Part shown: positions 1 through 64,000 of the stretch, one piece after another
How positions within the stretch are numbered: position 1 is the first letter of the stretch
How the letters are laid out: each line of letters begins with the position of its first letter
From: Siphonodentalium dalli
Lineage: Eukaryota > Mollusca > Scaphopoda > Gadilida > Siphonodentaliidae
Direction of reading: 5' to 3'
Length of the DNA stretch: 64,000 nt
Assembly (NCBI GenBank): GCA_032622095.1
Contig: CP136061.1
Location: 36,769,797 to 36,833,796 of the forward strand
The notes under the pieces: model-generated
The model's input: the letters and a program-made list of their open reading frames with translations, nothing else
Told to the model about the DNA's origin: nothing
Database searches by the model: none
Translations under genes and position numbers: made by a program

Positions 1-1309
1 TTTCTGTGAATTTAAAGACATAGTACCATGTACCAAAACCTGCATGCGATATATTTGAGGAATTCTAAAGACTCGTACATTGACTATCAAACTCAACAAA
101 TTGTCCTACTTCTGGTAATTAGCCATTGATTCAAGCGTTGCCGTTCATAGCCCATGACGCGTCACTGTGACGTTACATAAGTTAATGGCCATAGACGACA
201 CAATTATCTTACCAAATTACAATAAATTACAGCGACGATTAATAAAAGGGATATGCTGGATGTTGTCCACTGACATAATAAATACGTTACGGGACGCTTA
301 GTGGTCGGATATGGTGTCATGTAAGGCTCATCGAGATCAATATTAGACTCGGCCTACGGTAACTTATACTATTTGGTTTGAAATTTCCAACGGTTGCTGT
401 GTCAGGCATGGGATTTACGTCTGCTTATTTATATACCAAAGTTGGGAGGGGGTGAGTCACCCTAAACTCACTCCCTGTCGCCATGTCTCTCGTTAAGGCG
501 ACGCATACACTTCAGTCCTCACCTATAAAGTTAGTAATTTCGCATTTGTTGTCACGTTTTGGTGACTAAAATGTCGATGAATACAGGAAATACTATATAT
601 AAACTCCATATTCTCTGAAACGACATACCAAAGGCCTACATTGAACAAGATGTGTTCAAATTCCAAACAGAAGCAATTGCGTGGTACCGGTAGACAACAT
701 TACAAGTGAAATCTTGTCTGGATTCTTGGCCGCAAAGTATAATCACATAAAGGAAGCCATGAACTATGTCATGAAGTCTTCGCTGGTTTTCATTAATGGA
801 AAAGGAAAAATCACATGAACCTGCATATATACGTAACGGATATATAACTATATATATGGGAACAAGAAATGTTTGACTGGATCAGGGATGTGATTACTGA
901 AAGCCGTACAAGCGATAACTATGAACTATATAAGGAGACGAGGAAACACTCTGCAATCAAGAGTGTTTGGATACTAATGATAGAATCCTTGCGATGACAA
1001 CAAAGGACCGGAAAAGTTTTACCAGTTGTCATGACGACTTGGCATTGATCTCATTTGACAGTCATCTGAGCATGTTCTTTCCTCATTATTGTTTAACTAC
1101 ACTTCAGTCCATATCCCATTAACAGTTAAATGTAAGATGCGACGTCCGATTCCACACCAACTAAGTCAGAATTTTCGCTTACCCGTTATTCGTATTAAAA
1201 AGGTATCGCGAAAATTTCACAAAAGCATCCACATAAATTATAATACGTCAAACTCATAATTGATGACGCTCTTGAAATCCACCACTGCCCTTATAAAACA
1301 GTCTGTACG
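1..1309. other. Unassigned AT-rich stretch
   Basis: No coding exon, RNA or repeat family was recognised. Short open frames here have no protein-like features. Confidence 0.3.
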
Positions 1310-2440
1310 GTAAAATATGGTAAAGTTATGTAAAATGATATACTCTGGTAAAAAGACATGTAACGTCCATGTAAAAAGACATATCCTTGTAAATTCAAGT
1401 ATAGGCATGATGTACCCCACTTTCTCTCGTAAACTTATGGTGAAACAGGACATGCGCTGGTAAAACACATGTAATTCAGAAATATACTCCAGTAAATTAT
1501 ATATGGAGTAATGGTGTAACAGATTTTACTTTGGTAATACCCTTGTAGACAATTATATACTTTGGTAGAATCCGTGTAAAGCCCATGTAAAATGGACATA
1601 CCCTTGTAAATTCAAAGTAAAGGCACGATGTACGGTGTTACTCTCGTTAAATGATTGTGAAACAGGACATACATAAGTAAAAGAATGTAAACCCAATTAA
1701 TTCAGAACATACTCTAGTAAAATTCATAAAAATAAAAACATATTTACTTCAAAGGTCGTCAGTTACTTCAAATCCTGGTACTACAACCATGGTGCTTTTT
1801 ATATGTGTTGGTTCCAGTCAGAGATGGATTGTGTGAATAATTGAGTTGTACATTATCTAGTATTAATGTTATGTGGCAGCTAGCAACACATCCTGTGATT
1901 TCGAATGAAGTGGGGTAATACCATACAATAATATATAAGTAATACAAGGGGAATGATAGTATGAATCTAAGTCTTATTTCTAGACTAAATTCTAGTATGT
2001 TGTCTTTGGAGCAGTTCAGATCTGATATAAGTCTAAGATCCTGCAAAACGTTTTTCAACCATGCAGGGACAATAATTTAGGTGGGTTGGGTTGTGTTTAT
2101 TGTTCTGTGTATATTTAAGTCCAAAACGGAAACAGCTCTGCAATGTAATGTCCAATTAATTTCAAAATTAATGGTACATAGGCTCCCGTGTTGGTTAATG
2201 TTTTGTGTGCAATGGTAATACAACAGGATTTACTGGAGTATATTGTAAGTGGGGTGCACCATGCCTTTACTTGGAATTTACAAGGGTTTGTCCATTTTAG
2301 ATGGACTTTACATGGATTTTACCATAGTATATCATTGATTACCTGACTTGAAAATATTTTACCAGAGTAGAGCCATGTCAAACCATGGTTTACCCGGGGT
2401 TTACAAGAGTATTTTCACATGGACATGAGCGATAACTCCA
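1310..2440. repeat. GGTAAA-rich element with two direct and one inverted copy
   Basis: Segments 1330-1500 and 1550-1720 are related direct copies rich in TGGTAAA/TGTAAA words. 2225-2440 is the inverted counterpart (for example CCTTGTAAATTC at ~1385 and ~1603 versus GAATTTACAAGG at ~2275). This resembles a ~1.1-kb MITE with subterminal repeats. A related scrap lies at 3230-3380. Precise ends and target duplication were not resolved. Nothing coding was recognised. Confidence 0.55.
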
Positions 2441-2683
2441 TCGCTGATGTGTTTTCGGTCTCTTTTGTGGAAATCAAATAATATTTTTTCGTTAATCAGT
2501 GGAAAACAAGTGTACTTGGTGTCATACTCAAAATGGGACAAGACTATTCTTATAAATAAGTCAGCTAAATCCAGAATAGTTTAACACCTTGTGTAATCAC
2601 ATGTGCCATTCATGTGACTTCCAATCTGTCGTCTCAAATTGTAAGCCTACAAAAAGTACCCAGATACTACCGTTTAAATTACT

Positions 2684-3185
2684 TTAAAGACACGGTTGGT
2701 CTTGGCGGTGGGTATCCTGTGAAAATATCTCCACCCGTCCAAAACCGCCACAAACAGAAAGAACATCACAATGTAGATAGACTTTGTCCGTATACAAATA
2801 AGAAATATCGCATAAACAATATGTTATGGTCATATGTTTGACCATTGTTATGTAAACAAAGGCATAAAAAGTTACTTTTCTGGTGTTTGTTTATATTATG
2901 ATGGTAAACATAAAGATCGTTCTTTGTTGGTGAATACCTGATATGGAACTAATAAAGAGCGTTTATGCCATTTGTGTGTGATTAGCCAGTAGCATTGTGC
3001 TGTTTTCTGTAACACAATCAGGCTCTTGCTTAGGTAAAATATAGTAGGTCTTTATGATAACATGCTGTTTACGCGATGGTCATGGTATATATGAACGGAA
3101 CTGTAATCGTTTTAATGTTTTTCTGTTTACGGTGTTTGGAACAAATATGAATATTTTCGACAATTAAGGCCGCACGTGCCTTTAA
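2684..3185 (+). mobile_element. TTAA-flanked MITE, subfamily A, copy 1
   Basis: About 500 bases bounded by TTAA on both sides, with imperfect long inverted ends (AGACACGGTTGG... and ...CCGCACGTGCCT). It is near-identical to copies at 21.2, 24.6 and 59.1 kb. It has no coding capacity. TTAA targets are used by piggyBac and Kolobok transposases, and the AG-start ends fit Kolobok better, as inference. Confidence 0.88.
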
Positions 3186-3621
3186 TATCGAGATCAATTG
3201 CCCTGGTATAATTACTCTAGTACAACCACCACATATATAGCTGCAACCCGGTAAAATACCTTGGTGAAATGTGTCTATTTCACTAGAGATAAAATACATG
3301 GGTGGCTATATACATATATGGTGACGATACACAAGGGTAAAATCACCACCAGAGTAAATACCAGAGTGTTTTCACCATGGTTTACCAGATTATTTGTATG
3401 AGGTGGTGACGCAAGTATGGGCGTGCTTTATCACGGACGAGCAGTGGAGGTTTTGCTTAATGATACCCTGTTAGATTTGACACACGAACTCACCCCTTTG
3501 TACATGTTATATACCTGAGCATAATTCGTTCGGACCAACGAGCACATTCATATGACATTTTGATGGCAAGATATTTCGTTTTCCATTTTGGAGGCCAGCA
3601 AATATTCAAATGATCACCGCT

Positions 3622-3802
3622 ATAAAGAGCGTCAATGCTTCCGTCATCCAAAATGATGTAGATAATAAAGAGCGTCAATGCTTCCGTAATCCAAAATGAT
3701 GTAGATAATAAAGAGCGTCAATGCTTCCGTAATCCAAAATGATGTAGATAATAAAGAGCGTCAATGCTTCCGTCATCCAAAATGATGTAGATAATGAAGA
3801 GC
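3622..3802. repeat. 43-bp tandem repeat, ~4 copies
   Basis: Four head-to-tail copies of a unit holding AATAAAGAGCGTCAATGC and CCAAAATGATGTAG. The copies differ mainly at one base (CGTCATCC or CGTAATCC). The AAAGAGCG word is shared with the TTAA MITEs nearby. Confidence 0.9.
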
Positions 3803-4354
3803 GTTATATATTTCGAACCTTCGTGCTTGAAGCTTGTTCGAATCTCCACAAGCGATATTCTGTGACCCACGTCACTGACTGAATCTCGGCGATTACCATT
3901 GTAACGGTCACTACACAAACGATGTGGCGTGTTATGTGTACGCTACTCAAGTCCAGTGAAATTTTCAATACCTAAATGTAACAAGAAAACCATTGTCAGA
4001 AATGGTAACGCCTCAATATCATATTACTAGGCAAAATATATATTCAGCTTTAAAGTAGTGATTGTGAAAAATCGGTATATATGTAACGGCCATGTAGTTG
4101 ATTTGTTGTGATATTATTTTGTGTATGTGTATACTGTGAACTTGGTGAGAAAGGATATGAAAATATTTTTTTAATCGGACTTGCCAAACTGAAGTTTAAT
4201 TTCAAATATTTAAACACCATTCGCCACGTATGATATGTGTTCACAGAGGGCGCATATGTGTGTTCCCAATTGGTTGAAATGGTCATCTCCAAATATGCAA
4301 AAGCCATTGCATTGATACACCAATAACCACCTACCCGTTGCCAAAACAATTGTC
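3803..4354. other. Unassigned flank of the satellite
   Basis: A ~45-base piece near 3979-4025 (CAGAAATGGTAACGC) recurs at ~35305-35345, so part of this is a dispersed repeat. No gene was recognised. A 99-codon minus-strand frame at 4050-4349 lacks recognisable motifs. Confidence 0.3.
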
Positions 4355-7300
4355 GATTGCCTTGACGATTAACATGTTAGTATTGCCTTGATGATTGACA
4401 TGTTATTATTGCCTTGACGATTGACATGTTATTATTGCCTTGATGATTGACATGTTATTATTGCCTTGACGATTGACGTGTTATTATTGCCTTGATGATT
4501 GACATGTTATTATTGCCTTGACGATTGACATGTTATTATTGCCTTGATGATTGACATGTTATTATTGCCTTGACGATTGACATGTTATTATTGCCTTGAC
4601 GATTGACATGTTATTATTGCCTTGACGATTGACATGTTAGTATTGCCTTGATGATTGACATGTTATTATTGCCTTGACGATTGACATGTTAGTATTGCCT
4701 TGATGATTGACGTGTTATTATTGCCTTGATGATTGACATGTTATTATTGCCTTGATGATTGATATGTTATTATTGCCTTGACGATTGACATGTTAGTATT
4801 GCCTTGATGATTGACATGTTATTATTGCCTTGACGATTGACATGTTATTATTGCCTTGACGATTGACATGTTATTATTGCCTTGACGATTGACATGTTAT
4901 TATTGGCTTGGCGATTGACATGTTATTATTGCCTTGATGATTGACATGTTATTATTGCCTTGACGATTGACATGTTATTATTGCCTTGACGATTGACATG
5001 TTATTATTGCCTTGATGATTGACATGTTATTATTGCCTTGACGATTGACATGTTATTATTGCCTTGACGATTGACATGTTATTATTGCCTTGATGATTGA
5101 CATGTTATTATTGCCTTGACGATTGACATGTTATTATTGCCTTGACGATTGACATGTTAGTATTGCCTTGACGATTGACATGTTATTATTGCCTTGACGA
5201 TTGACATGTTATTATTGCCTTGATGATTGACATGTTATTATTGCCTTGACGATTGACATGTTATTATTGCCTTGATGATTGACATGTTATTATTGCCTTG
5301 ACGATTGACATGTTATTATTGTCTTGACGATTGACATGTTATTATTGCCTTGACGATTGCCATGTTATTATTGCCTTGGCGATTGACATGCTATTATTGC
5401 CTTGACGATTGACATGTTATTATTGCCTTGACGATTGACATGTTTTTATTGTCATGACGATTGACATGTTATTATTGCCTTGACGATTGACATGTTATTA
5501 TTGCCTTGACGATTGACATGTTATTATTGCCTTGATGATTGACATGTTATTATTGCCTTGATGATTGACATGTTAGTATTGCCTTGATGATTGACATGTT
5601 ATTATTGCCTTGACGATTGACATGTTATTATTGCCTTGATGATTGACATGTTATTATTGCCTTGATGATTGACATGTTATTATTGCCTTGATGATTAACA
5701 TGTTATTATTGCCTTGACGATTGACATGTTAGTATTGCCTTCATGATTGACATGTTATTATTGCCTTGACGATTGACATGTTATTGTTGCCTTGATGATT
5801 GACATGTTATTATTGCCTTGATGATTGACATGTTATTATTGCCTTGATGATTGACATGTTAGTATTGCCTTGATGATTGACATGTTATTATTGCCTTGGC
5901 GATTGACATGTTATTATTGCCTTGACGATTGACATGTTATTGTTGCCTTGATGATTGACATGTTATTATTGCCTTGATGATTGACATGTTATTATTGCCT
6001 TGATGATTGACAAGTTATTATTGCCTTGATGATTGACATGTTATTATTGCCTTGATGATTGACATGTTATTATTGCCTTGACGATTGACGTGTTATTATT
6101 GCCTTGACGATTGACGTGTTATTATTGCCTTGATTATTGACATGTTATTATTGCCTTGACGATTGACATGTTATTATTGCCTTGACGATTGACATGTTAT
6201 TATTGCCTTGACGATTGACATGTTATTATTGCCTTGATGATTGACATGTTATTATTGCCTTGATGATTGACATGTTATTATTGCCTTGATGATTGACATG
6301 TTATTGTTGCCTTGATGATTGACATGTTATTATTGCCTTGACGATTGACATGCTATTATTGCCTTGACGATTGGCTTGTTATTATTGCCTTGATGATTGA
6401 CATGTCATTATTGCCTTGACGATTCACATGTTATTGTTGCCTTGATGATTGACATGTTATTATTGCCTTGACGATTGACATGTTATTATTGCCTTGACGA
6501 TTGACATGTTATTATTGCCTTGACGATTGACATGTTATTATTACCTTGATGATTGACATGTTATTATTGCCTTGACGATTGACATGCTATTATTGCCTTG
6601 ATGATTGACATGCTATTATTGCCTTGATGATTGACATGTTATTATTGCCTTGATGATTGACATGCTATTATTGCCTTGATGATTGACATGTTATTATTGC
6701 CTTGACGATTGGCATGTTATTATTGCCTTGATGATTGACATGTTATTATTGCCTTGACGATTGACATGTTATTATTGCCTTGATGATTGACATGTTATTA
6801 TTGCCTTGACGATTGACATGTTATTATTGCCTTGATGATTGACATGTTATTATTGCCTTGACGATTGACATGTTATTATTGCCTTGATGATTGACATGTT
6901 ATTATTGCCTTGACGATTGACATGTTATTATTGCCTTGACGATTGACATTTTATTATTGCCTTGACGATTGACATGTTATTATTGCCTTGACTATTGACG
7001 TCGTGTTATTATTGCTTTGACGATTGACGTCGTGTTATTATTGCCTTGACGATTGTCATGTTATTATTGCCTTGACGATTGACGTCGTGTTATTATTGCC
7101 TTGATGATTGACATGTTATTATTGCCTTGACGATCGACATGTTATTATTGCCTTGACGATTGACATGTTATTATTACCTTGATGATTGACATGTTATTAT
7201 TGCCTTGACGATTGACATGTTGTTATTGCCTTGATTATTGACATGTTATTATTGCCTTGACGATTGACATGATATTATTGCCTTGATGAATGACATGTTA

Positions 7301-8811
7301 TTATTGCCTTGACGATTGACATGTTATTATTGCCTTGACGATTGACATGTTATTATTGCCTTGACGATTGACATGTTATTATTGCCTTGGCGATAGACAT
7401 GTTATTATTGCCTTGATGATTGACGTGTTATTATTGCCTTGACGATTGACGTGTTATTATTGCCTTGGCGATTGACATGTTATTATTGCCTTGACGATTG
7501 ACATGTGATTATTGCCTTGACGATTGACATGTTATTATTGCCTTGACGATTGACATGTTATTATTGCCTTGACGATTGACATGTTATTATTGCCTTGACG
7601 ATTGACATGTTATTATTGCCTTGACGATTGACATGTTATTATTGCCTTGACGATTGACATGTTATTATTGCCTTGACGATTGACATGTTATTATTGCCTT
7701 GACGATTGACATGTTATTATTGCCTTGACGATTGACATGTTATTATTGCCTTGACGATTGACATGTTATTATTGCCTTGATGATTGACATGTTATTATTG
7801 CCTTGATGATTGACATAATATTCTCGCCTTGACGATTGACATGTTATTATTGCCTTGACGATTGACATGTTATTATTGCCTTGACGATTGACATGTTATT
7901 ATTGCCTTGACGATTGACATGTTATTATTGCCTTGACGATTGACATGTTATTATTGCCTTGATGATTGACATGTTATTATTGCCTTGACGATTGACATGT
8001 TATTATTGCCTTGACGTTTGACATGTTATTATTGTCTTGACGTTTGACATGTTATTATTGCCTTGACGATTGACATGTTATTATTGCCTTGACGATTGAC
8101 ATGTTATTATTGCCTTGACGATTGACATGTTATTATTGCCTTGACGATTGACATGTTATTATTGCCTTGACGATTGACATGTTATTATTGCCTTGATGAT
8201 TGACATGTTATTATTGCCTTGATGATTGACATGTTATTATTGCCTTGATGATTGACATGTTATTATTGCCTTGATGATTGACATGTTATTATTGCCTTGA
8301 TGATTGACATGGTTTATTACCTTGATGATTGACATGTTATTATTGCCTTGATGATTGACATGTTATTATTGCCTTGATGATTGACATGTTATTATTGCCT
8401 TGGCGATTGACATGTTATTATTGCCTTGACGATTGACATGTTATTATTGCCTTGACGATTGACATGTTATTATTGCCTTGATGATTGACATGTTATTATT
8501 GCCTTGATGATTGACATGTTATTATTGCCTTGATGATTGACATGTTATTATTGCCTTGATGATTGACATGTTATTATTGCCTTGATGATTGACATGTTAT
8601 TATTGCCTTGATGATTGACATGTTATTATTGCCTTGATGATTGACATGTTATTATTGCCTTGATGATTGACATGTTATTATTGCCTTGATGATTGACATG
8701 TTATTATTGCCTTGGTGATTGACATGTTATTATTGCCTTGATGATTGACATGTTATTATTGCCTTGATGATTGACATGTTATTATTACCTTGACGACTGA
8801 CATGTTATTAT
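4355..8811. repeat. 26-bp satellite array, ~171 copies
   Basis: Uninterrupted tandem copies of a 26-base unit (TTGCCTTGAYGATTGACATG plus TTATTA). The dominant variation is GACG versus GATG at one site, a CpG/TpG alternation, with occasional GGCG. Runs of GACG (about 7490-7765) and of GATG (about 8480-8770) form blocks. There is no open frame and no unique spacers, so it is non-coding satellite or minisatellite DNA. Confidence 0.98.
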
Positions 8812-9792
8812 TTCTCTGAATAGTCAGCTTATACAGCAACACGGGCTCTTATTGCGCGGACGCACAACTATTTTTTCCGAATTCTCAGTTATTGTCCAAA
8901 TAATGCGTAGTTGTCGTCCTACGAATTCGTAGTCATTGTTTCGCTCTGGACAATTGGACCGATGAAGTAAAGGCGACAACTGTGTTTTAAGTCGGATAAT
9001 TAGATGTAAAATTTGTGTAAATTTTACTTCGTGCAGGAATATATACAATACTAGCAGGGTTACCCGGCGTTGCTCAGGTTAAATTGCGGTTATGCCCTCT
9101 GCTGTATATGGACATGCATGTGGTGGGAATAGAGAAATGGCCTATTACTCACCTGTCCATGGTGTTGTATTGGTCAGTTATTCTCAGTTTAAAATTAAAG
9201 TTGCTATATATATTAGCTACATGTAACCGACACAGAGCGAGGTTTTAAGTTGTTTATGTTAGGCTATGAGTCTGTTCTAAAACTGAAAGAAACTATCTGT
9301 ATCGGTGATATACCGTTGTCTGTTTCCAGTATTGGAGGATCCTGAAAAGTCAAGTCTACTGAAACCACTACTGTGAATGGGTCTTCACTCTTCGACGCAT
9401 TTCCATCTCTCTTGACAAATTGTATCTATCTTGCGGAAAATATTTTGAATGCGACGGACTTAATTGTGTTACAATACATTACACAGTCTAACATGCCATC
9501 CTCTAACGATTCAAGGTCCCTACTGTTGCAAGAATATATGTATCTCTTAAATATAATGATAAGTTTACTTAAAATGTTTTCTTCTATGTATCTGTTTTGC
9601 GAACTCACTGTATGGATGTCCAGATTCCCATACAAATGACAGTTGAGAATATGTAATTTTTCAATTGACTTAATTATGTCGAGGCTGTGAAATGTGAACC
9701 CAAAAACTTATAAAACGAATTATATGGAGATGACTTTATACAACTTTTGTTGATATTGGCGACTAAAACATTCTCATCAATGTTACATGTAT
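8812..9792. other. Unassigned stretch between satellite and composite transposon
   Basis: No repeat family or gene was recognised. Open frames on both strands at 9373-9639 are likely chance. Confidence 0.3.
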
Positions 9793-11642
9793 TAGTGTAG
9801 TGACTTAGCGACAAAATTTTGACATATTGGAACAGACTGGCCAAAAGTGCCATTTTTTTAATATTATGTCAAGTTAGGTGTGCTCTTTCAGAAAGAGAAC
9901 TAGAAACAGGTTTCTGATCAATATTAACCCTTGTTTCCAGTATAAATCCAAGATGGTGGCCAAATTCAATCATTATTTCACCATGGCGTTCCAACTGGTA
10001 CACAATTTAAGGCACATGCATAATAAAGGCGTCATTCCATCCGGCATTGTCATATTTTGAAGATATTAGCAATCCAGGCTGACCAAATTTGAAAATTATA
10101 ACTTTTTGGACCAAAAGCATGAATTTTGTCATAAAATCATTCTCGTTTCAATTATTTCGGAATAATAAACAGACAATTTATCAAACCTGTTTCAGCCCAG
10201 ATCAAAGGTTAAGATCTTAAAAATTTCAGAAATGTATACTGCAAACAAAATATACAACATCTAGAACAAATTCGTAGCCATATTTTAGACATTATGGATT
10301 ATGTTACCCCTTACCCCAAAAATCATGAAATTTTGTTTTTGTGATAAACATCCGATAGAACATGGATGAGAATCTATAAAGGACACTATTCGATCACATT
10401 TCTAAATACTGTAATTGCAATTACACACACAATGACCAAAGTTGAAATTTACAACTTTTTCGACTAAAATATGCAATTTGGTAAGAAAATCCTCGTCATT
10501 TCAAATATTTTGGTCCATTAAATGGTCATTTACACATAGGATATTTGCGATAGTTCAAATGTTTGGTCTTAAATGTTTTGGACATATATACTAAAAACAA
10601 TGAATACATTTTCTGTGGTTAATATGTAACAACGTTTCAGAAAATTTGGTTTATGTTACCCCTCACCCCAAAAATCACAAAAATGTGACTTGGGTTGTAA
10701 AGATTCAATAAATCTTTGGTTAAATCTTATAAAGTGAGTTTGTCGATGACAATTAGTCATATATTGTTATGTAACAATCTCATTGATAGTATACTGTTTA
10801 AATTTACAATTGTATGCCTAATAACAGCTATATTTTATGGTAAAATAACCATCATTTCAAATATTTTCAACCAATATATGGGCAATTTCTCAAACATTTC
10901 CCAAGATCGTATACCACATGCGGCCATGAAAGTTTCGAAAATGACTGTCGAATACAACACATTTAAATGTGTATACATGTCATGTCTATGTGAAATAGAA
11001 TAAAATTCTTAAAATCTATTATACCATAAATAATTTGAAGGTGTTGACTTATATAATCTACAAATGTAGCATACAAGAGGGTGTATATATAGACATGTAG
11101 TTCAGATCACAACTTTAATTTGTCTATCAATAATACACATAACATAAAGATGGTAAATCTGTGTTTACATTGTATACTGTGTTCTTAAATTCACGTCTGT
11201 TATGTTGTACGTGTATAACTATAATGTGCACAGTCTGATCATACCAGCGGATATATAGCAACTCATAGATTGTCATGTTATAATCACCGGTGAGTAACAC
11301 ATACATGTATCAGTCATTTAATTATTAAGGGAATAAGACCGTCCCAGTAAGTCAGACACAAAGCCAGGCCATTGTAAAGGACAATGAGATAATCAACACT
11401 CTAATTGTTAATTAGAGTCATAAACATAATTAGCCTTTGTGGCCACCAGCTTACTGGTGACACAATGCATCCACTAGACACTGCTAATTGGGGGATTAGT
11501 GAGGCAGCTATTTGTCCCCACATTGTCATTCAGTTGCAAATTAGAAGGGACAAGACACAATGCATATACCAATACCACCATATGACTGAAGTAATATGTC
11601 AATGGAATTAAACAATACTAATACATAGAAATGGAAACTTAC

Positions 11643-11768
11643 CTTCAAATGTGTCACAAAATTGGAGGTAACTTTTTTGGAACCGGAGATTGTAGTTGGG
11701 CAATGTTTGCACTTCGCTTTCATAGTACACGACGTGTCTTTCTGCAAATCAAAATGCTGCCAGATTGT
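11643..11768 (-). pseudogene. BED zinc-finger exon of the nested hAT element
   Basis: The minus strand encodes a near-perfect BED finger: IWQHF aromatic pair, then AKCKHC (C-x2-C), then TSNFVTHLK supplying the His. BED fingers bind DNA and sit at the N-terminus of hAT transposases and ZBED proteins. The frame ends HLK|GTAAGT, a consensus splice donor (intron from 11642 downward on the minus strand). No catalytic hAT exons or C-terminal dimerisation domain follow before the element ends. The finger itself has no stop, unlike the surrounding older remnants, so this insertion is younger. Confidence 0.7.
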
Positions 11769-12179
11769 TTTTGTAGTAATGTTGATAGCATTTTTAGCAG
11801 TGGTTGGTATGAATTTCTACCATAGCATATATACCATATCAGGTGGAGATAATGAAACATGATCATAAGAGTGATCTATTATAGTGCTCTATTGTCAATT
11901 ATTTGAAGTTGGTTTCTCATTGTATTTATCAAAACAAGCCTTCTACCTCAAACTGAAGGTTAACCACTGCTTAAGCAAACAAAGAGGTGTCAACAGAATT
12001 AACCATTGAGACACAGTGGATGAAAACTCAGTGTTGTGACAACATAGTGATAGCCAGTCACCAGTCATACACTTTGAAATTTGAAAAAAAAACATTTGAA
12101 GAAACGATTGGATGAATCATGAAAGAGAACTTTGAGAAGAAATAAGTACCTGTGATTTTGAAGTAATTGAAATTAGACC

Positions 12180-12330
12180 CAAATTACAATTACAATTACA
12201 TCATAACCAATTACAATTGCAATTACATGTAATTGAGAATAAACTCAATTACCAATTACATGCAATTACTTGAAAAAATGTAATTAATTACAGTCAATTA
12301 CAATTACAAATTACAATTACCCCATCCCTG
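12180..12330 (-). repeat. hAT subterminal AATTAC repeats
   Basis: About 150 bases of closely spaced AATTAC/GTAATT words next to the CAGGGATGGGG terminus. Similar subterminal clusters occur in many hAT elements and are likely transposase binding sites. Nothing else is visible here. Confidence 0.7.
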
Positions 12331-12337
12331 CCGGTGA

Positions 12338-13600
12338 CCATGTTGATACATTGAACAAATATTTTAAGCATTCTTTATATCACAATTACAACTGCATAAT
12401 TATGTGCATGGTAAATCAGCTATTGCACATTTGCACCTGTTACAAGTTTGGGATTTGCAACAACACTTGATGAGTTCTGAACACACAGCTGCAGCTTCTG
12501 GTAATGTAGTCCACAATGGTTTACATCCATGATCTTCAACTGTCCATTCCCAGTCATGCAGGCCATGTATTGGAATTGTTATGTCATGACAAGTGTACCA
12601 CAATCCTGCCTGGTATATGGCTCATTTCATATGCTGTATTAGGGCCCCTTTTGAGCGACAAGTTTTGGAGAATTCTCTTCATATGCCTCGTTATCAGCAA
12701 CTTTTGACAACCTTTATTATAATTAATGGTAATGAAGCGTTCGAGTTCTTTGAAAATATATGAGGACGAATCTAGTTGAATAAAAGGTTGATTCGCCTGT
12801 AGAAGAAATGTACATGTATCTGTGATAACGGGATAATATTTCCATCCTATCCAGAAACTTTTTCTGCCCTTTATTTGGAAGAACAAAGTGGTATCAAAAC
12901 CAGATATCGAATGAAAATTGGGTAGGGATAACAATTGTCATCGCCCAGAGCGGAAAATGTGCTGTTGACCGTTGTCATGGTACAATGTTTTAGTTTTGCC
13001 TGTTCCTAGAGAAACACATGTATCACCACCACTGTTAGCATCCGTAAACTTTGAAAACAGACCAATGACCATTACCAGGACATCTGTGTCAACAATCCGA
13101 ACACGGATGGTCGTCAGCCCACAAGAAAGCGCATGGATAATGTGCGGCGCAATTCTAATATCAGCTTACTCCTGACAACAGTTTCTCAAGATTTACTAGG
13201 AAGAATTTGCTATTTTGAGAGTTGACGAACATTCTGTCATGTTTAACACTTTATCATCATGTTCTGACGCAATACTTCTCAGGAATACAAAAAATTCAAG
13301 CTTATTGTCAGAATGACGGAGGAAGTCGTTCCATTTTTTTGGAATCTTAGTTTGGTCACCAACTTTTCGTCCAAGACCTATACCACAATTCTCATTAGTG
13401 CTGCCTTTTGTGCCGCCTTCAAAATACCTATCCCACACAACACACATTACATTAACACTTCTTAGTTTGTAGAGTAGAAACTTCATTGGTGACTGTGTAA
13501 TCATTAAAAGTACATGTAGATCCTATCGCAGGCACAATTATATGCACAAGAATGCCTCCATCAAATATCTTGCACATACTTCCAATATTTTATTTCTTGT
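12338..13600 (-). pseudogene. Left-copy remnant of an uncharacterised transposon protein (middle and C-terminus)
   Basis: The minus strand, read from 13600 down, contains in order: CKIFDGG-LV, TFNDY, VVWDRYFEGGTKGS, a KIPKKWNDFLRHSDNK block, an E*ADIRI-H--HALSCG block, VDTDVLV, a GTGK turn, HSISGFDTT, a KGRKSFW turn, a YQAGLWYTCH run, WEWTVEDHGCKPLWTTLP, and a Cys-rich tail CCCKSQTCNRCKC--A-LPCT-LC-CNC. From memory this order matches large unnamed proteins common in mollusc and cnidarian genomes (usual motif forms H-LTGCDTTS and EADTRI). Stops include TAA at 13166-13168, where the family has Glu, and another just before the HSISG block; at least two frameshifts are also present. It is dead here. 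The acidic EAD and VDTDV motifs suggest a PIN/FEN-like nuclease fold, which is inference. Confidence 0.72.
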
Positions 13601-13899
13601 AATAGTGTGTTCGAACAACATTTGGGCTGTTCAAAAAACCCGAAATCGCTTCTCCGCTATTCCAAACAGTCGAGTGCAGGAACAGGAGAACATCAAATTG
13701 AAAGGAAATGGAGGGTTGATAGGTTTAACAGAGAGCTCATCAACAATAACGAGATGGCTATAACTCCCCGAACCAGACGTGTTTTTCTCTCATGAGAGTC
13801 GGCTATTTCCCCCGCCTTATCAACGGGAGGTAAATTCAAGGGAACACAATCTGATTTGCTCAATGCTGGGATGTATCCGGGAAGCAATTGGAGATATAT

Positions 13900-14245
13900 C
13901 GGACCCACCTAAAAATGTTCAGTGCAAGATATTTGATGGAGGTGTTCTTGTGGATATGATTGTAACTGCGATATAGTATCTACTTTTAATGATTACGCCC
14001 AGTCACTAATGAAGTTTCTACTCTTCAGACTAAGAAGTATTACTGTCATATATATGTGGTGTGGGACTTATGAAACGAGCTGCCTACCAGGTAGGATTGT
14101 GGTACACTTGTCATGCCAAGCTGCAGCTGTGTGCTCATAACTCATTAAGTGTTGTTGCAAATCACAAACTTGTAACAGATGCAAATGTGCAAACGCTGAT
14201 TTACATTACACAGAGTTATGTAGATGTAATTGTGTGCTTAAAATA
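13900..14245 (+). pseudogene. Right-copy remnant of the same transposon protein (internally deleted)
   Basis: The + strand repeats the left-copy motifs: CKIFDGGVLVDMI (from ~13924), then in another frame STFNDYAQS and a KFLL-RLRS run. It then jumps at ~14058 directly to MKRAAYQVGLWYTCH and the Cys-rich tail KCCCKSQTCNRCKC, with an in-frame stop replacing the Glu of AAAVCSELI. About 790 bases of coding sequence present in the left copy are missing at the jump, and ~100 more before the Cys tail. It ends facing the right arm as the left copy faces the left arm. Not functional. Confidence 0.72.
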
Positions 14246-15720
14246 TTTGTTCAACGTATAAACACAGGCAGCGGTGATTATAACATGACAATCTATGAGT
14301 TGCTATCTATCGGCTGGTATTATCAGTCTGTGAACATAATAGTTATATAACATAACAATCATGAATTTAAGAACACAGTATAAACAAAGATAGGCCATCT
14401 TTATGTGTATTATTGATTGACAATTTAAAGTTGTGACCTGAAATGCATATCTATATATACACCCTTCTTGAATGCTAGATTACATAAGTCAATGATATTG
14501 GGTCAAATATATCCATTAATGGTATTATAGATTCTTTAATTTTATTTTATTTCACCAAAACATTACATGTATATACCCTTATATGTGTTGTATATATATT
14601 CGATGTTCATTTTCGAAACTTTTAAGACCGCATATTGTATATTATTGCATATTGCCATTCCATTGGTTGAACATATTTGAAATGATCAAATAAATTGTTA
14701 TTAGGCATACAATTGTTAATTTCAACAGTATACTGACAGTGAGATTGTTACATTATAATATATGACGAATTGCGATCGACAAACTCACTTTATAAGATTT
14801 AACCAACGATTTATTGAATCCTTACAACAAGTCACATTTTCGTGAATTTTGGGGTGAGGGGTAACATAAACCAATTTTTCTGAAACGTTGTTACATATTA
14901 AACACATACAATGTATTCATCGTGTTCAGTATATATGTCCAAAACATATAAGACCGAACATTTTGAACTATCGCAAATATCCTATGAGTAAATGACCATT
15001 CATTGGACCAAAATATTTGAAATGAAGAGGATTTTCATACAAAATTGCATATGTTTTGTCGAAAAAGATGTTATATTTCAACTTTGGTCATTGTGTATGT
15101 AATTGCCATTGCAGTATTTAGAAATGTGATCAAATAGTGTTCTTTATAGATTCTCATCCATGTTCTATCGGATGCTTATCACAAAACAATATTTCATGAT
15201 TTTTGGGGTGAGGGGTAACATAATCCAAAATTTCTAAAATACGGTTAAGAATTTGTCCTAGATATTGTATGTTTTGATTAGAATATACATGTCCAAAAAT
15301 GCTAAGACCTTAACCTTTGATCTACACTGAAACATTTTTGAGAAATTGTCTGTTTATTATTCCGAAATAATTGAAACGAGAATGATTATATGACAAAATT
15401 GCATGTTTTTGGTACAAAAAGTGATATATTTCCAATTTGGTCAGCCTGGGTTGCTACTATCTTCAAAATATGACAATGTCAGGTTGAATGACGCCTTTAT
15501 TATGCATGCGCCTCAAATTTTATACCAGTTGGAACGTCAGGGTGAAATAATGATTGAATTTTACCGCCATCTTGGATTTATACTGGAAACAAGGGTTAAT
15601 ATTGATCAGAAACCTGTTGCTAGTTCTCTTTCTGAAAGAGCACACCTAACTTGACAAAATATAAAAAAAATGGCACTTTTGGCCAGTCCGTTCCATAAAA
15701 AACGCTAAGTCACTACACTA

Positions 15721-16412
15721 TATAGCGTCCCTTCTTGGTGGAAATTAGTGCCAATCATATTTGTATCAGTTTTGGTGCTCACCCCTTCCACATTAATGAC
15801 TCGGACGGTGCCCCTTTTCCCATATCTAAACCATATCCATTAGATTCCTGATATCACGGAGTTGATTACGTATATGTGTGGTGGTAATCGGTAGCTAAAC
15901 AAATTCTTATAAAATTTAGTGCCTCTCCCATCTCTCACCCAAGCGACCCCCCATATAAGTCACACGATTAAATTCTGCGTTTCATGCAGGGGGAGGGGTC
16001 GGAAAAAAATTGCAACATATAGGGCCTAGATAATACGACTGCTTTGTTGCAGAAAATAAAGATCAGAAAACAACTAAACCTTCTAATTATTAAAACAACT
16101 ACGGCTTACTAGTATTACTGCATGTTTCTCATTCACCACACCAGAAAGCATCTAAATGCGGACCAACAATCTAATAATCGGATTAAATACACGACCGAGA
16201 TATCCCCGTCGCTCCATAGCTCCACTGACATGGCCAGTTAATACAATTTCCTAAAACTAACTCGCATCACGTGAAACCCGAAATGTGTTGTCCTGCCAGA
16301 TATCCCCATCGCTCCATTGGCACGGCCAGAACAACGAAGCAGTAAACACCCATACTATGGGCGTAATAGTGACTCTTGATTAAGAAAGAGCAACGTTCTG
16401 GTGGTCAATCGT
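15721..16412. other. Unassigned stretch
   Basis: Contains two related words (GATATCCCCGTCGCTCCAT near 16199 and GATATCCCCATCGCTCCAT near 16300) about 100 bases apart. Otherwise nothing was recognised. Confidence 0.3.
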
Positions 16413-17735
16413 TTAAAGGCACGGGCGGCGTTCGTTGCAGAAATATTTATATTTGTTCAAATCGCCATCAACAGAAGGAACACCAAAATATATACAGTTC
16501 CGCTCATATGCCAAACATAATCAGCGCGTAAATACACTCTTATGACTAATGTGTAGGTTTTCTACATAAAATGTGTAGCCCTGCTACACAATCATTCAAT
16601 TTTGATCTTAAACATATTTGTGTAGTATATGTGTAGTTTCATATTCGTACACAAATTGTGTAAAAAAAAATTACACATAAATGGGTCAATTTTTACACAT
16701 TTATGCACAACTGTGTGTATAAAATCAACACATATCCCTTACACATTTTGTGTAGGTTCTTACACACACAGTTCGTAGACAAGAAATGCATGTTCAGTAG
16801 TCCGACCTGTGGGTATAGTATTAAAGATATATGCAGATGTATATGTTAAAACGTTCATGGCGCATAGTGGTATGTAGTATTTTGTTCTGTACTGTGAGTT
16901 TTTGCTTTGAATGAACAAACCAGGGTCGAGGCGTGATTGCATAATATTAGTATTATTACAACAATAAAAACAAGAGTCTAAGGGCAGTAATCGCCATGAA
17001 AGTTTTAACAAATAAATCCTCATATACTATTAATACTAAACCCACAAATTGGAATTATGAACTTACATCATTGTCTACGATCGCTGTAGATTGTATTCCA
17101 AAAAATATACTCAAACAATATGGCCGTCACGTAGCAGACTATGAAAATGAAGGCACCGCAATGCGCATGCTCTACGTTCTTACACAATTGTGTGTAACAA
17201 AATATACACATTATGTGTATAACGGCACTTGGTCAATGTATATGTATGTAAAACTACACATTGCTATGTGTATTAACCGGGTTTACACATTTGATGTGAA
17301 ATCGTTTCTACACATTAGTTATAAGAGTAGTAATGTGTTGTCGAGACGTACGCTGGTGTACATAAACAAGAGACTGCTCGTGTTACAGAAGTTGTGCTTC
17401 TGTTTATATAACGCAGCGCAATTCTATTGTTTAATCACACAAAAATGATATAAACGCTCTTTATTATTTCCATAACAGGAAAACAGTAACAAATAACGCT
17501 CTTTATTTTTACCATATCCGGATCTAAACAAAAGCCAGGAAAAGTAACTTTTTTTGCTTTTGTTTACATAACAAAGGGGGAAAAGTTGACAATAACATAC
17601 TGTTTATGCCATATTTCTGATTGACATAAGAACAAGGTCTGTCTATATCTTACTATTCCTTCTGTTTATGGCGGTTTTTGACGGAGATGAATATTTTAAC
17701 AGCATACCCACCGTCAAGGCCTCCCGTATCTTTAA
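16413..17735 (-). mobile_element. TTAA-flanked MITE, subfamily B, split by a nested MITE
   Basis: Outer parts 16413-16534 and ~17331-17735 match the uninterrupted copy at 39.3 kb (ends AGGCACGGGCGGCG and the complement of AAGATACGG). The 796-base middle is a later TA-flanked insertion. TTAA is present at both borders. Confidence 0.82.
16535..17330. mobile_element. TA-flanked MITE rich in ACACA...TGTGT palindromes, nested
   Basis: It begins CACTCTTATGACTAATGTG and ends in the near-complement CATTAGTTATAAGAG, with TA on each side (16533-16534; 17328-17329 or 17331-17332). The first ~220 and last ~150 bases are filled with short inverted words such as TACACAAATTGTGTA, probable subterminal binding sites. 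A 150-codon open frame crosses its right half and boundary and is accidental. Confidence 0.75.
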
Positions 17736-19096
17736 CAAGTGTCGAATATTTCTCTCTCTCCCTCTCAATATCCATCTGACCTCGGCAAATTCATCAGTTC
17801 AGCATATAATCATTATGTCCACACCCTGCCTCTTCAACTTGGCGTATTGCCCTTCGCTCTTCTTATAGATACTCCATATCTGTCTTCTTTTCCGATGAGA
17901 TAACTCAACATAAGCGATGATTCGCTTGAACTTCGATCCTCCTCACACGTAGTATAATATGATCATACGCTAGCGTAATTAACGAACCAAAGCAAAACCA
18001 CTCACTCACGAGGGTAGCTGTGGCTTTTTTGTTTTATTATTGTTTTGTTTTTATCAAAATCTGTTTATAGATTCCCTGGTATTCCCTCCAAATGAAATTC
18101 ATATAAGCCTATATTTCCTGGGTTGATTATCAGTAAAAGTAACTAGAGTAAAATTAGGCCAATCATACTTCCGAGTAGTCTTGATTGACAGTTAGACAAT
18201 ACATGGTATAAACTATCAACACCAAAGTGGAAATAGTTATACCTTGTCGAGAGCGGAACTGGAAAAGTTTTAATGAATTCAACCAATAAATTTCTTGACG
18301 CTGGGTGAGCGCTGGGGATGATATACTATACTATAAGTGTGTCCATTTCATAGCTGTTCATTTCATTCGCAAAGTGTCACCGTGTCCATTTCAACGAAAA
18401 TCGACGAACAACGTCACCGTGTAACTTTCCGCATTGACGGAGTTCGCCTGAACCGGCTGCACGAATATAACTTCAGCTTTGTTCACAGTTATATGTTTCC
18501 TTTGGATTCCAGAAAATAGTGTGATATTTATCGATTATCACATGCATGTATGTACTATGTAGTCTTATGATAACAATTAATTCCATATTAAATATATGTT
18601 ATTTCGTTTCGCAAAGTACCGCACGGTATGCAGACTGGTGTACATTAAAGGCTCATGCAACTTCGCACAGTAGAAATGTAAATCGTGGTGACATTTTTAT
18701 TATATTTCACATCAGGAATTTCGATCACTTTTCACTCACCCCGATGGGTGTATAGACTGTAGTTACTATAGTGTCGTTATTTATTGTGTCTTATTTTCTC
18801 AATAAAAGGTAAACTACCGCTACGAAAAACTTACTTTGTAATTCAATATTCATAATTCTCATTGCAATACCAGTCATCGAAAGACACAGTAACAAGATTT
18901 TCCAATTACGACATTAATGCTTTAAGCCCACCGATCTACCGTGCGACAAAAGTGATCGCAAAATTCAAAACAGCAGCGTCGTATTAGATAATAATTGGTG
19001 ACGTCACAAAATCAGATATAGTCTATATACGACCCAAAGCGTCCGGCTTTGGTTCGTTATTATCTATCCACAAGTCGTGTCTTGGACAAACACCCC
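17736..19096. other. Unassigned stretch
   Basis: No recognised gene or repeat. 18337-18519 has an open frame without recognisable motifs. Confidence 0.25.
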
Positions 19097-19298
19097 ATAC
19101 TCAGAACGAAGATGGAATCTTTGTATGGAGGAACTCGGCGATGAATACCACCTTGTTATGAACTGCCCACAGCTAATTGCCCTCAGAACGAAGTATTTGA
19201 AAGCCTACTATCGCAACCGACCGAACACAATTAAACTGTATGACCTCTTCGACACAAATAACAGAAAGATCATAGTAAACCTATCAATATATCTATAA
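19097..19298 (+). pseudogene. LINE reverse-transcriptase C-terminal fragment
   Basis: Encodes a LCMEELGDEYHLVMNCPQL block followed by a basic, leucine-rich tail ending at a stop. This is the Cys/His-containing C-terminus typical of CR1/RTE-like non-LTR retrotransposon ORF2 proteins (LGDE-H---CP). The first Cys of the usual CxxC is missing and everything 5' is absent, as in a 5'-truncated insertion. A 3' UTR and an ATTGA-repeat tail follow. Confidence 0.75.
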
Positions 19299-19622
19299 AA
19301 AAAAGGCCCAAACACTAATGCCCACCCTCATACAACATATGTACAGGAATAGTCCCAGATACAACATACGCCATTAAAAATTATACCATAGTATTATCAT
19401 ACACACATTTATATCCACGCATATGAACGTCTACATACACATGTACAGATACACCCCCCTCGATGATATTTATATTAATAAATACTTTCTTCCGTGTATT
19501 CCCCCATATTTGATATGTATTTATATTATTCGTTCATTTGTAAATGAGGAAAATATACATGTAGTGCTCATGAATGTCAAATTAGACGATGAGTTTACAC
19601 TCATAAATTGAATTGAATTGAA
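19299..19622 (+). mobile_element. LINE 3' UTR with (TTGAA)n tail
   Basis: Sequence from the ORF2 stop to AATTGAATTGAATTG at 19606-19622. Simple-repeat tails instead of poly(A) are typical of CR1/RTE-type elements. Confidence 0.6.
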
Positions 19623-20036
19623 TACTCATTTAAATGTACATACAATTTTGTCAAATATTATTATACATGTTGATTGAGGGTATAAATAACTATTGTTTAA
19701 AACAACAAGTGTTCAAATCAAGAGCAGCGGCAATAATGACAGGACAAAAGCAAAATGCGGGATTTATTGTTCCTTGATTGTGTTATACACCCTGTTCAGT
19801 GGGTAGATTATAGTTCCCAGGTGCGTCATCGTTCCCCGGAAAGACTCCTATACCTGTGACAGGGCGCCGTAAAATACCCTAACGCTGCTATTTTGAAGTC
19901 AACTTCAGTCATAAAAATACTTTTAGCGGCTACTTGAACACACGCGTTTATCGATTTCCAAGCCGTATTACCATGGGCCGCCGGGCACACTTGCGGGGAT
20001 GACTAGGCATAGACACTAGCGATGGAAGAACTACCT
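19623..20036. other. Non-repetitive flank upstream of KCNQ exon 1
   Basis: No gene or known repeat is visible. The stretch from ~19790 has more CG dinucleotides than its surroundings, which would fit a promoter-proximal region of the KCNQ gene. No TATA box was identified at a convincing distance. Confidence 0.25.
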
Positions 20037-20336
20037 TCAGTCCTGGGTAGAATCCCAATACGTTAGCAAGCTGTTGAGAGCGTTCTCGATAATTGATATT
20101 ATGCATTGGATTACTACAGTTGGAGCTTGTCGTACTACTTCTGGTATAAACTTTTCTGTCACGCTGTCCTCCAGGAAATTATGTTCGGTAAAGTAGTAAG
20201 GAAATCGAGTCCCCAGAGAACATACTAACAGTTCCAGATTTAAAAAAGAATGTGTTTTGCCGGAAGGTCCGCCAATTACGATCTCACTTGAAATATATCT
20301 AATGAGTTTGGGGACTTCTTTCATAGGATCGAACAC
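20037..20336 (-). CDS. Unrecognised protein-like ORF, divergent to KCNQ exon 1
   Basis: A 99-codon minus-strand frame with protein-like composition, no low complexity and no similarity to the repeats found elsewhere in the window. The frame stays open ~12 codons upstream of the ATG, so it may be the 3' part of an exon. It holds a P-loop-like run (IGGPSGKTHS) one residue short of a proper Walker A, followed by a hydrophobic, leucine-rich stretch. It lies ~180 bases from the KCNQ start in the opposite direction. It could be a host exon, an old pseudogene or chance. No family was recognised. Confidence 0.28.
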   Translation of the reverse strand: MFDPMKEVPKLIRYISSEIVIGGPSGKTHSFLNLELLVCSLGTRFPYYFTEHNFLEDSVTEKFIPEVVRQAPTVVIQCIISIIENALNSLLTYWDSTQD

Positions 20337-20471
20337 GTGTAGTATTGGGAAGCAGACGACATGAAATTACTTGGCGGTGTGTGCGGTTACATAGTTAAGG
20401 ATATAGCGACATTGTTCCTCGATTAGTGATATGGATTACACCTTGGGACATCAGGAATTTTAGCGCAAAAA

Positions 20472-20507
20472 ATGGCGATTACAAACAGTCGTGACGTGGA
20501 AAGTTGA
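20472..20507 (+). promoter_or_regulatory. Upstream mini-ORF (11 codons) before the KCNQ start
   Basis: ATG at 20472 opens an 11-codon frame ending TGA at 20505-20507, six bases before the KCNQ ATG. If transcription starts upstream of it, ribosomes would meet this start first, so it could reduce or gate translation of the channel. The ATG context (AAAAAATGG) is good, with A at -3 and G at +4. No transcription start site can be placed from sequence alone, so the regulatory role is inference. Confidence 0.4.
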
Positions 20508-20513
20508 GTTGTC

Positions 20514-20767
20514 ATGGAGATGACCGAAGTTACGCCTGATTCCGCCGGTGCGGATGGGTCAGACACCCCAGACGCCCAAACCAAATTCAACTCTTTTAAT
20601 ATCTGGCCGGAGCCTAAACGGAGCAACGCTACAGATATTCTCCTCAACGACGCGTACAAACTCACACTCAGACCCAAAACAACACTGAAAGCATCCGTTC
20701 AAGCTAAAGTTTACAATTTCCTCGAGCGGCCAACCGGATGGAAATGTTTCATTTATCATTTCACTGT
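20514..20767 (+). CDS. KCNQ1-like: KCNQ1-like voltage-gated K+ channel, first coding exon (partial gene)
   Basis: The 84 full codons plus two bases encode the cytoplasmic N-terminus of a KCNQ (Kv7) channel, which forms tetrameric voltage-gated potassium channels in the plasma membrane. The first ~62 residues are acidic/polar and poorly conserved. The last ~23 contain the family-typical pre-S1 segment [18 protein letters not shown], nearly identical to KCNQ1 just before transmembrane helix S1. The exon ends ACTGT|GTAAGT, splitting a Val codon after two bases. Human KCNQ1 exon 1 ends at this same Val codon and phase (from memory, c.386). The ATG at 20514 is the first in frame after an upstream mini-ORF stop; a second in-frame ATG is two codons later. 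KCNQ1-type is favoured over KCNQ2-5 because of [12 protein letters not shown]1-S6, pore and calmodulin-binding exons were not found downstream, so the gene is incomplete here. Confidence 0.93.
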
Positions 20768-20773
20768 GTAAGT
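20768..20773 (+). other. 5' splice donor of KCNQ exon 1
   Basis: GTAAGT follows the exon directly and is the consensus metazoan donor. Reading through it gives an in-frame TAA at 20769-20771, so the exon must be spliced here to encode a channel. Position and phase match vertebrate KCNQ1 intron 1. Confidence 0.88.
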
Positions 20774-21156
20774 ACACGTTAATAGTTTCCGAATTGCATT
20801 GTACATGTATATTATCGCTACATGTCTGTGCTAACGTATATACAGGTACCTTTCAGAATGAATTGGCGTTGGTATATTCACTCAACATTTGTGTTAAGAT
20901 TATGATCCACATGATCAAGCCTTAATTTAGGTAGCAGGAATTTTCATTATTTTAACGCGTATGTCTTCGTGTGTCTAGTGTTGGTCTCAAATGGGGTCTG
21001 TATGAATTTGTATAGACCATATTTTAACATCACACACAAATCCACTGCGTTGTTACCATTACAACATTGGTTATGGGCAGGCATCAACTATCACTCACAT
21101 AATACTGACTATGTCGCCTTAACTAATGGATACATACTCCATGGTATGTAACACAA

Positions 21157-21658
21157 TTAAAGACACGGTTGGCCTTGGCGGTGGGTATCCTGTGAAAATA
21201 TCTCCACCCGTCAAAAACCGCCACAAACAGAAAGAACATCAAAATGTAGATAGACTTTGTCCGTATACAAATAAGAAATATCGCATAAACAGTATGTTAT
21301 GGTCATATGTTTGACCATTGTTATGTAAACAAAAGCATAAAAAGTTACTTTTCTGGTGTTTGTTTATATTATGATGGTAAACATAAAGAGCGTTCTTTGT
21401 TGGTGAATACCTGATATGGAACTAATAAAGAGCGTTTATGCCATTTGCGTGTGATTAGCCAGTAGCATTGTGCTGTCTTCTGTAACACAATCAGGCTCTT
21501 GCTTAGGTAAAATATAGTAGGTATTTACGATAACATGCTGTTTACGCGATGGTCATGGTATATATGAACGGAACTGTATGCGTTTTAATGTTTTTCTGTT
21601 TACGGTGTTTGGAACAAATATGAATATTTTCGACAATTAAGGCCCCACGTGCCTTTAA
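21157..21658 (+). mobile_element. TTAA-flanked MITE, subfamily A, copy 2
   Basis: Same orientation and nearly the same sequence as the 2.7-kb copy, TTAA at both borders. It lies ~390 bases inside the presumed KCNQ intron. Confidence 0.9.
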
Positions 21659-23196
21659 CACCCATGCCTTATATATGTACACTCAAACAGTATATATAAA
21701 CCGCATTCAGTGTCATTTTCCACCGATATTCCGGTGGTGCGTTGCAAGTTGCATTTCATACAATATGAAATTAATTTGTGTTTGCGTGCGATTACAAATG
21801 ACGCGATTGCAACCAACCAACGCCGTGCAATTAAATTTCACAACGTAAATGTATGAATAAATACGAATATTCATCTGTCGACTGGTATGAAACACATGTG
21901 ACCGTCGTCATTGAATTTGCGTCTATTGCTGACGATTTGCTACGTCACTGTGACAAACTTTAAATTGTTAAACGGACATGGCTAATTCGAACCTCCAAAT
22001 TTTTTTCTACGTAATTTGGAGCGAGGGATACGATGGGTCGATAAATAAACGAACTATTGATATACCGTCTTCGTATGCTCTGAAAAACATTTGCCAAAGT
22101 CACAGCTATTTTTTTTTTTTACCGTTTTCAACATTTCACCAGAAGTCAGACAAATGCTCTTTATTGCTACAATAACAGGAATAGACTACCACGGAACTCT
22201 CTTTTCTGTTCCATGTCGTGCAAATGACTGTTTTGGTTTGGGACCCAAACACCGCATTCACAGTTGTATTTTTCATTACTTCAATGCGTCGTTTTGGGTT
22301 ACGTAATGCTCGTAGAAACGTAGTTCAGATCTTTATCGACCTATTCCGATACTGAGAAAAATTTAAAAGCGAATAATATTATGTGCATTTTGGAGCGCAA
22401 ACCGCCATGTGGCTTTAATGATCCTGCATCATAATTTACATCGAGCTACGTGCAAGAAAACTTTCTTCATGCAGACTCATCTGACAAATTAAAACGTGAA
22501 CATTACTCAACGTAATTTATAACATCATATTCAAGGATATTTTGTCATGTTCATAGAATTGGGTGGTTCGAGTGTTCGCAATTAAGACACGCACACAAGA
22601 CACCAATGGCATTTTTCCGGATAAACGGAAGTGCTTGGCACTCAGTGAGTTCATGTTGGCTGTTACTACCTCGTGTTTAAATTCCCCCAAGTGGCCGTAA
22701 AAGCAACACGAGCCGTGGTGTAGCTATTAAGAAATTTAACAGACGGCTTTGGTGCGTATATATATCATCGGTGCGTGTAGAGTTCGTTGATTCGAGGTCG
22801 CCATATAGACCGTGTTCTGCGCACTACCATTTGGAGCACACATTGTGTGGTTTTGAAGGGGAGTGTTGGCACCATTACCGCGTCTTACGGAGTTCATGTT
22901 GACAAACTGGTTATCTGGGAACCGTTATCCTAGTTACACTACCAGTCATCACTCTAAAACAGGCTTTGTATGGGGACGGGTCATACAGTTTCAAGCCCAT
23001 TGCTTTGAATTTGTGGTGCCATTTTATAATCCCCGTACGCCCACGATCCCAGCAAATAAGCAAATAACAAAGCTATCAAATTTTAATAATTAAAATACAA
23101 ATTAGTTAAGATTCTTCAGAATTGAAATAAGTTCCATCCCACAAACAGGTATACTTTTGGCACACAGATGATTCATTATTTTGTTAAAATAGTATA
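21659..23196. other. Unassigned intronic stretch
   Basis: Within the presumed KCNQ intron. No exon with a KCNQ motif was seen. Contains a short T-run near 22110 only. Confidence 0.25.
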
Positions 23197-23458
23197 TTAA
23201 CCCTCTCATAACCGGGGCTTCACTGGTGCAGCACTAAAGACCCTGTGCCAGTCCATTCTCTTATATATGCGAGTCTCCCATAGGGAGCCTCATATATATA
23301 AGAGAATGCACTGACTACAAGGTCAAGGTAAATAATGTTAGGCCAACGTATTCTCTTATATATGCGAGGCTCCCTATGTGAGACTCGGATATATAAGAGA
23401 ATGCATTGTCACAGAGTTTTCGCAAATTTTCAGGAAGCTCTAATCATGGAAGGGTTCA
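23197..23458. mobile_element. Hairpin MITE with CCCTTCCATGA-type ends, copy 1
   Basis: The left border is TTAACCCTCTCATAACCGGGG; the right is the complement of TTGAACCCTTCCATGA (TTAA decayed). The paired hairpins (23246-23314 and 23341-23410) have the same stem words but a different loop (CTCCCATAGGGAG). It represents a second outer-end class carrying the same hairpin cassette. Confidence 0.7.
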
Positions 23459-23503
23459 ACGTTGCTGGTGTAATAATATTTGCCGAACTGGTGTTGATTG
23501 CTT

Positions 23504-23874
23504 AAAGTGATGTTAAACACCCCGGTGAGAAGATCAAATAGAAATAGAGAATAATCTTGTTCAAAGAAGTAATTTTTACAAATTTATTTCCAAATTTTCA
23601 ACACACACAGTCATTCTCATATATCCATTTAATGCAGTGACTCTCGATGACGAAATCGTTTTCGTCAGTTTATCACAGATAGATGCGTCCCGAATCGAGT
23701 AGTAAATATTTACAATTGAGTGTAGTTCAGACGATGTTGTCTATGGAGTGGTACGGTCGTTTTGCTTCAAATTTTCGTTGATGTTAGTAGAATGTTCATT
23801 CCCCCAGTTGGCATTGTGTCTGTAAACTAACTTCTCAGTTTTACGCATCCAAACAAGTACATAATATGTCTTTA
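23504..23874 (+). repeat. Dispersed AAAGTGATGTTAAACAC repeat, copy 1
   Basis: About 370 bases. Closely matches 25188-25536 and more distantly 28573-28860 and 53271-53600 (shared GCGTCCCGAATCGAG and GATGTTAGTAGAATG). Non-coding and unnamed. Confidence 0.82.
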
Positions 23875-24583
23875 ACGGAACATACAATTTAGATGGGATC
23901 GTTACTAATCATTATCTAATTAATGTACATGTGTATATGGAACCCAAAAAATACCTAGAACTACAATCCTAGGATATATACAAGATTCACAGAGACAATG
24001 CTTTGTTTTATTATCAGTATTATTGGTTATTGAATATTACGCAAACAATATGACAATAAGTTGTTTTCCCCACAAAAATACAGTCATTTTATGTTTATAT
24101 CTCATTTGAATTTGAGCCGCGTTTTGACACGGTCATTGGAATTATACAAATTATATACAATGTCTTTTTGTATGACCGCGGACATTACACAATGCGCCTG
24201 CTGTTGCCTGTATCAGCTGAGCGCCTGCTGGCAACAATATTACCATTTGGATTGACAGCGCTGCCGTTCATGTTGCCAGTAAACTGATAAACTTCCACTC
24301 GTCACACAGGAAATGTGAAGGCAATATTTACCTTCGATTCAATTCATGAATAAAGACATTGGATGTTATACATGTACGAATGCGTGTATCCATATGTTAA
24401 CGACGGGGCTCGCGGTACTCAATCAGGGCGGAACGAAGCACATAAACCCTTTATTTACTAAATGGATTCTGCCATCATACTATATAGAAATATATATTGG
24501 AATGGTCTATTATTGATCTCCAGGGATGTTCAGAAAAAATAAGCAGACGACAAATAGATAATAGAAGTGTGTGATATGTTCTG

Positions 24584-25085
24584 TTAAAGGCACGTGAGGC
24601 CTTAGTTGTCGAAAATATTCATATTTGTTCCAATCACCGTAAACAGAAAAACATTAAAACGCATACAGTTTCGTTCATATATACCATGACCATCGCATAA
24701 ACAGCATGTTATCATAAAGATTTACTATATTTTACCTAATCAAGAGCCTGATTGTGTTGCAGATGACAACACAATGCTACTGGCTAATAACACACAAATG
24801 GCATAAACGCTCTTTATTAGTTCCATATTAGGTATTCACCAACAAAGAACGCTCTTTATGTTTACCATCATAATATAAACAAACACCAGAAAAGTAACTT
24901 TTTATGCTTTTGTTTACATAACAATGGTCAAACATTTGACAATAACATACTGTTTATGCGATATTTCTTATTTGTATACGGACAAAGTATGTCTACATTT
25001 TGTTGTTCTTTCTGTTTGTGGCGGTTTTTGACGGGTGGAAATATTTTCACACGATACCCACCGCCAAGGCCAATCGTACCTTTAA
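24584..25085 (-). mobile_element. TTAA-flanked MITE, subfamily A, copy 3 (inverted)
   Basis: Reverse-oriented copy with intact TTAA borders. It starts AGGCACGTGAGG and ends in the complement of CACGGTTGG-type sequence with mutations. Confidence 0.88.
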
Positions 25086-25187
25086 TTGGTGGGATAATAA
25101 ATGTTCAGATAAAAAGATCAACCAAACGGCCTGTCTGAAGAGTTCATTAGGGAACTACTCGTCAGCGAGTATTTAGTAACGCAGGGT

Positions 25188-25536
25188 TAAAGTGATGTTA
25201 AACACCCCGGTGAGGAGATGAAATAGAAATATAGAATAATCTTGTTCAAAGAAGTAATTTTTACAAATTTATTTCAAAATTTTCAACACACACAGTCATT
25301 CTCATATATCGATGACGAAATCGTTTTCGTCAGTTTATCACAGATAGATGCGTCCCGAATCGAGTAGTAAACAATTGAGTGTAGTTCGGACGATGTTTTC
25401 TATGGAGTGGTACTGTCGTTTTGCTTAAGATTTTAGTGGATGTTAGTAGAATGTTACATTCCCCCAATTGGCATAGTGCCTGAAAACTAACTTCTCAGTT
25501 TTACGCATCCAAACAAGTACATAATATGTCTTTAAT
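25188..25536 (+). repeat. Dispersed AAAGTGATGTTAAACAC repeat, copy 2
   Basis: Very similar to copy 1, with a ~20-base deletion before CGATGACGAAATCG. Begins TTAAAGTGATG. Confidence 0.82.
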
Positions 25537-25750
25537 CCACTATAATCCCTCTGGATAAGTCGATGCTAGTTCAGTTCAGTTCCTCATTCGTGTATGGTCG
25601 CAATACCGGACCGTATTGTTCGACCCAGCTTTAGCATGTTTTCTCTTGTTTTGGGAAAGACAGATCGTGCCACGAATATTTACTCTGGCTACGCCCGTAG
25701 AGATCATATTCCACTCGTTCAATACATGGGAACGTTTTGATTTTCAGGCA

Positions 25751-25835
25751 AAGACCTTTATAACATTGAAAAAAACAACGCAGGTATTATATTTCTTAGT
25801 CCATACCTGTTCCAATCATATATTTTACTTTGTGT
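25751..25835 (+). repeat. Half-copy of the 46-kb foldback element
   Basis: Matches the left arm of 45987-46325 (CCTTTATAACATTGAAAAAA, ATATTTCTTAGTCCATACC and downstream TATTTTACTTTGTG). No inverted partner. Confidence 0.5.
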
Positions 25836-26037
25836 CTCTTATATACAATCATGGGATTACCCACGGGTAATCAATTCAATGTGTATAGCTATACCGGCTT
25901 ACATAAGTCGTTATTAACTAACAAATGTTATGAAACATCAAAAAGTTCCCACGGCACGTTTTGAAATAGTGGAATATGATCTCTACTTGTGAAGCCAGGG
26001 AACAACATAGTCAGGCCGTTTCACCCATGCAAGTGTA

Positions 26038-26038
<1 letters not shown>

Positions 26039-26068
<30 letters not shown>
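26039..26068. repeat. (TA)n microsatellite
   Basis: About 14-15 TA dinucleotides in a row. Confidence 0.95.
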
Positions 26069-26100
26069 CTTTATTGACCTTCTCATGAGAAAGTAATATA

Positions 26101-26289
26101 CAGTAATGCCCTAAATAATCGACTCCTTAACCACAACATAATTATGGGTAACTTTTCAGGATTTAGTCGGAAATATGGCTTGTTGCTATTCATCGGAAAG
26201 CTCTCACTGAGCCATATTTCCAACTAAATCCTGAAAAGTTACCAACAATTCTGCTGTGGTTAAGGAGTCGATTATTTAGGGCATTACTG
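26101..26289. mobile_element. pogo/Tigger-like foldback MITE, copy 1
   Basis: Near-perfect inverted repeat starting CAGTAATGCCCTAAATAATC, with TA on both sides (26099-26100, 26290-26291). CAGT-start ends with TA duplication are typical of pogo/Tigger elements. No coding sequence. Confidence 0.82.
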
Positions 26290-26649
26290 TACATGGCCGT
26301 ACCAACATATGACCAAAGATAGCTCACGTCACTAATTGGCCAAAGTCGCTAACGATTCATAAAGTTATTCTTAATGCGGCATAATATAAAATCGTACCTT
26401 GGAATTTAAAAGTATACTTTTTCTTAACGCATATGACGGAAAAATGTGAGTTAATAAATGTCCAATGACAGCAATAACAATCATTCGGATCAGGTGAAGC
26501 CACAGTAAGCCGTCTAGCGATATGGAAGCTATTTCGAGTCCCAATAAGTGCAGATTTTTAATTAACGTGACGGGTAACAATATTCGTGAAACCGGACGTA
26601 TTATTCCACCCCTTTTTAACCTGTGTTTTATTGTTTCAGGGAAGATCTT

Positions 26650-26881
26650 GACAATCCCACGTATATTATATATATCATGACAATCCCACGTATATTATAT
26701 ATATCATGACAATCCCACGTATATTATATATATCATGACAATCCCACGTATATTATATATATCATGACAATCCCACGTATATTATATATATCATGACAAT
26801 CCCACGTATATTATATATATCATGACAATCCCACGTATATTATATATATCATGACAATCCCACGTATATTATATATATCAT
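26650..26881. repeat. 29-bp tandem repeat, 8 essentially perfect copies
   Basis: Eight copies of GACAATCCCACGTATATT plus ATATATATCAT with no visible differences. Such homogeneity indicates very recent expansion. Confidence 0.97.
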
Positions 26882-27435
26882 ATTTAGATGTATAGAGGCA
26901 GTGGCTTCGTATGAGTGTCTCTGACTGCTGCCTTATTTCATTAATGAATTGTTAGGACTCCGGTATCGTGTTCGCCATGAAAGGGATTTACAACAAAATA
27001 ACCCTAACACCAGGGTTGGTGGGTGGCAGAAATTAAGGGTACGGGGCACAACCGTCAAAGTGGAACTTATTTCTATGTAAATTATTAATTATACTCACGC
27101 CAATCGGCGGCAAGGGGCTGGATAATCGTCATGCCCAAGATCCGCCACACCTTCCAAACATTGGTGTACTAGGAATTCATCGACCACCCCACTGTTTCAG
27201 ACTTTGTAATTTTAGTTCACTGAGTACACGGTGCTCATTTAACACTACGGAGGTAGACACATAACGGATCTAACGTTATCACTAACTTATCACAGTAACA
27301 CAATTCATTTCCTCAGACATTTTATTCTGTGATGCATGCGATAGTGCCACTATCTTTACATGTATGGATGCTCCGACTCATGTCATACTTACATTTATTA
27401 CATGATTAGCACTATTTTCCTATGTAATATTCGAG

Positions 27436-28060
27436 CGTAATAGACACGTGTAATATCGTCGCGTGCAATGACTGTCACGCTGCTATTTGGGCCAAAGTTC
27501 GCAGTTCGCTGGCTGCAGTTAATTATTGTTCTTTTCGATACAATTTTAGCGAGTATATGATCATGTGATAAAAAGTATCTCAAACTCGTTCTATTTTATA
27601 CGTAATTTATCAACCTCGTCCACTAAATTCTATTTGAACCTCGGTAAACCTCGGCTCAAATCGAATTTAGTGAACTCGGTTGATAAATCCGTATAAAATA
27701 GTAACTCGTTTGAGATCCTCTATTTATCACATAATTTGGCCATAAAAGCAGTTTCATAATTATCGGTAATAGACACGTTTAATATCAGCGCGTGCGATGA
27801 CGTCACGGCGTTATTCAAATAACTTGCGATCGCTGTAGTTTATGATTGTTGTTTTCGATGAATATTGCGCGTTGCTTCGGGTTTATTTGATCATGTGATA
27901 AAAGGTATCTCACACTCGTCCTATTTTATACGTAATTTATCAACCTCGTCCACTAAATTCTATTTGAGCCTCGGTAAACCTCGGCTCAAATCGAATTTAG
28001 TGAACTCGGTTGATAAATTCCGTATAAAATAGAAACTCATGTGAGATCCTCTATGTATGG
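27436..28060. repeat. Tandem duplication (~325 bp x2), each ending in a ~165-bp palindrome
   Basis: Two diverged direct copies (starts TAATATCGTCGCGTGC and TAATATCAGCGCGTGC). Each contains a hairpin (27563-27732 and 27893-28056) with stem words CTATTTTATACGTAATTTAT and AACCTCGTCCACTAAATTC. Stems are better conserved between copies than the sequence before them. Confidence 0.78.
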
Positions 28061-28572
28061 ATGCCCAATCACATATCAATTAAACCACTTGCACTACACA
28101 TGCAACAAAATAGCCATACAATCAGTGTACCAGGCATGCACCGCCGGCCGACTACTTTATAAATTTTAAATAGTTGTGCACCGAGTACATAGCCGAAGCG
28201 CGGCTAAAAATATAACAGTTATAGCTAGTTAACTGATTTGAGAATAAAATTGATGGATTCTCGAATTTGAACCAATCAACATCACGCTGACTGCTATCTT
28301 TTTTGTGTTTATCACTTACAATTCATAACAAGCGATATGCGGTGCACATGGCGAATATTATGTAGATACCAGTGGTCTTATCTTCGACCGTTCACAGCTG
28401 TTGCCGCATACATCTGCATACACTCAAAAATCGAATTCAATCTGCCACGCATTTGGTAACAGTTGAGTATATGATAAAACATGGACATGTGTACTGTCAC
28501 TATACAGGGAAATCACATCGCATTTCGCATGATTTGTTGATGGATTGGAGTTTATCATCGTTATATATAATT

Positions 28573-28860
28573 TAAAGTGATGTGAAACACTCATCTGAGG
28601 TATTTAGAACCGAACAAAAAAGAATCATGCCACAATAAGATATTTTCATAAATTTAGTAACAAAATAGGCAGAAAACAGAGATAGTTGTACACGAATTAC
28701 ATGCAGTGATGACTATTGTACACGAATTACATGCAGTGATGACTATTGATGGCGTATACCAAATAAAGCGTCCCGAATAAACTACTAAATATTTACATTT
28801 GCGCGTTGTTCAAACATTGTGTTCTCTGAATTGGCACAGTCGATTCGGTTAGAATTGTTT
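28573..28860 (+). repeat. Dispersed AAAGTGATGTTAAACAC repeat, copy 3 (diverged)
   Basis: Starts AAAGTGATGTGAAACAC. Includes a perfect internal tandem duplication of ~30 bases (TTGTACACGAATTACATGCA) near 28687-28746. Confidence 0.65.
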
Positions 28861-29780
28861 TTCGTTGTTCGATTCTCTACCCGGACGTGTATTCATGTCT
28901 AGTGATCCTGCCACAACTAGCTTTTTCCCGTCAAATATGTATACATCGCTAAACTACTATTGCAAACGACGCCATAATCTACTCATGCGTAATTGAACAT
29001 GACTATTAATAAACATACCGTGACGGGTCTGTAATGATGCAACCACGCCACAACAAATCAAATCATGTTGATTGTCTACTAAATCAAGTAAAGATATTTA
29101 GACAACATTAATTAACATATGTACACAATTTACAGATCACACGCGTGCGTAGCAATATTTACATCAACAGTAGCAGGTAGTTGCGAGCGAACTACAGCTA
29201 CGGAAATTACTTGGAGATCCCAACAATGCATGCAGCTCATATCTACTCACAAGTACCAACTACTGTGGTAACACCCTCACGCCCACCACCCCTGTCATAT
29301 CGCACCACAAGCCATCAGGCACCAGGGATAGAGCATCAGTGTATGTTGCGTGCGTGCTTCTGTCTTATCACAGCCGAATTAGTTGTGATGCCAACTAATT
29401 CTCCCCTACCATGACATGAGTGGACTCGCAAATGTACGCTGTATTACATTGGCGTCTCATTCAACGTGACAGCTTCTGTTAGAAAGCCAACCGAAGATAG
29501 TAATTAGTCATCGAACACCCGTCAAATCAGACACACTGATGACCATACGACAATCACATTTTGAGATATAGCGGAAAGTATTGGAGAGTCCGACGCTACT
29601 GTAACATACCTCAACGGAAGTATATACCAACCATCGCCCGCCCTGCACACCAGGTGTATTCGATGGAATATAGCGCTGCGCACGACAGAATCTCTCTTGA
29701 TCACAGCGGGTTAGTTTATGTAGCTTATCTCTAACTTCATCATAATCGACGATGAAATGTTCGATATTCTGCGCATGTTT
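28861..29780. other. Unassigned stretch before the minisatellite
   Basis: A minus-strand open frame (29508-29870) runs from here into the first minisatellite units. Its upstream part (HKLTRCDQERF) looks protein-like, but no family was recognised and the repeat overlap argues against a gene. Confidence 0.2.
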
Positions 29781-30778
29781 GGGCTCATATTGTATGCACG
29801 CCTCTTCGGCTGGAACGTCGATGTTTGATAGGGAGGGTCCTGCGGATGTTTGGGTTCCTATTGTAGGCACGCCTCTTCAGCTGTAACGTCGATGTTTGAT
29901 AGGGAGGGTCCTGCGCATGTTTGGGCTTCTATTGTGTGCACGCCTCTTCAACTGGAACGTCGATGTTTGATAGGGATGGTCCTGCAAATGTTTGGGCTCC
30001 TATTGTAATGCACGCCTCTTCAGCTGGAACGTCGATGTTTGATAGGGAGGGTCCTGCGAATGTTTGGGTTCCTATTGTAGGCACGCCTCTTCAGCTGGAA
30101 CGTCGATGTTTGATAAGGAGGGTCCTGCGGATGTTTGGGTTCCTATTGTAGGCACGCCTCTTCAGCTGTAACGTCGATGTTTGATAGGGAGGGTCCTGTG
30201 CATGTTTGGGCTTCTATTGTGTGCACGCCTCTTCAGCTGTAACGTCGATGTTTGATAGGGAGGGTCCTGCGAATGTTTGGGCTCCTATTGTAATGCACGC
30301 CTCTTCAGCTGGAACGTCGATGTTTGATAGGGAGGGTCCTGCGAATGTTTGGGTTCCTATTGTAGGCACGCCTCTTCAGCTGGAACGTCGATGTTTGGTA
30401 AGGAGGGTCCTGCGGATGTTTGGGTTCCTATTGTAGGCACGCCTCTTCAGCTGTAACGTCGATGTTTGATAGGGAGGGTCCTGCGCATGTTTGGGCTCCT
30501 ATTGTAATGCACGCCTCTTCAGCTGGAACGTCGATGTTTGATAGGGAGGGTCCTGCGAATGTTTGGGCTCAAATTGTATGCACGCCTCTTCAGCTGGAAC
30601 GTCGATGTTTGATAGGGAGGGTCCTGCGAATGTTTGGGCTCCTATTGTAATGCACGCCTCTTCAGCTGGAACGTCGATGTTTGATAGGGAGGGTCCTGCG
30701 AATGTTTGGGCTCAAATTGTATGCACGCCTCTTCAGCTGGAACGTCGATGTTTGATAGGGAGGGTCCTGTGTATGTTT
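29781..30778. repeat. 71-bp minisatellite, 14 copies with higher-order structure
   Basis: Units begin GGGCTCCTATTGTA and include CACGCCTCTTCAGCTGGAAC and GATAGGGAGGGTCCTGCG. Variant units recur in a fixed four-unit order with a ~285-base period in units 3-10, then as two-unit repeats in units 11-14. Unit length 71-72 is not a multiple of three, so the open frames crossing it are not coding. Confidence 0.95.
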
Positions 30779-30975
30779 GGCCTCTTCACATTATTACCCC
30801 GGCTGTTGAGCAATGCCGAGTCTAAGCAGATTCGATCCCGACGCCTGTTATCCGATTCGATATCGACATCGAATCGGTGCGCTGATTCGAACATTATAGA
30901 ATCGGCATTATTTAATGTCATTATTTATTTCCGCGCCTAGATGAAGTATCGGTGAATTGTTCAATGAAATATCAT

Positions 30976-31060
30976 AAATAGAGCATGCCTTGGTGTCTCC
31001 GCGGGTATAGTGCCCAATTAGCACTATACCCGAGTAGTCAATTCCAAGCCGTGCTCTATT
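30976..31060. repeat. 85-bp hairpin
   Basis: AATAGAGCATGCCTTGG pairs imperfectly with CCAAGCCGTGCTCTATT. The tip GGGTATAGTGC/GCACTATACCC is perfect. Confidence 0.65.
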
Positions 31061-31545
31061 GATTAAATATATACACACCAAAGAATGCAAATTTCATATT
31101 GAAAACAAAATAATCAAAGTTGTCCCTCTAAAACATTGGGTCTATATGAAGAGAATGGATAGCAAATTCAATAACAACACGTTTCTGTCTGGTGGCACTT
31201 CGCGTTACAAACATGTTCTTTTATACTCGATCGAATACTAATAAGAAGTAAATAGGTTTCATAACAATTGGCCTGGAGCCATTGAAACATCTTTAAAAGG
31301 CGATTGTTTTCGTTACGATAAATATCTCTCTACCAGTGTTCAATTTAATGCTGTTATTATCCTAACTGACAGTGCGTGGGACTACCTGGGAACTACCGTA
31401 TAATAGATATACAAAGATGATTAATTCATGCATCACCCTCAGGCTGCGTCTCATTCTCAAGTCGCATAATTGATTATGGCTCCCAATAGGGCTGAGGATC
31501 TCTGTAACTAAAAATCTATATCCAAAATCTATATTACGTCACGTT

Positions 31546-31823
31546 AGAGAAAGACTGTGCTCTGTGTGTAATTCAAAACAAATTGAGTCAGAATATCATT
31601 TCATCTCAGAATATTAGTCCTACGAAAGTATTCGTGAAACTTAGGTAAAGGAAATAATTGGAATGTTCCCTCATTTCTTAAAAATGACAAATTATGAGAA
31701 GTTCAGATTTATTATGCAGAATGAAAAAACCGTCAACGTTATATGCGACACGATCCGGTCTTTTTCACCATTCGAGACAATATATCTAACAAAAGCTTGC
31801 AAGTATATATACGACATTTTTTA
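31546..31823 (+). pseudogene. LINE reverse-transcriptase C-terminal fragment, diverged
   Basis: The frame reads RERLCSVCNSKQIESEYHFI, a CxxC-EYHF block of the non-LTR ORF2 C-terminus. A stop falls where the CP motif should be, then the frame stays open ~75 codons. The 3' region to ~31980 ends in TTAAATCTTATCTTATG-like repeats. 5'-truncated and inactive. Confidence 0.68.
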
Positions 31824-32148
31824 ATGCAGTAAATTCACGAGAAAATCATTTTAAGGTTACATATCGTACGTGATTACTTATGTTAAATTATTCTATATAT
31901 TGATATATGTTGTATTAAATTTTGCAACTGCCCATTTTGGTGTATTTTAAATTAAATCTTATCTTATGTTATCTAATATATATCTAAAAGATATGCAGCA
32001 TAACGCTGGTATCACAGCACTACGCAGTAATTCGAATGCAAAAGTGTGTTGTAAAAGAATGAAACACATTAACACTTATTTAGTGAGTTTACTGGAACAC
32101 GTAGCTTGCAACCGATAGTTCGAACATCTAGATACGTTCGTGAGTTTG

Positions 32149-32335
32149 TGAGCGTTTTAGTCACATTATCGACTCATAATGACTTCATTATAGTTTCTTT
32201 GTGTGCGGACAATGACACAAATAAGCCAACTCACGACTTATCAGGTGTACGCTCTTGTTTCAGAATCAAATAATCACATTATGAACCCATTATATTATAG
32301 GTCGATTATGTGCGTATGTGCGCGAGGATATGTTG
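32149..32335 (-). repeat. CAACATATCCTCGCG element, copy 1
   Basis: Minus-strand copy of a family with ends CAACATATCCTCGCG and internal GGCTTATTTGTGTCATTG. Confidence 0.65.
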
Positions 32336-33059
32336 TCATATTAGGCATATATTAATTTATTGGGCTTGTCACATTCCGGGGTTCACAAGACCATCGTCAT
32401 CATCATCAGTTAACTTTTATTTCGAGAACGAGTCAAATCAATATTAATCCCAGTTAATTACGTGCAGATGTACAAAACAATCACAATAACTTATTTTTTC
32501 TGTTCTATTATACGTTCTCCGTGTATTTGAAAATATTCAGCATTTCTTAATCGTTTCAGTTGTATTCTCAGTTATGTTCTAAGTCTTCCTTTATACGTTC
32601 CTGGTTGAATTAAACGCCCACGTATGTTTTAAACTCCCCTATTATAATCTATGGCATCTGATATGTCTGTGGTGGATTTTAATGTTCCACTTGTGTTCCT
32701 CTCGTTCGTCCGATTCTGAAAAAGGACACCACCTCCTCTGGGTCAGATTTTGGGAAATAAAAGCAGACGACAAATACTATGGAAGTGCAGAGTACTATTT
32801 CTTTGGTGGGAAATGTTCAGATAATAAATGGCATTTGTTGAATTATTACCTAAATATTACCCCGAGGGAACTACTCCACAATTAATATTTAATAAATAAA
32901 GGGTTAAACCACCATGATGTTTTAAGAGGCAATGTCAATCATCTGTATATTATTAATAATTAAATTCAAGGAACATTGAACATCGCTGCAGACGTTTATA
33001 GCAAGGATCTAGTGCAATAACTTAATTCACCAGCGTCTACGTGTACTGAGCTTTACAAA

Positions 33060-33272
33060 CAGTAATGCCCTAAATAATCGATTCCTTAACCACATCATAA
33101 TTATGGGTAATTTTGCAGGATTTAGTCGGGAAAATAGCTTGTTGCTATTCATCAGAAAGCTCTCAGTGAGAGCTTTCCGATGAATTGCAACAAGCCATAT
33201 TTCCGACTAAATCCTGAAAAATTACCCATAATTCTGATGTGGTTAAGGAGTCGATTATTTATGACATTACTG
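33060..33272. mobile_element. pogo/Tigger-like foldback MITE, copy 2
   Basis: Same family as at 26.1 kb but with a longer stem including the AGCTCTCAGTGAGAGCT tip. The right border is TA; the left is AA, probably a mutated TA. Practically the whole element folds on itself. Confidence 0.82.
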
Positions 33273-33677
33273 TATATAAATGCGCATCGTATCTTAACGA
33301 AGTAAAACGGTGGGTCGGCACGCGAACAAACTAATAATTACCATCTGAAGAGGACTTTATGACAGCACAATCTGCGTCTGCGCAGACGATCTAATCAAAA
33401 GTCAAATCAATTCTGATCAGGACGATTCGGTTCAAGGCAATTCGCCCCAAAATACAATGCGAACAAAGAGTAAAGTGTGGCACAATGGGCGCCTTAACCC
33501 ACAGAACCCGAGATGGGCAGTAATATTTGCAATGTTCTTGTTGAACGAGAGACGAGAAGACAGTCTTTTCGCGAATCTACAGTAGCGTTACTGGCGTCTA
33601 TATAAGAGTGACGTCCAATCTGCCTAAAGAGTAAAGAAGCGTCGCGTGTACATGTGTTCGTCTTTAAATATAAATTA

Positions 33678-34087
33678 GAGACCTTTTGCAAAACTATTAC
33701 GATTACGGATAGGATATATTGACCTAATAAGGTGGACACCATCACGATTTACCTACGATTGTTAATTGGTGAGACAGCATATGCCTCACTATATTCAGTT
33801 ACACATATATATTTGATGGAAAAAGAAATGTGTGTCTCTTGCAGATCCCATGTTCTTATCCGTGTGTTATACACCACACGGATACGAATAGAGCGTCCCC
33901 AAGCAGGATTGGTGGCACATCCTTGACACATCTGCACATAATTAAACTGAGTGGGGTATATTTCGTCTCACATAAGAACCCCCGTGCGTAAGATCGAATT
34001 TTGGCCGTATACTGGCAGCATATATCCAAAATCATAATCCGTGTAATCCATATCCGTAATCGTATTCGTGATTTTGCGAAAGGTCTC
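33678..34087. repeat. Spaced inverted repeat (GAGACCTTTTGC arms)
   Basis: 33678-33716 and 34051-34087 are inverted copies (GAGACCTTTTGCAAAA, ATTACGATTACGGATA). A small perfect hairpin TCCGTGTGTTATACACCACACGGA-type lies between, near 33859. Origin unknown. Confidence 0.5.
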
Positions 34088-34177
34088 GAATGATATATAC
34101 TCGCGGACTTGGGTAATGCATGTCTAATATAGAAAGATGCCCCTCCCGACTTGACACATATATTTAGATCGGACCAA

Positions 34178-34823
34178 TTAAAGAGGTACTGTACACTAAA
34201 TCCGGCCATTTATGGAACCATCTCCTTTTATACTCAACATAAAAATAGTCCACAGGACAGTTAATCCTTATATTTATATACATTTAGCGAAAAAGCCACT
34301 TTTGTAAATGTATTTAAATCGAAAAGTGTATCGTGACAAAAACAGCCCAAAATACCCAATAGCACCCTTGGCAAAAGTTAATAGGAGCAATTTCTCTTTC
34401 ATATTGAAACCCGATGATGTATTAAGTCAATCCTGTGCGAGTCCAAATGCGCCCAAAACATTACGCGTTCGTCTTTCCGTTGCGCATTCACCGAGAAATA
34501 ACTGCAACTAGCCACGTGGTCGCCGACCAATCAGAATGCTGGATTTAGTGATGACAACACTCAGTATGTAAATAAATGAATTTGAGCCATGGATTAGTGT
34601 AAAATACACTCATGTGATCGACGAACGATACAAGTAACATGGTATCGAGTCATAAACTCATTTTTATTATAACTACGATGTTGGTTGCATCGTTCGTAAA
34701 TCATATGAGTGTGTGTTGCACAAATCCATGGCTCAAATTCATTTATTTTTTGCATACATTCTGTTGAGTGTAAAAGGATATGGTCGCATAAATGGCCAGA
34801 TTTAGTGTACAGCCCTCCTTTAA
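34178..34823. mobile_element. TTAA-flanked foldback element
   Basis: Ends TTAAAGAGGTACTGTACAC and the complement of TTAAAGGAGGGCTGTACAC. Arms include ACTAAATC-GGCCATTTATG. A nested second palindrome sits inside (34572-34630 against 34688-34746, ATGAATTTGAGCCATGG). TTAA plus AGRRG ends resemble Kolobok, as inference. No transposase. Confidence 0.72.
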
Positions 34824-36127
34824 TATGAGATTTTCTTGGCCGTAAATCAGCTCTCAGAAGATGAAGTTTTAAGTTTGTGCTACGCAAATAACGTAGTATT
34901 TTTTTCCCCACGCACTCTGGTACTCAGTCTCAGATGTATAATAATAGTGTCAACACGATTAATAATTTTAGAGAAAAATCCCAACGATCACTATTATTTG
35001 TCATGGAGTTAAATTGCATTTTTATTATCTATATGTTCGGGAGCGCGTGATTTTATTTTGAAACTGTCGCATTTCCTTGATCTTCGGGTTTTCCCCAGAT
35101 ATGAATTGAAATTATTATGTTGCTAAAAATAGTAACATCGAGAACCAGTCTAACTGCTCAATAAAATAGTCCGACCCAGATTAGCACATGTGGTGGTATT
35201 GAAAATTACCACACACCTAGAAAAGTATGCGATCATGTGGTATTCATAGATAGATATGTAATAAATAGCCGGCTCTCTGAATAACACGTATAGATTCACA
35301 ACAGCATAACACAAGAAAACCGATGTCAGAAATGGTAACGCGCTCGAGATCATATATTATATACCCATGATTGTAATTATAGAATATAAAATATATTGGT
35401 TTTGCGAATGACCAACTCAGAATTCCGTTAAAATACCGGCGGCCGACTCGACCGTCTCCGACCACAACCCCAGTGGGCTGCAGAACGAAAAATGTCTATA
35501 AAAGTTGAAATATAAGACATACAAATTATCTTTTTCATTTCTTTTATTTGTAATTGGCATAGCTTATCACAAACCAAATATTACATAATGTTAACGACAA
35601 TAAATGAAATTGAAATTCCCAGCTACATCTTTTACCGGACTCGGCCTCCGGTCGCAGTTCGACTTTTAATCCTCCCAAGAATTCACATTCTATAAATAAA
35701 ATAACCATGCGCCCAGGCGAAAGTAGAATCTCTACATTAGTATACACGCGTAATAATCGCCGATTGTCTTAATATGTAGAACATGTTAAAAGACACGTAT
35801 ACTAGGCCGAAATTGTTCTTTGCAAACTGATAATTATTCATGACAGTACAATAAGCTGCGGCTGCGCAGAATATTTAATCAAAAGTCAAATCAATTCTGA
35901 TCAGAACGATTCAGTGCAATGCAATTCGCCCCAGATATATATAGCGACTAAAGTGTGACACAATGCAGGAAATTATTTAAGGATTAGTAATTTATAAATG
36001 AACAATCGGAACGCAAAAATGTCACAAGGACACATTTGACGGGTTCGTTTCTGTGATAACCTCGTACCTTTTTGTCTCAAAAACTAACTTCTAGGTATTC
36101 CAGGAGTGATCGGGTTTTACCACAACG
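34824..36127. other. Unassigned stretch
   Basis: A partial repeat shared with ~3980-4025 sits near 35305-35345; another word (CAAAAGTCAAATCAATTCTGATCAG) is shared between ~33397 and ~35880. No gene was recognised. Confidence 0.25.
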
Positions 36128-36192
36128 CCTACACGTATTATCACACCGCCGACACGTATTATCATACCGCCTATATAAACGTATTATCACAC
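36128..36192. repeat. Short tandem (ACGTATTATCACACCGCC), 3 imperfect copies
   Basis: About 20-base units; the third is stretched by CTATATA. Confidence 0.75.
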
Positions 36193-36649
36193 TACATTTT
36201 GGCACTTTCTGTGCTTTTGAAAGCCAAAACGCCTCACTAACCTTAAGGTAACTCCAGACACCATTCGTATACATGTAAAATGGATAAAATATTTGCTGTA
36301 TCTGGAGGGCAATAAAATATCAATTACAGAAAGCTGAACATCGTATTGTACATCTCCAACACACAGACCTGCCGTATATTAGCATTGATATCACTCGAGG
36401 TTTTCCGCCCTTGAGTATGTTTGTCTTCTCCGTTCACTGTCGATAACGGTTCTGGAACATACTCCCGCCAACCATATTCTTCACAGTTTAACAGTTGTAT
36501 AAACTTCTGGTTGTTCTCCTGTGGTCTGGTGTAATATCTCTTCTGACGTGCGTGAATTTTTATGCCTAGGTATTTCTGATTTCATGTATACCCTTCATAT
36601 CGTACGAGCCGGCTGATCGCCAAAATGTTAACGATGTGAACACTGGATC

Positions 36650-37150
36650 AGTGAAATTAACAATGATAAATTCACATTGTATCAGCATGCTAACGGGTGC
36701 ACATTCAAATTAAGAAATTCACTGTTAACCTTCTGACGGGAGGTGTGAATTTCCTAAATTTCGCCGTTTCCCGTCCGTATGAAACATGCACGCAAGCAGG
36801 AATGTCGGATTCAAGGTGAGATGGTCACATTTGCATATGAGTTGAAATTTGCCAACGTTTACCTCAGACATTCCAACCGTCGGAAGTGAACATTTCCAAC
36901 CTAACATCCCCTATAGTTAGACAGTTTTAAAATCATGACCACTTAAGTTCAGTCTGTGACTGACAATGAGAACATAGAATCGTGCCTTGTTGGTCTTAGG
37001 ATGTCAGATTTAAAACAAAACGTTAGCAGGAAAAATGAACAATCTCAACCTATTTTCGGTGGAAACGAGAGAAATTAACAACGATAAACTCATATTGTAC
37101 CAGTATGCTAACGGGTGCACATTCAAATTAAAAAAAATCACTGTTAACCT
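36650..37150. repeat. Direct repeat pair (GCTAACGGGTGCACATTC)
   Basis: 36650-36730 and 37070-37150 are ~80-base direct copies (AAATTAACAA-GATAAA through AATCACTGTTAACC). The ~340 bases between show no recognised feature. Confidence 0.7.
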
Positions 37151-37323
37151 GCGTTCATATGGGCCATGTAACAAAGACGTTAGCAGGCAAATATGTCGGA
37201 GAAGATGTGAATGCCAGCTACCCCTACTGTCCGCAACTTCCTGTTCATGATCCCCAGGATGACAGCAAAACTAAAATATGAACATAATTTATGGAAATTG
37301 ATGGCCATTTCAGTCTAAAAGTT

Positions 37324-37692
37324 TTAAAGATACGGGCGGCGTTGGCGGTGGGTATGCTGTTAAAATATTCACCTCCGTCAAAAACCGCCATAAACAGAAA
37401 GAACAATAAAATATAGACAGACTTTGTTCTTATACCATTCAGAAATATGTCATAAACAGTATGTTATTGTCAATTTAGTTTCCTTTGTTATGAAAACAGA
37501 AGCAAAACTTCTGTAACACGAGCAGGCTCTTGTTTATACGTACACCGTCGTACGTCTTGACGAGAATATTCTATTTACGCGCTGATTATGTTTGGCTATG
37601 AACAAAACTATATATATTTTAATATTCCTTCTGTTGCTGGCGATTTGAACAAATATAAATATTTCTTCAACGAGCGCCGCCCGTGCCTTTAA
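37324..37692 (+). mobile_element. TTAA-flanked MITE, subfamily B, short form
   Basis: 369 bases with TTAA borders, ends AGATACGGGCGGCG and complement. It lacks ~150 internal bases present at 39.3 kb, so it is an internal-deletion derivative. Confidence 0.82.
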
Positions 37693-38187
37693 ATTATCCA
37701 TCTGCTATTGATTCAGACATGACAAAGTCCAAAATTCTACCAGTCTAGATGAGACATCATAAACACGCTGTCTCTCATTACGCTATCCATTATATCTGGT
37801 TGGTGGGCGTATATTTCCTAAAGGTGTCTGGAATTCTTGCGTTAACGTTTGGAATGATTTCCCAGCGAACTGACATTGGCATCATCATTTACGTTTAATA
37901 TAAATTTGACAAGCACGTCGCGAACATGGAGAAAAAGTGTGTGACAGTGTCTTAAAACTATACATATATAGTCTATTATATAAGGCAATTTAAACTACCT
38001 CGCTTCTGCACGCAAACATGACGCATGATAACAATAGCCAATAGGAGTTTCTTATTGCGTAACGATCTGGAAGAATGTCATGAAATAAGGGCTAAAATGC
38101 AATACCGACACCTTTTGAAAAGGACTAGATACAACTTATATTCGGGTTCCAGACTAATTGTATGGCATATTTAGGTTCTTATTGCAC

Positions 38188-38528
38188 GAGAGCGATAGGA
38201 GATTTTGACATTTTCTGTTGATCATTCTTCGGAATAAATGTAAAATTTCTTAGAATAATCAGGACTGTCGGCAGAACATATACGTTATTGTGGTGGATTG
38301 ACGGTAAGAGGGTGTGACACTGACGGCTTTGAGTTTCTGTTCAACCGAGTTTCGAAGCGACGAGGTTGAACATATATTGGCTCCAAGCCGTCGATATCAC
38401 ACCATGTTACCGTCAATCCACCACAATAACGTATATGTTCTGCCGACAGCCCTGATCATTCTTAGAAATTTTACATTTATTCCGAAGAATTATCAGCAGA
38501 AAATGTCAAAATCTCCTATCGCTGTTGT
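38188..38528. repeat. Large foldback palindrome (~340 bp)
   Basis: Arms of ~150 bases (AGCGATAGGAGATTTTGACA on the left, complement on the right), including CATATACGTTATTGTGGTGG and its complement, around a ~50-base loop. No clear target duplication was identified. Confidence 0.8.
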
Positions 38529-39321
38529 TCAACGTAAATGACGTCATGAAAAAGCAGGGCAGCGAGAGACGATTAAACGATTGCCTTGGTTTCCCTTATG
38601 TTGACGGCTCGAGACGTAAACATGGGATATGTTGCGCGGCTCTCTTACTGGAGGCAGAACAGTGCCATATTATTGGCGTATAATTATTTCAATATATATC
38701 GTATACACAGCAGTTGCGCAACTAGCAACTAGAGACTAGCAACAATCATTTACCATTATCGTTAATACCATATATAATTGTTCAATGCCATGTATCATTT
38801 TTATTTTCTTCACTTGAGTGTATGGTGATCGGGAGAGAAGTAGCATATAAGTGGCCCGCACTTGTTCTTCAATCCCGTTGCCGACTGTGTGTATTTATAT
38901 GCATATATGGCGAATAAATATGTTTAAACCAAGTTGCGCAACTTGCGAATCCGACCAGTTGACACCAATTTCCCACCAATGAATATGAATCCTTTCGCAG
39001 CATAGAACTGAATTATATGACAGACTAGATCAGTATGCTTTCACAATTGTAGACGTAAACCATTTCCTCAGAGGCGCCCTAAACTTTACCCAGCATCGAA
39101 ACCAACTACTGTTTTACATTGTTCAAAAATATATTTCAGAAAGCAATCGTTTCACTGAACGAAAAACAGTCGTAGCTACTCACGGCAATGCATGATATCT
39201 ATAGGAGAGGATCTCGGGACCGGTAATCACAATCCACCAATCACCAGACATCATCATCATTAACATTTTTAATATAACATGTACACTATTATAGTGTCAC
39301 TATATCTATTATTCATCTTGT

Positions 39322-39850
39322 TTAAATGCACGGCGGCGTTCGTTGCAGAAATATTCATATTTGTTCAAATCGCCATCAACAGAAAGAATATTAAAATATA
39401 TATAGTTTTGTTCATATGCCAAACATAATCAGCGCGTAAATAGTATATTCTCGTCAAGACCTACGACGGTGTACGTATAAACAAGAGCCTGCTCGTGTTA
39501 CAGAAGTTTTGCTTCTGTTTTCATAACGCAGCTCAATTCTGTTGGTTAATCACACACAAATGATACAAATGCTCTTGATTATTTCCATATCAGGAAAACA
39601 GTAACAAATAACACTCTTTATGTTTACCATATCCGGATCTAAACAAAAGCCAGGTTCTGTAACGTTTTTTGCTTTTGTTTACATAACAAAGGAAAAACGT
39701 TCGACAATAACATACTGTTTAAGCCATATTTATGATTGGTATAAGAGCAATGTCTGTCTATATTTTACTATTCATTCTGTTTGTGGCGGTTTTTGGCGGA
39801 GGCGAATATTTTAACAGCATACCCACCGCCAACGCCGCCCGTATCTTTAA
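39322..39850 (-). mobile_element. TTAA-flanked MITE, subfamily B, full form
   Basis: 529 bases, TTAA at both borders, ends ATGCACGGCGGCGTTCG and the complement of AAGATACGGGCGGCG. It shares AAGAGCGTT-type and GCGCGTAAATA words with subfamily A and other B copies. Confidence 0.85.
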
Positions 39851-39928
39851 ACATTTGTGAGGGGCGACCTTATAAGTTGTTATAACTTGTGCCCCAATCC
39901 CTTGTAACTTTTGTTACAATAAATGTGT

Positions 39929-40336
39929 TTAAACCCTTTACCCGTCAAAACGGCCCTGTGCCAATGCATTCTCTTATATATGCGAGTCGACCATGGGTCG
40001 CCTCGCATATATAAGAGAATGCATTGGCTTAACACATATATTAAAAATTATAAAATTGTCAAAGAATGTAAGAAAAAAATGGTAAAAAGTGTTAAAAAAT
40101 GATTTTTTTTAGGCCAATGCATTCTCTTATATATGCGAGGCGACCTATGTCGACTCGCATATATAAGCGAATGCAATGGCACAGGGCATAACTGTAACTA
40201 TAACAATGTGGTCAATGGGCCGGTTCCAATGATTTCCATATTTGTATGGTTCTATTGAGACAGACCCAAGATAATTTAGGCTGTTGCAGCTTCATTTGGG
40301 CTATTTTTCTGGGCGTTTTGTTGGGTAAAGGGTTAA
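39929..40336 (-). mobile_element. piggyBac-like MITE (ends TTAA-CCCTTTACCC) with paired hairpins, copy 1
   Basis: Ends read TTAAACCCTTTACCC and GGGTAAAGGGTTAA. TTAA followed by CCC is the piggyBac-type border. It carries two 67-base-class hairpins (39961-40027 and 40114-40179) around an AT-rich spacer. It is non-coding and reverse-oriented relative to copies 2-4. Confidence 0.85.
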
Positions 40337-41667
40337 ACCAAACCAATCCTTGTGAATTTGTTTGACATGTTCGTCTCTTTATCGTCTGATTATTACATGA
40401 ACATCGCTCCAAATGAATAACAAACCAATGTATTACTGTATATAACTGAATGTCATAATCCACATAGTATAGAAAAGGTTAAAGGCCGTTCCCCTGTGCA
40501 TGTGGACCTCAAAGAGAAGCGTTCCAGGTCAACACATACACTGGGATGCACTAAGTTAACATGCGACCAAATATGATGTGGTTCTGAGTTGTTAAAAATT
40601 CCGGGCGTTCACAGGTTGGCTGTAACCAGAAATGTCGGAAGAATGACCGAGAAAAAAAAAACTAAGTTGATTTTATTCCATATATTGTCTTTGGTTTTCC
40701 ATTGTCATGTTTTTGTTTAAATTCTACTATACGCTATTTCGTAACATTTTCTTTGCTAGAATATGAAATAAGATAGATTAAACCGAACAACCTCTCGTGA
40801 ATAAGTTAACAAAACATGGTTCGGCTAGGTCACATTGTGGCTCCATTTGTGGGAGAGAATATTGAATTCATCGAACAACATTCGTACATGCGGACCGAAC
40901 TCTAGATTTAATAGTTTACAAAACAAAACAACACAGGCAGCTAAATTGAACCCCATCAGTTTCTATCCATTAGTTCTTCCCGGGAACACAACACGATTCT
41001 GGTTCTCAGAAGCGACGTATGTCCCCCGAGACCCAATGATATTGAACCATATAATTTATCGTCATGAGTAACTATATAGAATACACAAACGTATACAGTG
41101 CATATTTGTCAGTTGGGTGATTTTCCCATCCCACGAGAATAATGATACACCAACGATATTGTTTTGTCACGGCACAAACCATGAAACTAGCGGAAAATCA
41201 GTTTCCAATCGATACAGGATACGTCTTTTTGTCATAATATATATGCATATAGACAATACAACCTGGTCATCTTGCCCTTTGTCACATACATTGCATGGTG
41301 TATGTGTATATCGGTTATCACCACAATATGGGTTTCCGAGATCCGTACTCCTCATGATGAGTCGATAGACGGCCCAGAGAAGGTGGAGAGACTCTATAAT
41401 ACCAATCTCGGGCCCTTACAAGGTAGTCGTAACCAATCTATCTTACAATTAATCAAACAGAATATTGAATAAAAGTACCAAGGGTCAATTTTACCAGATT
41501 CGATGGAGCGTTAGATGCACTTGTAGGTCATTGTAGGTCATTCACTTGATCTTATATATAAACACCTCCAAAAAGTAAGTTCCCCTGCTAATGCTGGTTT
41601 TTTCTATAGTGCTTTTCCAAAAATAACGGTACGAAGTTTCTAGAATAATAGCACATATCATACATGG
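40337..41667. other. Unassigned stretch
   Basis: Several open frames of 60-83 codons occur but none has recognisable domains or splice-bounded structure. Confidence 0.2.
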
Positions 41668-41752
41668 GTAACTCTTCCATGACGGGAGCTGCGCTGGCGC
41701 AGCATTAAAGATCCCGTATCAGTAGTGCATTCTCTTATATATGCAAGTCTCC
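41668..41752 (+). mobile_element. Truncated hairpin MITE, CCCTTCCATGA-type
   Basis: The left end (TAACTCTTCCATGACGGG) and the first half-hairpin (GTGCATTCTCTTATATATGC) are present, then the sequence breaks off. The rest is missing. Confidence 0.6.
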
Positions 41753-41875
41753 TACTAAACTTGTACACTAAGCAGAGTGGTAATTGCAAAAACGGGATTA
41801 ATGCCTGAATTTTGTGGTTATCAATGTTTACTTAATACTGTGATAAAATAAATCGAAATGACGTAAAATATTTGC

Positions 41876-41966
41876 AGAATGAGGTCCCAGACGGTGAATT
41901 TAATGACGCTATCCCACATAACGGGCTAGCGTCACTAAATCCATCCTCTGGGGACCTCATTCTGCT
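41876..41966. repeat. 91-bp hairpin
   Basis: Starts GCAGAATGAGGTCCC and ends GGGACCTCATTCTGC, with inner pairing AATTTAATGACGCTA/TAGCGTCACTAAAT. The flanking CTAAGCAG at 41761 may extend the element. Confidence 0.75.
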
Positions 41967-42134
41967 TAGACTCATCTCAGGAAAATTTCTTTATAATAAA
42001 ATTTCTATAGAAACTTCTTCACATAAATTATATTTGTTACGTTAGTTTCTCTATATCTCCAAATTGGCAGACGAAACAATGCATAATCGAGGTTCCCAAT
42101 GGGTGTACATCACAATATTCACAATTTGGGAACT

Positions 42135-42526
42135 TTAACCCTTTACCCAACAAACCGGCCAAAAACGGCCAAATAAAGCTGCAACAGCCTAAATTATCTT
42201 GGGTCTGTCTCAATAAAACCATACAAACATGGATATCATTGGAACCGGCTCATTGACCACATTCTGATGGTTACAGTTATGCCCTGTGCCAATGCATTCT
42301 CTTATATATGCGAGTCGACCATAGGTCGCCTCGCATATATAAGAGAATGCATTGGCCTAAAAAAAATCTTTTTTTAACATTTTTTCTTACATTCTTTAAC
42401 AATTTTATAATTTTTAATGTGTTAAGCCAATGCATACTCTTATATATATGCGAGGCGACCTATGGTCGACTCGCATATATAAGAGAATGCACTGGCACAT
42501 GGCCGTTCTGTTGGGTAAAGGGTTAA
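42135..42526 (+). mobile_element. piggyBac-like hairpin MITE, copy 2
   Basis: TTAACCCTTTACCCAACA at the left, its complement at the right. Hairpins at 42289-42355 and 42427-42495. The left ~150 bases (GGCCAAAAACGGCC onward) are shared with copies 1, 3 and 4. Confidence 0.9.
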
Positions 42527-44089
42527 TCTCAGTCTATGTCTCCCAAAATCACCGTGAATCATGGCGATCCATAGTGGGCTTAGCGGGGTCCCATCGATGT
42601 TCAGAGTTTTGTGTATAGCACGCTCTTTGCATACATGTACTGTATGCTAAATATCATGGCAATCGGATACATCTCCGGCGATGTATGTGTCAAATTACTG
42701 TCAATGTTTTATGAGGAACTTACTTCTTTGAGATGGTTTCACTTCTATTATAGATTAGGGAATCATTGTTTATTGCAAATGTTTATAATCTCGAAGATGC
42801 CATAATCGACGAACAGTTGAGCAGACTCACCTTAATACTTGTTATCTTTCATAGTCTCATATATTCTTCAATTATCAGAATCTGCTTGAGTTGATTAAAG
42901 ATAACGAGATTTGTCTTAAAATGTATCGTCGCGTCGTCTCGTATAATATTCTTGATTTATCAGAAGAGGTTTCACTGAGATATTTATAATGGCCGTTTTA
43001 TATACCAAAAAATGTGCATTAATTCCAGAAAACTGATTTGCACTATTGCTGGTTCACTTGAACCTGAATTAATTTTGTAGATCCATCCCTTATATCCGTG
43101 GAAGTGTGTATAGGTGAGTTTTGTTCTGCTGAATGCCTTGAATAACACAGAAAAGGGCCATACGTGTGTCGTATTACCATTGTGTTCCCGTGACTAGAAT
43201 TTAACCAGATGTTTTGCCATCTACCCGTGACGTAATCGTCACTGCAGAGTACGTTAGCATACACATAATATCGCGCACGGTGGTTCTAGAATAATGGCAT
43301 ACATGTAACTGGACATGATACGAAATTTAACTAGTACGTTTTACTTTTTTCTGCTATTGTATTTTGCTTCTGAAATGATTTTCAGAGCAATTTTGGTAGC
43401 GTAGATGTTTTACTCTAATTATTCGTTGGAGTTAAAGCCCCATTCTAATTCTGATGTTGTTAGACACGAGACCCGTATGGTCTGCATACTCTGCGACCAG
43501 ACCGGTGTCTTCATCTTGATACATGGTAGTTACACTAGACGTCTAGTATCTATCTATGTAAAACCAAGTGTGTGTGTGTGTCTGTCGGTCAGTCTGTAAC
43601 TATGTCACGATTTTCGTGCGTCTAAAATACATATCACCCTCACGTCATTCGGCACATATTTGTATACGACACGCAAAATTTCAGGCCAATCCGTTCAAGA
43701 CGACCTTAGATATAACTTGTTTCCCAAACGTTATCAAGACCATATTTTCACTGATATAATGCGTTTGTCCGAAGACGAAAATGGTTTCAGCGGCGACCGT
43801 AATTGGAAAACACCAAAGCCAAATTCCGGACAAACTCCACGCACCGTTTGCCGGATTTCTTTGTATCCTTTTTAGCGGTAACGATATTTTCCTGCATGTC
43901 ATGTTTGTCACCCCGTCATTTTGACGGGCAAACCTCTAGTGTATAAATATTGATATTGTTCGTGTACATTATTCAGGAGTTTAATTCACCGACTACATAT
44001 CTTCTGAAACATCGCCACTATGGATAACAACAGCATCACCCGCTCTGCCAAACACTCTCGTGTCACCGATTCGTGTTGCTCTCATGCAG
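42527..44089. other. Unassigned stretch
   Basis: A (TG)n run lies at ~43570. The region 43400-43930 has the look of an old dispersed repeat (phrases such as CACGATTTTCGTGCGTC), but no second copy is in the window. Confidence 0.25.
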
Positions 44090-44170
44090 TGCATTCGAGT
44101 CCTAGCCCCAGGCGGCATCGAAGGTGTAGCTCATATGTCGGCCCACTAACCAACTGAGCTATATTACATG
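44090..44170 (-). other. tRNA-like sequence, possible SINE head
   Basis: The minus strand carries TAGCTCAGTTGGTTAG, a good Pol III A box, with a weaker B-box-like GGACTCGAATGC ~50 bases on. The acceptor and anticodon arms do not fold convincingly, so it is not called a tRNA gene. A tRNA-derived SINE remnant is possible. Confidence 0.35.
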
Positions 44171-44981
44171 TATCCGCGCCTCCAAACACTGCCCATTCTA
44201 ACACTTTACCAAAGTTAAGCAGAATAGACCAAATAATCTCGGTACACAACAGTTTGGGACGTAGTCGAAAATGCACCAACCCAACCGATATCCCAAAGCT
44301 GTTGTGGACCGAGAAGACTTGGTCTGGCAGCAGAACGGACGAAACAACAGAGTTACACTGCTCGGAAATAACGTGTGTAATAATGATAAAAAACAGTTTT
44401 AATAACTCTCGCATATAGGCGCCTATAGTTTCTCCATCAGTGACAAACTGACTATGTTCTAGAATCCCAAAGCCCTATAAAACATCCAATCGAAGCATTG
44501 TTTGATGATTTAATAGGTGGTTTGTCTTGACACCCAGTGTTTATTTATCGGGTTATTTTACAGTCGTAATGTTGAATTTTTCGACAGCGTAATTGCTTCT
44601 TTGTTTGACAACCAACGCAAAACTATTCCCACTCTATCAATAACCACGTCAAATTGACGTTTCTCACGTGCAGCGCAACACCAATCGGTCCCCGCGTGAC
44701 CCTGTATGTGGACTAATATTCTAAAAGCTTCCGCTCTCATTCAAGAGGCGCCCGCTGATGTGGCTTGTGAGGCACCAAAAAGATATCAGCTTCGCCTTCA
44801 GCGGCACACTGCGCTGATAACACGATGAGTTTCTCTGTCGAAATTCTCAGACTAACAAATCCGTTTGTTAGCTCCTTTATGTCTGAAGTAGCGGAAACTG
44901 TTTTCTCTGTAGCCACTTAACCAATGTTTCAACATCTCACTGAGAATATTTAGCAGATGATCTGAGATATAACCCGAGTTC

Positions 44982-45345
44982 CAACATATCCTCGCGCAAT
45001 TACGCAAAAACAATCGACCTATAATGTGCAAATAGGTCCATATTGAATTATGTTATTCTGAAATAAAAAGATAATGCATGGACTCATATCCGCCATTCCG
45101 TCTTATGGTGCGAGAAACAGCGAAAACACATTATAAAAGGCGCACACCTTATATATATAAGTCTTGAGTTGGTTTATTTGTGTCATTGTCCGCACATACT
45201 GAACCTATAATGAAGTCATCATGAGTCGAAATTGTGACTATAACGCTCTCATTTTCAGTTCATTATCGAATCAAAATGAGGCGATTCTAAGCAGATTATA
45301 GACCTAAAACAAATCATATTATATAAGCGGATAACGGGAGAACAT
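44982..45345 (+). repeat. CAACATATCCTCGCG element, copy 2
   Basis: Shares the CAACATATCCTCGCGC start, TTGGTTTATTTGTGTCATTG and AGGCGATTCTAAGCAGATTA with copy 4. Non-coding. Confidence 0.7.
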
Positions 45346-45376
45346 TTAGCATAATTTGAATATGAATAAAGATCCA

Positions 45377-45548
45377 AATACGCTCATATCGGCGCTATTT
45401 GAATCTGAATGACGCTATATGAACAAAATTGGAGCACAAAAACAGCCCTATATGAGCGTATTAATATTACAATACGTCCGTATCGGGCGTTTTACGTTCA
45501 TATAGAGCGTAAATCAGATTCAAATAGCGCCAATATGGGCGTATTTGG
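45377..45548. repeat. 172-bp palindrome with GCGCTATTTGAATCTGA arms
   Basis: The left arm CAAATACGCTCATATCGGCG and right arm CGCCAATATGGGCGTATTTG pair, as do ACGCTATATGAAC and GTTCATATAGAGCGT. No coding content. Confidence 0.75.
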
Positions 45549-45986
45549 GTTTTTGAAATACGTTAAATATGAACCTATTTGCATGAAGATGTGTTGGAGA
45601 TATAATCGGTATTCACCATCGATATAACCGGAGTTGTGCCGCACTGGACACAGCGGTAACAACTTGTGAGTTAATCAACGTCCACGTGCTATTGGTTCAG
45701 CGATGGAGAAAGACATTAAGACGTTTTGAGTGACACATTAATTCACGATCATTTGAAAAGTTAATCATAGTCGTCAAGCCTCAAATTAAGCATAGTAATT
45801 ACTCGCTCTTTTCATATTCCGAGAAACAAAATAGGTCGATTAAATACACAAAACGCTTATATATGTTGAATATGTATGCTTTGCAATGACTTATCGAAGT
45901 GCGTGGTCTTCTCGGAAGGAAACCGGCCATGAATCTCTACTCGCCCATATTCCACCAGTACAAAACTTTGGTACTTTTTGAAGTTT

Positions 45987-46325
45987 GACAAGGAACCTTA
46001 TAAAGTCGAAAAAATAACGCGGGGAATATATTTCTTAGTTATCATCAGTTCCTTAATAATGTACTTCACTATTTGCAAAGGTCCCAACTCGAACTTTCAC
46101 GATTTAAATAAATTTGTGAGCCATTTTGCGTTGCGTCGCTTACAATTATGGAATTTTTCCTGGTTATTTAATTCATTTTTATTGCGATATCGTCTCACAA
46201 ATACCATGGAAAAGAATGCAATTTAGAATTGGGACATTCACATACAGTGAAGTTCAGTATTAAGGAACAGATAATAACTAAGAAATTATATTCCCCGCGT
46301 TATTTTTTCCACTGTATATGGTTCC
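45987..46325. mobile_element. Foldback element with AAATAACGCGGGGAATATA arms
   Basis: About 340 bases with ~95-base arms. AAAAAATAACGCGGGGAATA on the left pairs with TTCCCCGCGTTATTTTTT near 46300. A related half-copy occurs at 25751-25835. An open frame through it is a by-product. Confidence 0.72.
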
Positions 46326-46423
46326 CTGCCAAAACCTCAAACATTTAATATGCCTTACAATAAAAAGTGTTAATTTGGCTCCTGTTGGCGTTATTGCAAG
46401 AAATACATAATTACAGGCCACGT

Positions 46424-46675
46424 CAGGGGGGGGGGGGCAGTTTTTCCCGACATTTTTGGACATCCACCCTGTGAGTTGCGGAAAAAATGTGTTGGTCCCA
46501 TCGAACACCCACCCCGGCATACATGCCCAGAAAAATCCCCCTGTAATTCTAATGTGTTTTAAGCCAAACTCATTGCAAAAACAATCCAAGAATAGTTTTT
46601 TGAAAACATTTTGTGTTGGTCCCATCGAATACCCACCCACCCGGCATACGTGCCCGGACAAAATCCCCCCCCCCT
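46424..46675. mobile_element. G-tract-ended element, copy 1
   Basis: Begins AGGGGGGGGGGGG and ends CCCCCCCCCT, with internal GGCATACATGCC and CCCACCC words related to the 52-kb copy. No coding content. Confidence 0.55.
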
Positions 46676-46763
46676 GGGCACCTAATACATAAAGTCCATG
46701 TGTAAGTATTTCGTGTATTTATCGGTCTACTTTGATCCTCGGACCAGGAGAAGAGTGAGTCCT

Positions 46764-47164
46764 TTAACCCTTTACCCAACAAACCGGCCAAAACCGGCCA
46801 AATAAAGCTTCAACAGCCTAAAATATCTTCGGTCTGTCTCAATAGAACCATACAAATGTGGATATCATTGGAACCGGCTCCTTGACCACATTGTGATAGT
46901 TATAGTTATGCCCTGTGCCAATGCATTCTCTTATATATGCGAGTCGACCATAGGTCGCCTCGCATATATAAGAGAATGCATTGGCCTAAAAAAAATCTTT
47001 TTTTTAACACTTTTTACCATTTGTTCTTACATTCTTTAACAATTTTATAATTTTTAATGTGTTAAGCCAATGCATTCTCTTATATATGCGAGGCGACCTA
47101 TGGTCGACTCGCATATATAAGAGAATGCATTGGCACAGGGCCCTTCTGTTGGGTAAAGGGTTAA
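46764..47164 (+). mobile_element. piggyBac-like hairpin MITE, copy 3
   Basis: Intact TTAACCC/GGGTTAA borders. Hairpins at 46918-46984 and 47067-47133, each 67 bases. Very similar to copy 2. Confidence 0.9.
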
Positions 47165-47182
47165 GCCTAGCATGTTATGAGC

Positions 47183-47312
47183 CAACATATCCTCGTGAAA
47201 ATAGGTTCATATTGGACCTAAATATTCATTTTCATATTGGACTTGTTTCTGAAATAAGCCCATAGTGACTTTTTACCGTTATTTCATTGTAAGGTGCGGG
47301 CCAGTGAAAGTG
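47183..47312 (+). repeat. CAACATATCCTCG element, copy 3 (short)
   Basis: Only the first ~130 bases of the family are recognisable (CAACATATCCTCGTG, CTGAAATAAGC, AGGTGCGGGCCAGTGAAA). Confidence 0.6.
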
Positions 47313-48372
47313 GTTTATTCGGATTAATATCCGCCCATAATGTTGTATGCGCGTTGCTATTCGTGAAGTTTTGTTACAATCTCTAAATCTTCTCCAATAT
47401 CTCTACTATAGGACATCATTGTTCCAAATTCAACACAGTCTTGATTAAAATTGCCATATAGAATATTTAAAGGAGGCACCAATCGACCATAAAAATAATC
47501 TATGTGAAATTGTAAATACGTCATCATGAATTCATTCATATTGCACCTATCATCCAGGGGCAGCAGGAAGTCGGCCAGCTAGGTCATGCTGCTCTTGTGC
47601 AATAATACACTTTTCTTAAATATGTTAATGTTGTATAATAGTACTATCAGGTTAGCCCGCCACTGGCGGCGTTCGTCAGAAACATGACAATTTTTAATTT
47701 TTTTAATTATTTTTTTTAATTTCAAATTTTTTAATTAATTTTTTTTTGTTTTACCCGATTTGACCTTGAATTGATCATTTCAAGGTCAAGGTCAGGTCGG
47801 GATCACAATTTAACCCGTCCACGACACTTCCCGTAGGTAGCAAGTTTGAGCTCAATCAGTTCAAGTCTATAAAAGACACACACATATATATCATTTGTGG
47901 GTACCCGTTTCAAGGTGAAGATCGCCTAGGGCGGAAAAACTGACCCGATCCGCGTTTATAGGAAGCCCTAAGTACGTAAGAATCACACAACACGCTCATG
48001 TCTATACTAACGAACACGCCCAGACCCAGACGTGAGAATCACATTACGCACATACGCTCTTTATCAACTACACTGCGGATAGGAACGCTCTTTAACTATC
48101 AACGCGATGAACTCCCGCAGTGCCGTTTGCGGTGATTTTGTTGATTGGGAGTGGATAATGAGTGCTCAGAGCTTCTCCAAAATGCCACGACGACCATTCC
48201 CGTGGGTGTTTACCGTTAGATGGGAAGATTGAGCTCAATCGAGCCAGCCGTTTTGGAGTCTATAGCGACTATATATATACATACATATATATATACGTAG
48301 TTCTCAAAATATATAGTAGATTGTGCAAATAAACATATACACATATCAGACACACCTACAGCCCCACACACA
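47313..48372. other. Unassigned stretch with AT-rich core
   Basis: T/A homopolymer-rich DNA at 47690-47750. Two CGCTCTTT words at ~48055 and ~48088 recall the TTAA MITEs. No gene was recognised. Confidence 0.25.
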
Positions 48373-48667
48373 TACGTACAAACTTTTATTGTGCTACTTC
48401 ATATACTTTCCGATTAATAGTGGTTGCAAATTTGTCCAGTATAATAATAATAATACTGAACAATAATCGTAAAAGGGAGATAACTCCCTTAAAAATCATT
48501 AGGAAGAAATCAGGATACCTTCAATTTCAGTAGCCCTCAGATGCCTACATTCGCTAGAGATTTCGCGTTCCTACTGCCGTTAGTTTCTGAGTATTTCCAA
48601 ATAAACGGAAAACTGCCTCAATAGAAAAACAATATACTTCCTTCGTTACACCATGGAAGTATAATAT
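48373..48667 (+). repeat. ~300-bp direct repeat, left copy
   Basis: About 90% identical to 49752-50053. Contains AAGGGAGATAACTCC, a word recalled as frequent in molluscan intergenic DNA. Edges do not start TG or end CA, so it is not an obvious LTR. Confidence 0.85.
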
Positions 48668-49751
48668 TAGATAAAATCTTGAGATGAAAGAATCGCAGTT
48701 TAGGAACATAAAATGTTAAGTTGTGTGACTGTATGTTATCCTGGATTGTGTATTTTCATCTGAAGTGTTTGGGAGTGACCCCACCCCTGCCTCGAAACTG
48801 GGTGACGTGATTAGCAAATTGTCAACCGGCTCAAAATGTTTTTCCAATGGATTTTAAAACTGTTTTCAGTTTTGTGATCTGCTGCTCTCAGAGCTGGTAT
48901 ATTGTAAATTTCATCTCATTCGGAGACGAATAACATTTTGGTTATTGACAAGCATGTGTGCCCAATTTTAAACTTTGAGGGACCAAATTTCCGACATTTC
49001 CAACGGATTAACGATCTGTTTTCAGTTTCGTGATCAGCTTGTATGGTAGATGTTATATTCCAAGTTTGGGGATTTGGGTGCCACCACTCCCCAGCCCCAC
49101 AATACTGAACCGAACCTGGCAGGTTTTGGCGCACCATTTGCGCTCTTTATTCCGGTCACATCAGCGTGTGATACGGCCTTCAATGTCTGGCAATTTCAGA
49201 GGAGTTGTGGTCCAAGCAGATTAACCGTAAAACAACGCGAATTTCCAGGACCAACAACTCTGGTGTTTCTAATCGGATTACAATTTTTTTTGCTGTATGA
49301 TCAACTTCACTCATGGAATGCACATACCTTAATAGACTATTTTCGTTAAGGATTTGTTTTTGTGAAAACTTTGCCCCCACCCTAATGTAAAAATATAAGA
49401 CCGACCCTGTCCCGTTTTCGTTCTCGCACTGAACTGACAACGACCAAGAGGACTGCGAAAAACGAATTCAGTTATCTACAATGATACGAAAGAACAACTG
49501 AGTACAATAAATTTGAGGTTTGCCTATTTATGGGCGATAACTCCGCACGGAAAGCGCGGACACAAGTTTTGATGCATGTGGTCAGTAGGCCATATTGAGG
49601 TGTGAATATGGTCCAAATTTGGATGCCCCGGCTGCTCCTCATAATTTCCGAGATAGTAAAATGACATTTTTTTTAGATAAAGGGAGATAACTCCAGGAGG
49701 AAAGCGAGGACAATATTCGTTATCTGACGATTAGTTAGAACTCGTTAGCAC

Positions 49752-50053
49752 GAACATACGTACAAACCTTTATTGTGCTACTCCGTATACTTTCCGATTA
49801 ATAGTGGTTGCAAGATTGTCCAGTAAAATAATAATAATAATACTGAAAAATAATCGTAAAAGGGAGATAACTCCATTAAAAAGCATTTTAGGCCGAAATC
49901 AGGATACCTTCAGTTTCAGTAACCCTCAGATGCCTACATTCGCTAGATATTTCGAGTACCTACTGCCGTTAGTTTCTGAGTATTTCCAAATAAACGGAAA
50001 ACTGCCTCAATAGAAAAACAATATACTTCCTTGGTTACACCATGGAAGTATAA
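49752..50053 (+). repeat. ~300-bp direct repeat, right copy
   Basis: Partner of 48373-48667. The ~1.08 kb between holds two more GATAACTCC words (~49528, ~49688) but no reverse transcriptase or other coding sequence was recognised, so a retrotransposon with LTRs is not supported. Confidence 0.85.
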
Positions 50054-50618
50054 TAACAATAATATGTACATATTTACAAATGGGGGAGAGTGGCGGGCGG
50101 GATACATGTATATCATTTCAGTATTGTATGTTGCAAACAAATATTTCATTTAACTTCAATGAGTTTAAAATAACTGTCTGATCCGTCTCGGTATCTACGG
50201 TCGTTGAACCTGCACAGAGCAGTCTCTTCGTACACTTCCGGAGTTCCGTGTTAGGTGTTCCGAGTACAACAATCGATTAGTCCATATTTCTATGTTTCGT
50301 TGTCCATGTATTACGAATAAATATCACTGTTTACCAATTGCCGATGGCATACTTATAAATCACAGCTTTGGTGGCCTCTGCAGTAAATGTTCCGTTAAAT
50401 GAGGTAACTGTTTTAGCAAGTTAAGCGCATAACAAATGAGCGATGACTTTATTGAAATTAAACACGTGGTTTTGCAAAGTGTAACAAAAATGCTCATAAC
50501 GAGTCATTCTGTATTCCAGTTATGCCATGTTTCTTTACAATGCATGCCGTGCTAAAGCAGGTATAACATCTGGAAATGAAATGACATCGGAATATGTTGC
50601 GTGATATTCCCAGACATC

Positions 50619-51253
50619 TTAATCCTTCCATGACGGACTGGAGCTTCCTGGCTTTTTGTGAAAACCCTGTGCCAATGCATTATCTTATATATGCGAGTCG
50701 CCCATAGGGCGCCTCGCTTATATAAGATAATGCATTGGCCTAACAAATTTTATCTTATCTTTTATAATTGTTAAAACATTTTAAATGTAAGAAAAAATGA
50801 TAAAAAAAACAATTGATAAAAAATTTAAGAACAATTATAGAAAATTATAAAATTGTTCAAGAATGTTGGAAAAAATGACACAAATGATAAAACTGTTAAA
50901 GGATATAAGACAAAATGATATAAATTGTTATAAAATGTAAGAAAAAATGATAAAAAATGATAAATTTGTTAAAGAATGTAAGAAGAATTGATAAAACAAA
51001 TAATAAAATATTGTCAGGCCAATGCAATTCAATTCGTTTCAATTCGTTTAATCTTTTTGACCCATAATACATAGGTATTAAGATAACATATAATACATTT
51101 TATGTAGGCTCTTATATGTGCATTGGCCTAACAATATGTACCCTGACATAGCTTGTAAGCCAGTGCATTCTCATATATATGTGTATACCAGATTCCCTAA
51201 TAGAAAGCACTGGCACATGATATTTAATGCAGTCCCCGTCATGAAACGGTTAA
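50619..51253. mobile_element. Hairpin MITE with CCTTCCATGACGG ends, large copy
   Basis: The left border is TTAATCCTTCCATGACGG; the right reads CCGTCATGAAACGGTTAA. The first hairpin 50672-50738 is intact. The ~260-base spacer is imperfect AT-rich tandem repeats (AATGATAAAA words). The distal hairpin is disrupted by a short LINE tail at 51027-51108 and by divergence. Confidence 0.72.
51027..51108 (-). mobile_element. Short LINE 3' tail inserted in a hairpin arm
   Basis: The minus strand ends GAATTGAAACGAATTGAATTG after GTATTATGGGTCAAAAAGA, like the TTGAA-tailed LINE end at 19.6 kb. It splits what should be the continuous GCATTCTCTTATAT stem of the 50.6-kb hairpin MITE. Confidence 0.5.
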
Positions 51254-51947
51254 TATTATGGCAGACGCTTTTGGTTGTAGCCTTCCGCTGGAGGGGAAGT
51301 TTTACAGAAGCGATATCACATCCAGAAATTACATGACCTCGGAATATGCTGCGTGATGAACCCCAGATGTCTGAAGTGGTTCTTGATATTACGACAGACG
51401 ATTTGGTGTTAGGCCCCCACATGATTTGGTGTTAGCGCACCCACTCTAGAGACATCATTGAGTCGTCGACCGGATCGGTTGCGTGTTGACCTGCCCGAAG
51501 AGAACAACGTACTTGCTCTCTTATGGAATGGGGCATTTGTAAATCGGTTACGAACAATGGCTTCGGGAATTGTCATCATGTTAATTTCATCTGCCTTCTA
51601 GTGTAACGCGAAAGTGTGTCCCTTCGTGAGAAATCAATTTCACTCAACATCGAAGCCACAACACCGGGGCAAATTCTCCGGATATAAGTGTCGTGTTACT
51701 AGACGCTGGCAGTTCACCATTGGACCTTTCGACAGCTGTCAATCAAATAATATTATCAGTTTCTACCAATCAGCGTCTGAGCCGGTCGTTTGCTGCATTA
51801 ACAATTCTTTGTTCGCCCTAATTTTGATATCCTCGCATACTTTCGTTGTTAAATGGCATATTTACAAATATATTGTTGTTGTCAAATCATAATGAACTGA
51901 AATTTCGATTTGTGCAATAATGTTGACAATTCATACACGACTACACC

Positions 51948-52504
51948 AGGGGGGGGGGGGGGTGAAAAAAAAATCCGGCAAATATGCCGGGGTGGGTGGT
52001 TGGTCAAAGCCACCAACAAGCAATTTTTTCCGCAACTAAAAAAAAATATTCCTGCTTGTTTTTTAGTGTTTTGGCAATGAGTTGGGCTTCAAACCCACTT
52101 TGAATGAGAGAAATAATGTAATTCTAACTGTAAACTGACTGCAGGCAGTTATCGTGTTGTATTTTGTTGCAAATTTTGAAATCCAAGATGGCCGCTGGCA
52201 GCCATGTTTTTTTGGCCGAATGACCTCAAAATGACTCATTCTTATTTACATGTCCATGTTAACATCCATGATAAATAGTATGCACAGAAATTCATATACA
52301 GCTGTTTACAGTGAATTTCCCCCCGCAAATCTCTGTTTTAGTGTTAAAAGGGGGGGTGGGTGTCAAAAAATGGTCGGAAAAAACTGCCGAAAACGGAACA
52401 AAAATTGGCGGTGGGGGTGGGTGGGTACAAAAAATTATCGAAAGGGAAAAAATGCCATACGTGCCTGAATTTTTTTTCCGACCCCCCCCCCCCCCCCCCC
52501 CCCT
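51948..52504. mobile_element. G-tract-ended element, copy 2, with 9-bp duplication
   Basis: Begins AGGGGGGGGGGG and ends CCCCCCCCCT, flanked by GACTACACC direct repeats (51939-51947, 52505-52513). Inside are two more G-runs (~52350, ~52410). The + strand could form G-quadruplexes. Superfamily not assigned. Confidence 0.6.
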
Positions 52505-53270
52505 GACTACACCACTGTTTTTTTGTTTTTTTGTGACACGCGTCGTATTTTTCACAATTACATACGAAAATAATTTATATTCTCTGGTCTACTGTAGGAT
52601 GTAGACAAGCGCTGTAAAACTAATTAATCTATTTCAGCTGGAGGTAGCAACCGTAAGCTATTTCCACTGGTGAATAGGTGCATCGTTTATTATGCAACAG
52701 TGTTCACCACTACATAAAGTGTTTTCTCAACATACCTAGAGGCCAGCATATGAGTGTTATAGACCCATTTAGTATTGGCATAGAATATTTTAGAGATTGG
52801 CATGTGGTGGGACTAAGGTATACCCCCCATATTGAACATTTTCTAAGTCGAAAAAGAGGGATAACTACACAAACACATGTCAGGCCAATGCATCTACGGG
52901 AATGAGTACATCTTTGCTTTTCGTTACACATTCCACACTTTCTATACCGAATGGTTTCTCCCATTCAGCTATAAAAGTACACATTGGAGAGGTATATTAG
53001 GTGAACAAAGCAGACGACAGACATACGAACAGATAATACTTGTGCGACATACTACGTTAATCGCATGCATGAGTGACATCAGATGGTCAAATAAGGTACA
53101 ATATTAATTGAAATGTTAGAGATGTTTCCAGACCAACTTTTATAGAATCAGCTGTATTATCTGCATGTGTTTTTGAGACAATGCACATTTTTGGATTGGG
53201 TGGGATATTCTGTATGCAACTATGAATACATATTTATACCTTCCTATACTAAATGGGTTCTTCCACCAAG

Positions 53271-53600
53271 TTAAAGTGAAAAGTGAAAAGTGAAACACTC
53301 TGGTTGGGTGATCACATAGAAATGGAGAATAGTCTTTCTCAAAGTAGTTATTTTTATGAATATTAATCCAAATTTACAACACACACCGTCAGTCGCATAT
53401 ATTTATTAAATGCAACGAGCATCGATGGCAAAATAGTTTGCATTAGTTTATCGGCGATTGTTGCGTCCCGAATCGAGATGTAAATATTTACAATTGAGCG
53501 TAGTTCAGACGGTGTTTTATATGGAGTTGTATGGTTGATTTCTTTGAGATTTGGGGCGATGTTAGTAGAATGCCACATTCTCCAAGTTGGCATAGCGCTT
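53271..53600 (+). repeat. Dispersed AAAGTGATGTTAAACAC repeat, copy 4 (diverged)
   Basis: Shares TTGCGTCCCGAATCGAG, TAAATATTTACAATTGAG and GATGTTAGTAGAATG with copies 1-2. The start contains a triplicated AGTGAAA. Confidence 0.68.
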
Positions 53601-53615
53601 GAGTACTAATTTATC

Positions 53616-53950
53616 CAACATATCCTCGCGGAAATACGCACATAATCGACCTATAATGTGAAATAGGTACATTATGTGATTATTTGACTCTGAAATAAGC
53701 AGATAATGGACTCTTTCCCGTTATTTCGTTATATAGCGCGGGCCACAATGAAAACACCTGTTGAAGAACGTACACCTGAAAAGTCGTAAGTTGGCTTATT
53801 TGTGTCATTGTGCGAGCATAGAATCGCCTCATTGTGAGTTGATAATATCACTAAAATGTTCTCATTTTCAGCACATTATTGACTCAAAATTAGGCGATTC
53901 TAAGCAGATTATCTACCTGCAATAAGTTATATTATAAACAGATAATGTAC
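53616..53950 (+). repeat. CAACATATCCTCGCG element, copy 4
   Basis: Same layout as copy 2, through GGCGATTCTAAGCAGATTAT. It directly follows the 53271-53600 repeat. Confidence 0.7.
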
Positions 53951-53961
53951 TGGTACCCAGG

Positions 53962-54126
53962 CACCACCCCATCCCGCCACCCATAGTACCATGTGTATCC
54001 ACATCACCACATGCGGGTCCTACAATAGCACCTTTATGACATCTTTGAGAAATCGGACCGCCAGGTATTCTGATGCTGCAATGGCATCATGCTATCATGC
54101 CACCCACCACCCCATCCCGCCACCCA
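53962..54126. repeat. Direct repeat CACCCCATCCCGCCACCCATA
   Basis: A C-rich word of about 20 bases occurs at ~53966 and ~54110. Nothing coding was recognised between. Confidence 0.6.
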
Positions 54127-54809
54127 TATGTCTTGAAAACATGTACATCAGAATGGTCGTTTGTTGAACGTGTTATCTGAGTATTTCCTTATGGATAACA
54201 ACTCATCAATACGTGGTTAGTATACAAATGGTTCAAGTACAAAGCTAATGTTTCCCGAATAAACTGAAATCACTTAAATGTAGCGGCCAGTGTGAGTATT
54301 GCACCAGTAGGAAGCCTTTGAAACAGTCGTGATTCGCAATACTACTCCGAACGGAGTACGCATATATAGGGATTCACAAAATAATGGCGAAAATAAAAAA
54401 TACAACGTACATACAAAATCCGGGCGGTGAGGTGACACAATTGTCTTCCCATCATCCCCCAGGCAGAAACTAATGGCAAGAGTTTTTTCAGCAGCACTCG
54501 TCGATATGGTGTTAGTTTTTATGAAGTAAGATTCCGAAAGCCAAATTTATAAGGTATACCATCTCAATCGCAAATCCGGTCTATGTAAAAGTTAAAATAC
54601 ATGCACACACTGGAAGTTATACAGTGTTATGTTCGGTTGGGGTAGGTTCATAACATATTCAGGGGAGGGGGTCATGTATACCGTATCATCAGCAAGTTAC
54701 AGATCTAAATATTTGCAAAAATAAAATAGGTGCTGAGGTGAAAAAAGGTGTTTGAGAATGCTAGATTCATAAAAAGTTTCAGGGGAAGGGGTTGTTTATT
54801 TATACCTAC

Positions 54810-54847
54810 GTTATTATAGTGTAATAACGTTATTATAGTGTAATAAC
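54810..54847. repeat. 19-bp palindrome duplicated in tandem
   Basis: GTTATTATAGTGTAATAAC occurs twice head to tail. Each unit is itself a palindrome. Confidence 0.9.
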
Positions 54848-55937
54848 ATACTGTAGCATGCACCATACTTAAGTATAGAGTTCTTAACTGGTTATGAGTC
54901 TTCTTTTGTTTAGACGCGGATATGGTAAACAAGTATATGGACGCAAGTAATGTTTTCGGTCCGGATCTTTGTCTGTTTATCTGCCTGTCCTTCCGCGAAT
55001 ATGTTACGTCATACCGGAAGTACATAAATTAAAGAATGCACATGCGCTAATATGAAATGATTGCATCAATTGCAATTTAAATCCACGTATATACTTAATT
55101 TGGATTCTTATCTGGTTTTATTTTGGTAATAAATCTTAATAAATGAAAAATATTGAATGATTTCTTTCTGGAAACCGATAAAGACGCCATGACGTCACGA
55201 CGCACATCAGGACGTCACAAGCTACATGGGCGCACAAAACACCAGACATAATGGTGTCGATGTCCAGAAAGCTGAGACTCGTATTACACGGGCAGGTTAA
55301 ACCATTCTACCTGCCGACAACTTCGTGTTTTACTGTCATAAATAAATATAAAGTGGACAATAGTACTGTCCATTAGAAGCCTATTTTATGTAACTTAAAA
55401 CTCGGGAAATGTGTTGAGATCATGTCTAAAAGATGTGTGCGAACATATTTCTGGAAACATTCTTTGAAGTTCAAAACATATTCGAAAGATCCTGGTGCAT
55501 ATAAATAATGTCCGAAATCGGTATTTGTAATTTACTTTGGTTTTTGCCACTGTAGTGCAGTGGCACTTGATACCATTCTAGTCAAACTAGTAATTTAACC
55601 CAATTGGTTTAATATATATATATTAGCATCATCGGCAACCAATCGTCTTCACACCCTTCATATGAACGATGCTATATTGTTCCATAAATATGCCAAACTC
55701 CTACGTATTACTGACACTATCATTAGTGTAATAGATCAACTTGAGATATTCTATCCGTATACACAAATATTTCAGCGATGGATGATCTGAGATTTTATAT
55801 CTAGATTTTGTTATCGATCTCTCAAACGAGGGGCCAGCACCCGTGGTTCAAACTGTTGTTGGTAAGATATCACAAAACATGCCAAATGTGCGATGGGCGC
55901 AAGTTTTGGCAGCTCCAGTGGGTGCATTCTAGTTTGT

Positions 55938-56208
55938 TACTGTTTTCCTGATATGGAAATAATCAAGAGCGTTTATATCATTTGTGTATGATTAACCAAT
56001 AGAATTGCGCTCTGTTATGTAAACAGAAGCAAAACTTCTGTAACACGAGTAGGCTCTTGTTTACGTACACCATCGTACGTCTTAACGACAATATACTATT
56101 TACGCGCTGATTATGTTTGGCATATGAGCAAAACTATATATATTTTAATATTCCTTCTGTTGATGGCGATTTGAATATTTCTGCAACGAACGCCGCCCGT
56201 GCCTTTAA
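55938..56208 (+). mobile_element. TTAA MITE, subfamily B, 5'-truncated
   Basis: The right ~270 bases match subfamily B, ending GCCGCCCGTGCCTTTAA. The left part is missing; the match starts near TGTTACTGTTTTCCTGATATGG. Confidence 0.75.
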
Positions 56209-57100
56209 TTCAGAACAGTTCAAGCCCTGAAAAATAAAAAACTCCCAATTTGACAAGACGCCAACACTTCAATTCAAACCTCTCGAGTTCAGGGAATATC
56301 AACCAATGCGTTCTTGTGTGGTGCTGTATCAAATAGCTATACCACTATTTCGGTTTAACGCATATTAGATTCAGTGTTAGAGATTTCACACATGACCTTG
56401 ATTAGTTCACTCTGACAACCACGAGAGTCGATTTGGAGATCATAATGAATATCTCTGAACGAACCACCGTGAGTTGATACGCCCAAGTATGATGTATGTT
56501 GGGACTTCTCATGTATGTCGTGTCCAGAAGGACAATTGGCGAATCTCCGATCAGCCTCCCACAGTGATGTAATCTTATAAAGCGCGTCAGAGGTGATTTT
56601 GTAATCACTTGTACAGCACGGCCACCCTTGTTTTATTGGTAAAATCAAAGAGCCAAAATCAGCGGCGGAGTGTGTACTGAAGGGTAATTGTACAGCCTTC
56701 AAAATTCAAAATTTGCCCAATGTAATTACCAAACTCCATGCAGGGTTTACCTCCCTTGATGATTCCTTAAGACCGCTGACTGTTTGCCTACATCCGGTGG
56801 TCTTCTGCGATATTAATATACTAAGGAACAGAGCAACATGTTGCCCTTATTAAGCACACAGAATATCGAACACAATTTGTGTAATTTCGAAACTTAAGTT
56901 TGGAAAGTCCCACTAGAATCAAAGAACTATATTGCGAAACGGTGTGGTTTGGTTCTCCAAGTATTTCTCAACACAACAGTCTAAACGCATATGGACGACA
57001 GTGTCACGACAACACGCATGGCAGTCAAAAACAAGAGTTCTAATTTGTTGCAATTTTGACGAGTAGTTTGCGTAAAATCATCAACAGAAGTACCGCTCTA
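56209..57100. other. Unassigned stretch with an unrecognised minus-strand ORF
   Basis: A 115-codon minus-strand frame (56355-56702) has fairly even composition and no stops but no recognisable domain. It could be an exon or an old transposon piece. Confidence 0.2.
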
Positions 57101-57148
57101 ATTCTCCATTCTCCATTCTCCATTCTCCATTCTCCATTCTCCATTCTG
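57101..57148. repeat. (CATTCTC)n microsatellite
   Basis: Nearly seven perfect 7-base units. Confidence 0.95.
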
Positions 57149-57337
57149 CCATTATTTTTAGTGCGGGAATTTTCCTCCAAGCACTTAGTATATTTGACTT
57201 TAGGGCGTCGATATCGCATTTTGGCTGGAAAACTCCGCACTAATTATAGAAAACCACATACTAGTACCCAGCCGGCGGCAGAGTCAGAAATGATGTATGA
57301 CCGGTACCCTCTTGTGGAGCTTGTGTAACTACATGTA

Positions 57338-57799
57338 TAGACATATCAGTAGTGTAGACATACCAGTATTATGTAGACATATCAGTAGTGTGTAGACATA
57401 TCAGTAGTGTAGACATATCAGTAGTGTGTAGACATATCAGTAGTGTATAGACATATCAGTAGTGTGTAGACATATCAGTAGTGTATAGACATATCAGTAG
57501 TGTATAGACATATCAGTAGTGTGTAGACATATCAGTAGTGTATAGACATATCAGTATAGTGTGTAGACATATCAGTAGTGTAGACATATCAGTAGTGTGT
57601 AGACATATCAGTAGTGTAGACATATCAGTATTGTGTAGACATATCAGTAGTGTGTAGACATATCAGTAGTGTATAGACATATCAGTAGTGTGTAGACATA
57701 TCAGTAGTGTATAGACATATCAGTAGTGTGTAGACATATCAGTAGTGTATAGACATATCAGTAGTGTGTATACATATCAGTAGTGTATAGACATATCAG
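57338..57799. repeat. 17-19-bp tandem repeat (TAGACATATCAGTAGTG), about two dozen copies
   Basis: Units differ by a two-base TG/TA extension that is often present and sometimes absent, giving mixed 17- and 19-base periods. No coding signal. Confidence 0.95.
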
Positions 57800-58433
57800 T
57801 CGAGTGCGTTGGGACTGGGGCGCTGGTACGCCTGGCCACAATACAAGGTTGGTTGCTCCCAAAAGTGCAGTTGTAAAAATGAAGGTGGTAATCCGAGCTG
57901 TCTGATTGTGCACATAACAGCTGAATGCTGCTACCTATGTGAAACACGGAAGATATTTTTCGAAGCACTTTTATTTATCTCTTGTCGTCTGCTTTTTATC
58001 ACCTTAGCATCCCTCCAACTGAATAATATATCAATTAATTGTAGACTTGTATAACTGAATAGGAAAATCCAGTTGGCATAGAAAGTGTTAATCATGAAAA
58101 TTACAACAATGGATATATATTTATATGATTGTTTCTCAACCGAGTCTAATATTATTTGAGCAGTTTGGGTTTTTTTAAAAGTGGGCCTGTTTATTGTTGC
58201 ATTTTGGGTAGATATAAAGATATAATCAAGTGCAAATGGCGTATCGAAGAATGAGAATTGAACATCGACTCACACCCGAAATTGCCTACTGTGACTACGG
58301 CTCGTGGAGTATTCCTCGTCCCGAACCACTATGTTGGCCTTGTCAACTCCAAGACTATCTATATAACGTTTAGGTGCAGAGAGCAAGTGCGTGCCAAACG
58401 CCGTGACACTCAATCTCCCCGACTTAACCCTTT

Positions 58434-58884
58434 ACCCAACAAAACGGCCAAAAACGCCCAAATAAAGCTTCAACAGCCTAAAATATCTTATGTCTGTCTC
58501 AATAACACCATACAAATATGGATACCATTGGAACCGGTTCATTGACCACATTGTGATGGTTACAGTTATGCCCTGTGCCAATGCATTCTCTTATATATGC
58601 GAGTCGACCATAGGTCGCCTCGCATATATAAGAGAATGCATTGGCCTAAAATAAATTCTTTTTTTAACACTTTTTACCATTTTTTCTTACATTCTTTTTT
58701 TTTTTTAATTTCTTACATTTTTTAACAATTTTTATAATATTTTTCTACATTCTTTGACAATTTTATCATTTTGAATATGTGTTAAGCCAATGCATTCTCT
58801 TAAATTTGCGAGGCGACCTATGGTCGACTCGCATATATAAGAGAATGCATTGGCACAGGGCCGTTCTGTTGGGTAAAGGGTTAA
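58434..58884 (+). mobile_element. piggyBac-like hairpin MITE, copy 4
   Basis: Intact borders. Hairpins at 58578-58644 and 58787-58853. The spacer is longer because of extra T-rich repeats. Confidence 0.9.
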
Positions 58885-59132
58885 ACAACAGCAACGATAA
58901 CTCCCGATAATGCATGATCATACATCTTTGTTTTTCGTTACAACTTCAATATTTTTCGGGAACGATCTTCCACCACAGTTAACAATCATGGATTGCAGTA
59001 TTCTTTATTGCTAGACATGCATGATTTAACATATTACATGCAGAAACATATATACAAATGTGAATTAGGATGCCTACAATGGGAGACAGACACAAGCCAT
59101 TGGAACGACAACTCTATATGCAACTGAGTCCT

Positions 59133-59635
59133 TTAAAGACACGGTTGGCCTTGGTGGTGGGTATCCTGTGAAAATATATCCACCCGTCAAAAACCGCCAC
59201 AAACGGAAAGAACATCAAAATGTAGATAGACGTTGTCCGTATACAAATAAGAAATATCGCATAAACAGTATGTTATGGTCATATGTTTGACCATTGTTAT
59301 GTAAACAAAGGCATACAAAGTTACTTTTCTGGTGTTTGTTTATATTATGATGGTAAACATAAAGAGCGTTATTTGTTGGTGAATACCTGATATGGAACTA
59401 ATAAAGAGCGTTTATGCCATTTGTGTGTGATTAGCCAGTAGCATTGTGCTGTCTTCTGTAACACAATCAGGCTCTTGCTTAGGTAAAATATAGTAGGTCT
59501 TTATGATAACATGCTGTTCACGCGATGGTCATGGTATATATGAACGGAACTGTATGCGTTTTAATGTTTTTTCTGTTTACGGTGTTTGGAACAAATATGA
59601 ATATTTTCGACAATTAAGGCCGCACGTGCCTTTAA
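59133..59635 (+). mobile_element. TTAA-flanked MITE, subfamily A, copy 4
   Basis: Near-identical to copies 1 and 2, with TTAA borders. Low divergence among the four copies suggests fairly recent spread. Confidence 0.9.
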
Positions 59636-62389
59636 GGTGGACCAAATGTGAATTGGCACCATATGGCTATTTTTTGCATAAAGGGCACCGTGAATATTGC
59701 ACATCGAGAGAGCAGGTGTTAGAATACTGTATCCTCTGTGTGAGACACTTAGGACGTGGTGAAAGTGATGCCCAAATACCCAGCCGCACGAAGATTAAGT
59801 CTTCGTGCTGTATTCTCTCTTGGCTAGCTTCAAATATCATCAGATTCACAATGGATGCGGCCTGCTGCAATGTTACACTCATTTCACATACGAATTCCTA
59901 TCAAAACGTGAGCTTTGTCGAAACCATTTTAACAGCTAGCTCCTGCCAATAAACATTTTTCTCTTGAGCAATTTACTGCATGAATCATATAAAATAGTCT
60001 TATTTGGGCATCCAATTGCTTCCAATTCCAAAACATCATGCAGACGACACTGTAGCAATACACACCACAAACTGTTAATACTCCTCACAAATATACCCCA
60101 TTTGGTCTGCAGAATTTAATTAGTCATGGCAAATATCATAGCGACGATGGGCTCCCAGAATTGTCGATATCAATCGCATGCAATTGCTTTTGGGACCAAA
60201 GACCGCCGCAAGCGGATAATCTACGTGGAAATATGTTTCCATTAGCTTACAGTGGTGCATATTGCGCTCCAATGGTTTCCATTGTGATCCGTGTTCGTTA
60301 GGTCACGCTTGGGAAAATTCGGGCTATAAAACTCCCAATGGGATTCCTTGATTCCTCTCAATCGGTGTGATTGGTTTTATCGATTTTGAATTTTTTTTTA
60401 GACCGTTCTTACTTCTCATCACGGAGTCACATTATCATTCACTTATTGCTATATAGCATCTGCCACGACGCCTGATATGTGTGTGTGTATTACAGCGACC
60501 AACCCCTGTGAATCCCCACTAATGGTGTACAACCCTCGGGATTAGTGCGTGTATGATTAATGGTATGTGATATTCTTTGTATTCTAATGAAATATGAATG
60601 AGTTTTTTTGCATTCACTGTCTATATCGGCCTTCAGTCCACGACCTCTCCCAACGGAGATAACACTGAAGACATAAATAACTCTGAAACATTACAAATAG
60701 GGAGAGGCATGTTGGGTAAACCAGCCTGATTTCGTGGAAATGAGCACAATGCTGGCTTATTATTTTATATAAATAAGCTCATATTGGCAATATTTGAAAA
60801 CTCAATGCCTAAAGGCTGATTATTAACATCACGATTGCTATACGTCTGTACTGACTTACTTCAGCACATTAGTACTCGGCCATGATTCATAATTGGAACT
60901 CGGAAAAACTGTATCTCGAAGTTTCAAATACTTAATGATGTTCCACGATTGTGAATGATAATAGCCATTCAACTGAGTCAGTTTTATGTTTTTTTCGATA
61001 TTCCCGTTATATTTTTCCACTGGACATTGGCCGTAACGTCAGCGGCCCGGCACACGACGTCATAACGTCATTAGCAGTGAAGATGTTAAAGCAGTCCTAC
61101 ATGGGACTATTTCAATATGAAATAACCCCGTATTGTGATGTAGCACACATCATCTTCCTTTGGCAGCCATTTCTCGAGTGTTTCACATAAGCTCATTTTA
61201 ATGAGCGAAATACGGTTATATTGACAATGTTTTATCTCAATATACGCTATATATGGACGTAAAGCACGTTTGTAAAAACAGCCCAATATGGGACTATTTC
61301 ATGGCATTATTTAATCTACCTTTTGTCATCGACAAGACTTACCAGATTCACGATCTTTATAAAGTGTTTCACTGAGGTGTGCATCATTCAACGGAATAAC
61401 GGGTAGACGTTCACTTTTAGGCTTATTTCATAATCAAACCCGTCAAATATGAACCGATGTGAATATTTACAATATGACAACAACATACTATGTTATTAGA
61501 AAACTCACTCATTCCAAGTCCAAATAACACAATTTCAGTAACAGGGCGTGGCACATTTGTATATAATTATACGTCCACGAAATCTAAACATCTATGACGT
61601 ACCATACCGTATCTAGGACGATATCAGATTTACCGGTACATTAACTAATGCGACTTGTTAATATACTTCAAAGTATCAACAATTGCCATGAATTCACATA
61701 ATGGCTAATCTAACCGCATGTATGTATCTACATATAATGGCCCTTGTTGGCCGAACGCATTAATACAATACATATGATTTATGATAGTTATGTAGCCTAG
61801 TTAACTAAGAGTAAATGATTCATTCATTAACAACAATAACACACTCAGAGTCTGAGACTGTCAGTGTGTTAAACTCGACAAAGTCTGACTCTTAAGAACT
61901 GAAGTCTCAAATCACAGTAAAAGAAGTGTTTTTTGGTGACATTTTGCCGTCCGAAACAATATATAGAGTATTTTAATATGTAGATGACTCACCTACTATG
62001 TAGATAAATTTCATCTCATGATTATTGTGTGTGGTAATTGGCAATTTGTGGAAATACTAACGACGAGGTGGCGATTTCTGTATTTGAACTACAAGGCTTA
62101 ATAATAACCATCTGTATGCAACGTCAAATCTGATTGGTTAAGATAGACAATCTGACCAATTGGGAAGCCGTTGTTATTGCGCTTTTTCCTAACGAGTGCG
62201 TCATTTTATGTTACGCTAAGCGCGTGCTGAAATACTATTCCATGTGACCTGATCTATAAATAGAACACAATAATTCAGGTTCATGAGTATAACGATCTCA
62301 TGCGCGTTATCTTTGTGAAAACTTTCAGGTTTCGCTTCCGATTAAGTTTTCTATGAACCTATTTGCATGAGAGTATGTTGTCTTTGGAG
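59636..62389. other. Unassigned stretch
   Basis: No gene recognised. A frame open from the MITE through 59952 contains no known motif. A near-palindrome GCACGAAGATTAAGTCTTCGTGC sits near 59786. 61100-61330 has words (CAGCCCAATATGGGACTATTT) reminiscent of the 45.4-kb palindrome. Confidence 0.25.
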
Positions 62390-62420
62390 ACTCGGAATCA
62401 GAATCAGAATAGTTTATTTC
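62390..62420 (-). mobile_element. Possible LINE 3' tail
   Basis: The minus strand reads AAATAAACTATTCTGATTCTG followed by ATTC, a polyadenylation-like word plus a short tandem tail, as at CR1/L2-type 3' ends. No coding part was recognised upstream of it on that strand. Confidence 0.25.
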
Positions 62421-63151
62421 TCGGAGACTCAAGCTGTGCTATGCATCGTGGACCGAATCTTGCTGCTATATTTCTAGCATTGGTGTATACCACAGCGCTT
62501 ACATGTATCTCAGTATCAGTCTGTATGTGGTGTATTTTAATAGCAGTTGTATGGTTCATATGTCTCTCAAGTCAATTCAGGCCTCGACTTAGTTCGTTTA
62601 ATTGGTTAACCGTTTCTGGCTGCATGGTTGGGGGGGGGGGGCTTCGAGTTTTGGAAATGTCCAACCTGACACCCCATTAAGGTTGGAAACTTTCCAACTG
62701 ATGGGCATTTTAATCAAAAGAGGAATATATGAGACTGTTGGTCTAAAAACAATAATTTCCCACTAGTTTGAAGTTCAAACTAAGAAAACAATTTTAATCT
62801 AATGTTGGTGCGACATTTTCAACTAGATGTTGTGTCAGATATGAAATTTCCAACTGTGGAAACTTTTGACCAAAGTTGGCCCAAACCCCGATGTGGACAC
62901 GTCTTTCTGCGTGGTATAGTATTTGATTCTTATGTCGTGAACATGGAAACCTGCACGCAACATTTTATATTCGCCATGACAACCGTCTTCCCTAGACCTG
63001 TCGATATTTTAAACATCCTCGGAGGAAATTAGTCTGGAATTAATCCTGTCTTTGTCAAACGGATTCTCCCAACAATTATAACGGTATACACATGAGTGGA
63101 CTAATATCCATCTGGGGGTGTTAAAATAAGCAGATGACTGACAGACGAACA

Positions 63152-63615
63152 TATGTGACCCGCCATATCAAACACAGTCGTAAGTCGGAATGTTTTTACC
63201 CTGTGCCAATGTATTCTCTTATATATGCGAGTCGACCATAGGTCGCCTCGCATATATAAGAGAATGCATTGGCCTAACAATTTTTTATCATTTTTTTTAA
63301 ATAAATGTTTCTTACAATTTTTAAGGACATAAAATAAAAAACATCCATTACCCTGCAGGGAGCCCCACACATATATTGAAGCATATAGAAGAGTGTCGTC
63401 TGCTCATGTTTGTCTGGGGCTCTGTATGGATGAAATTATAAAATTGTTAAAGAATACCAGAAAAAATTATTAAAATTGTAAAAAATTGTTAGGCCAATGC
63501 ATTCTCATATATATGCGAGGCGACCTATGGTCGACTCGCATATATAAGAGAATGCATTGGCACAGGGTAAAAAAAATCCCGACTTACGACTGGATTTGAT
63601 ATGGCGGGTCACATA
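63152..63615. mobile_element. TA-flanked element carrying the same hairpin cassette
   Basis: Outer ends are TA-TGTGACCCGCCATATCA and its complement GGCGGGTCACA-TA, unlike the TTAA elements. Inside are an inverted AGTCGTAAGTCGG pair, then hairpins at 63206-63272 and 63494-63560 essentially identical to those of the piggyBac-like MITEs. Confidence 0.78.
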
Positions 63616-64000
63616 TACTAGTGATAACTCAAGGGTCATCCATGTTTAAAAGACTATCTACTAAACCTCAAAACCATAGTATATAAAGCACTGCATAAAA
63701 TCATGGCACCTCTACACGACTTTTAGCTTTTCTAGAACCTAGTTTCCTCTGCAGTTTAACAAAGTATTGGACCAAAATCACCATACGTGCACAATTTCGG
63801 TAAAATATAGTGTAAAACACACTTGCGGGGCATGGCGACAATTTATTTATACATACGGTCATAATATAAAAAAAGCACATGTCTATTATTAGTACTTTCT
63901 GTACGTATTATGTATGTCTGTATGTATTCCATTGTAACAATTGAAAATTGTACCAAAAAGACGAATAAAAATAAAAATTCAAGTGCAGTTTTATGGAGTC
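63616..64000. other. Window end, possible retroelement 3' end
   Basis: The last ~100 bases contain TGTAACAATTG and an A-rich AATAAAAATAAAAA run that could be a LINE 3' end. No coding portion was recognised. Confidence 0.2.

Follow-up and report, generated by a model that had tools for sequence, protein, structure and literature searches.

The window analysed here is a stretch of 64,000 nucleotides from the scaphopod Siphonodentalium dalli (GenBank assembly GCA_032622095.1, contig CP136061.1, positions 36,769,797 to 36,833,796), and it contains a near-palindromic 5.9-kb element whose ends are TAGTGTAGTGACTTAGCG and its reverse complement, with TAT on both sides (Table 1). The two halves of the element form long inverted arms, which in their seven longest ungapped pieces (I1–I7) are 84–93% complementary, and a minus-strand protein remnant occupies half of this large inverted repeat. 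In a gapped comparison a sister copy (L011) is 94–96% identical to the window in direct orientation and 81–84% identical to the opposite arm, so that the palindrome looks older than the copies.

Table 1. Positions, within the window, of the element and of the protein remnants that it carries.
Feature	Coordinates	Strand	Evidence
Whole non-autonomous element, near-palindromic, termini TAGTGTAGTGACTTAGCG ... CGCTAAGTCACTACACTA	9793..15720		Inverted arms, termini, flanks, sister copies
Target duplication TAT, left copy	9790..9792		Flanks
Target duplication TAT, right copy	15721..15723		Flanks
Later nested insert, 1,037 bp, BED zinc-finger ORF remnant, flanking direct repeat CCGGTGA	11294..12330		Absent from sister copies
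C-terminal WEW / Cys-rich tail remnant	12379..12654	-	tblastn, L139 residues 1416–1506
Predicted FEN1/EXO1-like nuclease domain remnant, with stops, frame changes and a stop at the E of EAD	12713..13507	-	tblastn, L139 residues 1128–1389
Remnant of the transposase-nuclease linker stretch, with the IFDGG strand	13488..13715	-	L139 residues 1053–1132
Remnant of the DDE-like domain's end, around the catalytic-glutamate motif	13623..13907	+	L139 residues 851–952
Second, inverted nuclease remnant, its start	13770..13961	+	L139 residues 1052–1118
Cys-rich tail of the second remnant (inverted, internally deleted)	14117..14233	+	L139 residues 1468–1505

The nested insert, whose BED zinc-finger ORF remnant was recognised at E = 2e-7, is missing from nine of ten sister loci, where the junction is uninterrupted (the tenth, L005, has no coverage there), and it is thus a later insertion. 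It shows a 7-bp direct repeat and looks like an insertion of hAT type, with an 8-bp duplication that carries one mismatch. Direct repeats with a spacing of about 350 bp are present in both arms of the element (10093–10892 and 14985–15421), and repeats of about 210 bp lie close to the left end of two relatives described below (L139 and L140); both sets may possibly be transposase-binding arrays.

When the minus strand is read from 13600 to 12379, all of the motifs listed in a preliminary description of this DNA are found in the order given there, namely IFDGG-LV, TFNDY, VVWDRYFEGG, KIPKKWNDFL, (E)AD-RI, VDTDVLV, GTGK, HSISGFDTT, WEWTVE and CCCKSQTCNRCKC. The sole exception is the E of EAD, as a stop at 13166–13168 replaces the Glu codon that opens the ExD motif (QE-stop-ADIRI in the window vs. 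QEEADIRI in L011). The motifs are spread over several frames with stops between them, and the longest open piece of the minus strand is 117 aa. A tblastn comparison with the protein of L139 matched 13715–12379 at E = 2.5e-63 with 33–47% identity, other family ORFs, out of 12 compared, matched the window at E values down to 2.6e-32, and the reversed window used as a control gave no match; the remnant is therefore not a chance resemblance. L139 is the best match among the proteins compared, a set made up of these 12 ORFs and L139. A second, shorter remnant runs in the opposite direction on the plus strand (13623–14233), and residues 851–952 of L139 match the plus strand at E = 4e-10. Since L139 matches the window with parts of residues 1053–1506 on the minus strand and with residues 851–952 on the plus strand, the element descends from an ancestor that had both halves of the protein.

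The family is abundant in the genome of the host. With a 108-aa remnant piece as query, at least 150 matches were scored among 860 candidates, the piece's own included, and a degenerate DNA pattern for HAxTG[CS]DT, which we take to be a motif of the family, matched the genome at 264 places and not once in the reversed control. Twenty-five of these places were translated, many of them broken, and four (L023–L026) were extended to 10 kb, one of which (L024) holds a single frame of 1,582 aa. A transposase piece from L041 gave at least 150 scored matches among 1,624 candidates and listed further long frames. The stop-to-stop lengths in eight of these loci, L133–L140, are 1534, 1533, 1422, 1533, 1510, 1510, 1507 and 1509 aa, respectively; the eight were chosen for frame length and so say nothing on the frequency of intact copies. 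The single open frames of the relatives thus span 1,422–1,582 aa, and seven of the eight frames in L133–L140 reach the Cys-rich tail, that of L135 ending before it. For the pair L020/L022 of one family the dN/dS ratio is 0.58 over 596 codons, which is mild constraint only; function is argued from the invariant acids described below. A broken copy, L025, has lost one of the nuclease acids.

The relatives are about 6–8 kb long, begin with TAGT and are flanked by 3-bp target duplications. One could suppose that the feature in the window began as a host gene which a transposon picked up and which has since decayed, unrelated to the transposon's own coding, as the window copy is both non-autonomous and broken. 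Against this, all four of the loci first extended (L023–L026) place the protein between inverted repeats, the long frames of L138, L139 and L140 lie within TAGT ends that are flanked by 3-bp duplications, and the perfect 18-bp inverted ends of L139 (TAGTGTAGGTAGTTAGCG) are nearly identical to the terminus of the window element. Capture of a host gene is thus extremely improbable, and we reject it because element-borne copies have long frames; the association of homologues with terminal repeats, which the preliminary description had proposed to check, holds in these relatives.

Just outside TAGT...ACTA, the flanking bases agree over exactly 3 bp in each of the 12 copies for which both ends were located (12/12), these being the window, L011, L023, L025, L026 and seven of ten copies fetched for the target-duplication test (the remaining three, in which one end was not recognisable, are omitted from the count). 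Mismatched pairings of left and right ends, used as a control, agree over 3 bp in 14 of 132 cases, and a 2-bp rule fits one of the 12 copies and a 4-bp rule none. All three of the further elements, L138, L139 and L140, show the same agreement, for a total of 15/15; the left end of L138 differs from its right end by 5 substitutions in 18 positions. In L133, L134 and L137 an ACTA end lies at the point where homology stops. One or both ends were not found in L009, L010 and L012, no convincing ends were found in L135 and L136, and in L024, the locus with the longest frame, we saw inverted arms but could find neither a TAGT end nor a target duplication. A loose TAGT scan of L134, L135 and L136 gave six candidates (4/16 mismatches), none with matching 3-bp flanks, and we take these for chance. 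The termini had been described as TA-flanked, which needs correction: the TA belongs to the TAGT terminus itself, and the 3-bp target duplication lies outside it. For the same reason a TA target duplication of the Tc1/mariner kind was rejected. EnSpm/CACTA elements begin with 5' CACTA and end with TAGTG 3', and an assignment to them was also rejected, as the window family has the reversed polarity (5' end TAGTG, 3' end CACTA).

For the C-terminal half of the protein we modelled residues 1036–1582 of L024, adding 24 full or partial sequences from the window and the genome as input, and obtained a mean pLDDT of 77.8, a pTM of 0.80 and 250 residues at 90 or above. The 13 Foldseek matches of this model at E ≤ 0.001 are XRN1, XRN2/Rat1 or Rad2 entries, and the best 50 rows of a second structural comparison are all FEN1-superfamily or XRN nucleases, T5 nuclease included. 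EXO1 stands at the top of the second comparison (Z = 14.7 over 265 residues at 3.7 Å, with rows at 14–16% identity), followed by FEN1 (13.8), XRN2 (13.0), XRN1 (12.8), XPG (12.6) and GEN1 (12.2). The model thus predicts, with good confidence, that this half folds like the EXO1/FEN1/XPG/XRN nucleases, in agreement with the PIN/FEN fold for which the preliminary description had suggested a structure prediction.

Seven acids, those expected of the metal-binding active site of such nucleases, are conserved. In a first alignment D109, D154, E257, D259, D282, D284 and D346 (model numbering) are 93–100% acid, compared to a median of 25% over 62 D/E columns; E34, E86 and E519 also reach 100%, but over only 4, 8 and 6 other rows, respectively. 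The same seven positions (D1144, D1189, E1292, D1294, D1317, D1319 and D1381 of L024) are invariant in 12 of 12 longer sequences, an alignment that includes three near-identical pairs and in which L023, L026, L036 and L135 are incomplete. When the D/E columns of L024 that have 8 or more letters are compared, a single acid is kept throughout only at these seven nuclease positions, at the three DDE positions given below and at D898, and in nine further columns the share of D or E is 88% or more. The EAD and DTD acids, for which likeness to PIN/FEN1-type nucleases had been guessed from the remnant, are within the seven. Their order (D, D, ExD, DxD, D) is common to the family and to FEN1/EXO1, and the spacing is similar, with 45, 103, 2, 23, 2 and 62 residues in the L024 model vs. 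52, 72, 2, 19, 2 and 52 in FEN1. Titles of PDB entries among the structural matches name D86, D181 and D233 of FEN1 and D173 and D225 of EXO1, and a locus of the host which we take to be EXO1-like (L045, the name being ours) shows EADSQ ... EDSD and GCDY in two frames, the same pattern as in the family.

Pfam scans of the family proteins listed no XPG or FEN match at E up to 0.5–1, a range in which HMMER filters discard most matches above E of about 0.1, and an NCBIfam scan and a PDB sequence search gave no FEN/XPG match either. A profile (A1) compared with the PDB found a marginal PIN-like match to YacP (E = 0.036), and another (A3) found antibody chains only, at E = 0.3 or worse. The relation to FEN1/XPG would accordingly be a remote one, and the assignment rests on the predicted fold together with the order and spacing of the acids. 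The family shares these features with FEN1, EXO1, XPG and GEN1; unlike them, its nuclease sits behind a transposase and ahead of a CXC-like tail.

The presence of XRN1 and XRN2 at the head of the Foldseek list, with Z values near that of FEN1, might instead suggest an XRN-like RNase whose substrates are not transposition intermediates and which shields the element from RNA silencing or processes the element's own transcript. EXO1 is the highest neighbour in the second comparison, however, and while fold alone cannot separate a DNA from an RNA substrate, the in-frame fusion of nuclease and transposase speaks for a shared DNA substrate over a role on RNA, which leaves the RNase an unlikely alternative to a nuclease that takes part in transposition.

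From N- to C-terminus the protein appears to consist of Cys/His modules, a DDE domain, the FEN1/EXO1/XPG-type nuclease domain and the Cys-rich tail. The N-terminal modules were seen by eye as two C-x2-C ... H-x3-C arrangements, and the tail, which we term CXC-like, has a weak Pfam TCR match in L026 (E = 0.046). The model of the transposase half (residues 380–1035) is weaker, with a pLDDT of 65 and a pTM of 0.60. Foldseek returned nothing for it at E ≤ 0.001, and in the second structural comparison no chain reached Z ≥ 8, the best value being 7.4, among rows that include the ISCth4 and Hermes transposases, retroviral integrases and the Prp8 RNase H as well as other proteins. The strand order of the model fits an RNase-H-like DDE domain that carries a helical insertion, as do the places of D477, D644 and E902, three acids that are invariant wherever letters are present (10/10, 11/11 and 11/11, respectively). 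The model thus points weakly to an RNase-H-like DDE domain.

Given that the nuclease half is confidently modelled and the DDE half has weak fold support, it could be argued that the nuclease is itself the mobility enzyme, with the N-terminal half merely a DNA-binding helper. This seems highly unlikely since the D-D-E triad is invariant and sits on the strands and the helix where an RNase-H-like transposase would carry it, since transposases and integrases are found among the structural neighbours of that half, even at their low Z, and since DDE strand transfer typically goes with inverted termini and a target duplication of fixed length, here 3 bp. The earlier suggestion that the mobility enzyme of this element may not be a DDE transposase is therefore not supported: the same protein has the invariant triad, and a remnant of the end of the DDE-like domain is found in the window.

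A link to a Pfam family of unknown function, DUF6589 (PF20231), also came from the transposase half. Two family members match the same stretch of its profile below the cut-off (L013, E = 0.0047; L023, E = 0.013), and a search of the genome with the DUF6589 model listed 98 matches. The one of these that was translated (L144) passes the cut-off at 33.4 bits, with 27 required, its frame continues into the nuclease, and it matches the family proteins at E values down to 3e-72 over the DDE end and the nuclease, so that DUF6589 and the transposase half of the family are related. No DUF6589 match is listed for eight of ten transposase pieces scanned, nor for any of four long frames (L139, L133, L136 and L138). 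DUF6589 is hereby linked to the context of a DDE transposon. Two other loci give near full-length DUF6589 matches (G000:C1:11615481-11616824, E = 7e-39; G000:C7:136589462-136590787, E = 6e-36). At 616 and 630 aa, their open frames are too short for the nuclease fusion unless there are introns, and the two loci possibly represent another lineage of the transposon group.

Taken as a whole, these data are best explained if the window element is a decayed and non-autonomous copy, duplicated in inverted orientation, of a DNA transposon of the cut-and-paste type whose intact relatives encode a DDE transposase fused in one frame to a FEN1/EXO1-type nuclease, with the protein layout given above, and we assign to this joint reading a probability of about 0.82. 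The Cys/His parts would bind the transposon ends and the DDE site would cut and join the 3' strands with a 3-bp stagger, while the fused nuclease would remove 5' flaps or cut the non-transferred 5' strand, leaving clean ends after excision or insertion with no need for the host FEN1. Trimming or cutting of 5' strands at excision or insertion is the most likely task for the nuclease. Another task can be considered as EXO1 is the top structural neighbour and the family is abundant in the genome: the nuclease might resect or trim the donor break in the manner of EXO1, steering repair to copying from the sister chromatid, by which the donor copy of the transposon would be restored. High copy number has many causes, however, and we regard donor-break resection as doubtful. 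Staying with 5'-strand processing, a more specific proposal that we put forward tentatively is that one chain holds two complete sites, the DDE site for the 3' strand and the seven-acid EXO1/FEN1-type site for the 5' strand, which would make the element independent of the host FEN1 and DUF6589 the DDE core of the group. The division of labour would then be that of TnsB and TnsA in Tn7, here with a flap nuclease as the second cutter.

Among known systems AcademX, a lineage of the Academ superfamily of DNA transposons, comes closest. Its nuclease is XPG-like, and the Academ superfamily has a Cys8 zinc finger, to be compared with the two C-x2-C ... H-x3-C modules of our family. The available text of a published description gives AcademX target duplications of 3 or 4 bp and an encoded nuclease where AcademH has a helicase (PMC10045372). 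Within that text, the likeness to our family lies in the length of the duplication (3 bp in all 15 copies with both ends), and in an encoded nuclease, here predicted from fold and invariant acids. The DDE class may be shared as well, the family having an invariant triad with a weak fold match (best Z of 7.4). On the strength of this description, rather than of a protein comparison, the family is probably AcademX or a close sister. What had been put forward as an undescribed system is therefore likely a transposon of a known kind, since the combination of DDE transposase and nuclease matches AcademX as far as its available description goes (PMC10045372). Accessory enzymes are also reported, in the accessible parts of the sources, for KolobokP (a His-Me finger nuclease), KolobokE, KolobokH and AcademH (a helicase) (PMC9587614, PMC10045372). 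As there described, Kolobok and AcademH resemble our family in pairing a DDE transposase with another enzyme that handles DNA ends or strands; unlike theirs, the second enzyme of our family is FEN1-like by prediction and within the same polypeptide.

Among the matches listed in a literature search we found no open paper describing an AcademX protein or DUF6589. A search outside the host genome, made with one motif pattern and hence no proof of absence elsewhere, returned 3 viral and 62 prokaryotic stretches, none of which (0/65) matched five family proteins by tblastn at E = 1e-4. The large family studied here, for whose nuclease half no Pfam model was found, can now be given a predicted structure and an assigned active site, together with copies that keep long frames and a clean signature at the target site. 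Retroviruses leave the flap step to the host FEN1, and whether a transposon brings its own flap nuclease for that step becomes a testable question.

Two minor observations concern repeats elsewhere. Family pieces in opposite orientations lie within about 3 kb of each other at L030 (G000:C1:147627830-147631030), with pattern matches at C1:147628827 on the minus and C1:147630962 on the plus strand, and at L031 (C1:151375160-151378360), with ORFs on both strands, so that inverted duplication may have hit other families as well. In the window, a repeat that measures about 500 bp, or less in some matches, and that by BLAST is 71–86% identical to a stretch beside L010 (8780–9281) is dispersed, with copies near 2680, 17404, 21157, 24584, 37323, 39349 and 59131.
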